Shown here: one piece after another, positions 1-64,000 of the stretch
Layout: every line of letters starts with the position of its first letter
How positions within the stretch are numbered: position 1 is the first letter of the stretch
Assembly: GCF_014696315.1 (NCBI RefSeq)
Contig: NZ_JACJPX010000008.1
Coordinates: 62,001 to 126,000 of the forward strand
Reading direction: 5' to 3'
Origin: Calothrix membranacea FACHB-236
GTDB taxonomy: Bacteria; Cyanobacteriota; Cyanobacteriia; Cyanobacteriales; Nostocaceae
Length of the DNA: 64,000 nucleotides
The notes under the pieces: generated by a model
Told to the model about the DNA's origin: nothing
The model's input: the letters and a program-made list of their open reading frames with translations, nothing else
Database searches by the model: none
Made by a program: the position numbers and the translations under genes

Positions 1-1007
1 ATTGTTTCTAAAGCACGGGCTGTAGCTTTCTCATCGAGTTTGCGATTGCGGAGAAGTTTAGCCCAACCGAGGATAGAGTTGAGAGGTGTCCGCAGTTCGT
101 GAGACAGAGTAGCGAGGAACTCATCTTTCATGCGGTTTGTAGCTTCCGCTTCTTTGAGTGCTGCTTGTTCGCGAATTAATTTAGCGCGTTCTTCCTCAGC
201 TTGTTTGCGATCGCTAATATCTTCTACTGTACCCACATAACCAATGACTGCACCTTCATTGGAAAGCATGGGCGAGGAACGCAAGGTTAACCAGCGCAAA
301 ATCCCAGTGGCTGTAACAATACTAAATTCACTATAGTATTCTTGCCCCTGTTGAGCCGCCGCCGACCAATCAGCAAATATCCTATCTCTATCTTCAGGAC
401 GAAGCGATCGCAACCAACCTGTGCCTAAACAATCTGCATCAGAGATGCCTAAAATACTTTGGTAGCGGGGATTAGTATAAGTACAATTACCAGTAATATC
501 TGTGAGAAAAATGCCTACAGGTGAGCAAGCAGATAACGAGCGAAACTGTTCTTCACTTTTTCTGAGATCAGCATTTAAGGCAGCTAGTTGGTTAGCTTGT
601 CTTTCTATCTTTGCCGTTTTTTGAAATAAATCGACAAACGCCGCGACTTTCGACTTTAAGATTTCCGGTTCGATGGGCTTAAATAAATAGTCTACTGCTC
701 CTAGGGAATAGCCTTTAAATACCATCGAATCGTTGGTACTAAATGCCGTTAAAAAGATGATGGGTGTATGACGCGATCGCTCTCGTTGGCGAATTAGTGT
801 AGCCGTTTCAAACCCATCCATATCTGGCATTTGTACGTCGAGCAAAATCACCGCAAAATCTTGATTGAGTAAACATCTCAAAGCTTGGGCACCTGATGTC
901 GCCCTGACCAAATTTTGACCTAAACTGTGCAGTATTGCTTCTAAGGCCAACAAGTTTTCCGAGTGATCATCAACCAGGAGAATATTTACTGGTAATTCGG
1001 ACGGCAT
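1..1007 (-). CDS. Hybrid sensor histidine kinase, 5' part (REC-PAS-HisKA), truncated by window edge
   Basis: About 335 residues from an ATG at 1007 down to the left edge of the window. Residues 1-125 form a receiver domain with an acidic DD pair near residue 13, phospho-acceptor Asp57 in [11 protein letters not shown] and a FKP lysine motif. A coiled linker leads to a PAS domain (about 155-280), which ends in the usual [15 protein letters not shown] signature. The dimerisation/phosphotransfer domain starts at about 295, with His303 in SHELRTP. The ATPase domain must lie outside the window. Receiver-first hybrid kinases of this plan are common in filamentous cyanobacteria; the ligand and partner cannot be read. 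It is likely cytoplasmic, as no membrane segment is visible. Confidence 0.9.
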
Positions 1008-1198
1008 TATAGGTATAGACTCCTAGGTAGACTAAAAACAAATTTCTACGCTATTTTATAGACTTTCAACCTTGGGACACGTATTTTACAACTATCTCTG
1101 GTTACAAATTTTGGAATCGGGGGGGAATAGGGACTGGGGATTGGTGACTGGAAGGGAACTAGACTAGATAAATATGCAAGTTAAATGCAGAACACCTT

Positions 1199-1522
1199 AT
1201 GACACATATATCCCAGCAAAGACGCACCCGCATCTTATCTCCATCTCCTATCGTGCCAGAGGAAAAGCGTCATCAGCGAGAACAACGTGATGCCCTTGCA
1301 GCAAAGTGCCGTGAGATTTTTGAGCGCTTGCGTCCGCAACTGATAGAGACAAATTACAACTGGCATATTGCCATTGACCCAGAGACAGAAGAGTACCTCC
1401 TTGACCTAACTTTAAAAGGGATAACGCAAAAAATTCGTGATACTTACAGTAATACTAATCAAGTAAAAGTGACTATCTTTCGACTTAACGATACGGGAAC
1501 CTGTGGCAGGTTATGGCTGTAG
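1199..1522 (+). CDS. Small conserved-type hypothetical protein paired with an aspartyl protease
   Basis: A 107-residue soluble protein that is basic and glutamine/arginine-rich at its N-terminus, with a predicted helical stretch (EEKRHQREQRDALAAKC) and an acidic central section. I recognise no catalytic motif. Its 3' end overlaps the next gene by 10 bases (1513-1522), so the two are probably translated as a coupled pair. Short proteins of this size commonly precede clan AA aspartic protease genes in cyanobacteria, which suggests a joint role, but the function is unknown. The ATG at 1199 has no clear Shine-Dalgarno sequence. Confidence 0.65.
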   Translation: MTHISQQRRTRILSPSPIVPEEKRHQREQRDALAAKCREIFERLRPQLIETNYNWHIAIDPETEEYLLDLTLKGITQKIRDTYSNTNQVKVTIFRLNDTGTCGRLWL

Positions 1523-1893
1523 GTTCATTTGGAGATAACGGCGAGCTATTTTTTGAAATTCAGCTTGTTGGCGTTAACGGCGAAGAATTTATCATTGAAG
1601 CCTTATTTGATACAGGGTTTACAGATGGCTGGTTAGCTATCAACACTCAAGACCTGGATGCTTTGGGGTGGTCATTGCTAGCCGCACAAGTTGAAATGAC
1701 CACAGCACGAGGGAACGCAAGGTTAGACATCCATGAAGGCAAAATTATCATTGATGGAATTGAAGCCATAATCCCCGTCCATGTCGGTGATGAGATTCCC
1801 GATACCATTATGGGTTCTTTGTGGCTGGATACTATGCAGCTAATCGTGAATAAACCAAGAAACATATTGACTTTAGCGATGGTGGACGAATAA
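1513..1893 (+). CDS. Retropepsin-like (clan AA) aspartyl protease family protein
   Basis: A 126-residue protein. The LFDTGFTDGWLAI stretch (from about residue 31) carries the D-T-G active-site triad typical of single-domain retropepsin-like proteases. A later hydrophobic segment around IMGSLWLD matches the position of the second psi-loop motif of the fold. Such proteins act as homodimers, each subunit supplying one Asp; that is family knowledge, not visible here. The substrate is unknown. The gene overlaps the upstream 107-aa gene by 10 bases in another frame, which indicates translational coupling. Confidence is high for the coding region and moderate for active protease function. Confidence 0.75.
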   Translation: MAVGSFGDNGELFFEIQLVGVNGEEFIIEALFDTGFTDGWLAINTQDLDALGWSLLAAQVEMTTARGNARLDIHEGKIIIDGIEAIIPVHVGDEIPDTIMGSLWLDTMQLIVNKPRNILTLAMVDE

Positions 1894-1904
1894 AAGACTT
1901 AAAC

Positions 1905-1945
1905 AATTTGGGATTGGGGATTAGGGATTGGGGACTGGGAAAAGG
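1905..1945. repeat. STRR heptamer tract (GGGATTG/GGGACTG type)
   Basis: Degenerate head-to-tail heptamers of the GGGATTG/GGGACTG family lie between two convergent genes. Similar tracts occur at about ten other places in the window. Confidence 0.7.
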
Positions 1946-2018
1946 AAGAGGGTAGGGAGCAGGGAAAAAAATAATTAATGACAAACACCAATTACCCATT
2001 ACCAATGCCCCATGCCAA

Positions 2019-5000
2019 TTACCTATACAACCAAACCCGCAATAGAGAAAGCAACTGTTCGGTATCTACGGGTTTAGTGATGTAGTCAGATGCACCTGCT
2101 TCAATACATTTTTCGCGATCGCCTTGCATGGCTTTGGCGGTGAGGGCAATGATTGGTAAAGCTCTAAATTTATTGTTCTGGCGGATCAGGCGGGTGGTTT
2201 CGTAACCGTCCATTTCTGGCATCATTACGTCCATCAACACAACATCAATTTCCGGAGTGGTTTCCAAAGTGTGAATGCCTTCTCTACCGTTTTCTGCATA
2301 TAATACCTGCATTTGATAACGCTCTAGCATACTGGTGAGGGCGAAGATGTTACGCACATCGTCGTCTACTATGAGTACTTTTTTACCAGTTAGCAAGTAG
2401 TCTCTGGCGTGGAGTTGCTCGAGAATTTCGCGCTTGGGTGCAGGCAAATTAGCTTGGACGCGGTGCAAGAATAAGGCTGTTTCGTCTAAGAGACGTTCGG
2501 GCGATCGCACGTCTTTAACAATAATCGTGTCTGCTATCCGTCTCAGTTCTGTTTCTTGAACTCTGCTTAGTTCTTGCCCCGTATAAACAATTACAGGCAA
2601 ACTCTCACCATGAGGTAACTGCTTGATTTGCTCAATTAGGTCAAAACCAGTCATATCTGGTAGGCCCAAGTCGAGGACAAGGCAATCAAAATGCTGGGTA
2701 CGAATGGCTTCTAGGGCATCTGCACCTGTACCTACGGCGATGGTAGTTACGTCGCTGTTGCCGATTAATTCCACAATACTATGGCGTTGATTTTCGTCAT
2801 CTTCGACTACCAGTAGGCTTTTCACTCGACGGTCGATAAAACCTTTGATTTTGGTTAAAGCCCCAGAGATGATTTCGCTGGTTAAGGGCTTTTGCAGATA
2901 TGCGATCGCGCCTAGTTGTAAACCCCGTTGTCGTCCTTCTTCCACTGTCATGATATGTACGGGAATGTGACGGGTGCGGGGGTTATGTTTTAGGCGATCT
3001 AATACTGTCCAACCATCAATTTCTGGTAAGCGGATATCCAGCAAGATGGCTGAGGGCTGATATTGCTGTGCTAGGGTTAGCCCGATTCTGCCGTTTTGGG
3101 CAGTAATTACTTTAAATCCCTGCTGTCGTGCCATATCTAGCAGGATACGGGCAAAGTTAATATCATCTTCCACAATCAGCAGTACGCGATCGTCTTCTGC
3201 GAGGATAGCGCGATCGTCCATTAGAGATTGGGGATTGGGGACTGAGTGCTGGGGGCTGGGTTGCGTTCTGAGTGATAAGGAATCACTACTCAGCACTCTT
3301 GACTCTGGAGTTAGTTGGGGGAGGTAGAAAGTAAAGGTACTACCTTGATTGGGGTGGCTGACAAGTTTAATTTCACCACCAAAGAGGCGGGCGATTTCGC
3401 GGCTAATAGATAAACCTAAGCCTGTACCGCCATATTTGCGGCTAGTGCTACCATCAGCTTGTTGAAAAGCTTCAAAAATCACTTTTTGTTTTTCTGGCGC
3501 AATTCCGATACCTGTATCGATAACAGAGAAAGCAATGACATTTTGGGCGCGATTTAAAGTTTCTAGAGACTGACTCCAACCTTGTTTCGCCATTTCTACC
3601 CGTAAACGTACCTCTCCAGTGTCGGTAAACTTAAAAGCATTAGAAAGTAAATTCTTCAGTACTTGTTGTAGACGTTTGGCATCAGTGTAAATGGTTTGTG
3701 GTAATTCGGGAGCAAATTCCACGTTAAAGGAGAGTCCTTTATTTTGGGCGATTTGTCCAAAGGTGCGCTCAAGTTGTTCTCCCAACTCGGAAAATAACAT
3801 TTGGTTCATGTCAATTGACATGGTTCCCGATTCGATTTTGGCTAAATCTAAAATGTCATTAATTAAGGTCAACAAATCAGTACCAGCTGAGTAAATTGTC
3901 TGGCTATATTCCACTTGCTTGGTAGTAAGATTACCTTCAACGTTATCCGTTAACAGCTTCGCTAAAATCAGCAGGCTGTTGAGTGGTGTCCGCAATTCAT
4001 GGGACATATTCGCCAGAAATTCGGATTTATATTTGGATGAGAGAGCTAACTGTTCGGCTTTTTCTTCTAAGGAACGTCTTGCTTGCTCAATTTCTAAATT
4101 TTTCCGTTCCACTTCTTTCTTTTGCAGCGCTAACAACTCAGCTTTTTCTTCTAATTCGGCGTTGGTTTGTTGCAGTTCTTCTTGCTGTCCTTTGAGCAAA
4201 TCTTCCGAAGCTTTGAGTGATTGGGCTTGCTGTTCTAGTCGCTTGTTGGTTTCGCGGAGTTCGTTTTGCTGGGTTTGTAGTTCTTCTGCTAAAGATTGGG
4301 ACTGTTTGAGCAATTCTTCCGTCCGCATCGAAGCGGCGATTGTATTTAAGACGATCGCAATACTTTCGGTGAGTTGATCGAAGAATGTTAAATGTATTTC
4401 ACTAAAGCGCCGGAAGGAAGCTAATTCAATTACGGCTGTGACTTGTCCTTCAAACAACACAGGTAACACAACAGCATTCAGGGGCGCAGCTTCCCCTAAG
4501 CCAGAGCTAATTTTGACATAATCACCAGGTACTTCTGTTAACAGAATCCGTTCTTTTTCCAAAGCGCATTGTCCTACCAAACCTTCACCCATGTAGAAGC
4601 GGTTAGCTAAATGTCTCCGTTCGCGGTATGCATAGCTACTCAGTAATTTGAGGAATGCTTGATTATCTGCGGCTTCCATCATGTAGAATACGCCATGTTG
4701 CGCTCCTACTAATGGCGCTAATTCTGAGAGAATGAGTTTAGAAACTGTTTCTAAATCACGCTGACCTTGCAGCATGCGCGTAAACTTGGCAAGGTTCGTT
4801 TTCAACCAATCCTGCTCAGTATTTTTCTGGGTAGTCTCTCGCAGGTTTGCAATCATTTGGTTGATGTTGTCTTTAAGGATAGCGACTTCCCCTAAAGCTT
4901 CCACCGCAATCGACCGAGTTAAATCGCCCTTCGTTACGGCTGTTGCTACTTCTGCGATCGCCCTTAGCTGTGTAGTTAAAGTTGCAGCCAGTTCGTTAAC

Positions 5001-8000
5001 ATTATCTGTCAAATCTTTCCATGTACCCGCCGCCCCAGGTACTCTGGCTTGACCGCCTAATTTTCCTTCGATTCCCACTTCCCGCGCTACTGTGGTTACT
5101 TGATTGGCAAAAGTTGCTAGGGTGTCAATCATTTCGTTGATTGTCTCAGCTAGGGTTTCAATTTCGCCCTTCGCATCTAACATTAATTTGCGTTTCAAGT
5201 CCCCATTCGCCACCGCCGTTACCACTCGGGCGATACCGCGCACCTGGGCTGTTAAATTACCCGCCATTGAGTTGACATTATCGGTCAAATCTTTCCACGT
5301 ACCTGCAACGCCTTGAACTTGCGCTTGACCGCCTAATTTTCCTTCCGTTCCCACTTCTCGCGCCACCCGCGTTACTTCCGAAGCAAAGGAACTGAGTTGA
5401 TCCACCATTGTATTGATAGTGTCTTTCAACTCTAAAATTTCACCACGCACATCCACGGTGATTTTCTTGGATAAATCACCATTCGCCACCGCTTTGGTAA
5501 CTTCCGCGATGTTTCGCACCTGGGCTGTCAGGTTCCCCGCCATTGAGTTGACATTGTCGGTCAAATCTTTCCACGTTCCCGCCACCCCTCGGACGTAAGC
5601 TTGTACCCCCAATTTACCTTCAGTTCCCACCTCCCTTGCTACCCGCGTTACTTCCGAGGCGAAGGAATTTAATTGATCCACCATTGTGTTGATGGTATTT
5701 TTCAACTCCAAAATTTCGCCCTTCACATCCACAGTAATTTTCTTAGAAAGGTCGCCATTCGCCACCGCCGTGGTTACTTCCGCGATATTCCGCACCTGGG
5801 CTGTCAAGCTTCCCGCCATGAAATTCACACTGTCGGTGAGGTCTTTCCAAGTTCCCGCAACTCCCTTAACCTCAGCTTGTACGCCCAATTTACCTTCGGT
5901 TCCCACCTCTCGCGCCACCCGCGTTACTTCCGACGCAAAAGAATTGAGTTGATCCACCATTGTGTTGACAGTGTTTTTCAACTCTAAAATTTCCCCTTTG
6001 ACATCCACAGAAATTTTCTTCGAGAGGTCACCATTCGCCACCGCTGTGGTAACTGCGGCGATGTTCCGCACTTGGGCTGTTAAGCTTCCCGCCATGAAAT
6101 TCACGCTGTCGGTTAAGTCTTTCCAGGTTCCCGCAACACCGCGCACATCGGCTTGTACGCCCAGTTTCCCTTCACTTCCCACCTCTCGCGCTACTCTGGT
6201 TACCTCAGATGCGAAGGAGTTGAGTTGATCCACCATGATATTGATGGTGTTTTTCAACTCCAAAATTTCGCCTTTAACCTGTACAGTAATTTTCTTCGAT
6301 AAGTCACCATTTGCGATCGCAGTTGCAACTTCTGCAATGTTCCGTACTTGGTCGGTGAGGTTCCCCGCCATCATGTTCACCGCACCTGTTAAGTCTTTCC
6401 AGGTTCCCGCGACACCGCGTACTTCCGCTTGTACACCGAGTTTTCCTTCTGTCCCCACTTCTCGCGCTACCCTAGTTACTTCAGAAGCAAAGGAACTGAG
6501 TTGATCCACCATCGTATTGATGGTGTTTTTCAACTCCAAAATTTCGCCCTTCACATCCACGGTAATTTTTTTCGATAAGTCGCCAGTCGCTACCGCTGTT
6601 GTCACTTCCGCAATATTCCGCACCTGGGCTGTCAAACTTCCCGCCATGAAGTTCACGCTGTCGGTGAGGTCTTTCCAGGTTCCCGCCACACCCCGGACAT
6701 CAGCTTGTACGCCCAGTTTCCCTTCACTTCCTACCTCTCGCGCTACCCTGGTTACCTCCGACGCAAAGGAGTTGAGTTGATCCACCATTGTATTGATGGT
6801 GTTTTTCAACTCCAAAATTTCACCCTTCACATCCACAGTGATTTTCTTGGAAAGGTCACCAGTCGCCACCGCCGTTGTCACTTCCGCAATATTCCGCACC
6901 TGGGCTGTCAAGCTTCCCGCCATGAAATTCACGCTGTCAGTGAGGTCTTTCCACGTTCCCGCCACACCGCGCACTTCGGCTTGACCGCCAAGTTTTCCTT
7001 CCGCACCCACTTCTCGCGCCACCCGCGTTACTTCCGATGCAAAGGAGTTTAATTGATCCACCATGATGTTGACGGTATTTTTCAACTCCAAAATTTCACC
7101 CTTAACATCTACAGTGATTTTTTTGGATAAATCGCCATTTGCTACCGCCGTTGTTACTTCCGCAATATTACGTACTTGTGCTGTCAAATTCCCAGCCATC
7201 AAGTTAACGTTATCAGTCAAATCTTTCCATGTTCCCGCCACACCGCGCACTTCCGCTTGTACGCCCAACTTTCCTTCTGTTCCAACCTCCCGCGCTACCC
7301 GCGTTACTTCCGACGCAAAGGAATTGAGTTGATCCACCATCGTGTTGATGGTGTTTTTTAACTCCAAAATCTCACCCTTCACATCCACAGTGATTTTCTT
7401 CGACAGGTCACCATTCGCCACCGCCGTGGTTACTTCTGCAATATTCCGCACTTGGGCTGTCAAACTTCCCGCCATAAAGTTCACGCTGTCGGTGAGGTCT
7501 TTCCACGTACCCGCCACACCGCGCACTTCCGCTTGACCGCCTAATTTACCTTCCGCGCCTACCTCCCGCGCTACCCTGGTAACTTCTGATGCAAAGGAAT
7601 TAAGCTGATCCACCATGATGTTAACGGTGTTTTTCAACTCTAAAATTTCGCCTTTCACGTTTACAGTAATTTTCTTGGAAAGGTCGCCATTGGCTACAGC
7701 CGTTGTTACTTCCGCAATGTTACGTACCTGAGCAGTCAAATTTCCTGCCATCAAGTTGACATTGTCGGTCAAATCTTTCCATGTACCCGCCACACCCCTA
7801 ACTTCAGCTTGTACGCCCAGCTTCCCTTCTGTTCCAACTTCCCGTGCTACCCTGGTAACTTCTGATGCAAAGGAATTAAGCTGATCCACCATCGTGTTAA
7901 CGGTGTTTTTCAACTCCAGAATTTCGCCTTTCACATTTACAGTAATTTTCTTTGATAAGTCACCGTTGGCGATCGCAGTTGCAACTTCCGCAATATTACG

Positions 8001-8612
8001 TACTTGGGCTGTCAAATTACCTGCCATCAAGTTGACATTATCAGTCAAATCTTTCCAAGTTCCTGCTACACCGCGAACTTCGGCTTGTACGCCCAACTTA
8101 CCTTCGGTTCCCACTTCTCTGGCTACCCTGGTAACTTCTGATGCAAAGGAACCCAGCCTGTCTACCATTGTGTTGACAATATTGGCAGTTTGCAGAAACT
8201 CTCCCTTCAGAGGTCTACCTTCAATTTCTGGTGCAATAGTTTGAGATAAATCACCATTGGCTACAGCCCTAATTACCCTTGTAGTTTCTGCTGTCGGCTG
8301 TACTAAATCTGTAATTAGCGTGTTCACAGAATTAACGCAACTTAACCATGAACCACGAACATTTCCTAGAGAAGCGCGTTCCGAAACTTTGCCATCTTTA
8401 CCAACAACATTACCAATGCGCTGCAACTCTGCCGCCATGCGCTCATTCTGCTCAATAATATCGTTGAGTGTATCGGCTATTTTCCCCGCAATTCCTGTTT
8501 GATCAATCGGCATTCTTGAGGAAAAATCACCTTTTTTAACAGCATTTAGTGTTCTTAATAGTTGTTTTAAATCTAAATTGTCGCTTTCTTTAGTTAATTG
8601 TTCAGTAACCAT
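2019..8612 (-). CDS. Giant poly-HAMP hybrid histidine kinase (HAMP array-GAF-HisKA-HATPase-3x REC)
   Basis: A soluble protein of 2,197 residues when started at the ATG at 8612. That start has AAGGATAAGG 4-13 bases upstream. The frame extends to another ATG at 8729 (2,236 aa) without a good ribosome site. Domains: two divergent HAMP-like units (about 10-150); twelve 92-residue poly-HAMP repeats (about 153-1256); GAF (about 1290-1430); a long coiled coil (about 1435-1530); HisKA with His1538 in SHELRTP; an ATPase domain with N, G1 (DTGIGI) and G2 (GGTGLGL) boxes; then three receivers with acceptors Asp1859, Asp1981 and Asp2128. No transmembrane segment is seen. The architecture resembles fungal group III (Nik1/Os-1) osmosensing kinases, whose 92-residue HAMP units transmit conformational signals. 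The input signal here is unknown. Confidence 0.93.
4845..8156 (-). repeat. Twelve tandem 276-bp coding repeats (poly-HAMP units)
   Basis: Twelve in-frame units of 276 bp (92 codons) each begin near [10 protein letters not shown] and end at M-V-D-Q. Units 1-10 differ at only a few residues. Units 11 and 12 are more diverged (MIDT and MIAN ends). Units 2-3 reappear almost unchanged as units 4-5, with alternating [14 protein letters not shown] and A-EGKLGG/NFMAGSL types, so a 552-bp pair appears to have been duplicated. Units 6 and 8 share the [10 protein letters not shown] variant. Confidence 0.93.
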
Positions 8613-9499
8613 AGCCTTATCCTTGAGTAATTTATATATTTTGAACACCCGTTTTTTATCGGGGCTAGTGTTAAGTTCATCATTGGCGTTCTTTGCTTTG
8701 GGGAAACTTAACCCTATGCTTAAACCCATGAAATAAGGCTACTGCCAACACTTCTTGGAACGCCAATTAGCCAATCATAACTTTTTCATAATCCTTAAGG
8801 TAGCTGCTAAAAGAAGATTTTTTACGATATATCTATCAGTAGCTTGATTGCCTATTTCTTTAGACATATTCCTAAAGGAATAAATGAGTCTTCTATAGCC
8901 TTAAAAAGCCAGTAAATAGGATTCCACTGGTTTAATCGATTTATGAGTTCATAGTTGTGTTTCTCAATCAAGCTGAGGGTGGGCGTGAGTGATCCTTGGC
9001 TTTGGAACTAAAAATCTAGCAATGTCCATCTGGCAAGGCTTGCTAATGTTTTTGAGTAAACACTACGTCAGCCAGTGCTTTAGGTGGGTTTGCTGCGTTA
9101 GAGCATTGGCGATCGCTTATCAAAATTTGTTGTCAATCTTTGTTGACTATTTGTAACATTACTGTTAAATTAAGTTACATAAGTTAAAACGCAAAGCAAG
9201 CACAGCAAATATAACGGCAATGCCACAATACTTTCAAAAGTGCAGTCTCAAAGGTATTTGTAATATCTATAAGTTTTGCTTGCTTTAGTTTTTAGCTAAA
9301 AGTTTTCCTTTTCAATCGCTGTATCTAATCGTCATTTTGACTTATCTAAAACCTCGGTTAATAACCGAGGTTTTTTTATGACTATTGGGTAAGAAAGAGC
9401 ATGGAGACGAGAGGGATAAGGGGAACAAGGAGAAATAACAAACACCCAATTACCAATTACTCATTACTCATTACCAATTACCCATTACCCAATAACAAA
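8613..9499. other. Long intergenic region with an orphan hairpin-T terminator
   Basis: No convincing protein gene is seen. The first part holds the ribosome site and possible N-terminal extension of the poly-HAMP kinase. From about 9120 the DNA is AT-rich, with a plausible sigma70-like promoter (TTGACT near 9142, TTAAAT about 16 bases later). It ends in the terminator at 9350-9377. The last 100 bases are STRR-like heptamers (ATTACTC, ATTACCC). Confidence 0.5.
9350..9377 (+). terminator. Rho-independent terminator, strongest on the + strand
   Basis: A perfect inverted repeat AACCTCGGTTA / TAACCGAGGTT is followed on the + strand by seven T residues. In the reverse direction it has only four T residues, though it could still stop transcription from the potassium channel gene at 9500-10564. 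No + strand gene lies upstream, which leaves a possible non-coding transcript. Confidence 0.7.
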
Positions 9500-10564
9500 C
9501 TAACTATTTTTTGGCTTACGCAGTTTTTTAGAAACAATGGGCCCGAGAATTTGGTTAAGACTTTGCAATTGTTCTGCTGTACCCATACAGATCAGGGTAT
9601 CTCCAGGCATTAAAACAGTGTCACCTGTGGGGCCACCAATTAAGTTACCATCAAGCCGGCGGATGGCGAGAACTAACGCCCCAGTTTGCGATCGCAGTTT
9701 TGCTTTTTGCAGGCTTTGTCCGACAAAAGGGCAAAAAGCTGGGTCAAGCAAAAATTCTTCCATGTACAACTGGCGATCTGCACCTGTGAGAATACCATCA
9801 ACAAAATCTAAAATTTGGGGTCGGAGGGCTGCTGCGGCCATTCTCTTACCGCCAGTGATATAGGGAGAAATCACCGCATCTGCACCAGCGCGTTGTAACT
9901 TCTGCAAAGCTTCTTCTGTACTTGCTCTTGCGATCGCCCGAATGGCTGGGTTCAGGGTTTTTGCGGACAAAACAGTATATAAATTTTCTGCATCAGAAGG
10001 TAGTGCAGCGACAATACACATCGCTCTTTCTATGCCCACTTTTAAAAGCGAGTCATCTAGTGTGGCATCACCTTGGAAGACTACATAACCTTCTGTCTGC
10101 GCTCTTTGCACAGATTCCAGTTCAGAATCAATGACAACAAAAGTTACACCTTCAGCCCGAAATTCTTTGGCGATTTGGCGACCTGTCCGACTAAATCCAC
10201 AAATAATGTAATGTCCTGATAACGATTCCATTAACCGCCTCTGTTGCCGTAGTCGAATTCCTTCTTGAAAGTAGCCCTGAATTACGGCTTCTGTAAATCT
10301 ATTGACAATGTAACCGATATTGATTACACCCATCAAAATTAAAGCAATGGTAAATAATCGTCCGCGACTACCCAATGGGTGTGTTTCGCCATATCCCACA
10401 GTTGCCAGCGTAATTACGGTCATATAAGCAGCATCTTCCCATGACCACCCCTCCACTAGGCAATACCACAAAGTCCCAATTATGAAAACACAACCAAGAG
10501 CGATCGCTCCTGCCATCAACTCCTTTTGGATACGTTGATATTTTTGCTCAGGCCTTGAGTACAC
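9500..10564 (-). CDS. Potassium channel with cytosolic RCK (TrkA-N/TrkA-C) domains
   Basis: A 354-residue membrane protein starting at a GTG. Residues 15-85 hold two hydrophobic helices flanking the pore loop; the selectivity filter is TVGYGE, close to the canonical TVGYG. Residues 113-235 form an RCK/TrkA-N Rossmann domain starting IICGFSRTGRQIAKEF, with D/E at the end of the second strand. A TrkA-C domain follows to about 340. This is the MthK/Kch-type plan: a tetrameric inner-membrane potassium channel gated by ligand or nucleotide binding to the RCK ring. It diverges from argD across a 170-bp gap. The gating ligand cannot be read. Confidence 0.93.
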   Translation of the reverse strand: MYSRPEQKYQRIQKELMAGAIALGCVFIIGTLWYCLVEGWSWEDAAYMTVITLATVGYGETHPLGSRGRLFTIALILMGVINIGYIVNRFTEAVIQGYFQEGIRLRQQRRLMESLSGHYIICGFSRTGRQIAKEFRAEGVTFVVIDSELESVQRAQTEGYVVFQGDATLDDSLLKVGIERAMCIVAALPSDAENLYTVLSAKTLNPAIRAIARASTEEALQKLQRAGADAVISPYITGGKRMAAAALRPQILDFVDGILTGADRQLYMEEFLLDPAFCPFVGQSLQKAKLRSQTGALVLAIRRLDGNLIGGPTGDTVLMPGDTLICMGTAEQLQSLNQILGPIVSKKLRKPKNS

Positions 10565-10734
10565 AATTGTTTTACCTCAATGGTTAGGGAATAAGGAACT
10601 GAAGACAAGGGGACAAGGAGAACAAACACCAAACACCAAAAGACAAATACAGAGAAAATAGTCGATATTTTTGAGGCTTTCTAGGACACTAGTAACTATA
10701 CGATTACGATCACAGATTTTCAGAAGGAGCGGTA

Positions 10735-12018
10735 GTGAGCATAAACAGTCTGGTTGACACAGCCACCATCCCCCCACAGTCAGATACTTTACCATCTAGT
10801 CCGTTTGACCCCAACAGCTTTGATGAAGCAGTCATGTCCACCTATGGACGATTTCCTCTAGCCCTAGAACGGGGTGCAGGATGCAAGGTCTGGGATACCC
10901 AAGGACGAGAATATTTGGACTTTGTGGCTGGAATTGCTACTTGTACATTGGGACACGCCCATCCAGCAATGGTAGCAGCGGTAACACGGCAAATTCAAAA
11001 GCTGCATCACGTTTCTAATTTGTATTACATTCCCGAACAAGGTGAATTGGCAAAATGGATTATTGAACATTCCTGTGCCGATCGCGTATTTTTCTGTAAC
11101 TCTGGTGCGGAAGCTAACGAAGCAGCAATTAAATTAGCACGAAAATACGCTCATACTGTATTAGAAATTGAAAGACCAATCATTTTAACTGCTAATGCTA
11201 GTTTCCACGGGCGGACTTTAGCGACAATTACCGCTACAGGACAACCCAAGTATCAAAAATACTTTGATCCCTTGGTTCCTGGTTTCCACTATGTGCCATA
11301 CAACGATATTGCTGCGGTAGAAGCGGCGATTAGCGAACTCGATGAAGGTGACTACCGTGTAGCGGCGATTCTTTTAGAACCGTTGCAAGGGGAAGGTGGC
11401 GTTCGTCCTGGGGATGTGGCTTACTTTAAAAAGCTACGGCAAATTTGTGATGAAACTGGCATTTTATTGATTTTCGATGAAGTGCAAGTGGGAATGGGAC
11501 GTAGTGGCAAGTTATGGGGTTATGAACATATCGGCGTGGAACCGGATATTTTCACCAGTGCAAAAGGACTGGGTGGCGGTATCCCCATCGGCGCAATGAT
11601 GAGTAAGAAATTCTGTGATGTTTTTCAACCTGGGGAACACGCTAGCACCTTTGGGGGAAATCCCTTTGTTTGTGGCGTAGCGCTAACTGTCTGTCAAACT
11701 ATCGAAAAAGAAAATATTTTGCAGAACGTACAAGACAGAGGCGAACAGCTGCGAAATGGTTTAAAAGCGATCGCAGCCAAATATCCTAATCAAATTGCTG
11801 ATGTTCGTGGCTGGGGTTTAATCAACGGACTCGAATTGCAAGCAGATATGCCGCTAACTGCAGCTGATATTGTGAAAGTTGCGATCGCAGAAGGCGTATT
11901 GCTAGTACCAGCTGGGCCAAAAGTCGTCCGCTTTGTACCACCATTGATTGTTACAGAGGCAGAAGTCAACATAGCCTTACAAGCTGTTGAGAAAGCCATA
12001 GCGACTATCAACGCGTAG
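10735..12018 (+). CDS. argD: Acetylornithine aminotransferase
   Basis: A 427-residue class III PLP aminotransferase. The GTG start at 10735 is preceded by AAGGAG five bases upstream, which fixes the start. Family hallmarks are FCNSGAEANEAAIKLAR (phosphate-binding loop), SFHGRT, the LLIFDEVQVGMGRSG block with the PLP-contacting Asp, and the Schiff-base lysine in TSAKGLGGGIPIG. ArgD converts N-acetylglutamate semialdehyde plus glutamate to N-acetylornithine in arginine synthesis. A related ornithine or succinylornithine transaminase is possible, but length and motifs fit ArgD best. A 42-bp palindrome follows the stop and may terminate transcription. Confidence 0.95.
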   Translation: MSINSLVDTATIPPQSDTLPSSPFDPNSFDEAVMSTYGRFPLALERGAGCKVWDTQGREYLDFVAGIATCTLGHAHPAMVAAVTRQIQKLHHVSNLYYIPEQGELAKWIIEHSCADRVFFCNSGAEANEAAIKLARKYAHTVLEIERPIILTANASFHGRTLATITATGQPKYQKYFDPLVPGFHYVPYNDIAAVEAAISELDEGDYRVAAILLEPLQGEGGVRPGDVAYFKKLRQICDETGILLIFDEVQVGMGRSGKLWGYEHIGVEPDIFTSAKGLGGGIPIGAMMSKKFCDVFQPGEHASTFGGNPFVCGVALTVCQTIEKENILQNVQDRGEQLRNGLKAIAAKYPNQIADVRGWGLINGLELQADMPLTAADIVKVAIAEGVLLVPAGPKVVRFVPPLIVTEAEVNIALQAVEKAIATINA

Positions 12019-12044
12019 GTAATGGGATAACAAACACAATTGAT

Positions 12045-12086
12045 GTAAGGTGGGCATTGGTGATTATCTGACAGTGCCCACCCTAC
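12045..12086. repeat. Imperfect palindrome downstream of argD
   Basis: Arms GTAAGGTGGGCATTG and CAGTGCCCACCCTAC form a 14-15-bp stem with a short loop, followed by GTTTTAT. It is either a dispersed palindromic element of the GTAGGGTGGGCA type or the argD terminator. Confidence 0.65.
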
Positions 12087-12252
12087 GTTTTATCCCAGGC
12101 GTAATGGCAGACATTACAAAAGTGCGATCGCAACAGCAAATTGCACGTACATGAAGCAAGAAAATTAATCATATAACTCTTATGGAGTAAGAGATACCCT
12201 CTACAGCTACACCGCAGCCAAATTATTCAATCTTTTTTTAATAGCCATTACC

Positions 12253-12347
12253 TAATACCAAATTTAAAAAAGAATGCGACAGATTGTAGGGGCATGGCAT
12301 TGCCATGCCCTCTAGAATATATTGATGTGTCGCAAACATTATTTGAA
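12253..12347 (+). mobile_element. MITE-like palindromic element, copy 1 (TAATACCAAAT ends)
   Basis: The left end is TAATACCAAATTT. The centre is GGGGCATGGCATTGCCATGCCC, split here as GGGGCATGGCA and TGCCATGCCC. The right half contains TCTAGAATATATTGATGTG and CAAACATTATTTGAA. The same sequence occurs in reverse orientation at 29256-29350 and, interrupted, around 18473-18745. It has no coding capacity, so it would be non-autonomous. Confidence 0.75.
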
Positions 12348-12477
12348 TTTTTCCGGTTTATTTTGAATGCTTTTGATGATATATTTATATCCTCTTTCCT
12401 GTATGAGGATACTTAGCAGTATTCATTGTTTATATTCTGATTGTTTAGCTTTCTATTTAGTATTGGTGGGTCTATTT

Positions 12478-12774
12478 GTGAAAGTTCTTGTTTACTGTAA
12501 GTACTTTAGTTTCAAAAATCCACTAGACAAACCAAAAATGGAAACGTTTGTTGTGGATTTACCACAAATCCCCAAGATTGGTGAAACCATTGTGGTTGAG
12601 AGAATGTCACCTACTAAACAGTGCGTAATTATTTTTGAATATATTGTGACCGCAGTACAATTTAATGCCTCTAGTGAATCAGCCGATACACCAAATGCTA
12701 GGGTAAATGCCTGTTTAAATCACTGTTGGGAGGGTACATCAAATTTCAAAGTGACAAACTTTTTAGAAAAATAA
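12478..12774 (+). CDS. Hypothetical small protein
   Basis: The open frame runs from 12367, but its first 37 residues are hydrophobic and low in information, so I prefer the GTG at 12478 (98 aa) or the ATG at 12538 (78 aa). The likely core METFVVDLPQIPKIGETIV is followed by a mixed beta/alpha segment with three cysteines. No known family is recognised. It stands alone between a MITE-like element and a convergent acyltransferase gene. The start is uncertain and expression unproven. Confidence 0.45.
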   Translation: MKVLVYCKYFSFKNPLDKPKMETFVVDLPQIPKIGETIVVERMSPTKQCVIIFEYIVTAVQFNASSESADTPNARVNACLNHCWEGTSNFKVTNFLEK

Positions 12775-12863
12775 TTCAGGACTTACGCAACTGGCGTTTT
12801 GTCAGCGCCAGCGTCATGCAACTTTCTCAAGCCTTTAACTGCATTACTCAATTCAATAAGTTT

Positions 12864-13847
12864 TTACCAAAATAGGTGATTGAGAAAATTACACAATAAC
12901 TTTGGCCCAGTTGGCTCTTGATAATCTGTTGGTAAAAGAGCTATCATTTCATTTTGCAATTTCAATACAACTTGCTCAACTTCCTGACGCTTAGGTGTGG
13001 AACTTTGAGCAAAATGTAACGGTTGACCAAATCTAATAGTTAACTTTTTTCCTAAATAAAGATTATGGGTACCAATTAACGCCACTGGTACAATTGGCAC
13101 TCCAGATTTAAGGGCATAAATCACAGTCCCACGCTTCAAAGGAAGGTGTAAATTTCCTTCACTTTCTCCGAGTCTTCCTTCAGGAAATAAAACTATCCCA
13201 TCACCACGAGCCAAAATTGTGAGTACAATACGATCAATTTGTCGTAGTGTTTGAATATCTGTGCCTTTAGGAACATTATGTTCAATTGCTGTCGCTAATT
13301 CCAATAGTTCTTGTCGTCCAGCTTTCGCCTCTGCAATTACTGCAAATTCTTCTTTCCACATTCTTTCTAAAGGAATGACACCACCAGCCAAGCCTAAAAT
13401 CAAGCGTTTCCACCACTTGTTATAAAGGGTACGAGCATCACCCAAAATGTAGTAGTAAGGTTGGGTAGGAATTTCGCTAAGTAAAAGAAAGGGGTCAATA
13501 TGGTGGAGATGATTAACAGCTAAGATTGCTGGTTGTTGAGGAAATCTTTCTAAGTATTCTACCTGAACTTGGAAAAAAGCATGAATGAGCGATCGCAACA
13601 CAAAACGACGCACCCCACCGTTAACTCGCGGTTCTGGATGCTGGGAAGTCATTGCTGTTAACTGTTGCAGCGTTTCTGCAATTTGCTGGCGCACAGCAGG
13701 ATCAACAGCCGCAGCTAAACCCTCTCGTACCCGGTTGATGCTTTCGGTAGTCGGTAATGTTGATGACTGTGTTTGATTTTCTCGCGAATCAGATTTGTCT
13801 TGTGTCAATATCTGAGAATTGTTCTCTTCTATGTAGTTTTGAGTCAC
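12864..13847 (-). CDS. 1-acyl-glycerol-3-phosphate acyltransferase family protein (PlsC-like)
   Basis: A 327-residue protein with a GTG start. A polar N-terminal extension of about 100 residues precedes the acyltransferase core. Motif I is NHLHHIDPF (the HX4D catalytic pair); motif III is LFPEGRLGESEG; the later PIVPVALIG matches motif IV. Family members transfer acyl chains from acyl-ACP to lysophosphatidate or related acceptors at the inner face of the membrane. The long polar N-terminus makes it unlike the housekeeping PlsC, so another acceptor (glycolipid, other lysolipid) is possible. It is followed on the + strand by a lipase-like gene at 14054, transcribed divergently. Confidence 0.85.
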   Translation of the reverse strand: MTQNYIEENNSQILTQDKSDSRENQTQSSTLPTTESINRVREGLAAAVDPAVRQQIAETLQQLTAMTSQHPEPRVNGGVRRFVLRSLIHAFFQVQVEYLERFPQQPAILAVNHLHHIDPFLLLSEIPTQPYYYILGDARTLYNKWWKRLILGLAGGVIPLERMWKEEFAVIAEAKAGRQELLELATAIEHNVPKGTDIQTLRQIDRIVLTILARGDGIVLFPEGRLGESEGNLHLPLKRGTVIYALKSGVPIVPVALIGTHNLYLGKKLTIRFGQPLHFAQSSTPKRQEVEQVVLKLQNEMIALLPTDYQEPTGPKLLCNFLNHLFW

Positions 13848-14053
13848 AAGGTTACTAGAATTATTGTGAATAATAGCCTCATTTAATTCGTAGATAAATC
13901 TTAGTTCTTGTTGGGCAATTATTAACCAATCTCTGGTTATAAAAATATTAATAAAAAATTAACCGCCGATAGAAGAAGATGAACACAGATAGACGCAGAT
14001 AAATCTGTACTAGAAAAGGCTTTATAATCCAAAATCTAAAATCTGAAATTTAA

Positions 14054-14902
14054 ATGGTTTGCCACAGCGAAGATACTTTCAAAGGTATGGGAGAACTTGA
14101 CCTTTATTACCAAAGCTGGTTTCCAGAAGGTCAATTACGGGGAATCTTGGTAATTGTACATGGATTGGGAGCGCATAGCAGTAGATTTGGAAATATTATT
14201 GACCAACTGATACCTCAAAAATATGCTGTCTACGCTTTTGATATGCGTGGTAATGGACGTTCCCCAGGACAGCGAGGCCATATTAATAGTTGGGCTGAGT
14301 TTCGTGAAGACTTGAGAGCTTTCATCAAGTTAATTCAGACTCAGCAGCCAGGATGCCCACTTTTTATTATGGGTCAAAGTTTAGGTGCAGTGGTTGTTTT
14401 AGACTATGTTTTGCACTATGCCAATGAAGCATCTACATTAAAAGGTGCGATCGCTTTAGCACCTGCTTTGGGAGTAGGTGTGTCAAAATTCCGTCTACTT
14501 ATAGGTAAGTTACTCTCCCGCATCTGGCCGCAGTTTAGCCTCAGCACTGGTCTTGATTTGTCTTCAGCTTCCCGTGATCAAAAGATTTTAGCTGCTTACG
14601 CCCAAGATCCTCTACGCCATACATTAGGAACTGCACGTTTAGCTACGGAGTATTTAGCTACCGTAGATTGGATTTATACTCATGCTTCCGAGTGGCAATT
14701 ACCGCTCCTTGTTCTCCACGGTACAGACGATAGAGTAGCTTTACCAGAGGGAGGTGAGAGATTTTACGAGTTAGTTCCTGGCAAAGATAAACTGCGGATT
14801 GTGTATCCTGGAGCGTATCATGAGCTACACAATGACATCAATTACAAAGAGGTAGTGGCAGATTTGCAACATTGGCTAGAGCAGCACGGGGATGAGGGAT
14901 GA
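14054..14902 (+). CDS. Alpha/beta hydrolase, monoacylglycerol-lipase-like (Hydrolase_4)
   Basis: A 282-residue protein with a full serine-hydrolase layout. The oxyanion strand is IVHGLGAHSSRF; the nucleophile elbow is MGQSLGAV (G-x-S-x-G); the acid is Asp in LHGTDDRVALPEG; the base is His in YHELHND. DMRGNGRSPGQRGHI is typical of the monoacylglycerol lipase/lysophospholipase subgroup. No signal peptide is visible, so it is probably cytosolic. It diverges from the acyltransferase gene upstream, which is consistent with lipid turnover, but the substrate is inferred from family alone. Confidence 0.88.
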   Translation: MVCHSEDTFKGMGELDLYYQSWFPEGQLRGILVIVHGLGAHSSRFGNIIDQLIPQKYAVYAFDMRGNGRSPGQRGHINSWAEFREDLRAFIKLIQTQQPGCPLFIMGQSLGAVVVLDYVLHYANEASTLKGAIALAPALGVGVSKFRLLIGKLLSRIWPQFSLSTGLDLSSASRDQKILAAYAQDPLRHTLGTARLATEYLATVDWIYTHASEWQLPLLVLHGTDDRVALPEGGERFYELVPGKDKLRIVYPGAYHELHNDINYKEVVADLQHWLEQHGDEG

Positions 14903-14968
14903 GGGAGTAGGGGGAGCAGAGGAGAAAAAGGGACAAGGAGAAATTATTATTACCAATTACCCATTACC

Positions 14969-15000
14969 AAATGACAAATGACAAATGACAAATGACAAAT
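14969..15000. repeat. STRR heptamer tract (AAATGAC)
   Basis: Four to five head-to-tail copies of AAATGAC follow the hydrolase gene. Confidence 0.85.
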
Positions 15001-15122
15001 CCCACTTATTTAATTGTCATCTTCCAATTGACAGATTATGAGCTAACTGCCAGTCTGATTTTTTAAATGAGGCTGTGTGATTTAATAAGTTTAGCCATAT
15101 AGGTATACGGGATAGTGCCTCT

Positions 15123-18100
15123 GTGAAGCGTGATAAGAGGGGTAAATTTATCCAAAATTGGGGATTAGAAGCGAAGCAGGCAGTTAACCTATCGTTGACG
15201 AAGACAGCTTGGCAACTGTTACAGCAGGAGGCACATAAACGCGGCATTTCTCGTTCTGAACTAGTGGAACGCTTTGCCCGGAGTTTAGAACTTGACGCTG
15301 CTGATCATTATGCTGCCAAAAGTAATGACACAGTTACAGCAATACTCAATTGCCATAATAGCGATTGCACTACCGATTCGACACTGAATGTAGTCCAGCT
15401 TGATAACACAGAGATTAGCAGTAAATATACGGAAAATGGGCAGCAAGCTGAAGAATGGTTTCGGCAAGTTATTGATGTCATCCCTCATATAGTTTGGACT
15501 TGTAAACCTAATGGTGAATTAGAATACTTCAACCAGCAGGCCCTTGATACTTTTGGTATAAACTTGCAAGAACTCTTGGCTGAAGGTTGGTATCCACTAG
15601 TTCACCCAGATGATTTACAGCAATGTATCCATGCCTGGATGTCAACAGTGGCTACAGGTAACGATTACCAAATAGAATGTCGCTTAAAAATTGCTGACGG
15701 TTCTTATCGCTGGTATTTGACAAGGGCAATTCCTAACCGCGATCGCACAGGAAAAATTACACGTTGGTATGGTACTTCCACTGATATTAACGACTGCAAG
15801 CAATTAGAACAAGTATTTCAGCAGCAAGCACAAGCCCAAGCTAATCAACGCCAATGGCTAGAAGCTGTGTTAAATATGCTACCTATTCCTTTAGTATTTA
15901 TTGACCCAAATACTACTTGTTTTACCTTCTCCAATAACGCAGCAAAAGAAATGGCGGGAGGTGAAATATATAGCGATCGCCCCTCTGGAGTATATGATAC
16001 AGACTTTTACTGTACCGATGCTACAGGAAAACTTATCCCAGCTGAGCAACTGCCGACATTTCGAGTTACGCGTGGCGAAACAATTCAAGGAGCAGAGTTG
16101 AATTGGCACACCCCAACTGGTGTTTACCCGTTGTTGGTTCATGCTGATACTTTACCTGCAATGTATGATCGCCCTGCAACTTGTGTGATGGTATTTCAGG
16201 ATATTAGCGATCGCCAACGCATAGAGCAACGTGAAAAGTTTCTGGCGCAAGCATCACAAACTTTTGCCGCCGCTAGATTAGATTTGCAGACTTTGTTGGA
16301 TACTATCACCCAACTAATTGGCAATTTAACTGGTGATTCCTGTGTCTTGAGTTTGTTATCTCAGGATAAACATTGGCTAGATACGGTTTCTTCTTACCAT
16401 GTGAATCCCGAAGTTCGGGAATTTATCGGCAAATTACTTGCTCAAAGGCGTTCTATTGATGATGGGATGACAGGATATGTCGTCCAAACAGGCGAAACGA
16501 TTTTTTTGCCAGTTGTTTCACCAGAGGAGATTAGTAAATCTATTAAGAGAGAATATCTACCTTATGTAGAGCGCTACGGCGTTTATAGTTTGTTAATGAT
16601 ACCGTTGAAGGTGCAAGAACAAATAATTGGCACCCTGAGCATTTCGCGGGAAAGAGCTGGAGATCCTTATAGCAACGAAGACCGCAGATTATTTCAAGAT
16701 ATTACAGACCGAGCAGCATTGGCGATCGCTAATGCTCGACTTTATCAACAAGTCAAGCAAACTGCTAACCGTAACGCTAGTTTACAGTTAGTTACCTCTG
16801 CCCTTTCTGAATCACTGACACCGACTGAAGTCGCAGAAGTAATTGTAGAACAAAGCTTTGCTGTTTTAGGTGCGGCTGCGGCTTTAGTAGCAGTTGTCTG
16901 TGAGAATGGCAAGGAATTAGAAATCATTCATTCTATAGGTTTTCAAGCAGAGATCGTCAAAAGTTGGCAGAGAGTTGCCATGAATATATCATCTCCCCTA
17001 TCGGATGCAGTGCGTACTGGCAAACCGATTTGGGAAGAGTCTATAGAACAGCGAGTCACGCGCTATCCTCATCTGGCAGATATCTATGCTAATTACGATT
17101 ATGCTGCTTGGATTTCCCTACCCCTAATGCTTGAAGGTCGAGCAGTGGGAGGAATTAGCCTTGGTTTTCAAGAATTTGCCGCACTCAATCAAGATGAGCG
17201 GGCATTTATCTTAGCTTTATCACAACAAGCGGCTGGTGCGATCGCGCGTGCCCAACTTTACGAAGCCGAAAAGCGCGCCAGAGCCACAGCAGAAGCAGCT
17301 AACCGCACAAAAGATGAATTTCTCGCTATCCTCTCTCATGAACTGCGAACACCATTGAGTCCGATTCTCGGCTGGACTAGATTACTTCGTAGTGGCAATC
17401 TTAATGCCAATAAAACGGCTGTGGCGCTAGAAACTATCGAGCGTAATGCCAAGTTACAAGTCCAGCTAATTGACGATATCCTGGATATTTCGCGCATTTT
17501 ACAGGGTAAGTTCAGTTTAAATTCTGATGCTGTTGACCTGAAAGAGACTATTAGCGCAGCTGTAGAAACTATACATTTAGCCGCCGCAGCTAAAGCAATT
17601 TCCATCCACACTGATTTTGCAGCAGATGTTGGGCAAGTATTAGGCGATGCAACGCGATTGCAACAAGTTATCTGGAATTTGCTCTCAAATGCGGTAAAGT
17701 TCACACCTACGGGTGGTAGGGTAGAAATTCGTTTAGAGAAAAATGGTTCACAGGCGCAAATTCAAGTTATAGATACAGGTAGAGGTATCAACCCCGAATT
17801 CCTACCCTACGTCTTTGATTATTTCCGGCAAGCTGATAGTAGTATCACCAGAACTTTTGGGGGTTTAGGATTAGGATTGGCGATTGTCCGGCAAATTGTT
17901 GAACTGCATGGCGGAACTGTCAAAGCCGAAAGTCCAGGCATAGAACAGGGTGCTACCTTCACCGTTAATTTACCTTTATTACCGACACCAACATTAACAA
18001 CAGCAGTGGAACAATCAATAACAGATAGCCTGAGTTTGCAGGGAATTCAGGTGTTAGCTGTAGATGACGAATTAGATAATTTAGACTTAGTTAATTTTAT

Positions 18101-18401
18101 TTTAGAAGAAGCAGGCGCTACCGTTATCTCCGTATCTTCTGCCTCAGAAGCATTACAGCTACTCCAGCAAACTCAACCTGACATTTTGCTAGCGGATATT
18201 GGAATGCCCAAAATCGACGGCTATACATTAATCCGCGAGATTAGAGAACAAGGGGGAAAAATTCCTGCGATCGCTTTGACAGCCTACGCTGGGGATATGA
18301 ACAAAAAGCAAGCTTTGCAAGCTGGGTTTCAGTTCTATCTTTCTAAACCCGTCGATCCAGACGAGTTAATTCAGGCGATCGCGCAAATTGTCCAACAATA
18401 A
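15123..18401 (+). CDS. Hybrid histidine kinase with RHH-like N-terminus (RHH-PAS-PAS-GAF-GAF-HisKA-HATPase-REC)
   Basis: A 1,092-residue protein from a GTG at 15123 with a weak ribosome site. Residues about 20-58 read AVNLSLTKTAWQLLQQEA then RGISRSELVERFARSLE. This is a beta strand followed by two helices, as in CopG/Arc-type ribbon-helix-helix domains. PAS domains lie at about 110-230 and 240-365, and two GAF domains at about 380-540 and 555-705. Next come HisKA with His739 in SHELRTP, an HATPase with DTGRGI and GGLGLGLA boxes, and a C-terminal receiver with Asp1025 in LLADIGMPKIDGY. The GAFs lack an obvious bilin-binding cysteine context. No membrane segment is visible, so it is cytosolic. 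Confidence 0.93.
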   Translation: MKRDKRGKFIQNWGLEAKQAVNLSLTKTAWQLLQQEAHKRGISRSELVERFARSLELDAADHYAAKSNDTVTAILNCHNSDCTTDSTLNVVQLDNTEISSKYTENGQQAEEWFRQVIDVIPHIVWTCKPNGELEYFNQQALDTFGINLQELLAEGWYPLVHPDDLQQCIHAWMSTVATGNDYQIECRLKIADGSYRWYLTRAIPNRDRTGKITRWYGTSTDINDCKQLEQVFQQQAQAQANQRQWLEAVLNMLPIPLVFIDPNTTCFTFSNNAAKEMAGGEIYSDRPSGVYDTDFYCTDATGKLIPAEQLPTFRVTRGETIQGAELNWHTPTGVYPLLVHADTLPAMYDRPATCVMVFQDISDRQRIEQREKFLAQASQTFAAARLDLQTLLDTITQLIGNLTGDSCVLSLLSQDKHWLDTVSSYHVNPEVREFIGKLLAQRRSIDDGMTGYVVQTGETIFLPVVSPEEISKSIKREYLPYVERYGVYSLLMIPLKVQEQIIGTLSISRERAGDPYSNEDRRLFQDITDRAALAIANARLYQQVKQTANRNASLQLVTSALSESLTPTEVAEVIVEQSFAVLGAAAALVAVVCENGKELEIIHSIGFQAEIVKSWQRVAMNISSPLSDAVRTGKPIWEESIEQRVTRYPHLADIYANYDYAAWISLPLMLEGRAVGGISLGFQEFAALNQDERAFILALSQQAAGAIARAQLYEAEKRARATAEAANRTKDEFLAILSHELRTPLSPILGWTRLLRSGNLNANKTAVALETIERNAKLQVQLIDDILDISRILQGKFSLNSDAVDLKETISAAVETIHLAAAAKAISIHTDFAADVGQVLGDATRLQQVIWNLLSNAVKFTPTGGRVEIRLEKNGSQAQIQVIDTGRGINPEFLPYVFDYFRQADSSITRTFGGLGLGLAIVRQIVELHGGTVKAESPGIEQGATFTVNLPLLPTPTLTTAVEQSITDSLSLQGIQVLAVDDELDNLDLVNFILEEAGATVISVSSASEALQLLQQTQPDILLADIGMPKIDGYTLIREIREQGGKIPAIALTAYAGDMNKKQALQAGFQFYLSKPVDPDELIQAIAQIVQQ

Positions 18402-18520
18402 TCTATTTTAGATTTTGAATTTTATATTTTAGATTGGTATCAAAACATTAAACCAGGGACAAGTTATTTCATACCAATTTAAAAAAAGAATGTAACAGAT
18501 TGTAGGGGCAAGGCAATGCC

Positions 18521-18715
18521 CATTGGTGTCAACTTAAGCTTAAAGCTATATAGGGCGGGCGTTGTACAAATACCCTCGCCCTCATCCCCTAACCCCTTCT
18601 CCCGCAGGAGAAGGGGAATTAAATCTCTTGCTCCCCTCTCCTGGTGGGAGAGGGGTTGGGGGTGAGGGCAAAAACCTTGATACAAAGCGGGTTTCGCGTT
18701 AAGTTGACACGTATG
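18521..18715. mobile_element. 195-bp inverted-repeat element inserted in the MITE, with 9-bp target duplication
   Basis: The ends are CATTGGTGTCAACTTAA and TTAAGTTGACACGTATG, matching at 15 of 17 positions as inverted repeats. The element is flanked by GGCAATGCC at 18512-18520 and again at 18716-18724. It codes for nothing recognisable and carries a further large palindrome inside. Confidence 0.75.
18578..18669. repeat. Innermost palindrome of the nest (GCCCTCATCCCC type)
   Basis: The left arm starts GCCCTCATCCCCTAACCCC and has an internal CTTCTCCCGCAGGAGAAGG hairpin. The right arm ends GGTTGGGGGTGAGGGC and has a CTCTCCTGGTGGGAGAG hairpin. Together they give a cruciform-like inverted repeat of about 92 bp. 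Confidence 0.75.
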
Positions 18716-18797
18716 GGCAATGCCTTGCCCTCTAGAATATTTTATCCCCCTGCCCCCTGCCTTATTCCAACAATAATTATTTACGCCGACCTACTTA

Positions 18798-19559
18798 TTA
18801 GCCCCTCGTTATGCTCACTTCCCCCGTAGCCAAATCGTAACGACCGCCAACAATTTTCAATTTACCTTTTTTAACTAAATTGCCTAAAATTGTTGACCTT
18901 TCGGCTAAATTATCTGCTTGATATTGAATATTAGCAACAATAGTATTTTTTTCTAAACTGCCAGATTTATTTTTTGCTATTTCTACAGCAGGTTTAATTT
19001 CTTCCACAAAAACACCAATTCTTCCCGGCAGTGGTTTACCTTCAATCGCAGCTTTTACCGCACCACATTTGCTATGACCGAGAACTAAAATTAATTGCGC
19101 TCCTAATACTGAGGTAGCATATTCCAAGCTACCAATCGCCTCTGGCGAAGCGACATTACCAGCTACGCGCACTACAAATAAATCTCCTAATCCTTGATCA
19201 AAAACAATTTCTGCCGGTACACGCGAATCAGCACAACCTAATATCGCCGCAAATGGATATTGAGCTGCAACAGTTTCTTGTAAACGCAATTTCGATTGAT
19301 GAGGATTCAGACGCTTTCCTTCAACAAATCTTTGATTTCCGTCGAGCAAAATTTTTAATGCTGCTTGTGGATTAACTGGTTGCGGTTTTTCACCAAAATC
19401 ATCATTTGAGGCTTGATCAGCTAAAGAAGGCTCCTTATTCCACAGGATACCGCCAGCGCCAATCAAAGCCCCAATCCCAATGCTACCTACACCGGCTAAA
19501 TGTATAAAATTCCGACGACCAATAAATCCATTAATTCTAGCCATTCCTCTACCTGACAA
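18798..19559 (-). CDS. Beta-class carbonic anhydrase with Tat-type signal (EcaB-like)
   Basis: A 253-residue protein. The N-terminus has a twin-arginine motif (GRRNFIHLAGVGS) followed by a hydrophobic segment, pointing to Tat export or membrane anchoring; an alternative start is the Met at residue 6. The enzyme core has the zinc ligands and dyad of beta-carbonic anhydrases: CADSR (Cys and Asp-Arg pair) and HSKCG (His and Cys). It interconverts CO2 and bicarbonate, and outside the plasma membrane it would assist inorganic carbon supply. Cyanobacterial EcaB is the best-known periplasmic beta-type; assignment to it is an inference. The stop codon overlaps a solo terminal repeat (about 18775-18798) like those of the 34974/36918 elements. 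Confidence 0.92.
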   Translation of the reverse strand: MSGRGMARINGFIGRRNFIHLAGVGSIGIGALIGAGGILWNKEPSLADQASNDDFGEKPQPVNPQAALKILLDGNQRFVEGKRLNPHQSKLRLQETVAAQYPFAAILGCADSRVPAEIVFDQGLGDLFVVRVAGNVASPEAIGSLEYATSVLGAQLILVLGHSKCGAVKAAIEGKPLPGRIGVFVEEIKPAVEIAKNKSGSLEKNTIVANIQYQADNLAERSTILGNLVKKGKLKIVGGRYDLATGEVSITRG

Positions 19560-19753
19560 CCGTTTCGTGGTTGCCTGGAAGATATCAGACTTCAGGGCAA
19601 TGTAAGAGTACCCGCTTACACGGTTTAAAAGTTATTTAATTTTTGGGCATGGAGCATTGGGCATTGGTAATTGGTAATGGCTAATGGGAATACTTAATTT
19701 GTTCTTTTTCCCCCTGCCCCCTGCACCCTGCCCCCCTGCTTTTTCTCAGTCCC

Positions 19754-20482
19754 CTAATGCCCCTTCCCTGCGCCTAAATACAGTTCTGCCACTTTGGGGT
19801 CGTTCAACAATTCTTGACCGGGGCCGGAGATGGCATCGCGTCCAGATTCTAGTACGTAACCACGGTCAGCCATTTCTAAGGCTTTACGGGCGTTTTGTTC
19901 TACTAGAACTATGGCTGTGCCACTTTGGTTAATTTCCTTGATTTGGTCAAATACTTGTGTAACTAGAATGGGGGATAAAGCCGCAGAGGGTTCATCTAAC
20001 AGCAGCAAGCTGGGTTCCAGCATCAAAGCTTTACCCATTGCCAACATCTGCCGTTCTCCACCGGAAAGCGTACCTGCACGTTGACGACGGCGATAGCTTA
20101 ATCTAGGAAACATGGTAAATATTTTATCTTTGAGTGGCTTGAGGGGAATATTCCGCACAAAAGCTCCCATCTCTAAATTTTCTTCAATACTCAAGGAAGG
20201 GAAAACATTAGCGATTTGCGGTACATAGCACATTCCCCGTTGGACTATTTGATTTGACTTGAGTCCGCCAATATTTTCACCTTTAAAGGTAATCGTGCCT
20301 GTATGGGGAGTTAAGAGTCCAAAAATAGTCTTCGCCAAGGTGGATTTACCCGCACCGTTGGGGCCAATCACTGTTACCAATTCCCCCGCTGCAACTCGAA
20401 AATTCACACCTTGCAGAATATCAACATCTTTAATGTATCCTGCATGAACATTTTGAACTTCTAGTAAATAGTCATTTGTCAT
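19754..20482 (-). CDS. livF: ABC transporter ATP-binding protein, LivF/NatE type
   Basis: A 242-residue ATPase with Walker A GPNGAGKST, the signature LSGGERQMLAMGKALM, Walker B LLLLDEPSAAL and the switch His replaced in the family-typical LVEQNA motif. The start (EVQNVHAGY-KDVDILQGVNF) and the final EVAELYLG-type end (here KVAELYLG) are characteristic of LivF of the hydrophobic/neutral amino-acid transporters; NatE is the Anabaena counterpart. It energises import with LivG, LivH, LivM and a binding protein, none of which is in the window, so the gene is an orphan locus. UrtE of urea transporters is related but less likely. Confidence 0.88.
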   Translation of the reverse strand: MTNDYLLEVQNVHAGYIKDVDILQGVNFRVAAGELVTVIGPNGAGKSTLAKTIFGLLTPHTGTITFKGENIGGLKSNQIVQRGMCYVPQIANVFPSLSIEENLEMGAFVRNIPLKPLKDKIFTMFPRLSYRRRQRAGTLSGGERQMLAMGKALMLEPSLLLLDEPSAALSPILVTQVFDQIKEINQSGTAIVLVEQNARKALEMADRGYVLESGRDAISGPGQELLNDPKVAELYLGAGKGH

Positions 20483-20495
20483 TTGTCATTTGTTA

Positions 20496-20596
20496 TTAGG
20501 TATGGGCATGGGGCATGGGGCATGGGGCATTGGGCATTGGGCATTGGGTAATGGGTAATGAGTAATGAGTAATGAGTAATGAGTAATGAGTAATAG
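20496..20596. repeat. STRR heptamer tracts (GGGCATG, GGGCATT, GAGTAAT)
   Basis: Consecutive heptamer tracts: GGGCATG, then GGGCATT, GGGTAAT and about six copies of GAGTAAT. C/T-rich tracts continue to about 20710. Open frames across this region are made by the repeats and are not annotated. Confidence 0.85.
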
Positions 20597-20715
20597 TAAT
20601 TGCTCCTTGTCTCCTTGTCCCCCCTGCTCCCCCTGCTTCCTTATCCCCCTCATCTCCCTCATCTCCCTCATCCCCCTTATCTCACCCTGCTCCCTGCTCC
20701 CTGCCCCCCTGCCTC

Positions 20716-20943
20716 TTATTCTGGAGTCTTCTGCAAATCAGGGCGTTCTTCGGGAACGATCGCACCTTCTACTGGGCATACCTGGATACAGATGCCACAA
20801 TCAATGCAGGTGGCGAAGTCTATCCAGTACCAATCTGTGCCTTTGACGTTTTTGCCTGGGCCGTCATGAATGCAAGCTACTGGACAAGCATCTACGCAGT
20901 CAGCGATGCCCTCACAGACATCGGTAACAATTGTGTGTGGCAT
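20716..20943 (-). CDS. Bacterial-type ferredoxin with two [4Fe-4S]-type cluster motifs
   Basis: A 75-residue protein. The first motif region reads CEGIADCVDACPVAC and the second CIDCGICIQVCPVEG, the latter a classical CxxCxxCxxxCP motif. In the first, the spacing between cysteines is enlarged (C-x5-C-x3-C), as in 7Fe ferredoxins that hold one 3Fe-4S or modified cluster. The C-terminal tail is acidic. It is a soluble low-potential electron carrier. AGAGAGGGA lies about 10 bases before the ATG at 20943. The gene lies 63 bp downstream of hisZ on the same strand and may be its cotranscript. The partner enzyme is unknown. Confidence 0.93.
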   Translation of the reverse strand: MPHTIVTDVCEGIADCVDACPVACIHDGPGKNVKGTDWYWIDFATCIDCGICIQVCPVEGAIVPEERPDLQKTPE

Positions 20944-21006
20944 TTTGTTGATTCCCTCTCTTTAAAGTCAGCTATTTCTAGCCTAGCAATTAGATATATT
21001 TCCTAG

Positions 21007-22218
21007 CTAAGACAATGATTCTATGGTTGGTGAACCATCGGCTTTAATCCAGGCGATTTGAGCAATTCCGCGATCGCGTGCATAGTTTCTGATGGCTGCG
21101 GTATCTCTGCCCCCTAAATCAATTTCTACTCGCACCATCTCGCTAGAATCTCGGAGCTTTTGCGCGTAGGCAAAGGCAGCCGCATCAGCATTGACTGTCT
21201 CTGGTACTATTAACCAATCGCTAGCTGGGGGAGCTTGCGGTAATTGCTGAGTAGATTGGATGATTTGGTATAAATCTTCGATGTTAAGGGCAAAGCCTAC
21301 CCCAGGAATATTTTCACCTTGGGGATGATATAGCCCTAAAAGCTTGTCGTAGCGACCACCTCGCCCTAAAACCTGGACTTGTCCAGCGGTATCGCTAACT
21401 ACTTCAAAGACAATACCAGTGTAATAATCGATAGTTTCAATCAAGCTAAGGTCGAGAATTAAAGGATAATCTCCCCGCGATTCCAGTAAATCCACTAAGG
21501 ATGCTAGGTTATTAACCGCTTCTTGTTGCGCTTGATCTAAATCTAAACTTTTGACTTTTCGCAAGACTTCGGAACTGTCACCCCGCAAATCTAAGATGAG
21601 TTTGGCGCGATCGCGTAGTTCTTCACTGAGGGGTAAATTCTCGATCGCAATGCGATCCAAATTAGCGATCGCACTGCGAACCTTACCTTGGATGTGATCT
21701 GGAAATACACTCAACAGCGATCGGGTAATTCCTGCTTCACCTAAAATCAAATACCATCGCTCTAACGAAAGCGCTGCTAAACAATCAGCGACTAACAACA
21801 ATACTTCCGCATTTGCTAGCAATCCAGCAGCACCGAGCAACTCTACCCCAGCTTGATAAAACTCTTGCTGACGATTATGCCGATTTTCCCAGATGCGGCG
21901 GAAAACATTGGCATTGTAATACAGCCTTTGGGGATAAGTTACACCTGCCATCCGTGTGACGACAGTGCGCGCGATCGAAGCTGTCAATTCTGGACGCAGC
22001 CCTAATTCTTCATCTTCAGAATTTTGCAGTTGAATTACCGTTTGACGCTGAATTGCTTCCCCCGCCATCAGGGTATCCATCCGTTCCAAAGTTGAGGTAA
22101 TAATCCTGTGATATCCCCAACGATGAAATACTTCCTGTAACCTATCTTCAATCCAGCGTTTTTGCGCCACATCTAAAGGTAATAAATCCCTAGCTCCCGC
22201 TGCTGGTTGATACACCAT
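21007..22218 (-). CDS. hisZ: ATP phosphoribosyltransferase regulatory subunit
   Basis: A 403-residue class II aminoacyl-tRNA-synthetase paralogue starting MVYQPAAGARDLLPLDVAQ. Motif-2-like RLYYNANVFRR and the late LGRGGRYDKLLG and PGVGFALN motifs are those of HisZ and HisS. The lack of the C-terminal anticodon-binding domain length and the diverged motifs favour HisZ. HisZ binds short-form HisG and confers histidine feedback regulation on the first step of histidine synthesis. Its ATG overlaps the stop codon of the upstream DnaJ-TPR gene (TAATG), implying translational coupling. Confidence 0.92.
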   Translation of the reverse strand: MVYQPAAGARDLLPLDVAQKRWIEDRLQEVFHRWGYHRIITSTLERMDTLMAGEAIQRQTVIQLQNSEDEELGLRPELTASIARTVVTRMAGVTYPQRLYYNANVFRRIWENRHNRQQEFYQAGVELLGAAGLLANAEVLLLVADCLAALSLERWYLILGEAGITRSLLSVFPDHIQGKVRSAIANLDRIAIENLPLSEELRDRAKLILDLRGDSSEVLRKVKSLDLDQAQQEAVNNLASLVDLLESRGDYPLILDLSLIETIDYYTGIVFEVVSDTAGQVQVLGRGGRYDKLLGLYHPQGENIPGVGFALNIEDLYQIIQSTQQLPQAPPASDWLIVPETVNADAAAFAYAQKLRDSSEMVRVEIDLGGRDTAAIRNYARDRGIAQIAWIKADGSPTIESLS

Positions 22219-23180
22219 TACTTTTTCTTCCCACCAAACAAACCACCAAACAAACCGCCACCTCCTGACTTATCTGGTTGTTTACCAGTCGAATTAGGAG
22301 GTGTAGTTACTTTACCACCACCAGATTGCTGACTTAAAGCCTTCTCGATTTTTGGTTTCCAAGACAAAGCTGTTTGGTCATTGGGGTCTAATTTTAAAGC
22401 ATTATCAAAATGAACCTTTGCCATTTTCAGCCGATTCTGTTTCAAAAACACTAATCCTATCAGGCTATGACAACGACTATTCTTTGGTTCTAGTTTGAGA
22501 GCATCTTGCAACTCCACCTGAGCTTGCGGAAATTGGTTTTTGTCAATTAAAGTTTGTGCGCGACGCAGATAATTTTCCACAGCTGAATTTTCTGGTGGTG
22601 GTGGTGGTGGCGCTGTTGTATTAGTCGCAGGATTGGGCGTTATTGGCCCTGAGTTCATTGTGGATTGCATTAGCGGGTTAGGCGTTGCTAATGATTTACC
22701 AGCAGTCCGCATTAAGTAAACTAAATTCAACTCGCTAATTTGGGCAATTACTTGTGGTACATGGAGCAAATTCTCATATTGAGTTTCCGCCAGTTTAGCG
22801 ATCGCACTTTTGTACAGTGAATCTATAGTTGATTCGGGAGCAGTTGCTAACTTTTTCCCTACATCAGTATGTAGTTCTACCGAAGTAAACTCTTGTACTA
22901 ATCGCTTACCCATATGAGACAGAATTATCATGTATTCTGCGCGACTGCGTTCTGTAGTTATTTTCTCGTAAGCGGGGTTAACTAACTTAGATAACAATTC
23001 ACTAGATAGCTGCTTATCAGTAGGACTCGCACTACTATTAGCATCAGGATGTAAACGACGGGCAATTGAGATATAGCGCTTGCGGATCTCTTTCACATCA
23101 GCATCAACAGCAACACACAAAACCGCATGATGATCTATGAAATCATATTTAAAAAGACCACGATCTATTCTTAATGACAT
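22218..23180 (-). CDS. J-domain protein with C-terminal TPR repeats
   Basis: A 320-residue protein. Residues about 12-80 form a DnaJ domain with the HPD tripeptide in RLHPDAN, so it can stimulate DnaK-type ATPases. A proline-rich linker (APPPPPPENS) follows at about 185-200. Then come two or three TPR-like helical pairs (about 205-275), beginning NYLRRAQTLIDKNQFPQAQ. The Gly/Lys-rich tail ends GGLFGGLFGGKKK. It is likely a cytosolic or membrane-associated cochaperone specific to a client set. The stop codon overlaps the hisZ start by one base, so the two form an operon; a functional link to histidine synthesis is not established. Confidence 0.88.
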   Translation of the reverse strand: MSLRIDRGLFKYDFIDHHAVLCVAVDADVKEIRKRYISIARRLHPDANSSASPTDKQLSSELLSKLVNPAYEKITTERSRAEYMIILSHMGKRLVQEFTSVELHTDVGKKLATAPESTIDSLYKSAIAKLAETQYENLLHVPQVIAQISELNLVYLMRTAGKSLATPNPLMQSTMNSGPITPNPATNTTAPPPPPPENSAVENYLRRAQTLIDKNQFPQAQVELQDALKLEPKNSRCHSLIGLVFLKQNRLKMAKVHFDNALKLDPNDQTALSWKPKIEKALSQQSGGGKVTTPPNSTGKQPDKSGGGGLFGGLFGGKKK

Positions 23181-23277
23181 AAAGGGATATGCACCAAAGT
23201 TAGCAAAATAATGCTTCTAGTTTACTTCGCTATCCCATAGATCGTTCAGTAGTTAAGGGTTAAAAGTCATACATAAG

Positions 23278-23360
23278 GTTGGGGACTGGGGACTGGGGAC
23301 TGGGGACTGGGGACTGGGGACTGGGGACTGGGGATTGGTAATTGGTAATTGGTAATTGGG
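23278..23360. repeat. STRR heptamer tract (GGGGACT x about 8, then TTGGTAA x 3)
   Basis: Near-perfect head-to-tail GGGGACT heptamers are followed by three TTGGTAA copies. The tract lies upstream of the DnaJ-TPR gene. Confidence 0.95.
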
Positions 23361-23381
23361 GAAAGTAGAGGAAGCGGAAGC

Positions 23382-23492
23382 CATACGGTTCGGATAATAC
23401 AAATCGATTGACGTTTAAATCTTGTAGAGACGCGATTCATCGCGTCTTCACAACCCCAAAATCACAACGAAAAATTACCAAACCGTATTGAA
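23382..23492. mobile_element. MITE-like element with ATACGGTT ends and a central palindrome
   Basis: The ends CATACGGTTCGGATAAT and AATTACCAAACCGTATTG are imperfect inverted repeats. The centre holds GAGACGCGATTCATCGCGTCTT, seen here as arms AGACGCGAT and ATCGCGTCT. The same central palindrome recurs at about 38190-38217. No coding capacity. Confidence 0.65.
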
Positions 23493-23574
23493 AGCGAAAG
23501 CGGACAAGGGGAAAAGGCGAGAAATCCCCATTACCCATTCCCCATTACCCATTCCCCATGCCCCATGCCCATTC

Positions 23575-24387
23575 TCATTTCCAACTTGATAACGGCGGAA
23601 TATTCATTAATTCATGGCTGAGGGTGTCGTGAAGGTAGCCATTAGTAGCAAGGATTCTTCCCGTTTCCATTTTGAAAGGAGTGCGATCATAAGCTGTGAC
23701 TTTACCGCCAGCTTCTTGGACGAGGATAATACCTGCAGCCATATCCCAAGGTGAAAGTCCCCTTTCCCAGTAACCATCAAATCGCCCACAGGCTACATAA
23801 GCTAAATCCAGGGCGGCGGAACCACTACGCCTGACACCTTGGGTTAAATGGGTGAGGTGACAAAATTCTGCATAATTATTATCAGAGGTTTCTCTGCGAT
23901 CGTAGGCAAATCCCGTGACTAGTAGACTTTTCCCTAGTTGAGAACTGTCAGAAACTTTTATCGGGCGGCGATTGCGTGTGGCACCCAAACCAGCAGCAGC
24001 CCGAAACAGCTCATTACTAGCAGGATTATAAATTACACCTACTTGGGGAATGCCATTAATTAGCAACCCAATAGAAACAGCAAAACAAGGATATTGGTGA
24101 GCATAGTTAGTAGTGCCATCTAAAGGATCAATTGCCCACAGATATTCACTATCTTGATTGCCTAATTTTCCCGATTCCTCAGCCAAAATTGAATGTTGGG
24201 GAAAATGGCGACGCAAAACCTCCAAAACTACCACTTCCGAAGCCTTATCAGCAGCAGTCACTAAATCACCTGGACGGCCTTTTTCAGTAATTGCGTCTTC
24301 TAACTTCCCCCAATAGCCTTGCAAAACCTCACCAGCAGCCAAAGCCGCTTCAGTAGCTATGTCTAGAAAGATTTGTAGGTTTGTCAT
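23575..24387 (-). CDS. Inositol monophosphatase family protein
   Basis: A 270-residue protein with the lithium-sensitive phosphatase motifs: ILAEESG (metal ligand Glu), WAIDPLDGTTNYAH (Asp ligands) and SPWDMAAGIILVQEAGG (C-terminal Asp ligand). It hydrolyses a small phosphate monoester with magnesium. Inositol-1-phosphate, histidinol phosphate (HisN-type) and others are all possible for the family. The location upstream of the hisZ operon on the same strand makes histidinol phosphatase worth considering, but nearly 400 bp of repeats separate them. Full length, apparently intact. Confidence 0.9.
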   Translation of the reverse strand: MTNLQIFLDIATEAALAAGEVLQGYWGKLEDAITEKGRPGDLVTAADKASEVVVLEVLRRHFPQHSILAEESGKLGNQDSEYLWAIDPLDGTTNYAHQYPCFAVSIGLLINGIPQVGVIYNPASNELFRAAAGLGATRNRRPIKVSDSSQLGKSLLVTGFAYDRRETSDNNYAEFCHLTHLTQGVRRSGSAALDLAYVACGRFDGYWERGLSPWDMAAGIILVQEAGGKVTAYDRTPFKMETGRILATNGYLHDTLSHELMNIPPLSSWK

Positions 24388-24519
24388 TTGTTATTTGTCG
24401 TTTGTTATTGGGCATGGGGCATTGGGCATGGGGCATGGGTAATTGGTAATGGGTAATGGGGATTTATTCTCCCCCCTGCTCCCTGCTCCCTGCCCCCCTG
24501 CCTCCCCAAAGTCCCCCAA

Positions 24520-25065
24520 TCACCGATACTGCCGCCGAAACTCAGCGGGAGTCAGGCGCATGGGTTTTTCTGGTTGCCAAATTCCTTGGCCCATGATTCT
24601 TGCCCATTGTTGGGCACGTTCTAAACGCTGGTCGTATTTGTGATTAGGCGATCGCGGTACAAATAATGCATAGCCTTTTTTGACTATTTCTTCGTTTAAC
24701 AACAATTTATCTTTCCATACATAGGCTACAGTCCGACCAATTTTGTCTTTGCCTTCAATGTCAAACTCTAGGGTGACGATTTGTTCTGCGCCTCCAATCA
24801 TTTTCTCTAACTCGTCTTTGGCATCATCACCCCAAGGGCGCTGGCGGAGATCTGGTGCTTCAATACCAATTAATCGCACCTGGGAAATTAAGTTTGGTTG
24901 TTCAGCCATGCCTAAAACTTCCAAACTTTGCCCACTCACCACCCGCGCCACTTTTACCTGTGCCTGATTAGCTGTAGGCTGGCTTTTGCCTTGACAACTC
25001 ACTAGCAGTAATAGGCAAACTAAAATTACTATTCTTCGCGCTAATACGCCAAAATGCGCTGCCAC
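24520..25065 (-). CDS. Staphylococcal-nuclease-fold (thermonuclease-like) lipoprotein
   Basis: I place the start at the GTG at 25065 (181 aa). The frame stays open to 25329, but the added 88 residues translate C/T-rich repeat DNA. A hydrophobic segment ILVCLLLLVSC ends in a lipobox (LVSC), so the mature protein is probably a lipid-anchored exported protein. The SNase fold follows: VRLIGIEAP, GDDAKDELEKMI, GRTVAYVWKDKLLLNEEIVKKGYA. The family's calcium/arginine catalytic set is only partly recognisable: the DAKDELEK helix is present and an arginine is in GRTVAYVW. It would be a non-specific nuclease or a nuclease-fold binding protein at the envelope. Confidence 0.75.
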   Translation of the reverse strand: MAAHFGVLARRIVILVCLLLLVSCQGKSQPTANQAQVKVARVVSGQSLEVLGMAEQPNLISQVRLIGIEAPDLRQRPWGDDAKDELEKMIGGAEQIVTLEFDIEGKDKIGRTVAYVWKDKLLLNEEIVKKGYALFVPRSPNHKYDQRLERAQQWARIMGQGIWQPEKPMRLTPAEFRRQYR

Positions 25066-25466
25066 AAGAGGCAAGGGAGCAGGGAGCAGGGAGCAAGGGG
25101 GAGAAATTAAGACAGAGCTTGTACTCCGCCCCAACCAAGCGTCCTTCCAGGACGGGGCTTTTACCCATGTTCCGCTCCGCCTCGCGTTGGGGGAAACAGT
25201 TGGCTCCCCCTGCTCCCTGCTCCTTTTCCCCCAGCCTCTTCCGTTCATAGCTTGAATTTGTACTTTTACACCGTTATATCTACCCTGCCGACAGCCACTA
25301 ATCAATAGCCAGGATTGCCAAGATTGCATCTCGTGATTTTGAATTGTGTATTGTTAATTGTTAAGGGGACTGCCAGAAAATAAATTATCCAATATATAGT
25401 CCGAGAATATTTTTACTCTCCCCCTGCTCCCTGCCCCCCTGCCAAGATTTTTTAGTTAGAAGTCCC
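25066..25466. other. Intergenic, repeat-rich
   Basis: C/T-rich STRR-like tracts (CCCTGCTCCCTG) occur near 25075-25105, 25200-25235 and 25425-25440. A GTCCTTCCAGGAC hairpin lies near 25140. No gene is supported. Confidence 0.5.
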
Positions 25467-25835
25467 TTAATCTTCATCCAACGGTAAACCCGCCCTAACT
25501 TTCCCCCGCGCAAAAAATCGCCCAAACTGAAGTTCATAAACTTCATCTTCGTCTTGTGTTTCCACTTCTATATCCGAACGGGGATAACTCACACATAATA
25601 AGGCATAACCTTTACGCCGCAACTCTGGTGATAGTCCAATTGCCTCTGGTTGGTAAATTTCTCCCGATAGTACCCGCACAGCGCAAGTAGTACAAGCACC
25701 ATTGCGGCAAGAAAACGGCAATTCGGTTCCTTGTTGTTCAGCACTGTGCAAAATGTAGCGGTCTTCCGGCACTTGGAGAGTGTATTCCTTGCCAGTATTG
25801 CGATCGCGAACTCTAATCCTGTATGTTTGGGACAT
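25467..25835 (-). CDS. Plant-type [2Fe-2S] ferredoxin with C-terminal extension
   Basis: The start at the ATG at 25835 gives 122 residues; an upstream in-frame TTG at 25865 would add ten. The cluster motif FSCRNGACTTCAVRV supplies three cysteines (C-x4-C-x2-C) and the fourth is in ALLCVSYP, as in photosynthetic ferredoxins. Unlike PetF, it has about 25 extra C-terminal residues (acidic EDEVYEL, then FGRFFARGKVRAGLPLDED). This resembles the C-terminally extended ferredoxin-like FdC group of cyanobacteria and chloroplasts. It is a soluble electron carrier; its partner is not known. Confidence 0.9.
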   Translation of the reverse strand: MSQTYRIRVRDRNTGKEYTLQVPEDRYILHSAEQQGTELPFSCRNGACTTCAVRVLSGEIYQPEAIGLSPELRRKGYALLCVSYPRSDIEVETQDEDEVYELQFGRFFARGKVRAGLPLDED

Positions 25836-25929
25836 GGTGATTGGGGAATTTTGATTTTTTTTCAAATATCTTCTTAATTATCTTTGCATTTTTTGCGATT
25901 TCACTTTAGAATTGTAAATCGTGGCACCT

Positions 25930-26016
25930 GGAGAGGTGGCCGAGTGGTTGAAGGCGCAGCACTGGAAATGCTGTTATGCGGCAACGTATACGAGGGTTCG
26001 AATCCCTCCCTCTCCG
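25930..26016 (+). tRNA. tRNA-Ser (anticodon GGA)
   Basis: Acceptor arms GGAGAGG (25930-25936) and CCTCTCC (26009-26015) pair, with discriminator G at 26016. The anticodon stem is CAGCA/TGCTG with loop CTGGAAA, giving anticodon GGA (serine UCC/UCU). The long variable arm (TTATGCGGCAACGTATA) is the class II hallmark of tRNA-Ser. The T arm is GAGGG-TTCGAAT-CCCTC. CCA is not encoded. Confidence 0.96.
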
Positions 26017-26098
26017 TTTTAAAAGCAAAATTCAAAGTGCGATCGCCCCTTAATTCAAACAGCGTAGCGTGAAATTTCACTTATCTTTAGCGTGATTT

Positions 26099-26131
26099 AG
26101 ATCCCCGACTTTTTGAAAAAGTCGGGGATCT
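26099..26131. repeat. Perfect 16-bp inverted repeat after tRNA-Ser
   Basis: Arms AGATCCCCGACTTTTT and AAAAAGTCGGGGATCT surround a single G. It is a dispersed Nostocales-type palindrome and may also end tRNA transcription. Confidence 0.8.
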
Positions 26132-26298
26132 GTGCAGCAGTAAGCGCTGGAGTAGGATGTGTTGTCGCCAAGCGCCGCACCGCCAACAATTCAACCTCAA
26201 GCTTAACCGTCGCAACTCTACGGAATCCCTCGGCTTTATCCTGTATAAAATATAGAATTAGGGAAAATTCTGTATTTTAACAAAACTAAGCAAGCAAA

Positions 26299-27927
26299 AT
26301 GGCGAAATATGCATTGCTAATTGGCGCTAGTGAGTATGAGTCTCCGAAGATAAATAATTTATCTGGAGTAGTCAAAGATATTGAAGCAATGCAGCGTGTT
26401 TTGGAGAATTTAGAGATAGGCGGCTTTAAAGAAGTCAAAGTTTTGCTTAGTCCTAATTCCGATACCATGCGCTCAGAAATTGAGCAGTTGTTCATGGAAA
26501 AATGTCAAAAAGATGACGTAGTGCTGCTCTATTTTTCTGGACATGGCTACAGACATGAGGACGGAAATCTATTTTTTGTCAGCCGCAATACTCAAATCAA
26601 TCCCCAAGGTTTAGTCAGAATTGGTACAGCAGTAGATGCTAAATTCATCCATCAAAATTACATGAGTCGCAGCAAATCTAAGCGACAAGTGTTAATTCTT
26701 GACTGTTGCTTTAGCGGTGCTTTTGCTGAGGGGATGAGTGCAAAAGAAATTTCCAATCTCAGCATTAAAAATGAAATTGTTGAGCAATTAGGTGGTGAAG
26801 GTAGAGCTGTGTTAACCTCTTCCACAGCGACACAAAAATCTTTTGAAGATTCAGGCGGAGGAGTTTACACACGCTATTTAATTGAGGGAATTGAAACAGG
26901 CGCAGCTGATAATGATAACGATGGTTTTGTTACTGTAGCTGAACTGCATGATTATGCCAAGCGCAAGGTACTGGAATCAAAGCCAGCGATGAAGCCAGAA
27001 ATCTTTGCAGTTCGGGAAGGTTATACAATTCGCCTAGCTAAAGCACCAGTAGGCGATCCACAATTAGAGTATCGTAAAGAAGTTGAGCAACGTGTTAGAA
27101 ATGGTCGCGTTTCGGTTGTGGGACGCAAGGTGTTGATTCGTAGACAAAGCGAGTTGGGGTTAAACTCGGAAGTAGCAGCAGCGATAGAAGAAGAAGTTCT
27201 CAAACCATTCCGTGAGTTAGAAGAAAGCTTGCAGGAATACGAACAAACCCTAACTGAAGCATTAGAAGAAGAACCGATTCTTAGTGATGAAACTCTTGAT
27301 GATTTACGGCGATTACAACAAATTCTTAAACTGCGAGATGAGGATGTTGCAGCTATACATAATCGCTTGATTCCTCAGCAGTCAATTTCGGCAAGTAACA
27401 CTATTTCCCCGCAGCCCATCTCAACAATTGACACCAAACAACCGACAGCTAAAGAAGACGATGACCTCAGTTCAGAAAAAGGCGTAGACTATGCCAAACT
27501 GCGCGACTTGCTAGCAGCAGAGAACTGGAAAGATGCTGATATGGAAACATATAAAGTGATGATTCAGGTTTTAGGTAAGAAGAAATATGACTACTTTTCG
27601 TCTAAAGAATTATTAAACTTCCCTTGTACCGACCTCCGCACGATTGACCGCTTATGGGTAAAATATAGCGATGGGCGCTTTGGCTTCAGCGTTCAAAAGG
27701 AAATTTACTTGAGCGTTGGCGGTAAGCCAGACGGCAAGTATAACAATGAAGCCTGGGAGAAATTTGGCGATCGCGTAGGATGGAGAGTGGAAAGCAACTG
27801 GATTGATTACGATAAAGTTATTTTTGATACCGCAGTTCCTAGAGGACATTTCCCACTTTTTTCTCTATTGCAGATCAGAGACACGCGGCTATTCTCTTCT
27901 CCTCTTCTCTCGCATAGAGACTTGTAA
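26299..27927 (+). CDS. Caspase-family (C14) protease with EF-hand-like loop and C-terminal GUN4 domain
   Basis: A 542-residue cytosolic protein. The caspase/metacaspase domain spans residues 1-235; the catalytic His82 lies in LYFSGHGYRHEDGN and Cys137 in VLILDCCFSGAF. Residues 204-215 (DNDNDGFVTVAE) match a 12-residue EF-hand loop: D at 1, 3 and 5, G at 6, hydrophobic at 8 and E at 12. A helical, acidic linker runs from about 250 to 365, with coiled-coil potential (LEESLQEYEQTLTEALEEE). Residues about 395-525 match GUN4: LRDLLAAENWKDAD, IDRLWVKYSDGRFGFSVQKEIY, FGDRVGWRV. GUN4 domains bind protoporphyrin/Mg-protoporphyrin in known members. Expected cleavage preference (Arg/Lys versus Asp) cannot be read. 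Confidence 0.9.
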   Translation: MAKYALLIGASEYESPKINNLSGVVKDIEAMQRVLENLEIGGFKEVKVLLSPNSDTMRSEIEQLFMEKCQKDDVVLLYFSGHGYRHEDGNLFFVSRNTQINPQGLVRIGTAVDAKFIHQNYMSRSKSKRQVLILDCCFSGAFAEGMSAKEISNLSIKNEIVEQLGGEGRAVLTSSTATQKSFEDSGGGVYTRYLIEGIETGAADNDNDGFVTVAELHDYAKRKVLESKPAMKPEIFAVREGYTIRLAKAPVGDPQLEYRKEVEQRVRNGRVSVVGRKVLIRRQSELGLNSEVAAAIEEEVLKPFRELEESLQEYEQTLTEALEEEPILSDETLDDLRRLQQILKLRDEDVAAIHNRLIPQQSISASNTISPQPISTIDTKQPTAKEDDDLSSEKGVDYAKLRDLLAAENWKDADMETYKVMIQVLGKKKYDYFSSKELLNFPCTDLRTIDRLWVKYSDGRFGFSVQKEIYLSVGGKPDGKYNNEAWEKFGDRVGWRVESNWIDYDKVIFDTAVPRGHFPLFSLLQIRDTRLFSSPLLSHRDL

Positions 27928-27947
27928 AGTGTAACACCTAAGGCTTT

Positions 27948-28010
27948 GAGGGGCACGGCATCCACAGATTTTCGGAGATACATATATCTTATCGGTGCCG
28001 TGCCCCTACG
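27948..28010. repeat. Palindromic element (GGGGCACGGCA arms)
   Basis: Arms GGGGCACGGCA and TGCCGTGCCCC are separated by about 37 bp containing a TATATAT core. It belongs to the same broad GGGGCAnGGCA class as the elements at 12253, 29116, 29256 and 55290. Confidence 0.7.
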
Positions 28011-28130
28011 ATAGATGTGGTTCAAATATGCGAAAACTATTGTAAAGTGCGATCGCCCCAGCTTTAACGAAATGCGTAGGCGTAGCACTCCTTTGGTATC
28101 GCTAACAAACTTTAATCATCAAAGTTACAA

Positions 28131-28313
28131 CATTAAGGCTTAAACCTTGACCATTAAGACTTAAACCTCGACCATTAAGACTTAAACCTTGACCATTAAG
28201 GCTTAAACCTCGACCATTAAGGCTTAAACCTTGACCATTAAGACTTAAACCTTGACCATTAAGACTTAAACCTTGACCATTAAGACTTAAACCTCGACCA
28301 TTAAGGCTTAAAG
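28131..28313. repeat. Nine 21-bp iterons each holding a TTAAGnCTTAA palindrome
   Basis: Eight complete 21-bp units and a partial ninth start at 28131, 28152, 28173, 28194, 28215, 28236, 28257, 28278 and 28299. Each contains the palindrome TTAAG-A/G-CTTAA followed by AACC-T/C-TGACCA or the TCGACCA variant. Variation is limited to A/G at the palindrome centre and TTGACC versus TCGACC. All three + frames are stopped in every unit. One frame on the - strand stays open and reads (Q/R)GLSLNG, but has no ATG. Confidence 0.95.
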
Positions 28314-28567
28314 TGAAAGCGATCGCACTTAACCCTACATGAAAGTGCAGAGGTTGAGCCTGTGGTAGGCATCACCTACGCAGTCATAATCGCATATTGC
28401 TGAAACTTAAACACATTATTTCTCTGAAAATCAGCCCTGAGTGATGAAATTCAGAAAAATCACTGGTATAAAACAAAAATTCTGTGAAAAAACTGCGATT
28501 TTTGCTGAACCGGAATATAGCTTAATTGAGCCAAACTAGCTTTTGAGAGCTAGTGAAGGAGTAGAAT
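28314..28567. other. Intergenic, between iterons and the 131-aa gene
   Basis: One HIP1 site lies at about 28319-28326. The promoter of the downstream gene should lie here, but no clear -35/-10 pair stands out. AAGGAG sits before the ATG. Confidence 0.4.
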
Positions 28568-28963
28568 ATGGCTCGTAAGCAACGTACATCCCGGATTCTA
28601 GAAAAAGCTCAGTTCAGAGTCACCAGGATGAAAGCTATTGATCCAAATATAACTTTTGATGATAACTGCAACTTGCAAAACCTAACTCAATTAATCCAGC
28701 AATTTCAAACGATGCTGAATGAATATAACGATGCTATGGCTGTAATTGACTCTTCTAGAACAAAGCTAGACGAGCTGGAAAAAAGCTTAAGCCTGATTTC
28801 AGATAAAATGCTGGCGGGGGTTGGTTTCAAATACGGCAAAGACAGCAGTGAATATGAGCTTGCAGGTGGGGTTAAAGAAAGCGATCGCATTCGCAAAAGC
28901 AGATTAACCCGCTTAAAGAATAGTGCAGAAAAAAACGCAAATGATAATGTAGTAACTGCCTAA
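28568..28963 (+). CDS. Unknown coiled-coil protein with strong ribosome binding site
   Basis: A 131-residue protein. AAGGAG six bases before the ATG supports translation. The N-terminus is basic (MARKQRTSRILEKAQFRVTRM). The middle (about 40-80) is a heptad-like helix, and a GFKYGKDSSEYELAGGVKESDR segment follows. The tail is basic and asparagine-rich. I recognise no named family. Small proteins ending in an AGGV-K-SDR-type motif do occur in cyanobacteria and other phyla, often near mobile DNA; this is a recollection, not a search result. It stands alone, 255 bp after the 21-bp iterons. Confidence 0.75.
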   Translation: MARKQRTSRILEKAQFRVTRMKAIDPNITFDDNCNLQNLTQLIQQFQTMLNEYNDAMAVIDSSRTKLDELEKSLSLISDKMLAGVGFKYGKDSSEYELAGGVKESDRIRKSRLTRLKNSAEKNANDNVVTA

Positions 28964-29115
28964 TATAGCTGCGCGGAATTTATCAGCTAAACCACATCTA
29001 TTTTGCATCTCTATAATATCGATAAATGTTATAGGCTAGACATCTTGCCTGTCAAAATTATGCAATTTAAACATGGAAAAGCTGACCAATTTTAAACAAT
29101 AAAGCAACAAATAGG

Positions 29116-29141
29116 TAGGGGCAAGGCACTGCCTTGCCCTT
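29116..29141. repeat. Compact hairpin GGGGCAAGGCA-C-TGCCTTGCCC
   Basis: Near-perfect inverted repeat with a one-base centre. It looks like the core of the MITE-like element without its flanks. Confidence 0.75.
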
Positions 29142-29255
29142 ACTTGCTCTAACGAATAGCCAGGAAAATTCTGATATTTAATGGACTTGCTAACGCACCT
29201 TTTTAAATTCTTGATGATGTGTTGCACTACGCGACAACACAGCCTACAAAATATC

Positions 29256-29350
29256 TAATACCAAATCAAATAATGTTGGCGACACATCAATATATTCTAG
29301 AGGGTAAGGCAGTGCCTTACCCCTACAATCTGTCGCGTTATTTTTTCAAA
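29256..29350 (-). mobile_element. MITE-like palindromic element, copy 2 (inverted relative to copy 1)
   Basis: It is the reverse complement of the element at 12253-12347 with few differences: shared blocks are CGACACATCAATATATTCTA and CCCCTACAATCTGTCGC. Its left end is TAATACCAAAT, while copy 1 carries the matching terminal repeat at its other end, so the full element has TAATACCAAAT inverted termini. Confidence 0.8.
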
Positions 29351-29507
29351 CAGCTTCTAATTTAGAAGAATATAAGAATTATTTAACTCGTGGTCAAATT
29401 CAATTAACTAAATGACAATTTAAAATGTCATCTTCTTTGGCAGCAAAAATAAATATAAATGCATTTAATAAAGCAAAAATCAACTTTTCCCCTTTAATTT
29501 TCTCTCA

Positions 29508-31280
29508 CTACAGACTTTTTTCCTTAAATAATCCCATCAATTTCCGCTTTCGCCCATGCTCCTGCATTAACTTAGCTTTATAGCTATCCCAATCTGCTTT
29601 TCTCCCACATTCCAAGTAGGCGGCGCGCGCTTTTTTTAACCACTGAACTGCTTCAGCATAATATTCTGCTTTAGCTGCATCCATAATCATTTCTGCACGG
29701 CGACGCGCATTAGCAATTACCCAGCTAGGTTTTTCAGCTATTGCCGCATCCATGACCTGGTGAATTAAGTTAGCATAGTAAGAACTCAATTCATTAACAA
29801 CGTGAATAGCATCATCAATCAAGCCTTCATGTAAGAAAATATCTACCCTGGCTGATTCGCTTCCCCAACTGCCAAATGTGCGGAGAATTTGCAATAAATC
29901 GGTTTTCACAGTAGCCCAGTTTTCCCCGGCTAATTCTGCCATTTTTTGGTAATCAACAAAGGATGCTCTAACTTGAAAAGCAGCCATCAGTGCAGATAAA
30001 GCAGCTTCTTGATCGTTTAATTCTTGAGCTAAATCACTTGTCCAAATCCCCAGTTCATACTGACAATTACCTGGCAAATTTAAGCCGATTTGGGCAATAT
30101 CTAAAGCTTCTGATAATGACTCCTGTTGAGCTAAGGTTTTCGCTAAAGCAAAAGCAGCTTCCATAGTATTCATTTGGGCTTGTGCTGCTGTCATGGCTTC
30201 ATCAACTCTGCCCAAACGCCCTAACATTGTCAGATATTGTTCGGTTTGTCCTTCGGCTGCTGCCAAATACAAGTATTCTTGATATCGTTCCTGACGTTCG
30301 AGAATTTTGAGGCGAATTAAAGCTAAATCATCGGCGTAGTCTGGGATTTCTTCATCCCAAACACCCATTTCGGGGATATTACCTTGGAAAACTTGCACAA
30401 GTGTCGGGTAATCCCAGCCTTGGCGCAAGGCTTCTGAAGCTAAGTCAAAATCAGCGCCCCACTCTTCTTGCCATATTTCCAAATTAACTTGGATATCAAC
30501 CTTTTCTTCTGGGGTAAGTTCCGCCGTGAGAATGGCTTCACACCAAGCCGCATTCAATTCTGGGAGAATCTCATAATTATCAGCACCATAGTCCGCAACA
30601 TCATCCCAATTTTCCACACAAGCTGAAGTAATCGCCTCTAAAATTGCGATCGCACTATTACCATCCCCCCGTTCACACAAATCTACAGCAGTTTGGATCA
30701 GACTCAGTAATTCTTCACTGATAGGGTCATCATCATAACCATCTTCCCAAGCACGCACTGCATTCCGCAAAATCTGGCGTACTTTCTGGGCAAAGGGTTT
30801 TGGATCAATTGTGCTATGAATTACTGCTTTAACCCTGGGCTGTTTGACACTTGCGTATGTAATCAAATTGACATGGCGGTCGATTGCCTCAATCAACTTA
30901 GGATATTCAGCCACCAAACCTTGCACCAACCTTTGAGTTTGCTTATGATCCAGACGATTTAGCAGTTGTTCTAAGGTAGGACGTTCCTCAATGCTTTCTG
31001 GCTGACGCAGACAAAGAAGCATGGTCGCTACAATATGTTTACACCACCCATCGCGATCGTAGGGACAGCTGCATTTAACAGAAGTTAATCCGTCTCTATC
31101 AAAACTAAGGCGAACTTGATAAGGGTGATTTTCATTGCCTTCAACTTCCGCCAACAGCAAATTACCTCTTTGGGTAAGAGACATCACAGCATCAGCCTCA
31201 TAATAAGCCTCACCTCGCTGGAAAGACTTAGCGTTAGCATGACGGCGGATTGTAAATTCACTTAGCTTGGGGATTAGCAT
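29508..31280 (-). CDS. SWIM zinc-finger domain protein
   Basis: The start is placed at the ATG at 31280 (MLIPKLSEF..., 590 aa). The open frame to 31376 adds 32 residues that translate STRR DNA. The SWIM motif CSCPYDRDGWCKHI (C-x-C-x7-C-x-H) lies at about residues 64-77. The rest is a long all-helical, TPR-like region rich in alanine, glutamate and tryptophan. SWIM domains bind zinc and mediate DNA or protein contacts; cyanobacterial members of this length are otherwise uncharacterised. There is no catalytic domain and no helicase neighbour here. Confidence 0.88.
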   Translation of the reverse strand: MLIPKLSEFTIRRHANAKSFQRGEAYYEADAVMSLTQRGNLLLAEVEGNENHPYQVRLSFDRDGLTSVKCSCPYDRDGWCKHIVATMLLCLRQPESIEERPTLEQLLNRLDHKQTQRLVQGLVAEYPKLIEAIDRHVNLITYASVKQPRVKAVIHSTIDPKPFAQKVRQILRNAVRAWEDGYDDDPISEELLSLIQTAVDLCERGDGNSAIAILEAITSACVENWDDVADYGADNYEILPELNAAWCEAILTAELTPEEKVDIQVNLEIWQEEWGADFDLASEALRQGWDYPTLVQVFQGNIPEMGVWDEEIPDYADDLALIRLKILERQERYQEYLYLAAAEGQTEQYLTMLGRLGRVDEAMTAAQAQMNTMEAAFALAKTLAQQESLSEALDIAQIGLNLPGNCQYELGIWTSDLAQELNDQEAALSALMAAFQVRASFVDYQKMAELAGENWATVKTDLLQILRTFGSWGSESARVDIFLHEGLIDDAIHVVNELSSYYANLIHQVMDAAIAEKPSWVIANARRRAEMIMDAAKAEYYAEAVQWLKKARAAYLECGRKADWDSYKAKLMQEHGRKRKLMGLFKEKSL

Positions 31281-31583
31281 GGAGGGAGTGGGGAGTGGGG
31301 GGTAAGAGGCAAGGGGGCAGGGAGCAGGGAGCAGGGGAGAAAAGCAATTACCCATTACCCAATGCCCCATGCCCAATGCCCCATGCCCAATACCAAATTT
31401 TGCGAATTTTAAGTATAAGATACCGCGAGTATATAAGTTAAATTATGATACTGAAGATATTCAGTCCCTTGGACTGCTAGCGTAAATCATAAATTGGAAT
31501 TAGTAAGACCCGAACATCAAAGGGGTTGCGCTGATTGCAGGTCAAGTTGAGAATATATAGGCGAAGCACACGGGGAAACTAAC
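31281..31583. other. Intergenic between divergent SWIM and lpdA genes
   Basis: STRR-like G-rich and CCATGCC heptamers lie at 31283-31395, then AT-rich DNA that should hold the lpdA promoter. No clear operator is seen. Confidence 0.45.
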
Positions 31584-33011
31584 GTGAGTCAGGGATTCGA
31601 TTACGATTTAGTGATTATAGGCGCTGGTGTAGGTGGACATGGAGCAGCCCTACACGCCGTTAGCTGTGGTCTGAAAACAGCGATTATTGAAGCAGCAGAT
31701 ATGGGGGGCACCTGTGTCAACCGGGGCTGCATTCCTTCAAAAGCGCTGCTGGCTGCATCCGGACGTGTGCGGGAGTTACGTAATGCTCACCACCTTAAGT
31801 CTTTGGGCATTCAAGTTAGTAATGTGGAGTTTGATCGCCAAGCGATCGCCAACCATGCTACCAATCTTGTCGCTAAAATCCAAGGCGATTTAACCAACAG
31901 CCTCAAGCGTTTGGGTGTTGATATTATTCGAGGCTGGGGAAAATTAGCTGGTACTCAAAAAGTCAGCGTGACTGCTGATGGTGGTGAAAAAACTATCACA
32001 GCTAAAGACATTATCCTGTCTCCCGGTTCTGTGCCTTTCGTGCCCCCAGGCATTGAAGTTGACGGTAAAACTGTCTTTACCAGTGATCAAGGTGTGAAGT
32101 TAGAATCGCTACCAAACTGGGTGGCAATTATTGGTAGTGGTTATATCGGTTTGGAATTTTCTGATATTTACTCGGCATTAGGCTCTGAAATCACCATGAT
32201 TGAAGCCTTAGATCAGCTAATGCCAGGATTTGACAGAGATATCGCCAAACTTGCTGAACGGGTGCTGATTACTCCCCGCGATATAGAAACAAAAGTGGGA
32301 ATATATGCTAAACGAGTCATTCCCGGTTCTCCGGTAGTGATTGAATTAGCTGATTTTAAAACAAAAGAAGATTTAGATGTGATCGAGGTGGATGCTTGTC
32401 TAGTCGCTACCGGACGCATCCCAGCTACCAAAAATCTCGGTTTAGAATCTGTGGGTGTAGAACTCGACCGCAGGAATTTTATCCCAGTGAATGACAGCAT
32501 GGCAGTGTTGTCAGCAGGTGAAATTGTCCCCCACCTTTGGGCAATTGGCGACGCTAACGGCAAAATGATGCTAGCTCATGCTGCTTCTGCTCAAGGTATC
32601 GTTGCAGTGGAAAATATTGTAGGTCGTCCCAGGGAAGTTGATTATCGCAGCATCCCCGCCGCCGCTTTTACCCACCCAGAAGTTAGCTATGTCGGCTTAA
32701 CCGAAACCGCAGCCAAGGAATTAGGACAAGCTGAAGGTTTTGAAATCGGTACTAGCAAAGGCTACTTCAAAGGTAACTCCAAAGCCTTAGCAGAAAATGA
32801 AGCTGACGGTATGGCGAAGGTAATTTATCGCAAAGATACCGGAGAAGTCTTAGGCGTTCACATCTTTGGACTACACGCCTCAGACCTCATCCACGAAGCC
32901 TCAGCAGCCGTCGCTAACCGCCAATCTGTACATACCCTCGCTCATTTAGTACACGCCCACCCAACACTTTCAGAAGTGTTAGACGAAGCGTACAAAAGAG
33001 CGATCGCATAA
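31584..33011 (+). CDS. lpdA: Dihydrolipoyl dehydrogenase (E3)
   Basis: A 475-residue flavoprotein from a GTG at 31584. It has the FAD-binding [11 protein letters not shown] loop, redox disulfide [16 protein letters not shown]-binding [11 protein letters not shown], second FAD motif [10 protein letters not shown] and the C-terminal His-Glu pair in [13 protein letters not shown]. It reoxidises lipoyl groups of 2-oxoacid dehydrogenase complexes, passing electrons to NAD+, and in cyanobacteria may also serve glycine decarboxylase. trpC follows 170 bp downstream on the same strand, separated by STRR tracts. Confidence 0.95.
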
Positions 33012-33016
33012 GCAAG

Positions 33017-33078
33017 GGGAATGGGTAATGGGTAATGGGTAATGGGTAATGGGTAATGGGTAATGGGTAATGGGTAAT
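33017..33078. repeat. STRR heptamer tract (GGGTAAT x about 8)
   Basis: Near-perfect tandem GGGTAAT heptamers lie between lpdA and trpC. Confidence 0.95.
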
Positions 33079-33103
33079 AAGAATTTTCCCCCTGCTTCCT
33101 TTT

Positions 33104-33176
33104 CCCCAGTCCCCAGTCCCCAATCCCCAATCCCCAATCCCCAATCCCCAATCCCCAGTCCCCAGTCTCCAATCCC
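33104..33176. repeat. STRR heptamer tract (CCCCAGT/CCCCAAT x about 10)
   Basis: Alternating blocks of CCCCAGT and CCCCAAT heptamers end just before the trpC ATG. They keep frames open on both strands but are not coding. Confidence 0.95.
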
Positions 33177-33180
33177 TAAC

Positions 33181-34065
33181 ATGCAAATCCGTCGCCGTTC
33201 CCCTAGTTCAACTGTTGCTGTTTCCGTCATCCGTTATGAGGTTGCAATGCCAGGTGCAGAACCAAACAACATTTTGGAGAAAATTGTTTGGCAAAAAGAA
33301 ATCGAAGTTGACCAAATGCGGGAAAGAGTACCTTTGCGGGAATTGCAAAAGCAAGCACTGACTGCACCGCCAACCCTCGATTTTGTAGGCGCACTACGGC
33401 AAGGTAAGACAAAACCAGCGTTAATTGCCGAGGTCAAAAAAGCTTCACCCAGTAAAGGTGTCTTACGGGAAAATTTTGATCCAGAAGCGATCGCTCTCTC
33501 TTATCAAGAAGGTGGCGCTAGTTGTCTTTCTGTATTGACTGATGAGAAATTCTTTCAAGGCAGCTTTGACAATTTAGCCAAAGTTCGCGCTGTCGTAGAT
33601 TTACCGTTGCTGTGTAAGGAATTTATCATCTATCCTTATCAAATGTACTTAGCACGTTTGCGGGGGGCAGATGCAGTTTTATTGATTGCGGCGATACTCA
33701 GCGACCAAGATTTGCAGTACTTCATCAAAATTGCCAAATCTCTCAACATGGCAGCTTTAATTGAAGTTCATAGCTTAGCAGAACTCGATCGTGTGTTAGC
33801 CTTAGATGGCGTTACTTTGATAGGAATCAACAATCGCAATCTAGAAGATTTTTCAGTTGACTTGGAAACAACTTGTCAACTACTTCAAGATAGATATCAG
33901 CAGTTGCAGGAACGGAACATCTTGGTTGTTAGTGAGTCAGGATTACATACACCAGATGACCTAAATTTAGTAGCAACAGCAGGCGCATCCGCTGTACTTA
34001 TTGGTGAATCTTTAGTTAAACAACCAGATCCAGCAGTTGCGATCGCTAATCTATTACCAAGGTAG
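33181..34065 (+). CDS. trpC: Indole-3-glycerol phosphate synthase
   Basis: A 294-residue protein with its start at the ATG at 33181 ([10 protein letters not shown]); the open frame continues upstream only through heptamer repeats. It is a TIM barrel with [15 protein letters not shown] (catalytic Glu and Lys and the phosphate contact), [26 protein letters not shown] (second catalytic Lys), [17 protein letters not shown] and VSESGL. It closes the indole ring of carboxyphenylamino-deoxyribulose phosphate in tryptophan synthesis. An N-terminal extension of about 40 residues is usual in cyanobacterial TrpC. Confidence 0.95.
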
Positions 34066-34290
34066 TAATCTCAAAATACCTCTCTCGTTCCTGTGGATGC
34101 GATCGACTGTACTTAGTGCGGTTGGGCAATAAATCGTGCTAAACCATCACTTGCTCTCTTAGTCAAATCTTTATAGCACAGCCAATCTAGGGTATCAGCA
34201 AATACTGGTTGCCTATGTAACAATTAAGTTAGTAGCAAAACAACCTTAGTTTATCCAAAAATCCCTTATTTGAAAAACCAAATCAACTTC

Positions 34291-34539
34291 ATGGAGCAAA
34301 TTCCTCTGCCCTCACCTATCCATTACGAACTTATACTGCAACTTTTAGAAAGACAAACAATGTCAGCAGTAAGTAAAAATCCGGATTTGCGGCACCAGGT
34401 GAATCAGCTAATTATTACTTTACGTAAAGCAGCTGTTCAACAAAAGCACCTGGAAGAAATTTGCCAGTTTTCTTCTGTAGTGGTTGACCATCGTTGGTCA
34501 ATCAATCATCATACTGAAAAAGCTGTTACCCCCGAATAA
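34291..34539 (+). CDS. Small conserved cyanobacterial protein, DUF5340-like
   Basis: 82 residues from the ATG at 34291; an in-frame TTG at 34270 would add seven. The conserved-looking core MEQIPLPSPIHYELILQLLE is followed by two amphipathic helices (HQVNQLIITLRKAAVQQKHLEEIC). It resembles what I recall of DUF5340, a short family confined to cyanobacteria with no known function; the family name is a moderate-confidence recollection. No operon partner within 200 bp. Confidence 0.7.
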   Translation: MEQIPLPSPIHYELILQLLERQTMSAVSKNPDLRHQVNQLIITLRKAAVQQKHLEEICQFSSVVVDHRWSINHHTEKAVTPE

Positions 34540-34973
34540 AAATCTTAATATTCTGTCCCACTATATTCGGTTCTCGAAATTCGGTTCTCGAACTATAACA
34601 GGGGGATTTTAAATATCGCTGCTGAGAGTTACTATCTCTCCAAGCAGAATTATCTTCATTCGGACACTACACTCAATTTGGTACAGCCAACTTGAGCGCA
34701 GTGTCCTTTGAACATTTGTCAGAATATTGAAAATACTTAAGTATTTCTAGAGTGCGTTATAATACTGCTTTATTAAGAATTTTCAACGAGAATTGTAGTT
34801 TGGGTAAAAGGCGAAAGGGTAAGGATTAAAGGCTTTTTCTTACCCTTTTCCCCTTCCCCTTTTGCCCTTAACCAACAAGTATTGCGGTGCGTTATGATTA
34901 ACAACCATTATCTCTAAGTCTTAAATTCTTAAAGTACCAATTTAATCTCAGCTATGTATATTAAATACCTTAT

Positions 34974-35095
34974 TAAGTAAGTCGCTGGAAATAAAGCAAA
35001 CTATGTTAAAAAACGTAAATAGGCTTGAAATCCTTACCAAAGACCAATGACCAATGACAGCCTCAGCCAGTTATCTTTAATTTCGTCGACCTACT
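34974..35095 (+). mobile_element. MITE-like element copy A, inverted partner of 36918-37036
   Basis: About 120 bp. It starts TAAGTAAGTCGCTGGAAAT and ends TTTCGTCGACCTACTTA, so the termini themselves are imperfect inverted repeats (TAAGTA-A/G-GTCG). Internal blocks GTAAATAGGCTTGAAA and ATGACAGCCTCAGCCA are shared with copy B on the opposite strand at roughly 84% identity by eye. Confidence 0.8.
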
Positions 35096-35138
35096 TATTT
35101 GTTATTTTTCCATAACTTGGAATACAGTACTAAATCAA

Positions 35139-35171
35139 AAGAGCGAGTTAAAAATTTAACTCGCTCTTTCG
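35139..35171 (-). terminator. Hairpin downstream of the DUF2949 gene
   Basis: Arms AAAGAGCGAGTTAAA and TTTAACTCGCTCTTT form a 15-bp stem. Read on the - strand it is followed by T-rich TTGATTT, placing it as a likely terminator about 115 bases after the DUF2949 stop codon. Confidence 0.6.
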
Positions 35172-35287
35172 CTGGAAAGGATAATAAATTAAGTCAGGAT
35201 AAATTTTTGATTCCCAATCTATTAGCCTGGGAAACAGGCATAGTTGATTTGACATACCTCAATTCTCCTAAATGAGCTATTCATAAC

Positions 35288-35479
35288 CTATGCCGTCTCT
35301 AACCAATCATAAATTTTCTCTAACTGATCGAGGGTAACCAAACCATACTGCCAAAGAATCATCGGTAAAGGCCCTGGATCTTGCTCGCGATGTCGCAATG
35401 CTACGGCTAAAGAGGCTGTAGAAATTGCCAAATCTTCTTGCAAAAAATGAATCAGTCGAGAATACTTTGATGGTGACAT
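35288..35479 (-). CDS. DUF2949 family small protein
   Basis: 63 residues from the ATG at 35479, which has a textbook AGGAGGTGA seven bases upstream. The frame is open to 35515, but that start has no ribosome site. The core RLIHFLQEDLAISTASLAVALRH followed by LPMILWQYGLVTLDQLEKIYDWLE is the pattern I know as DUF2949, a cyanobacteria-restricted helical protein. The function is unknown. It has a hairpin terminator of its own and sits between two inverted MITE-like copies. Confidence 0.85.
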   Translation of the reverse strand: MSPSKYSRLIHFLQEDLAISTASLAVALRHREQDPGPLPMILWQYGLVTLDQLEKIYDWLETA

Positions 35480-36024
35480 TTGTATCTCACCTCCTAGTGC
35501 AGAGTGTATTGTCATATATCAGTTCACCATTTCTCAGTAGCTAGTAGCCAGTATCTTATCTGTCACTATCGCATTAATACTTAAAAGCAAGAGCAAACTT
35601 TGTCTAAATTTACCTTAAAGAATTGCTCTGATTACGAACGGGAAAAATTTTTCACTTGAGAACTAGTTGTCTGCTTAATTCTTTAGTAGTTCTTTCCCTA
35701 AATCGTATTTGTGTCTTTTTTACTAAAGTCAGTCTTTGATTCAATTACACATCTGGTAACAAATATTCCTTAGTTTATAGTCTCTTATGAGCGGCTTTTA
35801 CACGTACGTCAAAAGGAAGATCTTTTGGTAATAAAGTTTAATTTTGTGCATTCTATCCGGGGGACAGAGTACCTTTCGATGGTTTGCAATGTACTCGATA
35901 GCAGCTTTGTGAGTGAATATTATACCATTGGACGTGATATTTTTTTAACCTTACATTATTTATTAAGGTTTGGCATGAGTTGAAAAGCGTACTTACAAAA
36001 TTTTTATCTCCGCAATGCTGCGGA
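35480..36024. other. Long intergenic region, nothing recognisable
   Basis: AT-rich leader of the DUF2949 gene followed by about 400 bases with no coding frame, tandem repeat or clear hairpin. The strong ribosome site at 35487-35495 is the only assignable signal. Confidence 0.4.
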
Positions 36025-36534
36025 TTATAGAAACTTTATTTTTATACTATCGCCTGGCTTCAATCCTAATTCCGTAGCTCGACCGGATCGGAGTTCAATT
36101 ACTGTATCAACTAGTGTATTGGGCCCGTAACTAGGACAAGGATCACTAGTGCAGGGAGGTGCAGAAGTTTTGATGTACTTGACGACCCCATTCTGCATAA
36201 AAACCATATCTAGAGGGATAAGCGTATTTTTCATCCAGAACTTAACTGGTTGCGCTGAAGGAAATTTAAACAGCATTCCTCGGTTATCTGGCAAAGATTT
36301 CCGATACATCAACCCCATTTGTTGTTGTTCCGGTGTCTGTGCTACTTCCAATTGAATCTTAGTATTATTGGGAACAGTAGCCTCAGCTGTAATGGGTAGT
36401 TGTTGACCAGCGGATACTGGTGCTTGAGTTTGAGAGCCCGATGTAGTAGCCGGAGGTTTAGCCGTCGTGGGTGGAGAACAACCCATCAACAAAACACTCA
36501 GCAATATTGACATAAAACTTAACAAATTTGGCAT
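36025..36534 (-). CDS. DUF192 family lipoprotein
   Basis: A 169-residue protein. The N-terminal hydrophobic helix ends in the lipobox VLLMGCS (Cys at about 19), then a Thr/Pro/Gln-rich linker to about residue 48. The DUF192 fold follows: IQLEVAQTPEQQQMGLMYR, LPDNRGMLFKF, FWMKNTLIPLDMVFM, VDTVIELRSG. A cysteine pair in PPCTSDPCPSYGP could form a disulfide, consistent with an exported position. DUF192 proteins are small beta barrels of unknown biochemical role. Confidence 0.9.
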   Translation of the reverse strand: MPNLLSFMSILLSVLLMGCSPPTTAKPPATTSGSQTQAPVSAGQQLPITAEATVPNNTKIQLEVAQTPEQQQMGLMYRKSLPDNRGMLFKFPSAQPVKFWMKNTLIPLDMVFMQNGVVKYIKTSAPPCTSDPCPSYGPNTLVDTVIELRSGRATELGLKPGDSIKIKFL

Positions 36535-36917
36535 GATGATGAGTGATTTCGTAATTTAGATTTTGATTTTACAAAATTTAAGGAAAAAAACCCACAACTT
36601 ATAGAAGTTTTTACTGGGATGAGGTAAAGGAATTGTGACATAAGATAATAGGGGGTACTGTGGGGTAATTCGTCGGGGGGTATGACCCCTCATCCATAAT
36701 TTACCCAGATTTTAGCCTGTGTCAACGCACTTTAGCGATGACCTCATAATTTATTTTTATACTGACTATTTAAATGTAACTATAGATACTTAAAATCGAG
36801 ATAAGTTTGTAGGCACACTCAGTAGTCACCTAGCGAATGTTTTAAAATTCAAGTGAGCATTTTATTGAAGATGAAAAGACCTCAAAGCCTAGCTCAGTCA
36901 AAATTACCAGCCTTGAA

Positions 36918-37036
36918 CTAGGTTGGCGAAATTAAAGATAATTGGCTGAGGCTGTCATTAGTCATTAGTCATTGGTAAGGGTTTCAAGCCTATTTACGGT
37001 TTGTAACATGGTTTGGTTTATTTCCAACGACTTACT
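36918..37036 (-). mobile_element. MITE-like element copy B, inverted partner of 34974-35095
   Basis: Its reverse complement reads TAAGTAAGTCGTTGGAAAT at one end and TTTCGCCAACCTAGTTC at the other. Internally it carries GTAAATAGGCTTGAAA and ATGACAGCCTCAGCCA as in copy A. The two copies bracket about 1.8 kb with the DUF2949 and DUF192 genes. Confidence 0.8.
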
Positions 37037-37067
37037 TAGAGGTGAGATGGCCTTAATTTTTAACTAA

Positions 37068-37091
37068 TAATCCCACCTATTTAAAGGTGGG
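37068..37091 (-). terminator. Terminator hairpin after the NblR-like regulator
   Basis: Arms ATCCCACCT and AGGTGGGAT surround ATTTAA. On the - strand they are followed by TATTAGTTAAAAATT. It lies 48 bases past the stop of the response regulator. Confidence 0.65.
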
Positions 37092-37138
37092 ATTTGGAAA
37101 GAAGACACTGTAGTTTCTGCGGCTCGTAGCATGAGCTT

Positions 37139-37825
37139 CTAAGATTCCCTTAAAACGTAACCTACGCCTCTTACTGTTTGAATTAAACGCTTTTGACCTT
37201 CATCTTCGATTTTGAGGCGTAAGTAGCGAATATATACTTCAATTACATTAGACTCACCCATAAAGTCGTAACCCCAGACATTTTCCAGTATTTGTTCTCG
37301 GGTTAATACTTCACGGGGATGTTCCATTAAGAACTTTAATAGTTCAAATTCTTTCATAGTTAGGTCAATTACCCGTCCGTTATGGATAGCACGACGGGTA
37401 GCGATGTCTAAAACCAGTTCCCCAAAACGTAACTGTTCTGTGGTATCGATATCAGGTTTTAAGTAGAGACGAATCAACTTTAAAAAGTCTTCTGAACGGT
37501 AAGGCTTGAGGATGTAATCGTCAGCTCCTGCTTCTAAACAAGCTACACGGTCATCCACTGTATCCCGCGCCATCAGCACTAGCACAGGAGAACGCAAACC
37601 AGCTGTTCTAAGATTTTTGCACAATGAAAGTCCTGATTCACCTGCCAACATTCTGTCTAAAACAATTAAAGCAGGTTGGCGATCGCGACTATATTGTAAA
37701 CCGCTATTGGCATCATGAGCCAAAATGGATTCATAGCCTGCCTCTTGCAAATCGAAAGAAAGCTGATTAGCTAGGCTTTCATCGGTTTCAATCACTAAAA
37801 CACAAGGACTGTGAGCAGAGGTCAT
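37139..37825 (-). CDS. nblR: OmpR-type response regulator, NblR-like
   Basis: A 228-residue protein. The receiver spans residues 8-122 with the phospho-acceptor Asp in LIVLDRMLAGESG and the switch Lys in YILKPYRSEDFL. One acidic-pocket position reads VIETDE rather than DD, so phosphorylation may be atypical. The C-terminal winged helix (about 132-226) has LTMKEFELLKFLMEHPREVLTRE and VIEVYIRYLRLKIE. The stretch LMARDTVDDRVACLEAGADD and the unusual DRMLAGESGLSLC fit what I recall of cyanobacterial NblR, which controls phycobilisome degradation and high-light survival; RpaA, RpaB and ManR read differently. The name is moderately certain. Confidence 0.88.
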   Translation of the reverse strand: MTSAHSPCVLVIETDESLANQLSFDLQEAGYESILAHDANSGLQYSRDRQPALIVLDRMLAGESGLSLCKNLRTAGLRSPVLVLMARDTVDDRVACLEAGADDYILKPYRSEDFLKLIRLYLKPDIDTTEQLRFGELVLDIATRRAIHNGRVIDLTMKEFELLKFLMEHPREVLTREQILENVWGYDFMGESNVIEVYIRYLRLKIEDEGQKRLIQTVRGVGYVLRES

Positions 37826-38232
37826 ATTAATATTGCAATGTTAGGTATGGAATATTGGATTGTACAAAAGTACATAAGCTAGAGATATAATTTCTCAGTT
37901 TTTGATGGGGAATCCTAATTGAGTAGAAAAAGCTTATGGGCAAACTAGCGCTCAAAATCAAGACAAATTATACAAATTATATATATTGAATATAACTTGC
38001 CCTCAGATCGCGCTTGCGGATGTTTTAACACTTTCAGGTATGACTCATCAAATTTTACTAAGCAATTTTAATCACTAGTTCCAAATACCATAACTACATC
38101 AACAATTCTGGAAGGAAATTGGGGATTGGGGAATGGGTAATGGGTAATTGTTAATTGGGAAGTTAAGAGTGCAAATTTTTGACTTTTGAGTACAGACGCG
38201 ATTAATCGCGTCTCTCCAAATCTTGACCTTTC
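37826..38232. other. Intergenic with STRR and a palindrome
   Basis: Heptamer tract GGGTAAT/GGGGATT lies around 38118-38160, and palindrome AGACGCGATTAATCGCGTCT at about 38194-38213. The AT-rich first half should carry the response regulator promoter, which I cannot pinpoint. Confidence 0.5.
38190..38217. repeat. AGACGCGATTAATCGCGTCT palindrome
   Basis: A perfect 10+10 inverted repeat, sharing its core with the centre of the element at 23382-23492. It sits just downstream of nadK and may act as its terminator. Confidence 0.75.
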
Positions 38233-39150
38233 TTAAGGCAACTCTACCGAAGTCGGTTTGGCAATATGGGGTAGACCCCAGCCCAATTTTTCGCGCAAAA
38301 TACGGAAAAATTCTGGTGATTGTAGGCGAATGAATTTGACGCTATGTTGCGATCGCTCTAAATGTACTCTATTTTCTGGGAGAACATAACACCCACCATT
38401 ACCATCTACCACCATTACCAGACGGGGAATATTCACTGGATAAATATTTACTGGTTCCGTATCTGGAAATACCAAAGCTCTAGAAGCTAGGGAGTGAGGA
38501 CAAATCGGTACTAGTTGTAAAGCGGGTACGCCAGGGGTGACTACTGGGCCACCAGCACTTAAAGAATAAGCAGTGGAACCAGTTGGTGTAGACACAATCA
38601 CACCATCTGCTGCTATATCAACCGGCGCATGACGACCTATGGCTATTTCAAAATGGCACATAGAGGTCAAGGGTTCCCGATGCAACACCATTTCATTTAA
38701 GCAGAGTGCTTCCCAAAGCACTGCTTCTCCCCGTAAAACTTTGACGGTGAGCATTGCTCGTTCTTCAATTTCATAGTCACCCGCCATTACCTGTTCTAGG
38801 GCTTGGGGAAGTTGATTAATATAAGCTTCCGTCAAAAATCCCATGTGACCAGTATTTACTGTTAGTAGTGGAATACCGCAGGGAGCAACCTGACGAGAAG
38901 CTGCCAAAACAGTCCCGTCTCCCCCTAATACCACTGCAAACTTCATATCTGAGTCAAATCCAGGTGGCGTTAGACCAGTTATTGGGGTGTGACATACAGG
39001 ACTTTCAGGACTTGAATAGCCCAGTATGCCACCGATACTCGTTGTGATGCATACATTCCAACCGGCTGCGGTTAGTTTGTCTTTTATTTCGATAGCGATG
39101 CGAGCCGCTATCGGTTTAACGTCGTTGTAAATAATGCCTGCTTTCGGCAC
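38233..39150 (-). CDS. nadK: NAD(+) kinase
   Basis: The start is placed at the GTG at 39150 ([10 protein letters not shown]..., 305 aa); a TTG two codons further out is the alternative. Family motifs are [14 protein letters not shown] (GGDG), [19 protein letters not shown] (NE motif) and [22 protein letters not shown]. NadK phosphorylates NAD+ to NADP+, the acceptor of photosynthetic electron flow. Cyanobacteria usually have two NadK paralogues. The gene follows the ycf39 gene on the same strand, 118 bp apart, and could be cotranscribed. Confidence 0.94.
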
Positions 39151-39268
39151 ACTCAAATATCCAAGTTTAGGCGATGCTCTGTATTATGCTAATCGTTACA
39201 CATTTTTGACAATGTAGTCATGAGTTTTAAGTCAAAAGTGTAATATCTATCTCAAAGTTGATCGTTAA

Positions 39269-40267
39269 CTATTGACCATTAACTTTAGAAGACTGCTTAA
39301 ACGGTGTCTTTTTAGATTTCTGCTTTTGACTTTGTTTCTTTTCGTAATCTAATTCTTTAAGTTTTTTCATAATACGGCTAAAGTACTCTTGCAAGTAGCT
39401 TTCCAGGGTGGTGGTTTGTTGTGGGTCAATACCAAACACTTGGTATACATCGTCCATTGGCGCATTGAGAGGTTTCCCGCTAGCTAAAACTTCTGTAAAT
39501 GCCAATCTATCAGCCACATTCCATCCCCACTGGAAGAACCGCATAAAATGCCGTACTGTACGCAATAAGTTGATCGGCATTCGTGTGACTCTGGCTTCTT
39601 TTCCAGATAAGCGTTCACACACACTAATAATTTCCTGGGCGCTCCAAGCACGAGTACCCACAACTGGGAAGGTTTGTTTTTCGGTTTCTGGTACACTCAA
39701 AGCCCGAATCGCAAACTTAGCAATGTCCAAAGTATCCATATAGGCTACAGGAGAAGATTCACCTGTTACCCAAACCGGTTGGTTTTCCAAAATGGGAATT
39801 CCATATTGACCGATTAAGCCTTGCATAAATCCAGCTAAGCGTAAGATGGTATACTTTAAACCAGACTCAGCTAGGAAAAGCTCTGTACAACGCTTAATTT
39901 CCATTAAGGGTACTTCTGGGTACTTCTCAGACTCCAGAATTGAAAAGAAAATAAAGCGTTCTACACCCGCAGCTTTAGCAGCTTGTATTAATGCTACCTT
40001 GCCGTCCCAGTCAACTTGTTTAATGCTCAGTGAATCTGTCGGGCGAGATGTAGCCGCATCAATTACTGCGGTTACTCCTTCCAATGCTCTAGGAAGGGTT
40101 TCGGGATAACATAAATCTCCGCCTACGAGTTCTGCACCCCACTCTTTGAGAAAAGCAGCTTTTTTGGTACTCCGGACAAGACAGCGCACCTTATACCCCT
40201 CATCGATAGCACGACGAGCCACTTGTCTTCCTAAGGTGCCAGTGGCACCGACGATTAATATAGTCAT
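39269..40267 (-). CDS. ycf39: Ycf39/HCF244-like NmrA-type SDR, photosystem II assembly factor
   Basis: A 332-residue atypical short-chain dehydrogenase. The nucleotide-binding loop is ILIVGATGTLGRQVARRA, the next strand LVRSTKKAAFLKEWGAELVGGDL, and the catalytic Tyr-Lys pair is replaced (MEIKRCTE in place of YxxxK), as in this family. The C-terminus is strongly basic. Ycf39 binds high-light-inducible proteins and assists chlorophyll insertion into newly made D1 in known systems. It lies 200 bp downstream of petM on the same strand, after the petM terminator. Confidence in the family is high, from the distinctive sequence GFMQGLIGQYGIPILE. Confidence 0.93.
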   Translation of the reverse strand: MTILIVGATGTLGRQVARRAIDEGYKVRCLVRSTKKAAFLKEWGAELVGGDLCYPETLPRALEGVTAVIDAATSRPTDSLSIKQVDWDGKVALIQAAKAAGVERFIFFSILESEKYPEVPLMEIKRCTELFLAESGLKYTILRLAGFMQGLIGQYGIPILENQPVWVTGESSPVAYMDTLDIAKFAIRALSVPETEKQTFPVVGTRAWSAQEIISVCERLSGKEARVTRMPINLLRTVRHFMRFFQWGWNVADRLAFTEVLASGKPLNAPMDDVYQVFGIDPQQTTTLESYLQEYFSRIMKKLKELDYEKKQSQKQKSKKTPFKQSSKVNGQ

Positions 40268-40381
40268 GAGGGTTGTAACAATTTTTTAAATTTATATGAA
40301 AAGAATTTTAACAGAATCACTAAAGAAACAAAAGTTTACAATTTTTTCAGAAAGATATTATTCATAGAGACAGTCCGTCGG

Positions 40382-40410
40382 AAAAAGCTTTGTCCGAAAA
40401 CCGGACAAGC
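40382..40410 (-). terminator. petM terminator
   Basis: On the - strand GCTTGTCCG, loop GTTTT, CGGACAAAGC, then TTTTT. It lies about 57 bases past the petM stop codon and separates petM from ycf39. Confidence 0.8.
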
Positions 40411-40466
40411 TATTTCCCTCAAGAGACAACAGCCTCTAGCTGCTGAAAATGGGTTCCTGAGAAGAA

Positions 40467-40571
40467 TTATTCTTCTACACCCTGAATTTTCAGTAATAAA
40501 GCACCTAAGGCCCAACCTACAAAGATTAAACCGAAGGACAACAGAGCTGCATTCAACATTTCACCGCTCAT
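40467..40571 (-). CDS. petM: Cytochrome b6f complex subunit PetM
   Basis: A 34-residue protein translated from 40571 to the stop at 40467. It starts [20 protein letters not shown] and ends [12 protein letters not shown] single transmembrane helix covers about residues 6-28, with a short charged C-terminus. The sequence agrees with cyanobacterial PetM (b6f subunit VII), a small peripheral helix of the thylakoid cytochrome b6f complex. AAGGAGA lies 9-15 bases before the ATG, and a terminator follows the gene. It is too short for most ORF thresholds and easily missed. Confidence 0.96.
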
Positions 40572-40877
40572 TGGTGCGATTCTCCTTAGCGAATGGTTTA
40601 CTGAATATGTCTCGCCGTTAAAACCTGCTGACATGAGATTGCTAACAAGTTTAAGTCAACTAGGTCTACCAGAAGCTTGATCACAGCTACTGTTGCATGA
40701 GACCAGTGTAAATAATTTTAAACCAGTTTGGGGGTTAAACCCTACTATTGGTATGTGGGGAGAGAGTTAGGGGGACTAGATAGAAAAAGATGAAGTTGCT
40801 TTTTATGAGAAATCTATCTTGGCGAGGATTGTTATAAGCTGGGTATTTATTGAAAAAACTATAAATTAATTAAATAT
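40572..40877. other. Intergenic between divergent petM and pdxA
   Basis: Should hold both promoters. The petM ribosome site is clear. A TATAAG-like -10 near 40831 could serve pdxA. Nothing else stands out. Confidence 0.4.
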
Positions 40878-41981
40878 ATGTATCAAGTTAATAAAAATAA
40901 ATTTGTAAATTCATCTTTAGAGAATCGCCCTCGCTTGGCGCTAACATTGGGAGATCCAGCCGGAATAGGGACTGAGGTGATTTTAAAAGCTTTGGCTGAT
41001 CCAAATATAAGCCAAAAATTTAACGTAACAGTTATAGGTAATTTAGATTTATTAGTGCAAACTCACAAGAATTTATTGAGTTTAACTAATAATCTCGTCC
41101 CTTTGGCAAATCCTGAGCAATTGTCAGTGATTGATGTGCCATTGCCAAGGGAAATCAAAGATGAAATTATGATCAGTACTGGTAATCAGGCTAGTGGTGC
41201 GGCTAGTTTTGCCTACATGGAATATGCGATCGCCCAAACATTAGCTGGTAAATTTGATGGTATCGTTACTGCCCCGATCGCTAAATCAGCTTGGAAGGCG
41301 GCGGGATATAATTATCCAGGGCAAACGGAACTTTTAGCCGAAAAGTCTGGTGTTGAGCGCTTTGGGATGTTATTTGTGGCGCGATCGCCTTATACTGGTT
41401 GGACGCTCAGAGCATTGCTTGCTACTACACATATACCTTTACGTCAAGTAGCAGATACCTTAACACCGCAGTTACTTAGCAAGAAGCTAGATTTGCTAGT
41501 GGAATGTTTAGAGAAAGATTTTGGCATAGAGAATGGGAAAATTGCGATCGCGGGTTTAAATCCCCATAGTGGCGAACAGGGACAATTGGGAACTGAAGAA
41601 ATAGATTGGTTAATTCCCTGGTTAGAACAAGAACGCCACAATCGCCCAAATTTGCGCTTAGAAGGGCCAATACCACCAGATACGATGTGGGTTAAACCCG
41701 GTCAAGCTTGGTATGGCAATACTAACAGCCAAAATCCGGCTGATGGCTATTTGGCGCTTTACCACGACCAAGGCTTAATTCCCGTCAAGTTGATGGCGTT
41801 TGACCGTGCAGTTAATACCACTATAGGTCTACCTTTTGTGAGAACTTCACCGGATCATGGAACAGCATTTGATATTGCGGGTAAAGGAATTGCTGATGCT
41901 ACAAGTATGAAAGCAGCCATTGTGTTAGCGGCGGAGTTAGTTAGTCAAAGACTAACCACAAAGTTGACTGTTGAATGTTAA
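40878..41981 (+). CDS. pdxA: 4-hydroxythreonine-4-phosphate dehydrogenase
   Basis: A 367-residue protein with the PdxA signature blocks [13 protein letters not shown] near the N-terminus, [36 protein letters not shown] (metal-binding His), [26 protein letters not shown] (second metal His) and [18 protein letters not shown] (third). It oxidises 4-phosphohydroxythreonine in pyridoxal phosphate synthesis using NAD(P)+ and a divalent metal. About 17 extra N-terminal residues precede the usual start. The gene ends directly in a heptamer tract, which begins at the stop codon. Confidence 0.94.
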
Positions 41982-42053
41982 CTGTTGACTGTTGACTGTT
42001 GACTGTTGACTGTTGACTGTTGACTGTTGACTGTTGACTGTTGACTGTTGACT
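41981..42053. repeat. STRR heptamer tract (TTGACTG x about 10)
   Basis: Uninterrupted TTGACTG heptamers start at the pdxA stop codon. Each unit contains TTGAC. Confidence 0.97.
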
Positions 42054-42265
42054 ACCACAACGGATATTTTTCATAACTGAAATAGGATTGCTATATTTTC
42101 AATGCAAACATCAACACACCACTGCTGTGTCCCCAGCAATCATTTTCAATCTTTATTGCATTAATATTAAGTTGTGCGGTTTCCCCATAGACCGCGCAAC
42201 TATCCTACCTAAATTTATGAAAATAATTTTTCAAATTGGTATTAATTACAATTACCAACTACTAA

Positions 42266-45200
42266 TTATCCTTTTACATGATTACGACTAATAGCTAAAG
42301 CTTGATTGACTTCATTTAATAAATCTTCCATTGATATTGAGCGCGGTAAAATCTGAGCAGAAATTGTATTTCCTACAGTTTTGATAGTTTCTAATCCATT
42401 CTTTTTGGTTCTCTCGCTTCCTGCCTGGACTCTAGCCCTTGAGGAATTTAATTGCTGGTCAAGTATTAAAATGGGTGGCAGATTAATTGGTAAATCTCCT
42501 AATGCTTTTAATGCTTTCAACATTTCTTTAGGTATAGTAGATTCTCCTAAACCAATTAAGAGTAAATCAACGCTTTGATGGCGAATTTGTTGTAAGACTT
42601 CTGTCCAACAACTACCCATTGCGGCTTTTAAGCCAGCGGTTTGCAAGTATTGAATTAAGGCTTGAAACCACTCAGATCCCCTTTCAGCAGTTTCATTACT
42701 CAGTGAAGAGTTCTTTTCGGCACGATAACCCCTAACAGGCTTACGTCTTCCCTGAGGTAAATCTCGCAGCATGGTAATATCCACCACTAAAATACTTGGT
42801 GGGCAACATATCCCCGAAGCAATCTGTAGTACTGACAATAAAGCATCAGTTTTACTTGCACTACTGCTGTTGTCTTTACCCATTGGGGTTAAGCAAGGAA
42901 ACACAGATAATCCAGGGATTTGGGAAGCTGCTAGGGTAGTGACGACATCGCAAGTCACCAGCGGTAACGCCGCCAATCGCGGATGTTGGCTGAGTTGTTG
43001 CAGGTAGGCTTGCGCTACAGGAGTTTCTACATCTAGTAACACGACATCAAACTGCCAAACTCTAGCTAACAGTTCTGCCTGATCTAGATCATCTACTTCG
43101 ATAACTCGGTGTTCTCGCAATGAAGGGTAGGGATTAATCGCTTCCAATTCTGGATTGACTAATCGCAGAATTCGCAGCGGGGTTTTCATCAGAGATATGT
43201 CGTTGCTGTCCAACCCTGATTGCGAACTTGTTGGTTTAGCACATAGAGTTTCTAACAGTGGCACCAAGGCTTGATGCTGCACTGGTAAGCTTAAAAAACC
43301 ATCGGCTCTGTTAGCGAATGCCTGTTCCTTTTCGGCTCCCGTGGCTGTCACAATTAAGGGAATGTGGCGAGTTGCGGCATCAGATTTAAGTAAGGTGAGT
43401 ACATCCCAACCGGATAACAGTGGTAGCAGTGGATTTAAGAATACAGCTTTTGGTTGTAAGCGACGGGCTTTTTCTACTGCTTCTGTTCCCGATCGCGCAA
43501 TGACTACGCGGTAACCTAAACCTTTAAGCTGATCTGTTAAATCTTCAATATATCGGGCTACTGCTTCAACTACTAATACCAGCCTTTTTGAAGATACTAG
43601 CTGTTTTGTCGATGGGTTAACTAGCTGACGCGTTGATGTTGTGTGGCCACGTGTTCTGGTATTGGCTGTATCACTGTACTCTAGATTTTCCTCCTCTTGT
43701 TCAGAAAAGCCTGTTTTGGGTGGGCTAGGTGGTAAAAGCAGAGTAAATTGGCTGCCTTTGCCTTCCCGCGACAGAAAGCTGACATCCCCACCATGAAGCC
43801 TTGCCAAAGCCCTAGTCAAGACTAGCCCTAAACCAGTGCCTTCAAATTGCCGAGTCAGGGGATTTTCTAGCTGTTGAAATTTTTGAAAGATTAAATGTTG
43901 CTGGTGTTCGGGAATACCAATGCCTGTATCCCAAACTGTAAAGGCAATCCACCCTTCCCAATGACTTACCCGCAAGCCAATTTCCCCAGATTCTTCCGTA
44001 AATTTAAAGGCATTGGAAAGCAGGTGTACCAACATTTGCCGCAGACGTAATTCATCTGCCACCATCTGCTCTAAACCTGGTTCAATGACGATGCTAAATT
44101 GATGTTCGCTCGCACGGTTAGCAGGAGATGGTTTGATGGTTTTAGGTTTATTGCTTTGAGTTTGAATCGCTTTTGCTTCAGATAGGGCGCGATCGCAAAC
44201 TGCCTGAATATTCACTGGGGCTAGGGTCAGATCCATCTGCCCTGTCTCCATGCGGGTTAAATCTAAAATATCGTTGACCACACTCATCAAATGTCGTCCG
44301 CTTTGATGAATTAGTCCGGCATAACGGGCTTGACGTTCGTTTAATTCTCCTAATTGCTGATCTACCAACAACCGTGATAACCCTAAAACAGCAGTTAGGG
44401 GTGTCTTCAGTTCATGGCTAATACAAGCTAAAAACTCATCTTTTAAACGATTTAATTGAATCAGATCGGCATTTTTGGCCGCTAGTTCTTTACTAAGCTG
44501 TTGTTGTTCGGTGACATCAGTAGCTAACACTAGCCACAGATCATCAGTATTGATATTTAAATCTTGATTACTCAGCGTGATTTCTGTATCAGAACTTAAA
44601 ACTTTTAACTCTGGACTATCTAAAGGAATTTTGGCAAACTGCCAAACTCGCTCTTGACCATTTTGCACCTCTACAATACAGGTGCAAGTCCCCATCTGGC
44701 TATCCCAGAAGCATTGATTGGATGAGTCCTCGGAAGGATTATCTGCAGGCAATGGCGTAGATTGTAAGTTGCCAGACAAGCCTTCTGTGAAAAAGTTGGG
44801 AGTAGCAGGTTCAGATCTGAGTTTCCGCTTTGGCGGGATGGGTTCACTTCTCAAGGATAAGGTACTCTCATCCAAATGCAGTTTGATGGGCGTAGCTGGC
44901 TCTTGCTGACTATAAGCATTATCTGTCACATGGGTATAATGCCTATTGACTTGTTGTGTGGCATATTCTGCCTGTTTGGCTCTGGTAGGGATGAGTATGC
45001 GCTCTACTTGTCGCCTGACTTCTTCTGGATTTTTCAATATCCCCAATTGCTGCCACCACGCTGGATTTTGTGCCACCACCTCTCCAGTACCAGTTTGCAA
45101 CATCAAAGGCCAAGGCAAGCGTTCTAACAATTGCACCAGTGGCTGATAAACTGATGTTTGGCAAGGATTGGGGATCTGTACTGGGGATTGACTTGCTATG

Positions 45201-45676
45201 GCAACATCTTCTCTAACTTCATCTTCTACATATTGAGAAATTGCTGCTTTTTGACCTGCTAATAATGCCAACAATCGTGAGCTATCTAGCAAGCCCACAA
45301 ATTTTCCATCCGGATCAATGAGCGCCCAATTAAAATTATTGTGATTGATTTGAGTTTGTTGGTAGCGCAAAAATAAGCCAAATTGCTCTACGCGCTCAAT
45401 AGCTGGTATGGTTTGTATTGGTTCAATTAATGATATTGCGAAATTTGAAACTGGTTGTTGTAAGTTGAGGCGATCGCCTCCTACTGCTGCCAATAGTTTT
45501 TGAATGCATCTGGCAGAGTGCAGCAACCCAACTGGGCGTTGCTGCTGATTTACCAATACCACGCGATCGCACTGCTCTTTTTCAAAAATCTCCAGCACCA
45601 TTGCCAGAGTACTTGTTTCTATGCAGATGGGTACGGTTGCTAGAAAGTCATAAAGCGGGTACTGTAGCATTGACAT
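42266..45676 (-). CDS. Hybrid histidine kinase: CBS pair, PAS-like, HisKA-HATPase and degenerate receivers
   Basis: A 1,136-residue cytosolic protein divergent from kaiA. Residues 1-140 form a CBS pair (VVLVNQQQRPVGLLHS; ALIDPDGKFVGLLDSS). A PAS-like segment (about 170-390) has a low-complexity insert. HisKA carries His421 in SHELKTP, and the HATPase carries DTGIGIP and GTGLGL boxes (about 530-650). The next domain (about 695-815) has a receiver fold but Asn748 (FLNPLLPLLSG) where the phospho-acceptor Asp belongs, and no KP lysine. Two further receiver-like regions (about 830-920 and 940-1110) are also incomplete: LLDVETP keeps an Asp, LLIGLGES does not. The location matches the hybrid kinase beside kai in Anabaena as I recall it. 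Confidence 0.92.
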   Translation of the reverse strand: MSMLQYPLYDFLATVPICIETSTLAMVLEIFEKEQCDRVVLVNQQQRPVGLLHSARCIQKLLAAVGGDRLNLQQPVSNFAISLIEPIQTIPAIERVEQFGLFLRYQQTQINHNNFNWALIDPDGKFVGLLDSSRLLALLAGQKAAISQYVEDEVREDVAIASQSPVQIPNPCQTSVYQPLVQLLERLPWPLMLQTGTGEVVAQNPAWWQQLGILKNPEEVRRQVERILIPTRAKQAEYATQQVNRHYTHVTDNAYSQQEPATPIKLHLDESTLSLRSEPIPPKRKLRSEPATPNFFTEGLSGNLQSTPLPADNPSEDSSNQCFWDSQMGTCTCIVEVQNGQERVWQFAKIPLDSPELKVLSSDTEITLSNQDLNINTDDLWLVLATDVTEQQQLSKELAAKNADLIQLNRLKDEFLACISHELKTPLTAVLGLSRLLVDQQLGELNERQARYAGLIHQSGRHLMSVVNDILDLTRMETGQMDLTLAPVNIQAVCDRALSEAKAIQTQSNKPKTIKPSPANRASEHQFSIVIEPGLEQMVADELRLRQMLVHLLSNAFKFTEESGEIGLRVSHWEGWIAFTVWDTGIGIPEHQQHLIFQKFQQLENPLTRQFEGTGLGLVLTRALARLHGGDVSFLSREGKGSQFTLLLPPSPPKTGFSEQEEENLEYSDTANTRTRGHTTSTRQLVNPSTKQLVSSKRLVLVVEAVARYIEDLTDQLKGLGYRVVIARSGTEAVEKARRLQPKAVFLNPLLPLLSGWDVLTLLKSDAATRHIPLIVTATGAEKEQAFANRADGFLSLPVQHQALVPLLETLCAKPTSSQSGLDSNDISLMKTPLRILRLVNPELEAINPYPSLREHRVIEVDDLDQAELLARVWQFDVVLLDVETPVAQAYLQQLSQHPRLAALPLVTCDVVTTLAASQIPGLSVFPCLTPMGKDNSSSASKTDALLSVLQIASGICCPPSILVVDITMLRDLPQGRRKPVRGYRAEKNSSLSNETAERGSEWFQALIQYLQTAGLKAAMGSCWTEVLQQIRHQSVDLLLIGLGESTIPKEMLKALKALGDLPINLPPILILDQQLNSSRARVQAGSERTKKNGLETIKTVGNTISAQILPRSISMEDLLNEVNQALAISRNHVKG

Positions 45677-46339
45677 ACGGCTTCGGTGGTTGTTCTTCCA
45701 GGAAGCCTCTGGTCTTACGATTAGCTTTGGGGCAGATAACGCTCAGACCTGAAGCAATATCCTTTCAGAAGACTCTAATAAAGAATTCTGGTGAAAATTT
45801 CAATGCCATTGAACTATGGGCTTTGCCCTGACTGACACTTGTTACGTATACTCATGTTCATGTCTGTGGCATTTCCCTTTTTTGCATTTTACTGCGGACA
45901 ATTATTCTAACCAGTATTCTGACTGGTGTTAAAAATCCTCCTTGCGCGCATTAGCTAAAACAATTATGGCTCTAAAGATTCGCTTTAGAACCTTGAGGAA
46001 TTATAATGATTTAGAATGCGACAATCCGTTAAGTTCGTTTAAGTATCTTATCAAGGAGCAAATAAAAAATCCTTATTTGGATAGATATACATGATGATAA
46101 TCATCTACTAACAATGCTCTCTATGAGCAACGTGGCATCAACAAGTTATTAAGTCTTACGGCTTAATAACTGCATTAGTCTTTTGAGTGCCCCGCCCTTG
46201 TGCTGACACGAATTCTTCTCTTGATGGCTATTAATTTAGTTAAATTCACACCTAACTTGAGCCCATAACGGTCTCCTGGGTTGAATAATCTCACTAAAAT
46301 TGCTCAAGGCGCTAGAGGATACGTATAGACCAAACACAA
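45677..46339. other. Divergent control region between the hybrid kinase and kaiA
   Basis: 663 bases without a coding frame. It holds a perfect 10-bp-stem hairpin at 46144-46171. Promoters for both directions must lie here, but no consensus pair is convincing. Confidence 0.45.
46144..46171. repeat. Perfect hairpin upstream of kaiA
   Basis: Arms AGTTATTAAG and CTTAATAACT are separated by 8 bases. There is no T-run, so it is more likely a binding site or dispersed palindrome than a terminator. Confidence 0.6.
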
Positions 46340-46519
46340 ATGTTATTACCAATATTAATTCTCCCACCGCATATTAAAAAAACTTTATATTATTTATTAA
46401 CCTTAGTTATTTGTCCAAGGCGGGCTGGGTGGATATTTAACTTGCCTAACACCATTACAAATAACAAGTTTGTTATCACATCTTTTCCGTTATTGGATAC
46501 TTTTAATATAAATTTTTTC

Positions 46520-46924
46520 ATGAAGGGCTTGCTACCCAACAATAATGAAAACTTCATTGCAAAATATTGCTATGGATTTGCATCTTATAAGGAAAAACAC
46601 CAGAATTTGTTTCAACAGATGGATGCACACGACCGAGAACAGTTGTTGCGAGAAATCAAATCTGATTACCGAGAAATACTTATATACTACTTTACTACAG
46701 AACAAACTGTAAAAGAAAAGATTGATAAATTTATCAATGCAGTATTTTGTGCTAATATTCCTGTGCCCCAAATCATCGAAATGCACATGGAGTTAATTGA
46801 CGAATTCTCTAAACAGTTAAGATTAGAAGGAAGGAGTGATGAAACATTACTAGATTATCGACTGGCATTAATAGATATTCTGGCTCACTTGTGTGAAACT
46901 TATAGATGTTCGATATATAAATAA
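46520..46924 (+). CDS. kaiA: Circadian clock protein KaiA, short form
   Basis: The C-terminal KaiC-activating domain is clear: LLREIKSDYREILIYYF, FINAVFCANIPVPQIIEMH, IDEFSKQLRLEGRSDETLLDYRLALIDILAHL. It forms the four-helix dimer that holds the KaiC tail and stimulates KaiC autophosphorylation. The N-terminal pseudo-receiver domain of Synechococcus KaiA is absent, as in Anabaena, whose KaiA has about 102 residues. The start is uncertain: the ATG at 46520 gives 134 aa, the ATG at 46619 gives 101 aa (closest to Anabaena), and the frame reaches 46340 (194 aa) with unconvincing hydrophobic sequence. None has a good ribosome site. Confidence 0.88.
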   Translation: MKGLLPNNNENFIAKYCYGFASYKEKHQNLFQQMDAHDREQLLREIKSDYREILIYYFTTEQTVKEKIDKFINAVFCANIPVPQIIEMHMELIDEFSKQLRLEGRSDETLLDYRLALIDILAHLCETYRCSIYK

Positions 46925-47028
46925 AGTCAATGTATCGAAGTTAAGCTTGGCAAAAACAGCTGCTATGACTCCTGACCAATGCTTTTTCACTACCTCTATT
47001 TCTAGCCTCAAGTTTAGCCTGTATATTT

Positions 47029-47343
47029 ATGAATAAAGCACGAAAGACCTATGTTCTCAAGCTTTATGTAGCTGGAAACACACCTAACTCAGTACGGGCA
47101 TTAAAAACACTAAAGGATATTTTAGAACAAGAATTTCAAGGTGTTTATGCTTTGAAAGTCATAGATGTTTTAAAAAGCCCCCAACTGGCAGAAGAGGATA
47201 AAATATTAGCCACTCCAACATTATCTAAAATTTTGCCTCCACCTGTTCGTAAAATTATTGGTGACCTTTCAGACAGAGAAAGAGTGTTAATTGGATTAGA
47301 TTTACTATATGAAGAACTGAGTGAAGAAGGCTGGGAAGAGTAA
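47029..47343 (+). CDS. kaiB: Circadian clock protein KaiB
   Basis: A 104-residue protein with the family start [21 protein letters not shown], the central [25 protein letters not shown] and the end [23 protein letters not shown]. KaiB switches to a thioredoxin-like fold, binds the CI ring of phosphorylated KaiC, and sequesters KaiA. The acidic tail is short. It lies 104 bp after kaiA and 278 bp before kaiC on the same strand. The kaiB-kaiC gap is wide enough for a separate promoter. Confidence 0.97.
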
Positions 47344-47621
47344 ACAGAAGTATGAAGTACGAAGTATGAAATTGCCTGTTTTCTTCAATCATGAGGAATT
47401 CATGGCTAAAGAATCTGAGGAATCGGATTCTCTCGTCTACCAGTCCTGGAGTAGATAGTAATTTTTTACTTTGTGCTTGAAACTTCAGACTTCTTTATCG
47501 TTTATCCTTTACACTTTCAGCTTCTTTAGTAAAATATTTAAGCGTTAAGCGTAACAATTTGATGGAATATTCCAAAGATTAGTCATAAAACCTGGGTAGA
47601 ATACCCCTTTTTTAACAAGCA

Positions 47622-49184
47622 ATGATTGAAAAAGACCAGCCAGAGCCAAGCAAAACACCGTTAATTGGGGGTGTAGAAAAGATTAGCACAATGATAGAGG
47701 GCTTTGACGATATTAGTCACGGTGGTTTACCTATTGGGAGAACTACCTTAGTCAGTGGCACCTCTGGTACGGGTAAAACTTTATTATCTCTACAATTTCT
47801 TTATAACGGTATCACATTCTTTGATGATCCTGGGGTATTTGTTACCTTTGAAGAATCCCCTAGCGATATTATTAAAAATGCCCATATTTTTGGGTGGAAT
47901 TTGCAACGCTTAATAGATGAAGGGAAATTATTTATTCTCGATGCTTCACCTGATCCTGAAGGTCAAGATATTGTAGGAAACTTTGACCTTTCAGCATTGA
48001 TTGAGCGTTTGCAATATGCGATTCGCAAATACAAAGCTAAACGAGTATCCATTGACTCAATCACAGCTGTATTTCAGCAGTATGAAGCAATGGGGGTAGT
48101 GCGACGAGAGATTTTTCGTCTGGTAGCCCGTCTCAAACAGCTGAATGTTACCACCGTAATTACTACCGAACGTAGCGAAGAATACGGGCCAGTCGCTTCG
48201 TTTGGAGTGGAAGAGTTTGTTTCTGATAACGTTGTCATAGTTCGCAACGTTTTAGAAGGAGAACGCCGCCGCCGCACCATAGAAATTTTAAAATTGCGCG
48301 GTACAACTCATATGAAAGGTGAATATCCTTTTACCATTACCAATGAAGGAGTGAATATTTTCCCATTGGGAGCAATGCGCTTGACACAAAGGTCTTCTAA
48401 TGTAAGGGTATCCTCTGGGGTGAAAACCTTGGATGAAATGTGTGGTGGTGGCTTCTTTAAAGATTCAATTATTTTAGCCACAGGAGCCACGGGTACTGGT
48501 AAAACATTATTAGTCAGCAAATTTATTCAAGATGGCTGCCTCAATGGCGAACAGGCGATATTATTTGCTTATGAGGAATCACGTGCCCAGCTTTCTCGCA
48601 ATGCTTCCTCTTGGGGAATTGATTTTGAGGAGTTAGAAAAACAAGGTTTACTCAAAATCATTTGTACCTATCCCGAATCAACTGGCTTAGAAGATCATTT
48701 GCAAATTATTAAATCAGAAATTGCTGTTTTTAAGCCAGCGAGAATTGCCATTGACTCTCTTTCCGCATTAGCTAGAGGAGTCAGCAATAATGCCTTTAGA
48801 CAGTTTGTCATTGGTGTTACCGGTTACGCGAAGCAAGAAGAAATTACAGGGTTTTTTACCAACACAACTGACCAATTTATGGGGTCGCATTCTATTACTG
48901 ATTCCCATATTTCCACGATTACTGACACAATTTTGATGTTACAGTATGTAGAAATTCGTGGAGAAATGTCGCGGGCAATTAATGTATTCAAAATGCGGGG
49001 ATCTTGGCATGACAAAGGTATCCGCGAGTACAATATTACCGCTGCTGGCCCAGATATTAAAGATTCTTTCAGGAATTATGAAAGAATTGTTAGTGGTGCT
49101 CCTACCCGCGTTAGTATCGATGAAAAGGCGGAACTTTCTCGCATAGTCAAAAGTTTTGAAGGTAAACAGAGTTCCGATTCCTAA
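47622..49184 (+). CDS. kaiC: Circadian clock protein KaiC (autokinase/phosphatase/ATPase)
   Basis: A 520-residue double RecA-type ATPase. CI has P-loop GTSGTGKT (about 46-53) and catalytic Glu77/Glu78; CII has GATGTGKT (about 288-295) and Glu318/Glu319. The phosphorylation sites fall at exactly the Synechococcus numbers: Ser431 and Thr432 in HISTITDT, with Thr426 nearby. The A-loop and tail (SFRNYERIVSGAPTRVS) that KaiA grips are present. A complete oscillator core is therefore encoded. The hgdD-like gene begins 104 bp downstream on the same strand, without an obvious terminator between. Confidence 0.98.
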   Translation: MIEKDQPEPSKTPLIGGVEKISTMIEGFDDISHGGLPIGRTTLVSGTSGTGKTLLSLQFLYNGITFFDDPGVFVTFEESPSDIIKNAHIFGWNLQRLIDEGKLFILDASPDPEGQDIVGNFDLSALIERLQYAIRKYKAKRVSIDSITAVFQQYEAMGVVRREIFRLVARLKQLNVTTVITTERSEEYGPVASFGVEEFVSDNVVIVRNVLEGERRRRTIEILKLRGTTHMKGEYPFTITNEGVNIFPLGAMRLTQRSSNVRVSSGVKTLDEMCGGGFFKDSIILATGATGTGKTLLVSKFIQDGCLNGEQAILFAYEESRAQLSRNASSWGIDFEELEKQGLLKIICTYPESTGLEDHLQIIKSEIAVFKPARIAIDSLSALARGVSNNAFRQFVIGVTGYAKQEEITGFFTNTTDQFMGSHSITDSHISTITDTILMLQYVEIRGEMSRAINVFKMRGSWHDKGIREYNITAAGPDIKDSFRNYERIVSGAPTRVSIDEKAELSRIVKSFEGKQSSDS

Positions 49185-49287
49185 ATTTGGTATCGTACTA
49201 TATTCTCTTCTCAATTTAGTGACGTGCTATATTCTGTGGTGAAGAAAAGGTTTCTGCCGCTAGATTGATTTCGTGTGAGGGGATGCG

Positions 49288-51543
49288 GTGAAAGGACAGC
49301 AATTATTCCATACTTTTTTGCCTGGTGTTACAGCAGCAGTATTAACAACCCAGCCTGCTTGGGCTGGAGCTGTAAAAGTAAATCAGGTACAGCTAACATC
49401 TTCTCCTAGTGTTTCGACTTCTACTTATAGTCGAACCTTGGTTGCAGATGTCACCAATGCAAAATTCACAGAGCCAGTAGACAGTGGGTTTACAACCTTA
49501 GTACCTACTACTAATTGGAATTTACGGGATGTCAAACGTTTAAGCGATCGCACTTTACCCGCGATCGCTATAGGAAATAATAGTGCGTTTAAAGGTCAAA
49601 TACTTAGAGAAAATCACAGTCGATTCTTCAATCTGACATCTACCTCATATATTTCCCCACAACCAGATTTCAAAAAATCTCCCCCAAGCCACCAAATACA
49701 AAATAACTTAGCCACTACTGGAGCAAAATTAACCCGTAAAGTCGTTCCTAGTTCTAGAGCAAAACTTCCGGTTCAACAAAGAAATTTGCTGTTGTCTATT
49801 TCGCAACCAGTAACCACCCAGAAGAAAAATCCTCAAGCTCAATTACAGGCTGCTTTATCGCAGAAAACGACAAATCCAGGCTCGGCAAAGTTGTTGGAAA
49901 TACCCAATTGCTCAGAGGAATTGGGGAACAACTCCACTACTTCAGCTTATTTACTCTTGAGATCTGGAACTTGCCCAACAGCCAGAACTGCGAAGGATCT
50001 GCTGGCTCAAACACCAGCCACAGTGAACTCCACACCTAATAGTGCTGTACAAGTTCCGACTGCACCAGCCACAGGAAATACAACACCTAATAGTGCTGTA
50101 CAGATTCCCACAACACCAGCCACGGGAAATACAACACCAAGCGTTACGGTACCTGTGACAGCGCCAGCAACCGGGACTCAGACACCAAGTGTTCCAGAAA
50201 ACTTAACTCCTAACCCCAACCCCCTGCAATTTCCTACCAAACCCGAAGAAGTTACCATCCAAGGAAATCAGCCGATAACTTTGGCGCAAGCATTAGAGCT
50301 AGCAAAGCGTAACAATCGGCAGTTACAGGTGTCACAGTTAGAGTTAGAGCGTAGTCGAGCCGCGCTACGGGAAGCGCAAGCTGCTCTGTTTCCCACTGTA
50401 GGTGTGAGTGCTGATGTCACTCGTCAGCGTACTGTTTCCGATACCTACGGTGTAAAGGTACAACAGCAGCAACAAGAAGGCTTACCACCTGCATTCCGGG
50501 AACAAATTGACCCTGCACCCAGCACCACCAGTTTTAATGGTCAAGCACAGCTCAGCTATGACATATATACTTCTGGTAGCCGACAAGCCAATATTCGCGC
50601 AGCTGAAGAACAGGTACGTTTTAATGAGTTGGCTGTAGAGAATCAGTCTGAAGAAATTCGCTTGACTATTTCTACTGACTATTACAATCTGCAACAACGT
50701 GATGAAGAAGTGCGTATTGCTCAGTCAGCAGTACAAAATGCCCAAGCAAGTTTGCGGGATGCAGAAGCATTAGAGCGAGCTGGGGTTGGTACGAGATTCG
50801 ATGTGCTACGTTCTCAGGTCAATTTAGCGAACTCACAACAAGATTTAACTAATGCTGTTTCCTTGCAGCAAATTGCTCGTCGTCAGTTAGCAGCTCGGTT
50901 GAGTTTGCCACAGGCAGCAAATATTACAGCCGCAGACCCGGTGAGATTAGCTGGTCTTTGGAACCAGTCATTAGAGCAAAGTATTATCCTCGCTTTGCAA
51001 AACCGTCCAGATTTGCAACAACAATTGGCACAAAGAAACATCAACGAACAACAAAGAAGGCAAGCATTAGCGGCTTTAGGGCCACAGGTGAGCTTAATTG
51101 CTAGCTATCAGTTTCTCGATCAATTTAACGATAATATCAGCGTTGCCGATGGTTATTCAGTAGGGGTAAGAGCAACTCTCAACTTATTTGATGGTGGAGC
51201 AGCTAGAGCCAGAGCCGCTCAAGCCAGAGCGAATATTGCGATCGCAGAAACAAACTTTGCTGAACAGCGCAATCAAATTAGGTTTCAAGTAGAGCAGTCT
51301 TTTTCTACACAGCAATCTAGTTTAGAAAATGTTCAAACCGCCAATGCTGCTCTAGAACAAGCAAGAGAAGCTTTGCGTCTAGCACGTTTGCGTTTCCAAG
51401 CAGGTGTAGGTACTCAAACTGACGTGATTAACTCTGAAAACGATTTAACAAGAGCTGAGGGTAATCGTGTCAGGGCAATTTTGGACTACAACCGTGCTTT
51501 GGCTCAGTTACAACGCGCTGTGACTTTAAGAGCATTTCGTTAG
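49288..51543 (+). CDS. hgdD: TolC-type outer membrane efflux protein, HgdD-like
   Basis: A 751-residue protein from a GTG at 49288 with GAGGGG upstream. A signal peptide is likely (hydrophobic stretch, cleavage after PAWA). A long variable region (about 30-325) is Thr/Pro/Asn-rich with repeats such as ATGNTTPNSAVQ. The TolC domain spans about 330-750 in two halves: ITLAQALELAKRNNRQLQVS with NGQAQLSYDIYTSG, and ALQNRPDLQQQLAQRN with GVRATLNLFDGGAARARAA. The position right after kaiC matches hgdD (alr2887) of Anabaena, the TolC needed for heterocyst glycolipid layer deposition and for secretion. The gene name rests on that synteny. Confidence 0.92.
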   Translation: MKGQQLFHTFLPGVTAAVLTTQPAWAGAVKVNQVQLTSSPSVSTSTYSRTLVADVTNAKFTEPVDSGFTTLVPTTNWNLRDVKRLSDRTLPAIAIGNNSAFKGQILRENHSRFFNLTSTSYISPQPDFKKSPPSHQIQNNLATTGAKLTRKVVPSSRAKLPVQQRNLLLSISQPVTTQKKNPQAQLQAALSQKTTNPGSAKLLEIPNCSEELGNNSTTSAYLLLRSGTCPTARTAKDLLAQTPATVNSTPNSAVQVPTAPATGNTTPNSAVQIPTTPATGNTTPSVTVPVTAPATGTQTPSVPENLTPNPNPLQFPTKPEEVTIQGNQPITLAQALELAKRNNRQLQVSQLELERSRAALREAQAALFPTVGVSADVTRQRTVSDTYGVKVQQQQQEGLPPAFREQIDPAPSTTSFNGQAQLSYDIYTSGSRQANIRAAEEQVRFNELAVENQSEEIRLTISTDYYNLQQRDEEVRIAQSAVQNAQASLRDAEALERAGVGTRFDVLRSQVNLANSQQDLTNAVSLQQIARRQLAARLSLPQAANITAADPVRLAGLWNQSLEQSIILALQNRPDLQQQLAQRNINEQQRRQALAALGPQVSLIASYQFLDQFNDNISVADGYSVGVRATLNLFDGGAARARAAQARANIAIAETNFAEQRNQIRFQVEQSFSTQQSSLENVQTANAALEQAREALRLARLRFQAGVGTQTDVINSENDLTRAEGNRVRAILDYNRALAQLQRAVTLRAFR

Positions 51544-51571
51544 GGGTCAAGGGTCAAGGGTCAAGGGTCAA
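51544..51571. repeat. STRR heptamer tract (GGGTCAA x 4)
   Basis: Four GGGTCAA heptamers follow immediately after the hgdD-like stop codon. Confidence 0.95.
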
Positions 51572-51731
51572 TGGTAATTTGCCTTTGTCTGCCTCATCCC
51601 CCTTGTTCTCCTTGTCCCCTCTGCTCCTTTGCTTCCTCAGATCCCCAGTCCTTCTAAGCCGGACGATGAATAATCAATCAAAATTGGAATACCATAGCTG
51701 AGTATTTAATTACTCGGCTGACAATACGCAT

Positions 51732-52109
51732 ATGACTACAGTTACATCTCAAGAAATTGCACAGTTTCGCTCTCAATTAACAGATGATCCCAGAGCAATG
51801 GAAGTACTGGACTTAATTGAGGACTGTGATGGAGATTTGGAAGATGCGGCTATGACCCTAGCTATTAAAGCAGGACAGGAACCAGAAAGAGCTAACTCTG
51901 AATGGTTAGATGCTTTGGCGAGAAAGTGGCGTGCTGTAATTTGTGAGCAAGAATATCGGGGTGAATTGTTGACTGGTTCAATTAAAGAGATGATGGCATA
52001 TCTTTATACAATGCCGACATTTCCTAAAGTTTTGGCAGTACCTGTTTTAATATATGTAATCAAACAAGGTGTAAATAATTTTTGCGAGCCTCTAGACTTG
52101 CTTAAGTGA
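51732..52109 (+). CDS. Conserved-type cyanobacterial protein of unknown function
   Basis: A 125-residue acidic protein. The N-terminal half (MEVLDLIEDCDGDLEDAAMTLAIKAG) resembles a short UBA/CUE-like helical module. The second half has WLDALARKWRAVICEQEYR and a hydrophobic C-terminal stretch (VLAVPVLIYVIKQGV) that could lie against a membrane. I recognise no named family. It follows the hgdD-like gene on the same strand after 190 bp of repeat-bearing spacer. Confidence 0.75.
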   Translation: MTTVTSQEIAQFRSQLTDDPRAMEVLDLIEDCDGDLEDAAMTLAIKAGQEPERANSEWLDALARKWRAVICEQEYRGELLTGSIKEMMAYLYTMPTFPKVLAVPVLIYVIKQGVNNFCEPLDLLK

Positions 52110-52312
52110 TCAGTAGGGTAGCGCAATTAAACATAACTGACTAAGACTGCCATTTATCATTAGTCACTTCAAAATCCAAAATCTATCTTAGAAAGTTTGC
52201 CAGGTTGGGGGGAACCCTCATACGCAACTTTCCGCAAAATCTAAAATTGTCTGACCTGCACTGGTACGCTGTTAATTAAGGCAAATTTTCCAAAGACAAC
52301 CTTTTTGAAACA

Positions 52313-52822
52313 ATGTATTACCTTGTTGCCGTATTAGCAGACCGTATCCAAGCTGAAGCTGCTTACTTAGCTTTAGAAAAAGAAGCCATAAAAAGTACTA
52401 TCCTTGGCAAAGGTTATAAGACTGCCGATGAGTTCGGCTTGATTGACCCTCAAGAACAAGCCAACAAGCAAGTACGGCTAATGGCAATCTGGCTAGTACC
52501 CTTCGGCTTTTTTGCTGGATTTACCTTCAGCTACATTACAGGTTTAGATACCTTTGCTTGGGCTGGTGAAATTGGTAATCATATCGTCGGGGGACTATTG
52601 GGTGCAGCCAGCGGCGCTATGGGTAGCGTGGTTGTTGGTGGTGGAGTCGGTTTAATTACAGGTGGCGGAGATGCTTTACCCTACCGCAATCGCTTGGATG
52701 CAGGTAAATATCTTGTCGTAGTCCAAGGTTCTGAAATGCTTACCAAGCAAGCGACCAGAATTTTACGCCAGTTTGAGCCAGAAAATATGCAGGGTTACGC
52801 AGATACAACTAACACATATTGA
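52313..52822 (+). CDS. Unknown membrane protein with glycine-zipper segment
   Basis: A 169-residue protein. The N-terminal domain (about 1-58) is YYLVAVLADRIQAEAAYLAL, followed by a charged stretch. Two hydrophobic segments come next: LMAIWLVPFGFFAGFTFSYI (about 61-80) and a glycine-rich IVGGLLGAASGAMGSVVVGG run (about 94-118). The C-terminal domain (DAGKYLVVVQGSEMLTKQA) repeats the character of the N-terminal one. This suggests two cytosolic domains around a membrane hairpin. Its stop codon abuts the start of the acetyltransferase gene (TGA then ATG), so the two form an operon. Function unknown. Confidence 0.8.
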   Translation: MYYLVAVLADRIQAEAAYLALEKEAIKSTILGKGYKTADEFGLIDPQEQANKQVRLMAIWLVPFGFFAGFTFSYITGLDTFAWAGEIGNHIVGGLLGAASGAMGSVVVGGGVGLITGGGDALPYRNRLDAGKYLVVVQGSEMLTKQATRILRQFEPENMQGYADTTNTY

Positions 52823-53380
52823 ATGCATCAGAGATTACAGATTACCACACCGCGCCTTGAGTTACTGCCCTGTGCTTTGGAGGTAGCAGAAGGCGCGATC
52901 GCAAAAAATACATCGGTAGTTGAAAAGCTCTTACAGGTAAAGCTTCCTGGTGATTGGTATGCTTCTCATGTACTGGATTTCTTGCCTACCTATGCTCAAA
53001 TGCTGAGAGATGATCCATCTGTGTTAGGTTGGGGTGTGTGGCTAATGATTCACACTAGTGACTCTACCTTGATAGGCGATTTGGGATTTACTGGTAAACC
53101 TGATGCACAAGGAACTGTGGAATTAGGTTATGAGGTGCTAGCAAAGTATCGTCGTCAGGGATATACCTTTGAAGCAGTAAAAGCATTAGTCAATTTTGCC
53201 TTTACTCAACCCGGACTGAAGCGAATTATTGCCCATGCTCCACAAGATATTGTGGCATCTTGTCGAATTTTAGAAAAGCTGGGAATGGAGCATTTGGAAA
53301 CATTTGATTCGCCTGATTATCCAACTGCACCGCTCTTGAAATGGCAGATGACGTTAGAATCAAACAGTAGTCATGAGTAA
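52823..53380 (+). CDS. GNAT family N-acetyltransferase (RimJ/RimL-like)
   Basis: A 185-residue protein starting at the base after the preceding gene's stop. Family features: TPRLELLPC at the N-terminus, LIGDLGFTGKPDAQGTVELGYEV (beta 3-4), the acetyl-CoA loop KYRRQGYTFEAVKALVNFAF (from Q/R-x-x-G-Y) and IAHAPQDIVASCRILEKLGM with the conserved N/S-x-x-S pattern. It uses acetyl-CoA to modify an amino group; the acceptor could be a ribosomal protein, a small amine or an antibiotic. It is translationally coupled to the membrane protein gene upstream. Confidence 0.9.
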   Translation: MHQRLQITTPRLELLPCALEVAEGAIAKNTSVVEKLLQVKLPGDWYASHVLDFLPTYAQMLRDDPSVLGWGVWLMIHTSDSTLIGDLGFTGKPDAQGTVELGYEVLAKYRRQGYTFEAVKALVNFAFTQPGLKRIIAHAPQDIVASCRILEKLGMEHLETFDSPDYPTAPLLKWQMTLESNSSHE

Positions 53381-53435
53381 TTAGTCAACAGTTTTTGATT
53401 GTTGACTTGCGGCTCAAAACTCGTAATTTTTAAGA

Positions 53436-54215
53436 ATGTTGCCCAGAGAAGAACTTTTAAAAAGCGTTGAAAATCGAGATAGTGTAGCGCGTGTAATCGA
53501 TCAGGCGGAACAAGCAATTAAAACTTGGGAAGTTGTGTTGACAGATTTTCTGTCTCCTCCCGAATTAGCAGAAATTCAACGCGTATTTAGTCGGTTAACA
53601 GAGGTGCAGTTAGTAGCGTGGGGTGGATATCCCCAAGCCGAACGCCAAAGACTGGCGATCGCGCGTGCAGAATTGCCTTTAGCTCAATCCCAAGTAGCCT
53701 TAACAGCATTAGAAATTGCTGGGAATTTTTTGTTTGATACCGCCACACACCGCGACTTTTTAGGCGCAATGTTGGGGACAGGGATTGTCCGAGAAAAGAC
53801 AGGGGATATTATTGTCTTGGGTGAACGAGGCGCACAGGCAATTGTCTCACCAGAGTTGGCAGAATTTTTAGAGATGAGTCTTCAACAGGTGCGATCAGTT
53901 CCTGTAAAAACCCAACGGATTGAGGTAAACGAATTAAAAGTTAGAGAACCGAAGAAAAAAGAAATGACTACTGTTGAGGCTTCTTTAAGATTAGATGCGA
54001 TCGCCTCTGCTGGTTTTGGAATGTCTCGCAGCAAAATGGTTGATTTAATTGACTCTGGTGATGTGCGCGTTAACTGGAAAGAAGTTTCTCAAGCTAGTTC
54101 TCAAGTCAAAACCGGAGACTTAATCGCCATTCGTGGTAAGGGACGCTTAGAAGTTGGGGAAGTGGCTGTTACGAAAAAAGACCGTTATCGCGTACAGTTA
54201 ACAAGATTTATGTAA
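53436..54215 (+). CDS. Photosystem II S4 domain protein
   Basis: A 259-residue RNA-binding protein. The N-terminal domain (about 1-90) and central domain (about 100-160: FDTATHRDFLGAMLGTGIVREKTGDIIV) follow the YlmH layout. The S4 domain (about 180-245) reads ASLRLDAIASAGFGMSRSKM, DLIDSGDVRVNWK and VKTGDLIAIRGKGRLEV. This is the cyanobacterial/plastid 'photosystem II S4 domain protein' family, named for its distribution; its molecular target is probably rRNA or tRNA by analogy with YlmH. Confidence 0.9.
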   Translation: MLPREELLKSVENRDSVARVIDQAEQAIKTWEVVLTDFLSPPELAEIQRVFSRLTEVQLVAWGGYPQAERQRLAIARAELPLAQSQVALTALEIAGNFLFDTATHRDFLGAMLGTGIVREKTGDIIVLGERGAQAIVSPELAEFLEMSLQQVRSVPVKTQRIEVNELKVREPKKKEMTTVEASLRLDAIASAGFGMSRSKMVDLIDSGDVRVNWKEVSQASSQVKTGDLIAIRGKGRLEVGEVAVTKKDRYRVQLTRFM

Positions 54216-54353
54216 ACCATTGTCAGTAGAATCAAGGTCTGATCCCAATTTACATAATTTCAGTAAATCAATGATTACAAAGGGCACAATATTTTGTGCC
54301 CCTGTCTATATTTTGCATTCCTTTTTCCTAATCTAATTACGAATTACGAATTA

Positions 54354-55130
54354 TTAGATTTTAAAGCTTCTTGCCAACATATTTAGCAGAATTTTTCTTG
54401 GTACTACTCTAGCTAATGTAGTTCTAATTTGAGTTTTCACATCGCCAATCACAACAGTTGGCTGCCAATTTTCCAAAGCTTTCAAAGAAGCTTGTACTAC
54501 TTCTTCACTAGTAAACATTTGATTTGTATTACCTGCTAAAGCGGGAGGGAAATTAGCTTCAGCAAAAAAGTTAGTTTCTATCGGCCCTGGACAAGTAACA
54601 AGAACACGAATACCATAAGGGCGATTTTCTGCCCATAATGCTTGACTAAAACTCAAAATAAAAGCTTTGCTTGCAGCATAAACCGAAAGATAAGGCATCG
54701 GCTGAAATGCCGTAATTGAAGATACATTAATAATGCTACCTGATTGACGTTGCCGCATCAAAGGTAGAAATTTATGGGTTAAATCTACTAAAGATAGAAT
54801 ATTTAATTGCACTATCTTTACTTGCTTTTCACCATCAGAGCTAGCAAATTCTCCATAATCACCAAACCCAGCATTATTAATTAATAAGTCAATAGTTAAT
54901 CCCTTTGCTTGGGTAGCTGCAAACACTGCTTGAGCAGCATTAGGCTCTGTTAAATCTTTAACTATAACTTCAATTTTAACTTGATAATTTTTTTGGATTT
55001 CTTGAGTAAGTTGATGCAGTTTCTCTTCTGAACGAGCTACTAAAACAAGATTTGTATTACGTGCAGCTAGTTCTTGGGCAAAGGCTCTACCAATACCACT
55101 AGAGGCACCTGTAATTAAAGCAGTTGACAT
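54354..55130 (-). CDS. Short-chain dehydrogenase/reductase
   Basis: A 258-residue classical SDR. The cofactor loop is ITGASSGIGRAFAQEL, followed by VARSEEKL (Arg favouring NADP), LINNAGFGDYGEF, catalytic Ser in NVSSITAF, Tyr and Lys in VYAASKAF, and CPGPIETNFF. The C-terminus is basic (RVVPRKILLNMLARSF), as in SDRs of the DltE/YqjQ kind that often act on lipids. Substrate unknown. It is transcribed toward the S4 gene (convergent). No cofactor-site defect was seen. Confidence 0.92.
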   Translation of the reverse strand: MSTALITGASSGIGRAFAQELAARNTNLVLVARSEEKLHQLTQEIQKNYQVKIEVIVKDLTEPNAAQAVFAATQAKGLTIDLLINNAGFGDYGEFASSDGEKQVKIVQLNILSLVDLTHKFLPLMRQRQSGSIINVSSITAFQPMPYLSVYAASKAFILSFSQALWAENRPYGIRVLVTCPGPIETNFFAEANFPPALAGNTNQMFTSEEVVQASLKALENWQPTVVIGDVKTQIRTTLARVVPRKILLNMLARSFKI

Positions 55131-55289
55131 TCTAGATATTTTGCCAAAAATTCTATCAACTAATAGATATTAACAATACTTATTGCCCTTTTTAACCATC
55201 TAGAGTGATATACGAAAATGCCAAAAGTCGTAATTTTGAATTTATCTGTTATTCCAATGCAAATAATGGTGAAGACAAATAAATTTTAT

Positions 55290-55353
55290 GTAGGGGCATG
55301 GCACCAGTAAGATTATTGAATGTACCAAAATATTGTAGATGCCATGTCCCTAC
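55290..55353. repeat. Palindromic element (GTAGGGGCATGGCA arms)
   Basis: Arms GTAGGGGCATGGCA and TGCCATGTCCCTAC (13 of 14 match) are separated by about 36 bp. It belongs to the GGGGCAnGGCA palindrome class and lies between ccs1 and the SDR gene. Confidence 0.7.
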
Positions 55354-55385
55354 CTGTGTAATTCATTAACCTGAAATCAGCGGTA

Positions 55386-56783
55386 TTAACTTGGGCGAGG
55401 TTGAGTAATTACTTGCTGATCATTTGCATGATTACTCAAGCTATCTAAAATTTCCAAAACTTGTTGTTCAAAAGCAACTTGGGCGCGATTAGTTTTACCA
55501 CCAACAAAAAGGCGATCGCCTTTTTGTAATGCCCAAATTTGGGAGTGAGAAAAGTAACTCATCACTACACCCAACATCAGTAAGGCAAAGCCGGTGTAAA
55601 CAATGGGAATCCCTGGATCGGCTTTAATTTGTAAGCCAGTGCTACCGATGACTTCTAAAATTTTCAGGGTTACGCCATTCACTTGGGTAGACATTCCCGC
55701 ACGGACAGTATCAATTAATTTACCAGTAGCATCGTAAATTAACACCATCCCTTGTAAGTCTTTAGCAATTAAAGAAACACCTGCGCTTAAATCTGGTTTT
55801 GTGGGAATCCAAGTACCCCAAATTCGCCCTGCACCATTAGTATCTAGTTGTGCCATTGGTAGTTGAAAAATGGGGCTGTTATTAAATTGAATGCGAACCC
55901 CCGCTAGTCCCCAATCTGTTTGATAAAAAGTGACACCGTGATATCGCAAAGGTTCGTTGACAAAAATCTTTTTGTGGTCAACTTCTTGCCCTTGCTGATT
56001 TAACACAGACATATCTGAGTAAAACTGGTCAATTCCACCTGTAGGGGTGTAGTCAATCCAAAACCGATTAACTCTAACAGACCAATCTTTAGGAACTTGA
56101 GATGATGCCAAAGGCCCAGCATCTACAATATTTTTTACCTGAAATGTATCGCCGCTAGCAACCATTTCTTGGGCCATAAACCCAGTCATTGCTCCCCAAA
56201 TTCCCCCCAATAAAATAGTGACGATGCCGATATGAACGATAATCGGCCCAATGCGTCCCACTATTCCTTTACGGGCGTAAAGAATATCGTCTTTTTCTTG
56301 AAAAATTTTATAACGCTGTTTTTGTAATATGGGGATGAGGCTATCTAAGGAACCTGTATCTAGTTCCGCACTCAAAGCTAATTTTTGAAATTGTCGCGGT
56401 TCTTCATAATATTTCCACCTTTGAGCAGCTTTTAAGGCGGGAATTTGGCGCGTAAAAGTACAAGCAGTCAAACTAGTACCAAATAAAACTAGTAAGCTGA
56501 GAAACCACCAAGTACGATATACATGGTCTAACCCCACTACTTGAATTACCTTCCAACTGAGGAAACCAAATAAAGCAGGGTGTTCTGGGTAGTTAGCTTG
56601 GTAGAATGCTGGTGACTGACCTTGTTCGATGACAGTACCGCTAATGCTAAATAGTGCGATCAGCAGTAAAAGCGCGATCGCTAACCGTAAATCTGTTAGT
56701 ACAGGTAAAAACTCTCGCCGCAAAAAGCGCCCAGGTATTGACCACCAACTTAATTCTGTGGTCGTGGAATTGTCTGTTGTCAT
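55386..56783 (-). CDS. ccs1: Cytochrome c biogenesis protein Ccs1 (ResB-like)
   Basis: A 465-residue membrane protein. Hydrophobic helices lie at about 33-52 ([20 protein letters not shown]), 90-108 ([16 protein letters not shown]) and 180-200 ([17 protein letters not shown]), then a large lumenal domain, and a final helix at about 402-420 ([20 protein letters not shown]). It has the family's conserved His in VHIG and [10 protein letters not shown]. Ccs1 works with CcsA in system II haem delivery to apocytochromes c (f, c6, c550) on the lumenal side. Only 3 bp separate it from ccdA upstream, so both are one operon. Confidence 0.94.
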
Positions 56784-56786
56784 TGC

Positions 56787-57527
56787 TTAAAAACTTCCAA
56801 ACGGAATCCGCGAAATTAAGGAAAATACACCAAACCCAACTAACAGCACACCGCTAACTGGGTTAATCCAACCAGACCAGCGACGTAATTCCAGTAGCCT
56901 TTTAATTGCTGCTGTAAATGTACCTGCCAAAATTAATGGTGCTACATAACCTGCTGTGTAAGCAATGAGCAACACCGCACCTAAAATTAAGTCTTGAGTA
57001 TTAGCCACCCAACCCAGCAAGCTTGCCAAAACTGGGGTACTACAAGGTGACGCAACTAAACCAAAAGTTAAACCTATCAAGTAGGAACGCACTCCTGGGG
57101 GTAAATCTTGGGAAATCCAATTTGTTTCACCTAAAGAGGGAAACTGCAGAGGTAGTGCTTCCAACAAGTTCAGCCCCATGAGAATGGCGATAATACTGAC
57201 AATTATCGGCAAACCCATTCCCACTTGACCGTAAACTTTGCCCACAAAAGCCGCTACTATCCCTAGCCCTGCTAATGTGGTGGCTAATCCTAGCGCAAAC
57301 CAAGTTGATTGAGCGGCTGCTTGCAGACGACTTTTAGCTTCATAACCGCCGATATAACCAATGGTAATTGGCAGCATAGAAAGCATACAGGGCGTGAGAC
57401 TGGTGAGTAAACCAGCCACGAAAATAATGCCAATACTTACCACACTAAGGTGTCCCAGCTGATTAGAGACTAGGGCATTGGCAAATTGTTCTAGTTTGTA
57501 AAGTTGGATTTGCAAAGTCTCAAGCAT
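56787..57527 (-). CDS. ccdA: Cytochrome c biogenesis thiol-reductant transporter CcdA
   Basis: A 246-residue polytopic protein with six hydrophobic segments. The two redox cysteines are in LTSLTPCMLSMLPITIGYIGGY and GLVASPCSTPVLASLLG, both in the family's proline-containing contexts. CcdA passes reducing equivalents from cytosolic thioredoxin across the thylakoid or plasma membrane, keeping apocytochrome c haem-binding cysteines reduced. It is directly upstream of ccs1 in one transcription unit, which fits the shared system II pathway. Confidence 0.95.
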   Translation of the reverse strand: MLETLQIQLYKLEQFANALVSNQLGHLSVVSIGIIFVAGLLTSLTPCMLSMLPITIGYIGGYEAKSRLQAAAQSTWFALGLATTLAGLGIVAAFVGKVYGQVGMGLPIIVSIIAILMGLNLLEALPLQFPSLGETNWISQDLPPGVRSYLIGLTFGLVASPCSTPVLASLLGWVANTQDLILGAVLLIAYTAGYVAPLILAGTFTAAIKRLLELRRWSGWINPVSGVLLVGFGVFSLISRIPFGSF

Positions 57528-57946
57528 GGGGCATTATGACCGGGAAATGCTTACTATGCTTGAATTTTAGCTTAGTTTGGGACTTTGGGTGGCAGTAATT
57601 AAGGGCAGCGATCGCGCTTTGGGTCGGCTCAAATCTCAAAAATTGCCCATTTCCTCATTTATCGGCTTTATTTCCCATAGCGATCGCAATGAGGATTTCT
57701 TGATGACAGCATTCATGAGCTGAGAGCTTTTTTTCTCAGCTTCATATTTTTACTATTTACGTAAAATTAAAGTTTAAGATTTCAGATACTTTTAGCAAAA
57801 ATTCTGTTTTTAAATTAACCAGGAAAATCTTTTTAAGAAATAAAAAATAAATGAGAGAAAGTATGAAAAATTATGAAATAAGCAGCAAAAAAATACTATT
57901 TTTTATAAAATTTATTGCATAGACTTAAACCTTATTTTTATTTAAA
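57528..57946. other. Intergenic, divergent promoters
   Basis: Two HIP1-type sites occur near 57609 and 57680. A hairpin AGCTGAGA / TCTCAGCT lies at 57718-57741 with a T-rich loop. From 57745 on the sequence is strongly AT-rich, upstream of the CADD-like gene. No gene seen. Confidence 0.45.
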
Positions 57947-58657
57947 ATGCACACTCAAAATGCTACAGATTTATTTAATGAAGTTTTAGATACAATTTAC
58001 CAACAATATCTCCCATCCAAACATCCTTTTTTTTCTCGTTTGGCTATATTGCCACCAGAGAAGCTGTGTTCTCCAGATTTATTAGGACAAATATATTTAA
58101 GGTACCAAGCAGCTTGCCATGCAACTCGTGTCATGGTGTATTTTGTACCTCACCTAGATAGCCCGGCATTACGGGTACGAAAGCTGAGAATTATTAGTGA
58201 TGATGATAGCTTACAAGGTGGCGATACTCATCACTATCAATTGAGTCGAGCATTTGCCAATATGGGAGCAAAATTTATCATCTCTGACGAAAATTTTGGC
58301 AGTCTAGATGAATTACAAAAAATACTCGACCCAACTACTGCTAATTTTGTTTCTTTAGTTCAGAGAATTTACCCTCAATCTTTAGGCCCTTGGTGCGTCA
58401 TTGAAATGTTTGCCCATGATTGGATGGAAGCATTGATGAATTCTCTATCTCATTGTTTTCCATTTATTCAACAAGAGCAGTATTTTGCTGAATGTTTTGA
58501 ACAAGGTGTAGAAGAAAGGCACGCTCAAGAAGCAAAGGAATTAACCACTATTATTCTTGATAATTCACCAAAATTATTAGAACCAACAATTGCAGGGGCA
58601 AAAATGATGGCTACGGGGTTAGATAAATTTTGGTCTGGGTTAGAAGATTTATTATAA
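57947..58657 (+). CDS. CADD/heme-oxygenase-fold protein (TENA/PqqC-like, DUF3865-like)
   Basis: A 236-residue all-helical protein. Potential metal ligands fall in the pattern of haem-oxygenase-like di-iron oxidases: His95/His96 (GGDTHHYQLS), Glu153 and His157 (VIEMFAHDW), Glu189/Glu190 and His192 (GVEERHAQEA). The overall look fits the CADD-like DUF3865 group, for which a Nostoc punctiforme structure exists to my recollection. Members of the wider fold act in p-aminobenzoate, retinal, thiamin or PQQ chemistry. The reaction here is unknown. Single gene with an AT-rich upstream region. Confidence 0.82.
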   Translation: MHTQNATDLFNEVLDTIYQQYLPSKHPFFSRLAILPPEKLCSPDLLGQIYLRYQAACHATRVMVYFVPHLDSPALRVRKLRIISDDDSLQGGDTHHYQLSRAFANMGAKFIISDENFGSLDELQKILDPTTANFVSLVQRIYPQSLGPWCVIEMFAHDWMEALMNSLSHCFPFIQQEQYFAECFEQGVEERHAQEAKELTTIILDNSPKLLEPTIAGAKMMATGLDKFWSGLEDLL

Positions 58658-58757
58658 GAGAGAGGGAACAGGGAACAGAAAATAAACCTCCTTGATGTGT
58701 GCCTAATTTCTCCAAAATCAAATTTATTATTTAATCAATTCAGCATTTAATGATAAT

Positions 58758-59501
58758 TCAAGCTATTAATAAACGTTGTTTAGTATAAGTTGCTTGAATA
58801 AAAGCTTGAAAAATTCTTTGGTGATTTGGATCGTTGACTGAAAGCTCCGGATGCCATTGCACGCCAATAGCCCAAGGATGATCTTCATGTTCTACGGCTT
58901 CAATGACTTCATCTTCTAAAGCATGAGCAACAACACGCCATCCTGGGGGTACTTGGTGTACAGCTTGGTGGTGCCAAGACACTACAGATATGTGAGTATT
59001 TTGTACACAGTCAGCTAAACGGCTTTCGGCACTAATTTTGACCATGTGTTCTGTTGATAAACGCCTTCCAGGTTCAGGATCTAAGCGATGCAAAACTGAA
59101 GTACCATATACCTCTGGTAAATGGGGAATGAGAGTACCGCCAGAAGCGACAATGAGAATTTGCAAACCCCGACAGATACCAAATACAGGCAAATGATGCT
59201 CAAGGGCAAACTTAGCTAGTTGCAGTTCAAAGACATCGCGATCGCCGTCCACAGAATAAATGCTAGGGTGGTCAGAGCCGTTGTACGACACAGGGTTAAT
59301 ATCTCCACCACCAGAGATAATCAATCCATCTAGTGGTTCTAACAACCTGGCTGGCTCAGTTTCTCCTGGTGGTAACAATATGGGAGTCCCACCAGCGGCA
59401 CGAACAGCATCTATGTAAGCACTGGGTAAAGAAAATGGTAATGCGTCTTTGCGCCCATAAGTTGTAATCCCAATCAAGGCATTTTTTAATTTTCTACTCA
59501 T
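58758..59501 (-). CDS. Gamma-glutamyl-gamma-aminobutyrate hydrolase family protein (PuuD-like, class I GATase)
   Basis: A 247-residue cytosolic enzyme with the triad Cys110 (FGICRGLQIL), His217 and Glu219 (VQWHPELS). The oxyanion region is LDGLIISGGGDINP. The family (peptidase C26) cleaves gamma-glutamyl amides, for example gamma-Glu-GABA in putrescine breakdown; no other puu gene is nearby, so the substrate is open. Its first 8 bases overlap the 3' end of the WD40 gene upstream, so translation is coupled to that signalling protein, which is unusual company for a metabolic amidase. Confidence 0.9.
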   Translation of the reverse strand: MSRKLKNALIGITTYGRKDALPFSLPSAYIDAVRAAGGTPILLPPGETEPARLLEPLDGLIISGGGDINPVSYNGSDHPSIYSVDGDRDVFELQLAKFALEHHLPVFGICRGLQILIVASGGTLIPHLPEVYGTSVLHRLDPEPGRRLSTEHMVKISAESRLADCVQNTHISVVSWHHQAVHQVPPGWRVVAHALEDEVIEAVEHEDHPWAIGVQWHPELSVNDPNHQRIFQAFIQATYTKQRLLIA

Positions 59502-62500
59502 CGTTTTTCTTAGCTCCTAAACTTTTTAAAGTTTTTATTTGTGCGGCGGTGAGATTAACCACATCTGTTATATCCATACCTTCGTAAAGTCGGGGAGATT
59601 TCAGTGATTTCCTCAGTTCTCCTGTTTCTGTATGCCAAAGCATAATCGTGCCATCTTCACTACTACTGGCCAGAGTTTGACCATCAGCACTAAAGACCAC
59701 AGACCAGATTCTTTCTTGATGTCCGCTCAAAGTTAGGTAGAGTTGAGCGGTTTTGATATCCCAAATTTCCACAATGGGGTTTCCCCCGGCGCTGGCGACA
59801 AAACGACCTTGGGGGCTAAAAGCTACAGTCCGCACCCATCCAGTTTTTCCTTCTAAGGTTTGGATACATTTACCTGTAGCTACATCCCAGAGCTTAACAG
59901 TGTTGTCTTCGCTACCACTCACCAGGGTATTACCATCGGGGCTAAAACGTACAGACCGCACCCATCCACGGTGACCATAAAGAGTTTGCAGGCATTTACC
60001 TGTCTCTACATCCCAAAATTTGATTGTGCAGTCTTCACTACCACTAGCCAAAATGCTGCTATCTGGACTAAAAGTTACAGACCAGAGCCAGTTTTTATGA
60101 TTATCTTGGGTTTGGCGATATTCACCTGTATGGATATTCCATATTCTTAATATTTTGTCATCGCCACCACTGGCTAAATAACGATTATTGGGACTAAAAG
60201 CAACAGTTAGAACCCGGTCAAAATGATCTACAAAAGTTTTGCGATGTTGACCAGTTTCAACATCCCATAATCTAATAGTTCGGTCGTCGCTACCACTGGC
60301 AATTAAACTACTATCAGGACTTAAAGCAACGGCACGAATTCTATTAGTATGTCCTGCTAAAGATTTAGCTTCCTCAGTATCTAAATTCCAAAGTTTAATG
60401 GTTTTATCATCGTTCCCACTAATTAAGATGTTACTACTGAGATGAAAAACTAAAGACCAAGCCCAATCTGTGTAACCTTGAAGAGTTTTTAGGCATTCAC
60501 CTGTATGAGCATCCCAAAGTTTAACAGTTTTATCATCGCTACTGCTAATTAAGGTTTTCCCTTCAGGATCTGTAAAAGTTACAGACCAAACTTTCTCTGT
60601 ATGTTCTGATAAAATTCGGTGGCGTTTGTTGGCATCAATATCCCACAAAATTACTTTATGGTCTTCACTGGCGCTAGCCAAAATGCGAGAATTTGCTGCT
60701 GGGCTAAAAGCTAGCGATCGCACTCTTTCGGTATGTCCTGATAACGTTTTCAGATAGTTACCGCTATCAACATCCCAAAGTCTAATTGTGTGGTCATCAC
60801 TACCACTAGCTAAAATCTTACCATCAGCACTAAAGGCAACTGTACGTACCCGTGCTGTATGGTGTCCTTCCAGAGTTCTGATGTAATTACCTGTCTGTGC
60901 ATCCCACAAAATTACTGTCCTGTCACTACTACCACTGGCTAAAATTTTGCCATCAGAACTAAAAGCCACTCCCCTTACCCAATGAGTATGTTTTTCTAGA
61001 ATTTTCCAGCATTCACCAGTATGGATATCCCAGAGTCTGACAGTTTTATCTTCGCTACTACTAGCTACAGTTTTACCATCTGGGCTAAATGCTACAGACC
61101 AGACTCTTTGATCATGTCCTTCTAATTTTTTCAAAAATTGTCCAGTTTGGGTATTCCATAATTTGACAGTTTTATCATCACTAGCACTCGCTAAAATTTC
61201 TCCATCAGGACTAAAAGCTACTGATCTAATCCAATTTGTATGACCTTCTAAAGTTAGCAATTGATGACCATTAGCATCTCTAAGACGAATTTTACTTTTA
61301 GTATCACCCAAAGCAATAATTGCTTTTTTGGGGTTATAGGCTACTGCCAAAACAATGCCAAAAGCTTCAGTAAATCGAGATTTATTTAAATCTGCACCAA
61401 TAAATTTCACATTCCGTAAATCTGCACCCCGGAGATATGCTTGCCATACAGTTAAATGTGATAGATCTAGTCCAGATAAGTTGTAGTTGTAATAAATTAA
61501 TAAATTCAAGATATTACCCACAGCATATCCTTTGGGTAAATCTCTAATTGTTTTATTGTCTTTATTGATTAATTTAACTAATTGCTGCTTAATATTATTA
61601 ATATTTTTGGCAATGGGTTTGAGAATTAATTGGGTTTGGCAATTTCTGACATAATCTTTAGCAGTAGCCTTAATTAAAGCATACTGATTAAAAATGTGAA
61701 ATTTGCCTGAGTTTAGCTCAGCACTCACATAGCGGATGAGAATCCCAGTCATAAATTCCATCACGACATTTTGCAACGTGAATTTGCCATCAATCGCTTC
61801 GATGAGTGATGAGCGTTTCAGTTTTTCTAAGGCATTAATTACATCAATATATATTGGTTTCTCAGCAAGATCGTCAAATAACTCATTCACTGACACTGGT
61901 TCACGATTAATTGCCAACCAGTACATAATTTCTTGTTCTAATGCCGATAAGTGATTAAATTGCTTATCTAATAAGCTTTCTATACCTACAAAAGGAGTCA
62001 GGGCAATTTCTTGGGATAAAAATTCCGAAATATTTCCGCTAAATAAATCTTGAATAAACGTAGAGACTATTTTTAAGGCTAAAGGATTACCACTGTATAG
62101 TCCGATTAATTGCTGCATTTCTTCATCTGAACCGAAAAGTCTTTTATCTGCCAGGACTTTGATAGCTTCTTGATTTTCCAAGCCATGCAGCAATAAAGAA
62201 CGAATTGGTAAATGCTCACCTTCTTGCACCGCAATTTCTTGAGGTTTAATACGACTTGTGATCAATAAACAACTTTGATGCTGTAATTCACCAATACGCT
62301 GAATTAAAATACTATATTCTTGATATTCATCACGATACTGTTCTTGCATACCATCAGCAAGAATTGATTCAAAATTATCTAATATTAATAAACAACGGCA
62401 AGAGCGAAAACGTTCAATCAGACAGGCGATTTTTTCATGAACATCGCCTGTATTATTAATTTCTTCTTGATTTGATAAGAATTTAATGATGCTATCAAGT

Positions 62501-63012
62501 AATGTACTCAGCTGGGGTGTCTCTCGCAGACTACGCCAGATAATATAATCAAACTCTGGCTTGAGTGTTTGGGCTAATCTCACAGATAAAGCAGTTTTTC
62601 CCAGTCCACCCATTCCCAGCAATGCAATCATACGACAATGCTCGTTCACGATCCATTGCGTCAGAGTATCTAATTCCTGAGTGCGTCCGTAAAATGTGAC
62701 AGTATCCGGTGCTTCTCCTAAATCCTGTTTACTTTCGGCGTTCGTTGTTTGGGCCGCTGGTATGATCTTGCTGGAAGATTCACTGATAAATTCTGGTTTG
62801 TATTTAGCAAACAAAGTGACTAACTCAGATTTTTTACTGACATCAAACGCTCGGTAGAGCCTTTCTAAGTATTTTCTGACGGTTGCTGGTTTAATGTTGA
62901 GTACTTGGGCGATCGCATCGTCGTCTAACTCCCCAGCCAAAACTAAACGCAATACCTCTTGGCGGCGTGGTGTTAGTTTCAAGAAGGTTTCGTTCAACTG
63001 TTGTTGATTCAT
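59494..63012 (-). CDS. LuxR-type HTH / NB-ARC-like NTPase / pentapeptide / 14-unit WD40 protein
   Basis: A 1,172-residue protein from the ATG at 63012; the frame reaches a GTG at 63087 that lies inside a palindrome. Residues 10-60 are a LuxR-type HTH (LTPRRQEVLRLVLAG, IAQVLNIKPATVRKYLERLY). A STAND-type NTPase follows, with P-loop GMGGLGKTAL (Lys139), Walker B CLLILDNFESIL and a downstream winged-helix-like region. A short pentapeptide-type stretch (LSGLDLSHLTVWQAYLRGAD) precedes the WD40 region (about 555-1140): thirteen clear repeats plus one degenerate first unit, enough for two seven-bladed propellers. The family is thought to oligomerise on ligand binding. Output could be transcriptional through the HTH. 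Confidence 0.92.
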   Translation of the reverse strand: MNQQQLNETFLKLTPRRQEVLRLVLAGELDDDAIAQVLNIKPATVRKYLERLYRAFDVSKKSELVTLFAKYKPEFISESSSKIIPAAQTTNAESKQDLGEAPDTVTFYGRTQELDTLTQWIVNEHCRMIALLGMGGLGKTALSVRLAQTLKPEFDYIIWRSLRETPQLSTLLDSIIKFLSNQEEINNTGDVHEKIACLIERFRSCRCLLILDNFESILADGMQEQYRDEYQEYSILIQRIGELQHQSCLLITSRIKPQEIAVQEGEHLPIRSLLLHGLENQEAIKVLADKRLFGSDEEMQQLIGLYSGNPLALKIVSTFIQDLFSGNISEFLSQEIALTPFVGIESLLDKQFNHLSALEQEIMYWLAINREPVSVNELFDDLAEKPIYIDVINALEKLKRSSLIEAIDGKFTLQNVVMEFMTGILIRYVSAELNSGKFHIFNQYALIKATAKDYVRNCQTQLILKPIAKNINNIKQQLVKLINKDNKTIRDLPKGYAVGNILNLLIYYNYNLSGLDLSHLTVWQAYLRGADLRNVKFIGADLNKSRFTEAFGIVLAVAYNPKKAIIALGDTKSKIRLRDANGHQLLTLEGHTNWIRSVAFSPDGEILASASDDKTVKLWNTQTGQFLKKLEGHDQRVWSVAFSPDGKTVASSSEDKTVRLWDIHTGECWKILEKHTHWVRGVAFSSDGKILASGSSDRTVILWDAQTGNYIRTLEGHHTARVRTVAFSADGKILASGSDDHTIRLWDVDSGNYLKTLSGHTERVRSLAFSPAANSRILASASEDHKVILWDIDANKRHRILSEHTEKVWSVTFTDPEGKTLISSSDDKTVKLWDAHTGECLKTLQGYTDWAWSLVFHLSSNILISGNDDKTIKLWNLDTEEAKSLAGHTNRIRAVALSPDSSLIASGSDDRTIRLWDVETGQHRKTFVDHFDRVLTVAFSPNNRYLASGGDDKILRIWNIHTGEYRQTQDNHKNWLWSVTFSPDSSILASGSEDCTIKFWDVETGKCLQTLYGHRGWVRSVRFSPDGNTLVSGSEDNTVKLWDVATGKCIQTLEGKTGWVRTVAFSPQGRFVASAGGNPIVEIWDIKTAQLYLTLSGHQERIWSVVFSADGQTLASSSEDGTIMLWHTETGELRKSLKSPRLYEGMDITDVVNLTAAQIKTLKSLGAKKNDE

Positions 63013-63080
63013 CTGGTTTGTGGCTATCCACCCAACATAGGATTTAGTGACTGAGAATAGCTTACCGCTTAAAACAACTT

Positions 63081-63094
63081 GTGACACCTGTCAC
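63081..63094. promoter_or_regulatory. GTGACA-CC-TGTCAC palindrome, candidate operator
   Basis: A perfect 6-2-6 inverted repeat 69 bases upstream of the preferred start of the LuxR-NTPase-WD40 gene. Related half-sites TTGTCAC and GTGACA occur at about 63217 and 63315. Could bind the encoded HTH or another regulator. Confidence 0.5.
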
Positions 63095-63401
63095 TTGTAC
63101 GAGAATCTTGATTTTTCTTTTTTGATACTAAATTACTTAAGCATAAATCAGGAGATTTTCAGTAAAATTTCCATGAAGATCCTACTTGACAGCATTCAAA
63201 GACACATGAGATGATTGTCACACAATACGACACTTAGTCGTCAGGAAAAGATAATTAAGTTTTTTCCGCACAGTTACGTAAAGCAAATACCCCGGCAGAT
63301 TCTCACTCACAAAAGTGACAGCCTTCTTTAATTGAACGCTTGACACATTTTTAATTTCTGATTGAGGGTCTAGCACTGGTTTACCATTAAGGTTCCATAC
63401 T
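63095..63401. other. Intergenic, little to see
   Basis: An AT-rich divergent promoter region with the half-sites noted above. No hairpin terminator, tandem repeat or further gene is evident. Confidence 0.4.
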
Positions 63402-63689
63402 ATGCCCGGAGAAACTAGCCAAGCGAACGAAGTTGACAAAATGGTGACTCGACTGCTGGTAATTCTTCTAAGTTGTTGGCATGAAACTGGCTTTGGTCAC
63501 ATAGAAATCAAAAGTGAACGAATTAAGCGTGACCTCATAGCCGTGACGATCATGGGTTCTACTCATTATCGGTATGTCATCAGTAAGGAAGATTTACAAA
63601 GTTGGTGGGTTGAGGAGGAAGAAGCGAGTCACAGCACAACTGAATACGAAATATCTAAACAATTGAATAACTACTCCAAAACTGAATAA
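63402..63689 (+). CDS. Small hypothetical protein
   Basis: 95 residues. The first half is helical (EVDKMVTRLLVILLSCWHETG). The second is a beta-rich GHIEIKSERIKRDLIAVTIMGSTHYRYVI module followed by an acidic tail (WWVEEEEASHSTTEYE). No family recognised. The overlapping - strand frame (63218-63439) is less protein-like. The ATG has no strong ribosome site, so the start is uncertain. Codon use looks like its neighbours. Confidence 0.6.
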   Translation: MPGETSQANEVDKMVTRLLVILLSCWHETGFGHIEIKSERIKRDLIAVTIMGSTHYRYVISKEDLQSWWVEEEEASHSTTEYEISKQLNNYSKTE

Positions 63690-63889
63690 GTATATATCTT
63701 TCCTCAAAAATAGGCATAGTTGTGATGACTAGCCAAGGGAAAGATGAAACAACTCAGAATTTTTCAATCCTTAGCCCTGATAAATTGTGATTTTTTACAA
63801 GGCAGGAAAAGTTAGTTAATTAGCTTTTTCTGTCTAATTTTTTAGGGCTAAATTCTCTATTAAATCAGTAATTATTTGGAACAAAAACC
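63690..63889. other. Intergenic with spaced inverted repeat
   Basis: TTAGCCCT near 63772 and AGGGCTAA near 63842 are inverted, about 60 bases apart, upstream of the last gene. Confidence 0.4.
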
Positions 63890-64000
63890 ATGAAAACTCA
63901 ACAGGAAAACAATTTCTTATTTCGGTTAGCATCAAGAATTTTGAAATACCTCCTCCTGTTTACATCAGGCTTGGCTATAGCCTGTGTAATGTCGATGAGT
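63890..64000 (+). CDS. N-terminal fragment of a membrane or secreted protein (cut by window edge)
   Basis: 37 codons from an ATG at 63890. A polar start (MKTQQENNFLFRLASR) is followed by a hydrophobic helix ILKYLLLFTSGLAIACVMSM. This reads as a signal anchor or signal peptide; LAIAC could be a lipobox. Nothing more can be said because the gene leaves the window. Confidence 0.65.
   Translation, partial: MKTQQENNFLFRLASRILKYLLLFTSGLAIACVMSMS

What the first reader, a model, noticed from the sequence alone, without database searches (positions are those of the whole stretch)
26299..27927. Caspase domain joined to an EF-hand-like loop and a GUN4 tetrapyrrole-binding domain
The His82/Cys137 caspase dyad, a 12-residue D-x-D-x-DG-x-hydrophobic-E loop (204-215) and a full-length GUN4 domain are in one reading frame. 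Known GUN4 proteins bind protoporphyrin IX and Mg-protoporphyrin and regulate Mg-chelatase; known metacaspases are calcium dependent. The fusion suggests a protease whose activity is set by calcium and by tetrapyrrole status (light or oxygen stress), possibly a cell-death or proteolytic switch in a filament. Domains are read from sequence; the sensor role is inference.
Basis: partly seen in the sequence, partly recalled or inferred. Interest (0 to 1): 0.75.

Follow-up and report, generated by a model that had tools for sequence, protein, structure and literature searches.

The report
Caspase–GUN4 gene with rewritable tail

Summary
In detail: 26299-27927 encodes a caspase (H82/C137), an EF-hand-like loop and a GUN4 domain. 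The fusion and the tetrapyrrole-sensor idea are already in print. The unexpected part is the 3' end. After the GUN4 motif GHxP comes a stretch (median 66 nt, range 31-205) that is unrelated even between syntenic loci of 92-94% DNA identity. It stops at a conserved DNA element, TCTTCTCTCGCRTCGAGACTTGTAAANTGTAACATNTAAG, which is used in all three frames and holds TAA in each. Of 187 sites, 171 follow a GUN4 domain. The stretch is open in the used frame in 154 of 160 cases against 62 and 64 in the other frames, and is G/T-rich at every codon position. It replaces the LxNxLR bilin-contact motif: 26 of 26 canonical, 0 of 128 element-bearing. Carriers are kinases, TIR proteins, caspases and NACHT proteins. 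In congeners, canonical GUN4 and an element-less caspase–GUN4 keep their tails. I read this as targeted diversification of a sensor, unlike a diversity-generating retroelement. Enzyme, ligand and protease trigger are inferred.

The parts
26299..27927 (+). caspase–helical middle–GUN4 gene, 542 aa
26305..26994 (+). caspase (Peptidase_C14, EACC1-type) domain, residues 3-232
26542..26544 (+). catalytic His82 codon
26707..26709 (+). catalytic Cys137 codon
   Evidence: role by family knowledge
26908..26943 (+). EF-hand-like loop DNDNDGFVTVAE, a feature of the caspase module in general (27 of 30)
27058..27369 (+). helical middle domain, residues 254-357, shared with relatives that carry other C-terminal domains
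27472..27855 (+). conserved body of the GUN4 domain, from residue 392 to GHFP (516-519)
27856..27902 (+). hypervariable tail-coding stretch (encodes LFSLLQIRDTRLFSSP), replaced in syntenic congeners
27903..27942 (+). conserved DNA element TCTTCTCTCGCATAGAGACTTGTAAAGTGTAACACCTAAG, partly coding (LLSHRDL), partly 3' of the stop
27925..27927 (+). TAA of the frame in use
27932..27934 (+). TAA of the second frame
27939..27941 (+). TAA of the third frame

Best explanation
The gene encodes a death- or cleavage-type effector (caspase) joined to a GUN4 domain that serves as a scaffold for a diversified ligand-contact tail. At the DNA level the stretch between the GHxP codons and a conserved element is from time to time replaced by newly made sequence of arbitrary length and frame, biased to G and T on the coding strand. 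The element marks the site and, with TAA in all three frames, ends translation a few codons later whatever the length of the new piece; variants with an internal stop are removed by selection. The result is a family of kinase, TIR, caspase and NACHT effectors with the same GUN4 body and private C-terminal tails at the place where canonical GUN4 holds bilin. I expect ligand binding by body plus tail to switch the caspase. SHOWN here: the replacement at this locus, the element and its three stops, use of three frames, selection for an open frame, the G/T bias, the loss of LxNxLR, the effector partners. INFERRED: a dedicated enzyme that cuts or primes at the element and a low-fidelity or template-free polymerase; that the tail binds something; that binding controls the protease.
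For: (1) Same locus, congeners: syntenic DNA is 94.0-94.5% (L386, G390) and 91.7-92.2% (L389, G359) identical, about 89% for L387 (G389), but the tails are unrelated: own LFSLLQIRDTRLFSSP..., G390 RKSHIQVALLIPQEP..., G359 SLDAFLAGLVFSWSS..., G389 ILCRRSFVAIFGNVSWSFVVLF...; the 50-nt bin over the tail is 20% identical to L389 while the next bins are 88, 90 and 96%. Frames differ too (own ends LLSHRDL, G390 SRIETCKV). (2) Control in the same four congeners: the canonical GUN4 tail and the tail of the element-less caspase-GUN4 L003 are kept. (3) Element: 5 sites in the own genome, all 5 beside a GUN4 match; 90 of 388 genomes of the order at up to 1 mismatch, reversed control 0; 84 exact stretches in 84,980 species genomes, all with cyanobacterial titles; none in viral contigs. 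Of 187 distinct sites held, 171 have GUN4 upstream; 5 of the 16 others lie at a contig edge. (4) Positions outside the search pattern are also conserved: TCTTC before it (.98/.84/.99/.97/.94) and the third TAA (.96/.96/.94); substitutions are not concentrated at third codon positions in any phase (124 sites). (5) Phases 65/60/35; open in the GUN4 frame 154 of 160, other frames 62 and 64; 7 stops in 3792 codons against 164 in 3727 and 201 in 3692. (6) G .36-.39 and T .31-.35 at all three codon positions; 128 of 160 tails have G+T of 0.6 or more, 20 of 160 GUN4-body windows do. (7) Pairs with GUN4 DNA identity 0.90-0.95 (n=46): median tail identity 0.53, last 63 nt of the body 0.90. (8) LxNxLR 26 of 26 canonical, 0 of 128 element-bearing. 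(9) Of 140 element-bearing ORFs 71 match Pkinase, 19 TIR_2, 14 Peptidase_C14, 4 NACHT.
Against: No enzyme has been found. The own tail is not G/T-rich (read), so the bias is a tendency. Tails are often inherited: 5 of 53 pairs with GUN4 identity of 0.90 or more have tail identity of 0.8 or more, and the own short GUN4 gene L006 keeps its tail in G359, so the rate is modest and no variation within one population was seen. In our gene the last 330 nt of the GUN4 body are themselves more diverged (86-89%) than the surrounding locus, which fits recombination with a relative as well. Eleven sites that are not at a contig edge lack a detectable GUN4, among them an antitoxin-like gene that ends directly in the element in L123, L131 and L132. 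Tail hydrophobicity is not above that of the unused frames (GRAVY .43 against .63 and .48), so nothing shows selection on what the tail says beyond being open. Binding, expression and protease activity are untested.
Confidence: 0.6

Rival explanations
1. Cassette exchange: tails are not made anew but moved by homologous recombination or gene conversion between GUN4 genes, using the GUN4 body and the element with its 3' flank as arms. Diversity comes from the pan-genome.
For: Body and element are conserved arms; the GUN4 body of our gene is more diverged than its surroundings; in several pairs the tail is shared while the 3' flank differs (L134/L128, L180/L175), so junctions near the element do occur; GUN4 genes also lie on plasmids.
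Against: Among 179 tails (15,931 pairs) the pairs that share a tail clearly above the shuffled null are 7 pairs plus one duplication inside L159, and in all of them the GUN4 bodies are 90% or more identical, i.e. common descent; no tail was found on a distant body (four further pairs score 18-20, the level of the null). One of five own tails was searched in the own genome and had no second copy. A frame-independent G/T bias is not expected from exchange alone.
Confidence: 0.2
2. A diversity-generating retroelement (DGR), or a relic of one: the tail is a variable repeat and the element its homing site, served in trans by a DGR reverse transcriptase.
For: DGRs diversify C-terminal sensor domains of the same kinds of effectors in multicellular bacteria, with conserved cis sites near the 3' end of the target (PMC7517822 section 6; PMC10907252 passages). 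Several element-bearing genomes have reverse transcriptases.
Against: DGRs substitute at template adenines and keep length and frame (PMC10907252 passages); here length and frame change. Of 12 element-bearing genomes searched for RVT_1, G129 has no match, G336 only a match below the cut-off and the own genome a single partial match that I did not classify. The published cyanobacterial targets are C-type lectin modules. I did not search for a template repeat.
Confidence: 0.07
3. No mechanism: once the bilin contact was lost the tail became free to drift, and the element is an ordinary conserved gene end or the end of a mobile repeat.
For: Rapid change at a terminus is common; an element-like end also occurs on an antitoxin-like gene without a variable stretch.
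Against: Wholesale replacement between 92-94% identical syntenic loci; the frame is kept open (154 of 160 against 62 and 64); about 40 nt of DNA conserved across families in three reading frames; an element-less caspase-GUN4 paralog in the same genomes keeps its tail.
Confidence: 0.08
4. One reading: a calcium- and tetrapyrrole-gated protease, with the tail of no importance.
For: Caspase dyad, EF-hand-like loop and GUN4 fold are present; porphyrin binding may survive loss of the Asn.
Against: The bilin-contact segment is the very part that is replaced; the loop is common to the module; MaOC1 is reported calcium-independent.
Confidence: 0.15

Closest known systems
Cyanobacterial orthocaspases with a GUN4 domain (Jiang 2010 PMC2853523; PMC3501461; PMC8283722: 29 of 473 orthocaspases)
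   Same: Same architecture; this protein is a member.
   Different: Those papers, in the passages seen, do not mention a variable tail or a 3' DNA element.
GUN4 as tetrapyrrole sensor in conflict systems (Kaur 2020 PMC7159879; 2021 PMC8195603)
   Same: GUN4 fused to kinases, caspases, trypsin and TIR as a regulatory domain in cyanobacteria.
   Different: The ligand-contact end is hypervariable here; the passages seen treat GUN4 as a fixed sensor.
Diversity-generating retroelements acting on C-type lectin sensors of multicellular bacteria (PMC10907252, PMC7517822)
   Same: Works like: targeted hypervariation of a C-terminal sensor attached to kinase, TIR, caspase and NACHT effectors, with conserved DNA near the gene's 3' end.
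   Different: Length and reading frame vary, no lectin fold, a three-frame stop element, and no dependence on a reverse transcriptase detectable in all carriers.
GUN4 paralogs without the LxNxLR motif (Rockwell and Lagarias 2023, PMC10156173)
   Same: They report that the paralogs lack the bilin motif.
   Different: They read it as loss of bilin binding (section 7 and passages); here the segment is shown to be repeatedly replaced next to a conserved element.
EACC1- and EACC2-type caspase systems with variable C-terminal domains
   Same: Constant caspase module with a variable C-terminal domain; our caspase matches the NCBIfam EACC1-associated model.
   Different: No EACC1 partner gene was identified beside it.
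TAACTGA heptamer repeats (PMC4679880)
   Same: Stops in all three frames from TAA at 7-nt spacing, in some cyanobacteria (passages).
   Different: Those are tandem repeats, mostly near start codons, with no variable coding stretch.

Membership tests
Caspase / orthocaspase (Peptidase C14, EACC1-associated type) | match to the family models | tested here: met
Caspase / orthocaspase (Peptidase C14, EACC1-associated type) | His-Cys dyad in SGHG and DCCFSG | tested here: met
Caspase / orthocaspase (Peptidase C14, EACC1-associated type) | proteolysis after Arg/Lys | not testable with these tools
   needs purified protein
EACC1 two-gene conflict system | 5' partner gene coding EACC1 | tested here: inconclusive
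   one search lists no same-strand ORF of 80 aa or more between 25865 and 26299; shorter ORFs and the EACC1 model itself were not examined
Canonical GUN4 (Mg-chelatase cofactor) | GUN4 fold | tested here: met
Canonical GUN4 (Mg-chelatase cofactor) | LxNxLR bilin-contact motif after GHLP | tested here: not met
   motif from PMC10156173 section 7
Canonical GUN4 (Mg-chelatase cofactor) | porphyrin binding | not testable with these tools
   -
Diversity-generating retroelement target | variation at template adenines with length and frame kept | tested here: not met
   three phases and lengths of 31-205 nt; syntenic tails of different length and frame
Diversity-generating retroelement target | reverse transcriptase in the genome | tested here: inconclusive
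   of 12 element-bearing genomes, 10 have a match over the cut-off, including one unclassified partial match in the own genome; G336 has only a match below the cut-off and G129 none
Diversity-generating retroelement target | template repeat | not tested
   -
Diversity-generating retroelement target | variable region in a C-type lectin fold | tested here: not met
   GUN4 fold; no lectin or FGE family in the lists (25 of 31 families shown)
EF-hand protein | Pfam EF-hand match over the cut-off | tested here: not met
   E 0.1, 12.6 bits against 25.4; a 12-residue loop of the right pattern is there

The most novel reading that the evidence does not exclude
Filamentous and colonial cyanobacteria run a dedicated diversification system without DGR-type templated substitution: a nuclease or recombinase acts at the TCTCGCRTCGAGACTTG element behind GUN4, a G/T-preferring polymerase writes a fresh random tail in the manner of V(D)J junctional addition, the three-frame TAA cassette makes every outcome translatable, and selection keeps tails that let GUN4-kinase, -TIR, -caspase and -NACHT effectors recognise new ligands. 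It would be a bacterial repertoire of de novo sensors for immunity or self-recognition.
Probability: 0.4. Interest if true: 0.97.

Novelty: categorically new. Interest (0 to 1): 0.85.

Why it matters
Domain-fused caspases, kinases and TIR proteins of cyanobacteria are thought to be immune or cell-death effectors, but what they sense is unknown. If their GUN4 part carries a rewritable contact surface, it offers a concrete place to look for the signal and a second route, besides diversity-generating retroelements, by which bacteria generate sensor diversity. A DNA element that keeps a stop in every frame behind a stretch of free length would be a simple solution to writing random coding sequence, of interest for evolution of new protein ends and for directed evolution. 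It also changes how GUN4 paralogs are read: not as GUN4 proteins that merely lost bilin binding, but as a scaffold whose ligand end is exchanged.

Tried and rejected
Calcium gating as a special feature: rejected as special, because the loop is in 27 of 30 proteins of the caspase module. A conserved C-terminal peptide motif (R-[LI]-x-x-C-x-hydrophobic), my own first reading of the tails, was rejected when the DNA showed one element read in different frames. Templating from the own 5' flank: exact matches of 12 nt or more in 3 of 124 tails, none in the control against another locus (maximum 10), so at most a minor source. Donor copy in the own genome: one of five own tails searched, no second copy; the next matches had E 0.99 and 6.4. 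Capture from phage: 24-mers of two own tails, no exact match in viral contigs. A known RNA family at the 3' end: no Rfam match at gathering score in 7 loci. A mutation gradient running away from the tail: none clear in 78 pairs. A conserved neighbour gene: none found by reading ORF lists of L082, L101, L140, L146, L156 and L167; XisH/XisI-like genes lie between tandem kinase-GUN4 genes in two loci (the label is my recall, not a model match). The helical middle domain alone folded poorly without an alignment (pLDDT 63) and was not searched further. The search of viral structures returned caspases only among its significant matches (five at E of 0.001 or less, one of them unnamed), of no use here.

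Papers: searches in the open-access library found no report of a variable GUN4 tail or of this element. I saw passages only of PMC2853523, PMC7475262, PMC7159879, PMC8195603, PMC3501461, PMC8283722, PMC10811720, PMC10907252, PMC4679880 and PMC8967248; outline, passages and section 6 of PMC7517822; outline, section 7 and passages of PMC10156173; the start of the abstract of PMC3610870 in a listing. No paper was read whole.

Full report
WHAT WAS CLAIMED AND CHECKED. The ORF 26299-27927 (+) is a 542-aa protein with a Peptidase_C14 domain and a GUN4 domain, both far above cut-off, and a match to the EACC1-associated caspase model. Phmmer against PDB sequences finds GUN4 of Thermosynechococcus, Chlamydomonas, Synechocystis and Arabidopsis. 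The window lies in an unnamed 8.8-Mb genome of 164 contigs.

THE FUSION IS KNOWN. GUN4-bearing caspases were listed in 2010 (PMC2853523, passages), in 2012 (three of them, PMC3501461), and in 2021 as 29 of 473 cyanobacterial orthocaspases (PMC8283722). Kaur et al. 2020 wrote that GUN4 may make kinases, caspases, trypsins and TIR proteins respond to tetrapyrrole level (PMC7159879). In our genome 13 GUN4 and 21 caspase matches are found, five of them in one and the same ORF; two of those five have lost the catalytic Cys (L003, L005).

A MODULE WITH INTERCHANGEABLE ENDS. Of 291 genomes of the order, 123 match the protein at E 1e-40 or better. The best full-length matches carry GUN4, but most matches stop near residue 360, and the proteins then continue with something else (30 read; I recognised lectin/FGE-like, periplasmic-binding, TPR and transmembrane ends by eye, not by model). 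The EF-hand-like loop is in 27 of these 30. So caspase plus helical middle is a constant module, and GUN4 one of several ends.

THE 3' END. Tails of GUN4 effectors seemed to share short C-terminal motifs of three kinds: SRxETCKV, LASRLVNCNI and LLSRRDL. The DNA showed why: one element, TCTTCTCTCGCRTCGAGACTTGTAAANTGTAACATNTAAG, read in the three frames, with TAA at 7-nt spacing so that each frame ends. In the window it is 27903-27942. The core pattern has no chance match in shuffled windows. In the own genome it occurs five times at up to 3 mismatches, each beside a GUN4 match. In the order, 90 of 388 genomes have it at up to 1 mismatch, and the reversed control never occurs; in a phylum sample 42 of 292 at up to 3 mismatches, including four genomes of other orders of the class (G432, G442, G510, G543) and none of the genomes marked same phylum only. 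An exact scan of 84,980 species genomes gave 84 stretches, all with cyanobacterial titles; viral contigs gave none.

STATISTICS. In all loci then held there were 187 distinct sites at up to 5 mismatches; 171 had GUN4 within 1200 nt upstream, 16 had not, 5 of these at contig edges. For 160 the GHxP motif was found and the stretch to the element was 210 nt or shorter: median 66, range 31-205 (these lengths include the TCTTC before the core pattern). Lengths modulo 3 are 0, 2 and 1 in 65, 60 and 35 cases. The stretch is open in the GUN4 frame in 154 of 160; the same DNA is open in 62 and 64 in the other frames. Stops per codons are 7/3792, 164/3727 and 201/3692. With 124 sites, base shuffling predicts 46 open on average (maximum 61 in 200 rounds), observed 121. 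Composition is about G .38, T .33, A .19, C .11 at every codon position, whereas the GUN4 body has A .29-.38. G+T is 0.6 or more in 128 of 160 tails, 20 of 160 body windows and 16 downstream windows; runs of five G occur in 51 tails, of five C in 1. The core of the element was used for selection, but TCTTC before it and the third TAA were not, and they are conserved at .84-.99 and .94-.96. Mismatches in the element fall on codon positions 1/2/3 as 8/16/18, 7/6/11 and 22/20/11 in the three phases, not as protein-coding constraint would have it. The Leu of GHLP is CTC in 81 of 124 cases against 11% of Leu codons in the body, so the left border may be DNA-constrained as well.

REPLACEMENT, NOT DRIFT. 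Pairs of loci with GUN4 DNA identity of 0.95 or more (n=7), 0.90-0.95 (n=46) and 0.85-0.90 (n=102) have median tail identities of 0.64, 0.53 and 0.47, while the 63 nt just before GHxP (less its last 12) have 0.98, 0.90 and 0.84 (the first group includes a duplication within L159). Five of the first 53 pairs keep similar tails. The best case is our own locus. G392 has the G389 tail on a copy at another place. In the same congeners the canonical GUN4 and the element-less caspase-GUN4 L003 keep their tails, with bodies 92-96% identical, while the own short element-bearing GUN4 L006 keeps its tail in G359. A caution: the GUN4 body of our gene is 86-89% identical to G390 and G359 over its last 330 nt, less than the locus as a whole. 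Among 179 tails, only close relatives share one, so shuffling among the sampled genes was not seen.

WHAT IS REPLACED. In canonical GUN4 the residues after GHLP are LxNxLR, which contact bilin; Asn211 is needed for bilin but not porphyrin binding in the Chlamydomonas protein, and GUN4 paralogs lack the motif (PMC10156173 section 7). Here 26 of 26 canonical sequences (of 29 loci examined) have it and 0 of 128 element-bearing proteins (of 140) have it at its place or anywhere in the tail, while P208 is kept in 100% and H206 in 93%. Canonical GUN4 is single-copy in 29 of 29 relatives and aligned to its last or next-to-last residue. The element-bearing proteins are of effector kinds: of 140 ORFs, 139 match GUN4, 71 Pkinase, 19 TIR_2, 14 Peptidase_C14, 4 NACHT, 1 KAP, 1 CHAT.

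HOW IT MAY WORK. Shown: site, replacement, frames, stops, bias, partners. Inferred: an enzyme that opens DNA at the element and a polymerase that adds G/T-rich sequence on the coding strand, or equivalently A/C-rich sequence on the other. A retroelement of the DGR type does not fit: it keeps length and frame and changes only template adenines (PMC10907252 passages), and one of 12 element-bearing genomes searched has no RVT_1 match and another only a match below the cut-off. Exchange of ready-made cassettes remains the strongest rival. That the tail is a contact surface follows from its place in the fold and from the analogy to DGR-diversified sensors on the same effectors; it is not shown, and hydrophobicity of the tails is no higher than in the unused frames.

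VERDICT. The reported fusion is an ordinary, known architecture. The gene is interesting for another reason: it is one of a large family of cyanobacterial effectors with a rewritable GUN4 tail and a three-frame stop element, which the papers found with these searches do not describe.

Noticed in passing
window 27950-28006: Imperfect-centred inverted repeat GGGGCACGGCA...TGCCGTGCCCC just 3' of the element; in the syntenic locus of G390 (L356) the middle part is in the opposite orientation, as if flipped or re-inserted.
   Followed up: partly
window 28130-28320: Tandem array of about 20-nt units (ACCATTAAGACTTAAACCTTG and variants) between the caspase-GUN4 gene and the next gene.
   Followed up: no
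window 28568-28963; L101:3817-4242: Small coiled-coil-like protein (MARKQR.../MARQKR...) of the same kind follows both our gene and the NACHT-GUN4 gene of contig C57; no Pfam match over the cut-off for the window copy.
   Followed up: partly
L123, L131, L132: In three genomes an antitoxin-like gene (label by eye) ends directly in the 30-nt element without a variable stretch, the element being sharply bounded.
   Followed up: partly
L116:1014-1520: Caspase plus middle domain running straight into a short G/T-rich stretch and the element, GUN4 missing, as if deleted.
   Followed up: partly
L159 (G298): Two exact copies of the element 51 bp apart behind one GUN4 gene; the contig length equals the 5,462,271 nt given for Nodularia spumigena CCY9414.
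   Followed up: partly
L146:2884-3623; L082:2606-3348: XisI/XisH-like gene pair (label recalled) between tandem kinase-GUN4 genes in two genomes.
   Followed up: no
L390 (NZ_CP060823.1, Cylindrospermopsis curvispora plasmid): Several GUN4 genes next to psbA; two with N-terminal hydrophobic segments have different tails in different frames before a diverged element.
   Followed up: partly
own genome C90 and C2 (L003, L005): Two caspase-GUN4 proteins have lost the catalytic Cys (LDAN, LDAS), so they are pseudo-caspases.
   Followed up: no
L156 (about 7310-7340, minus strand), L178, L200, L219, L244, L290: Element, mostly with a G/T-rich stretch, without a recognisable GUN4 upstream: relics or possible reservoirs.
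   Followed up: no
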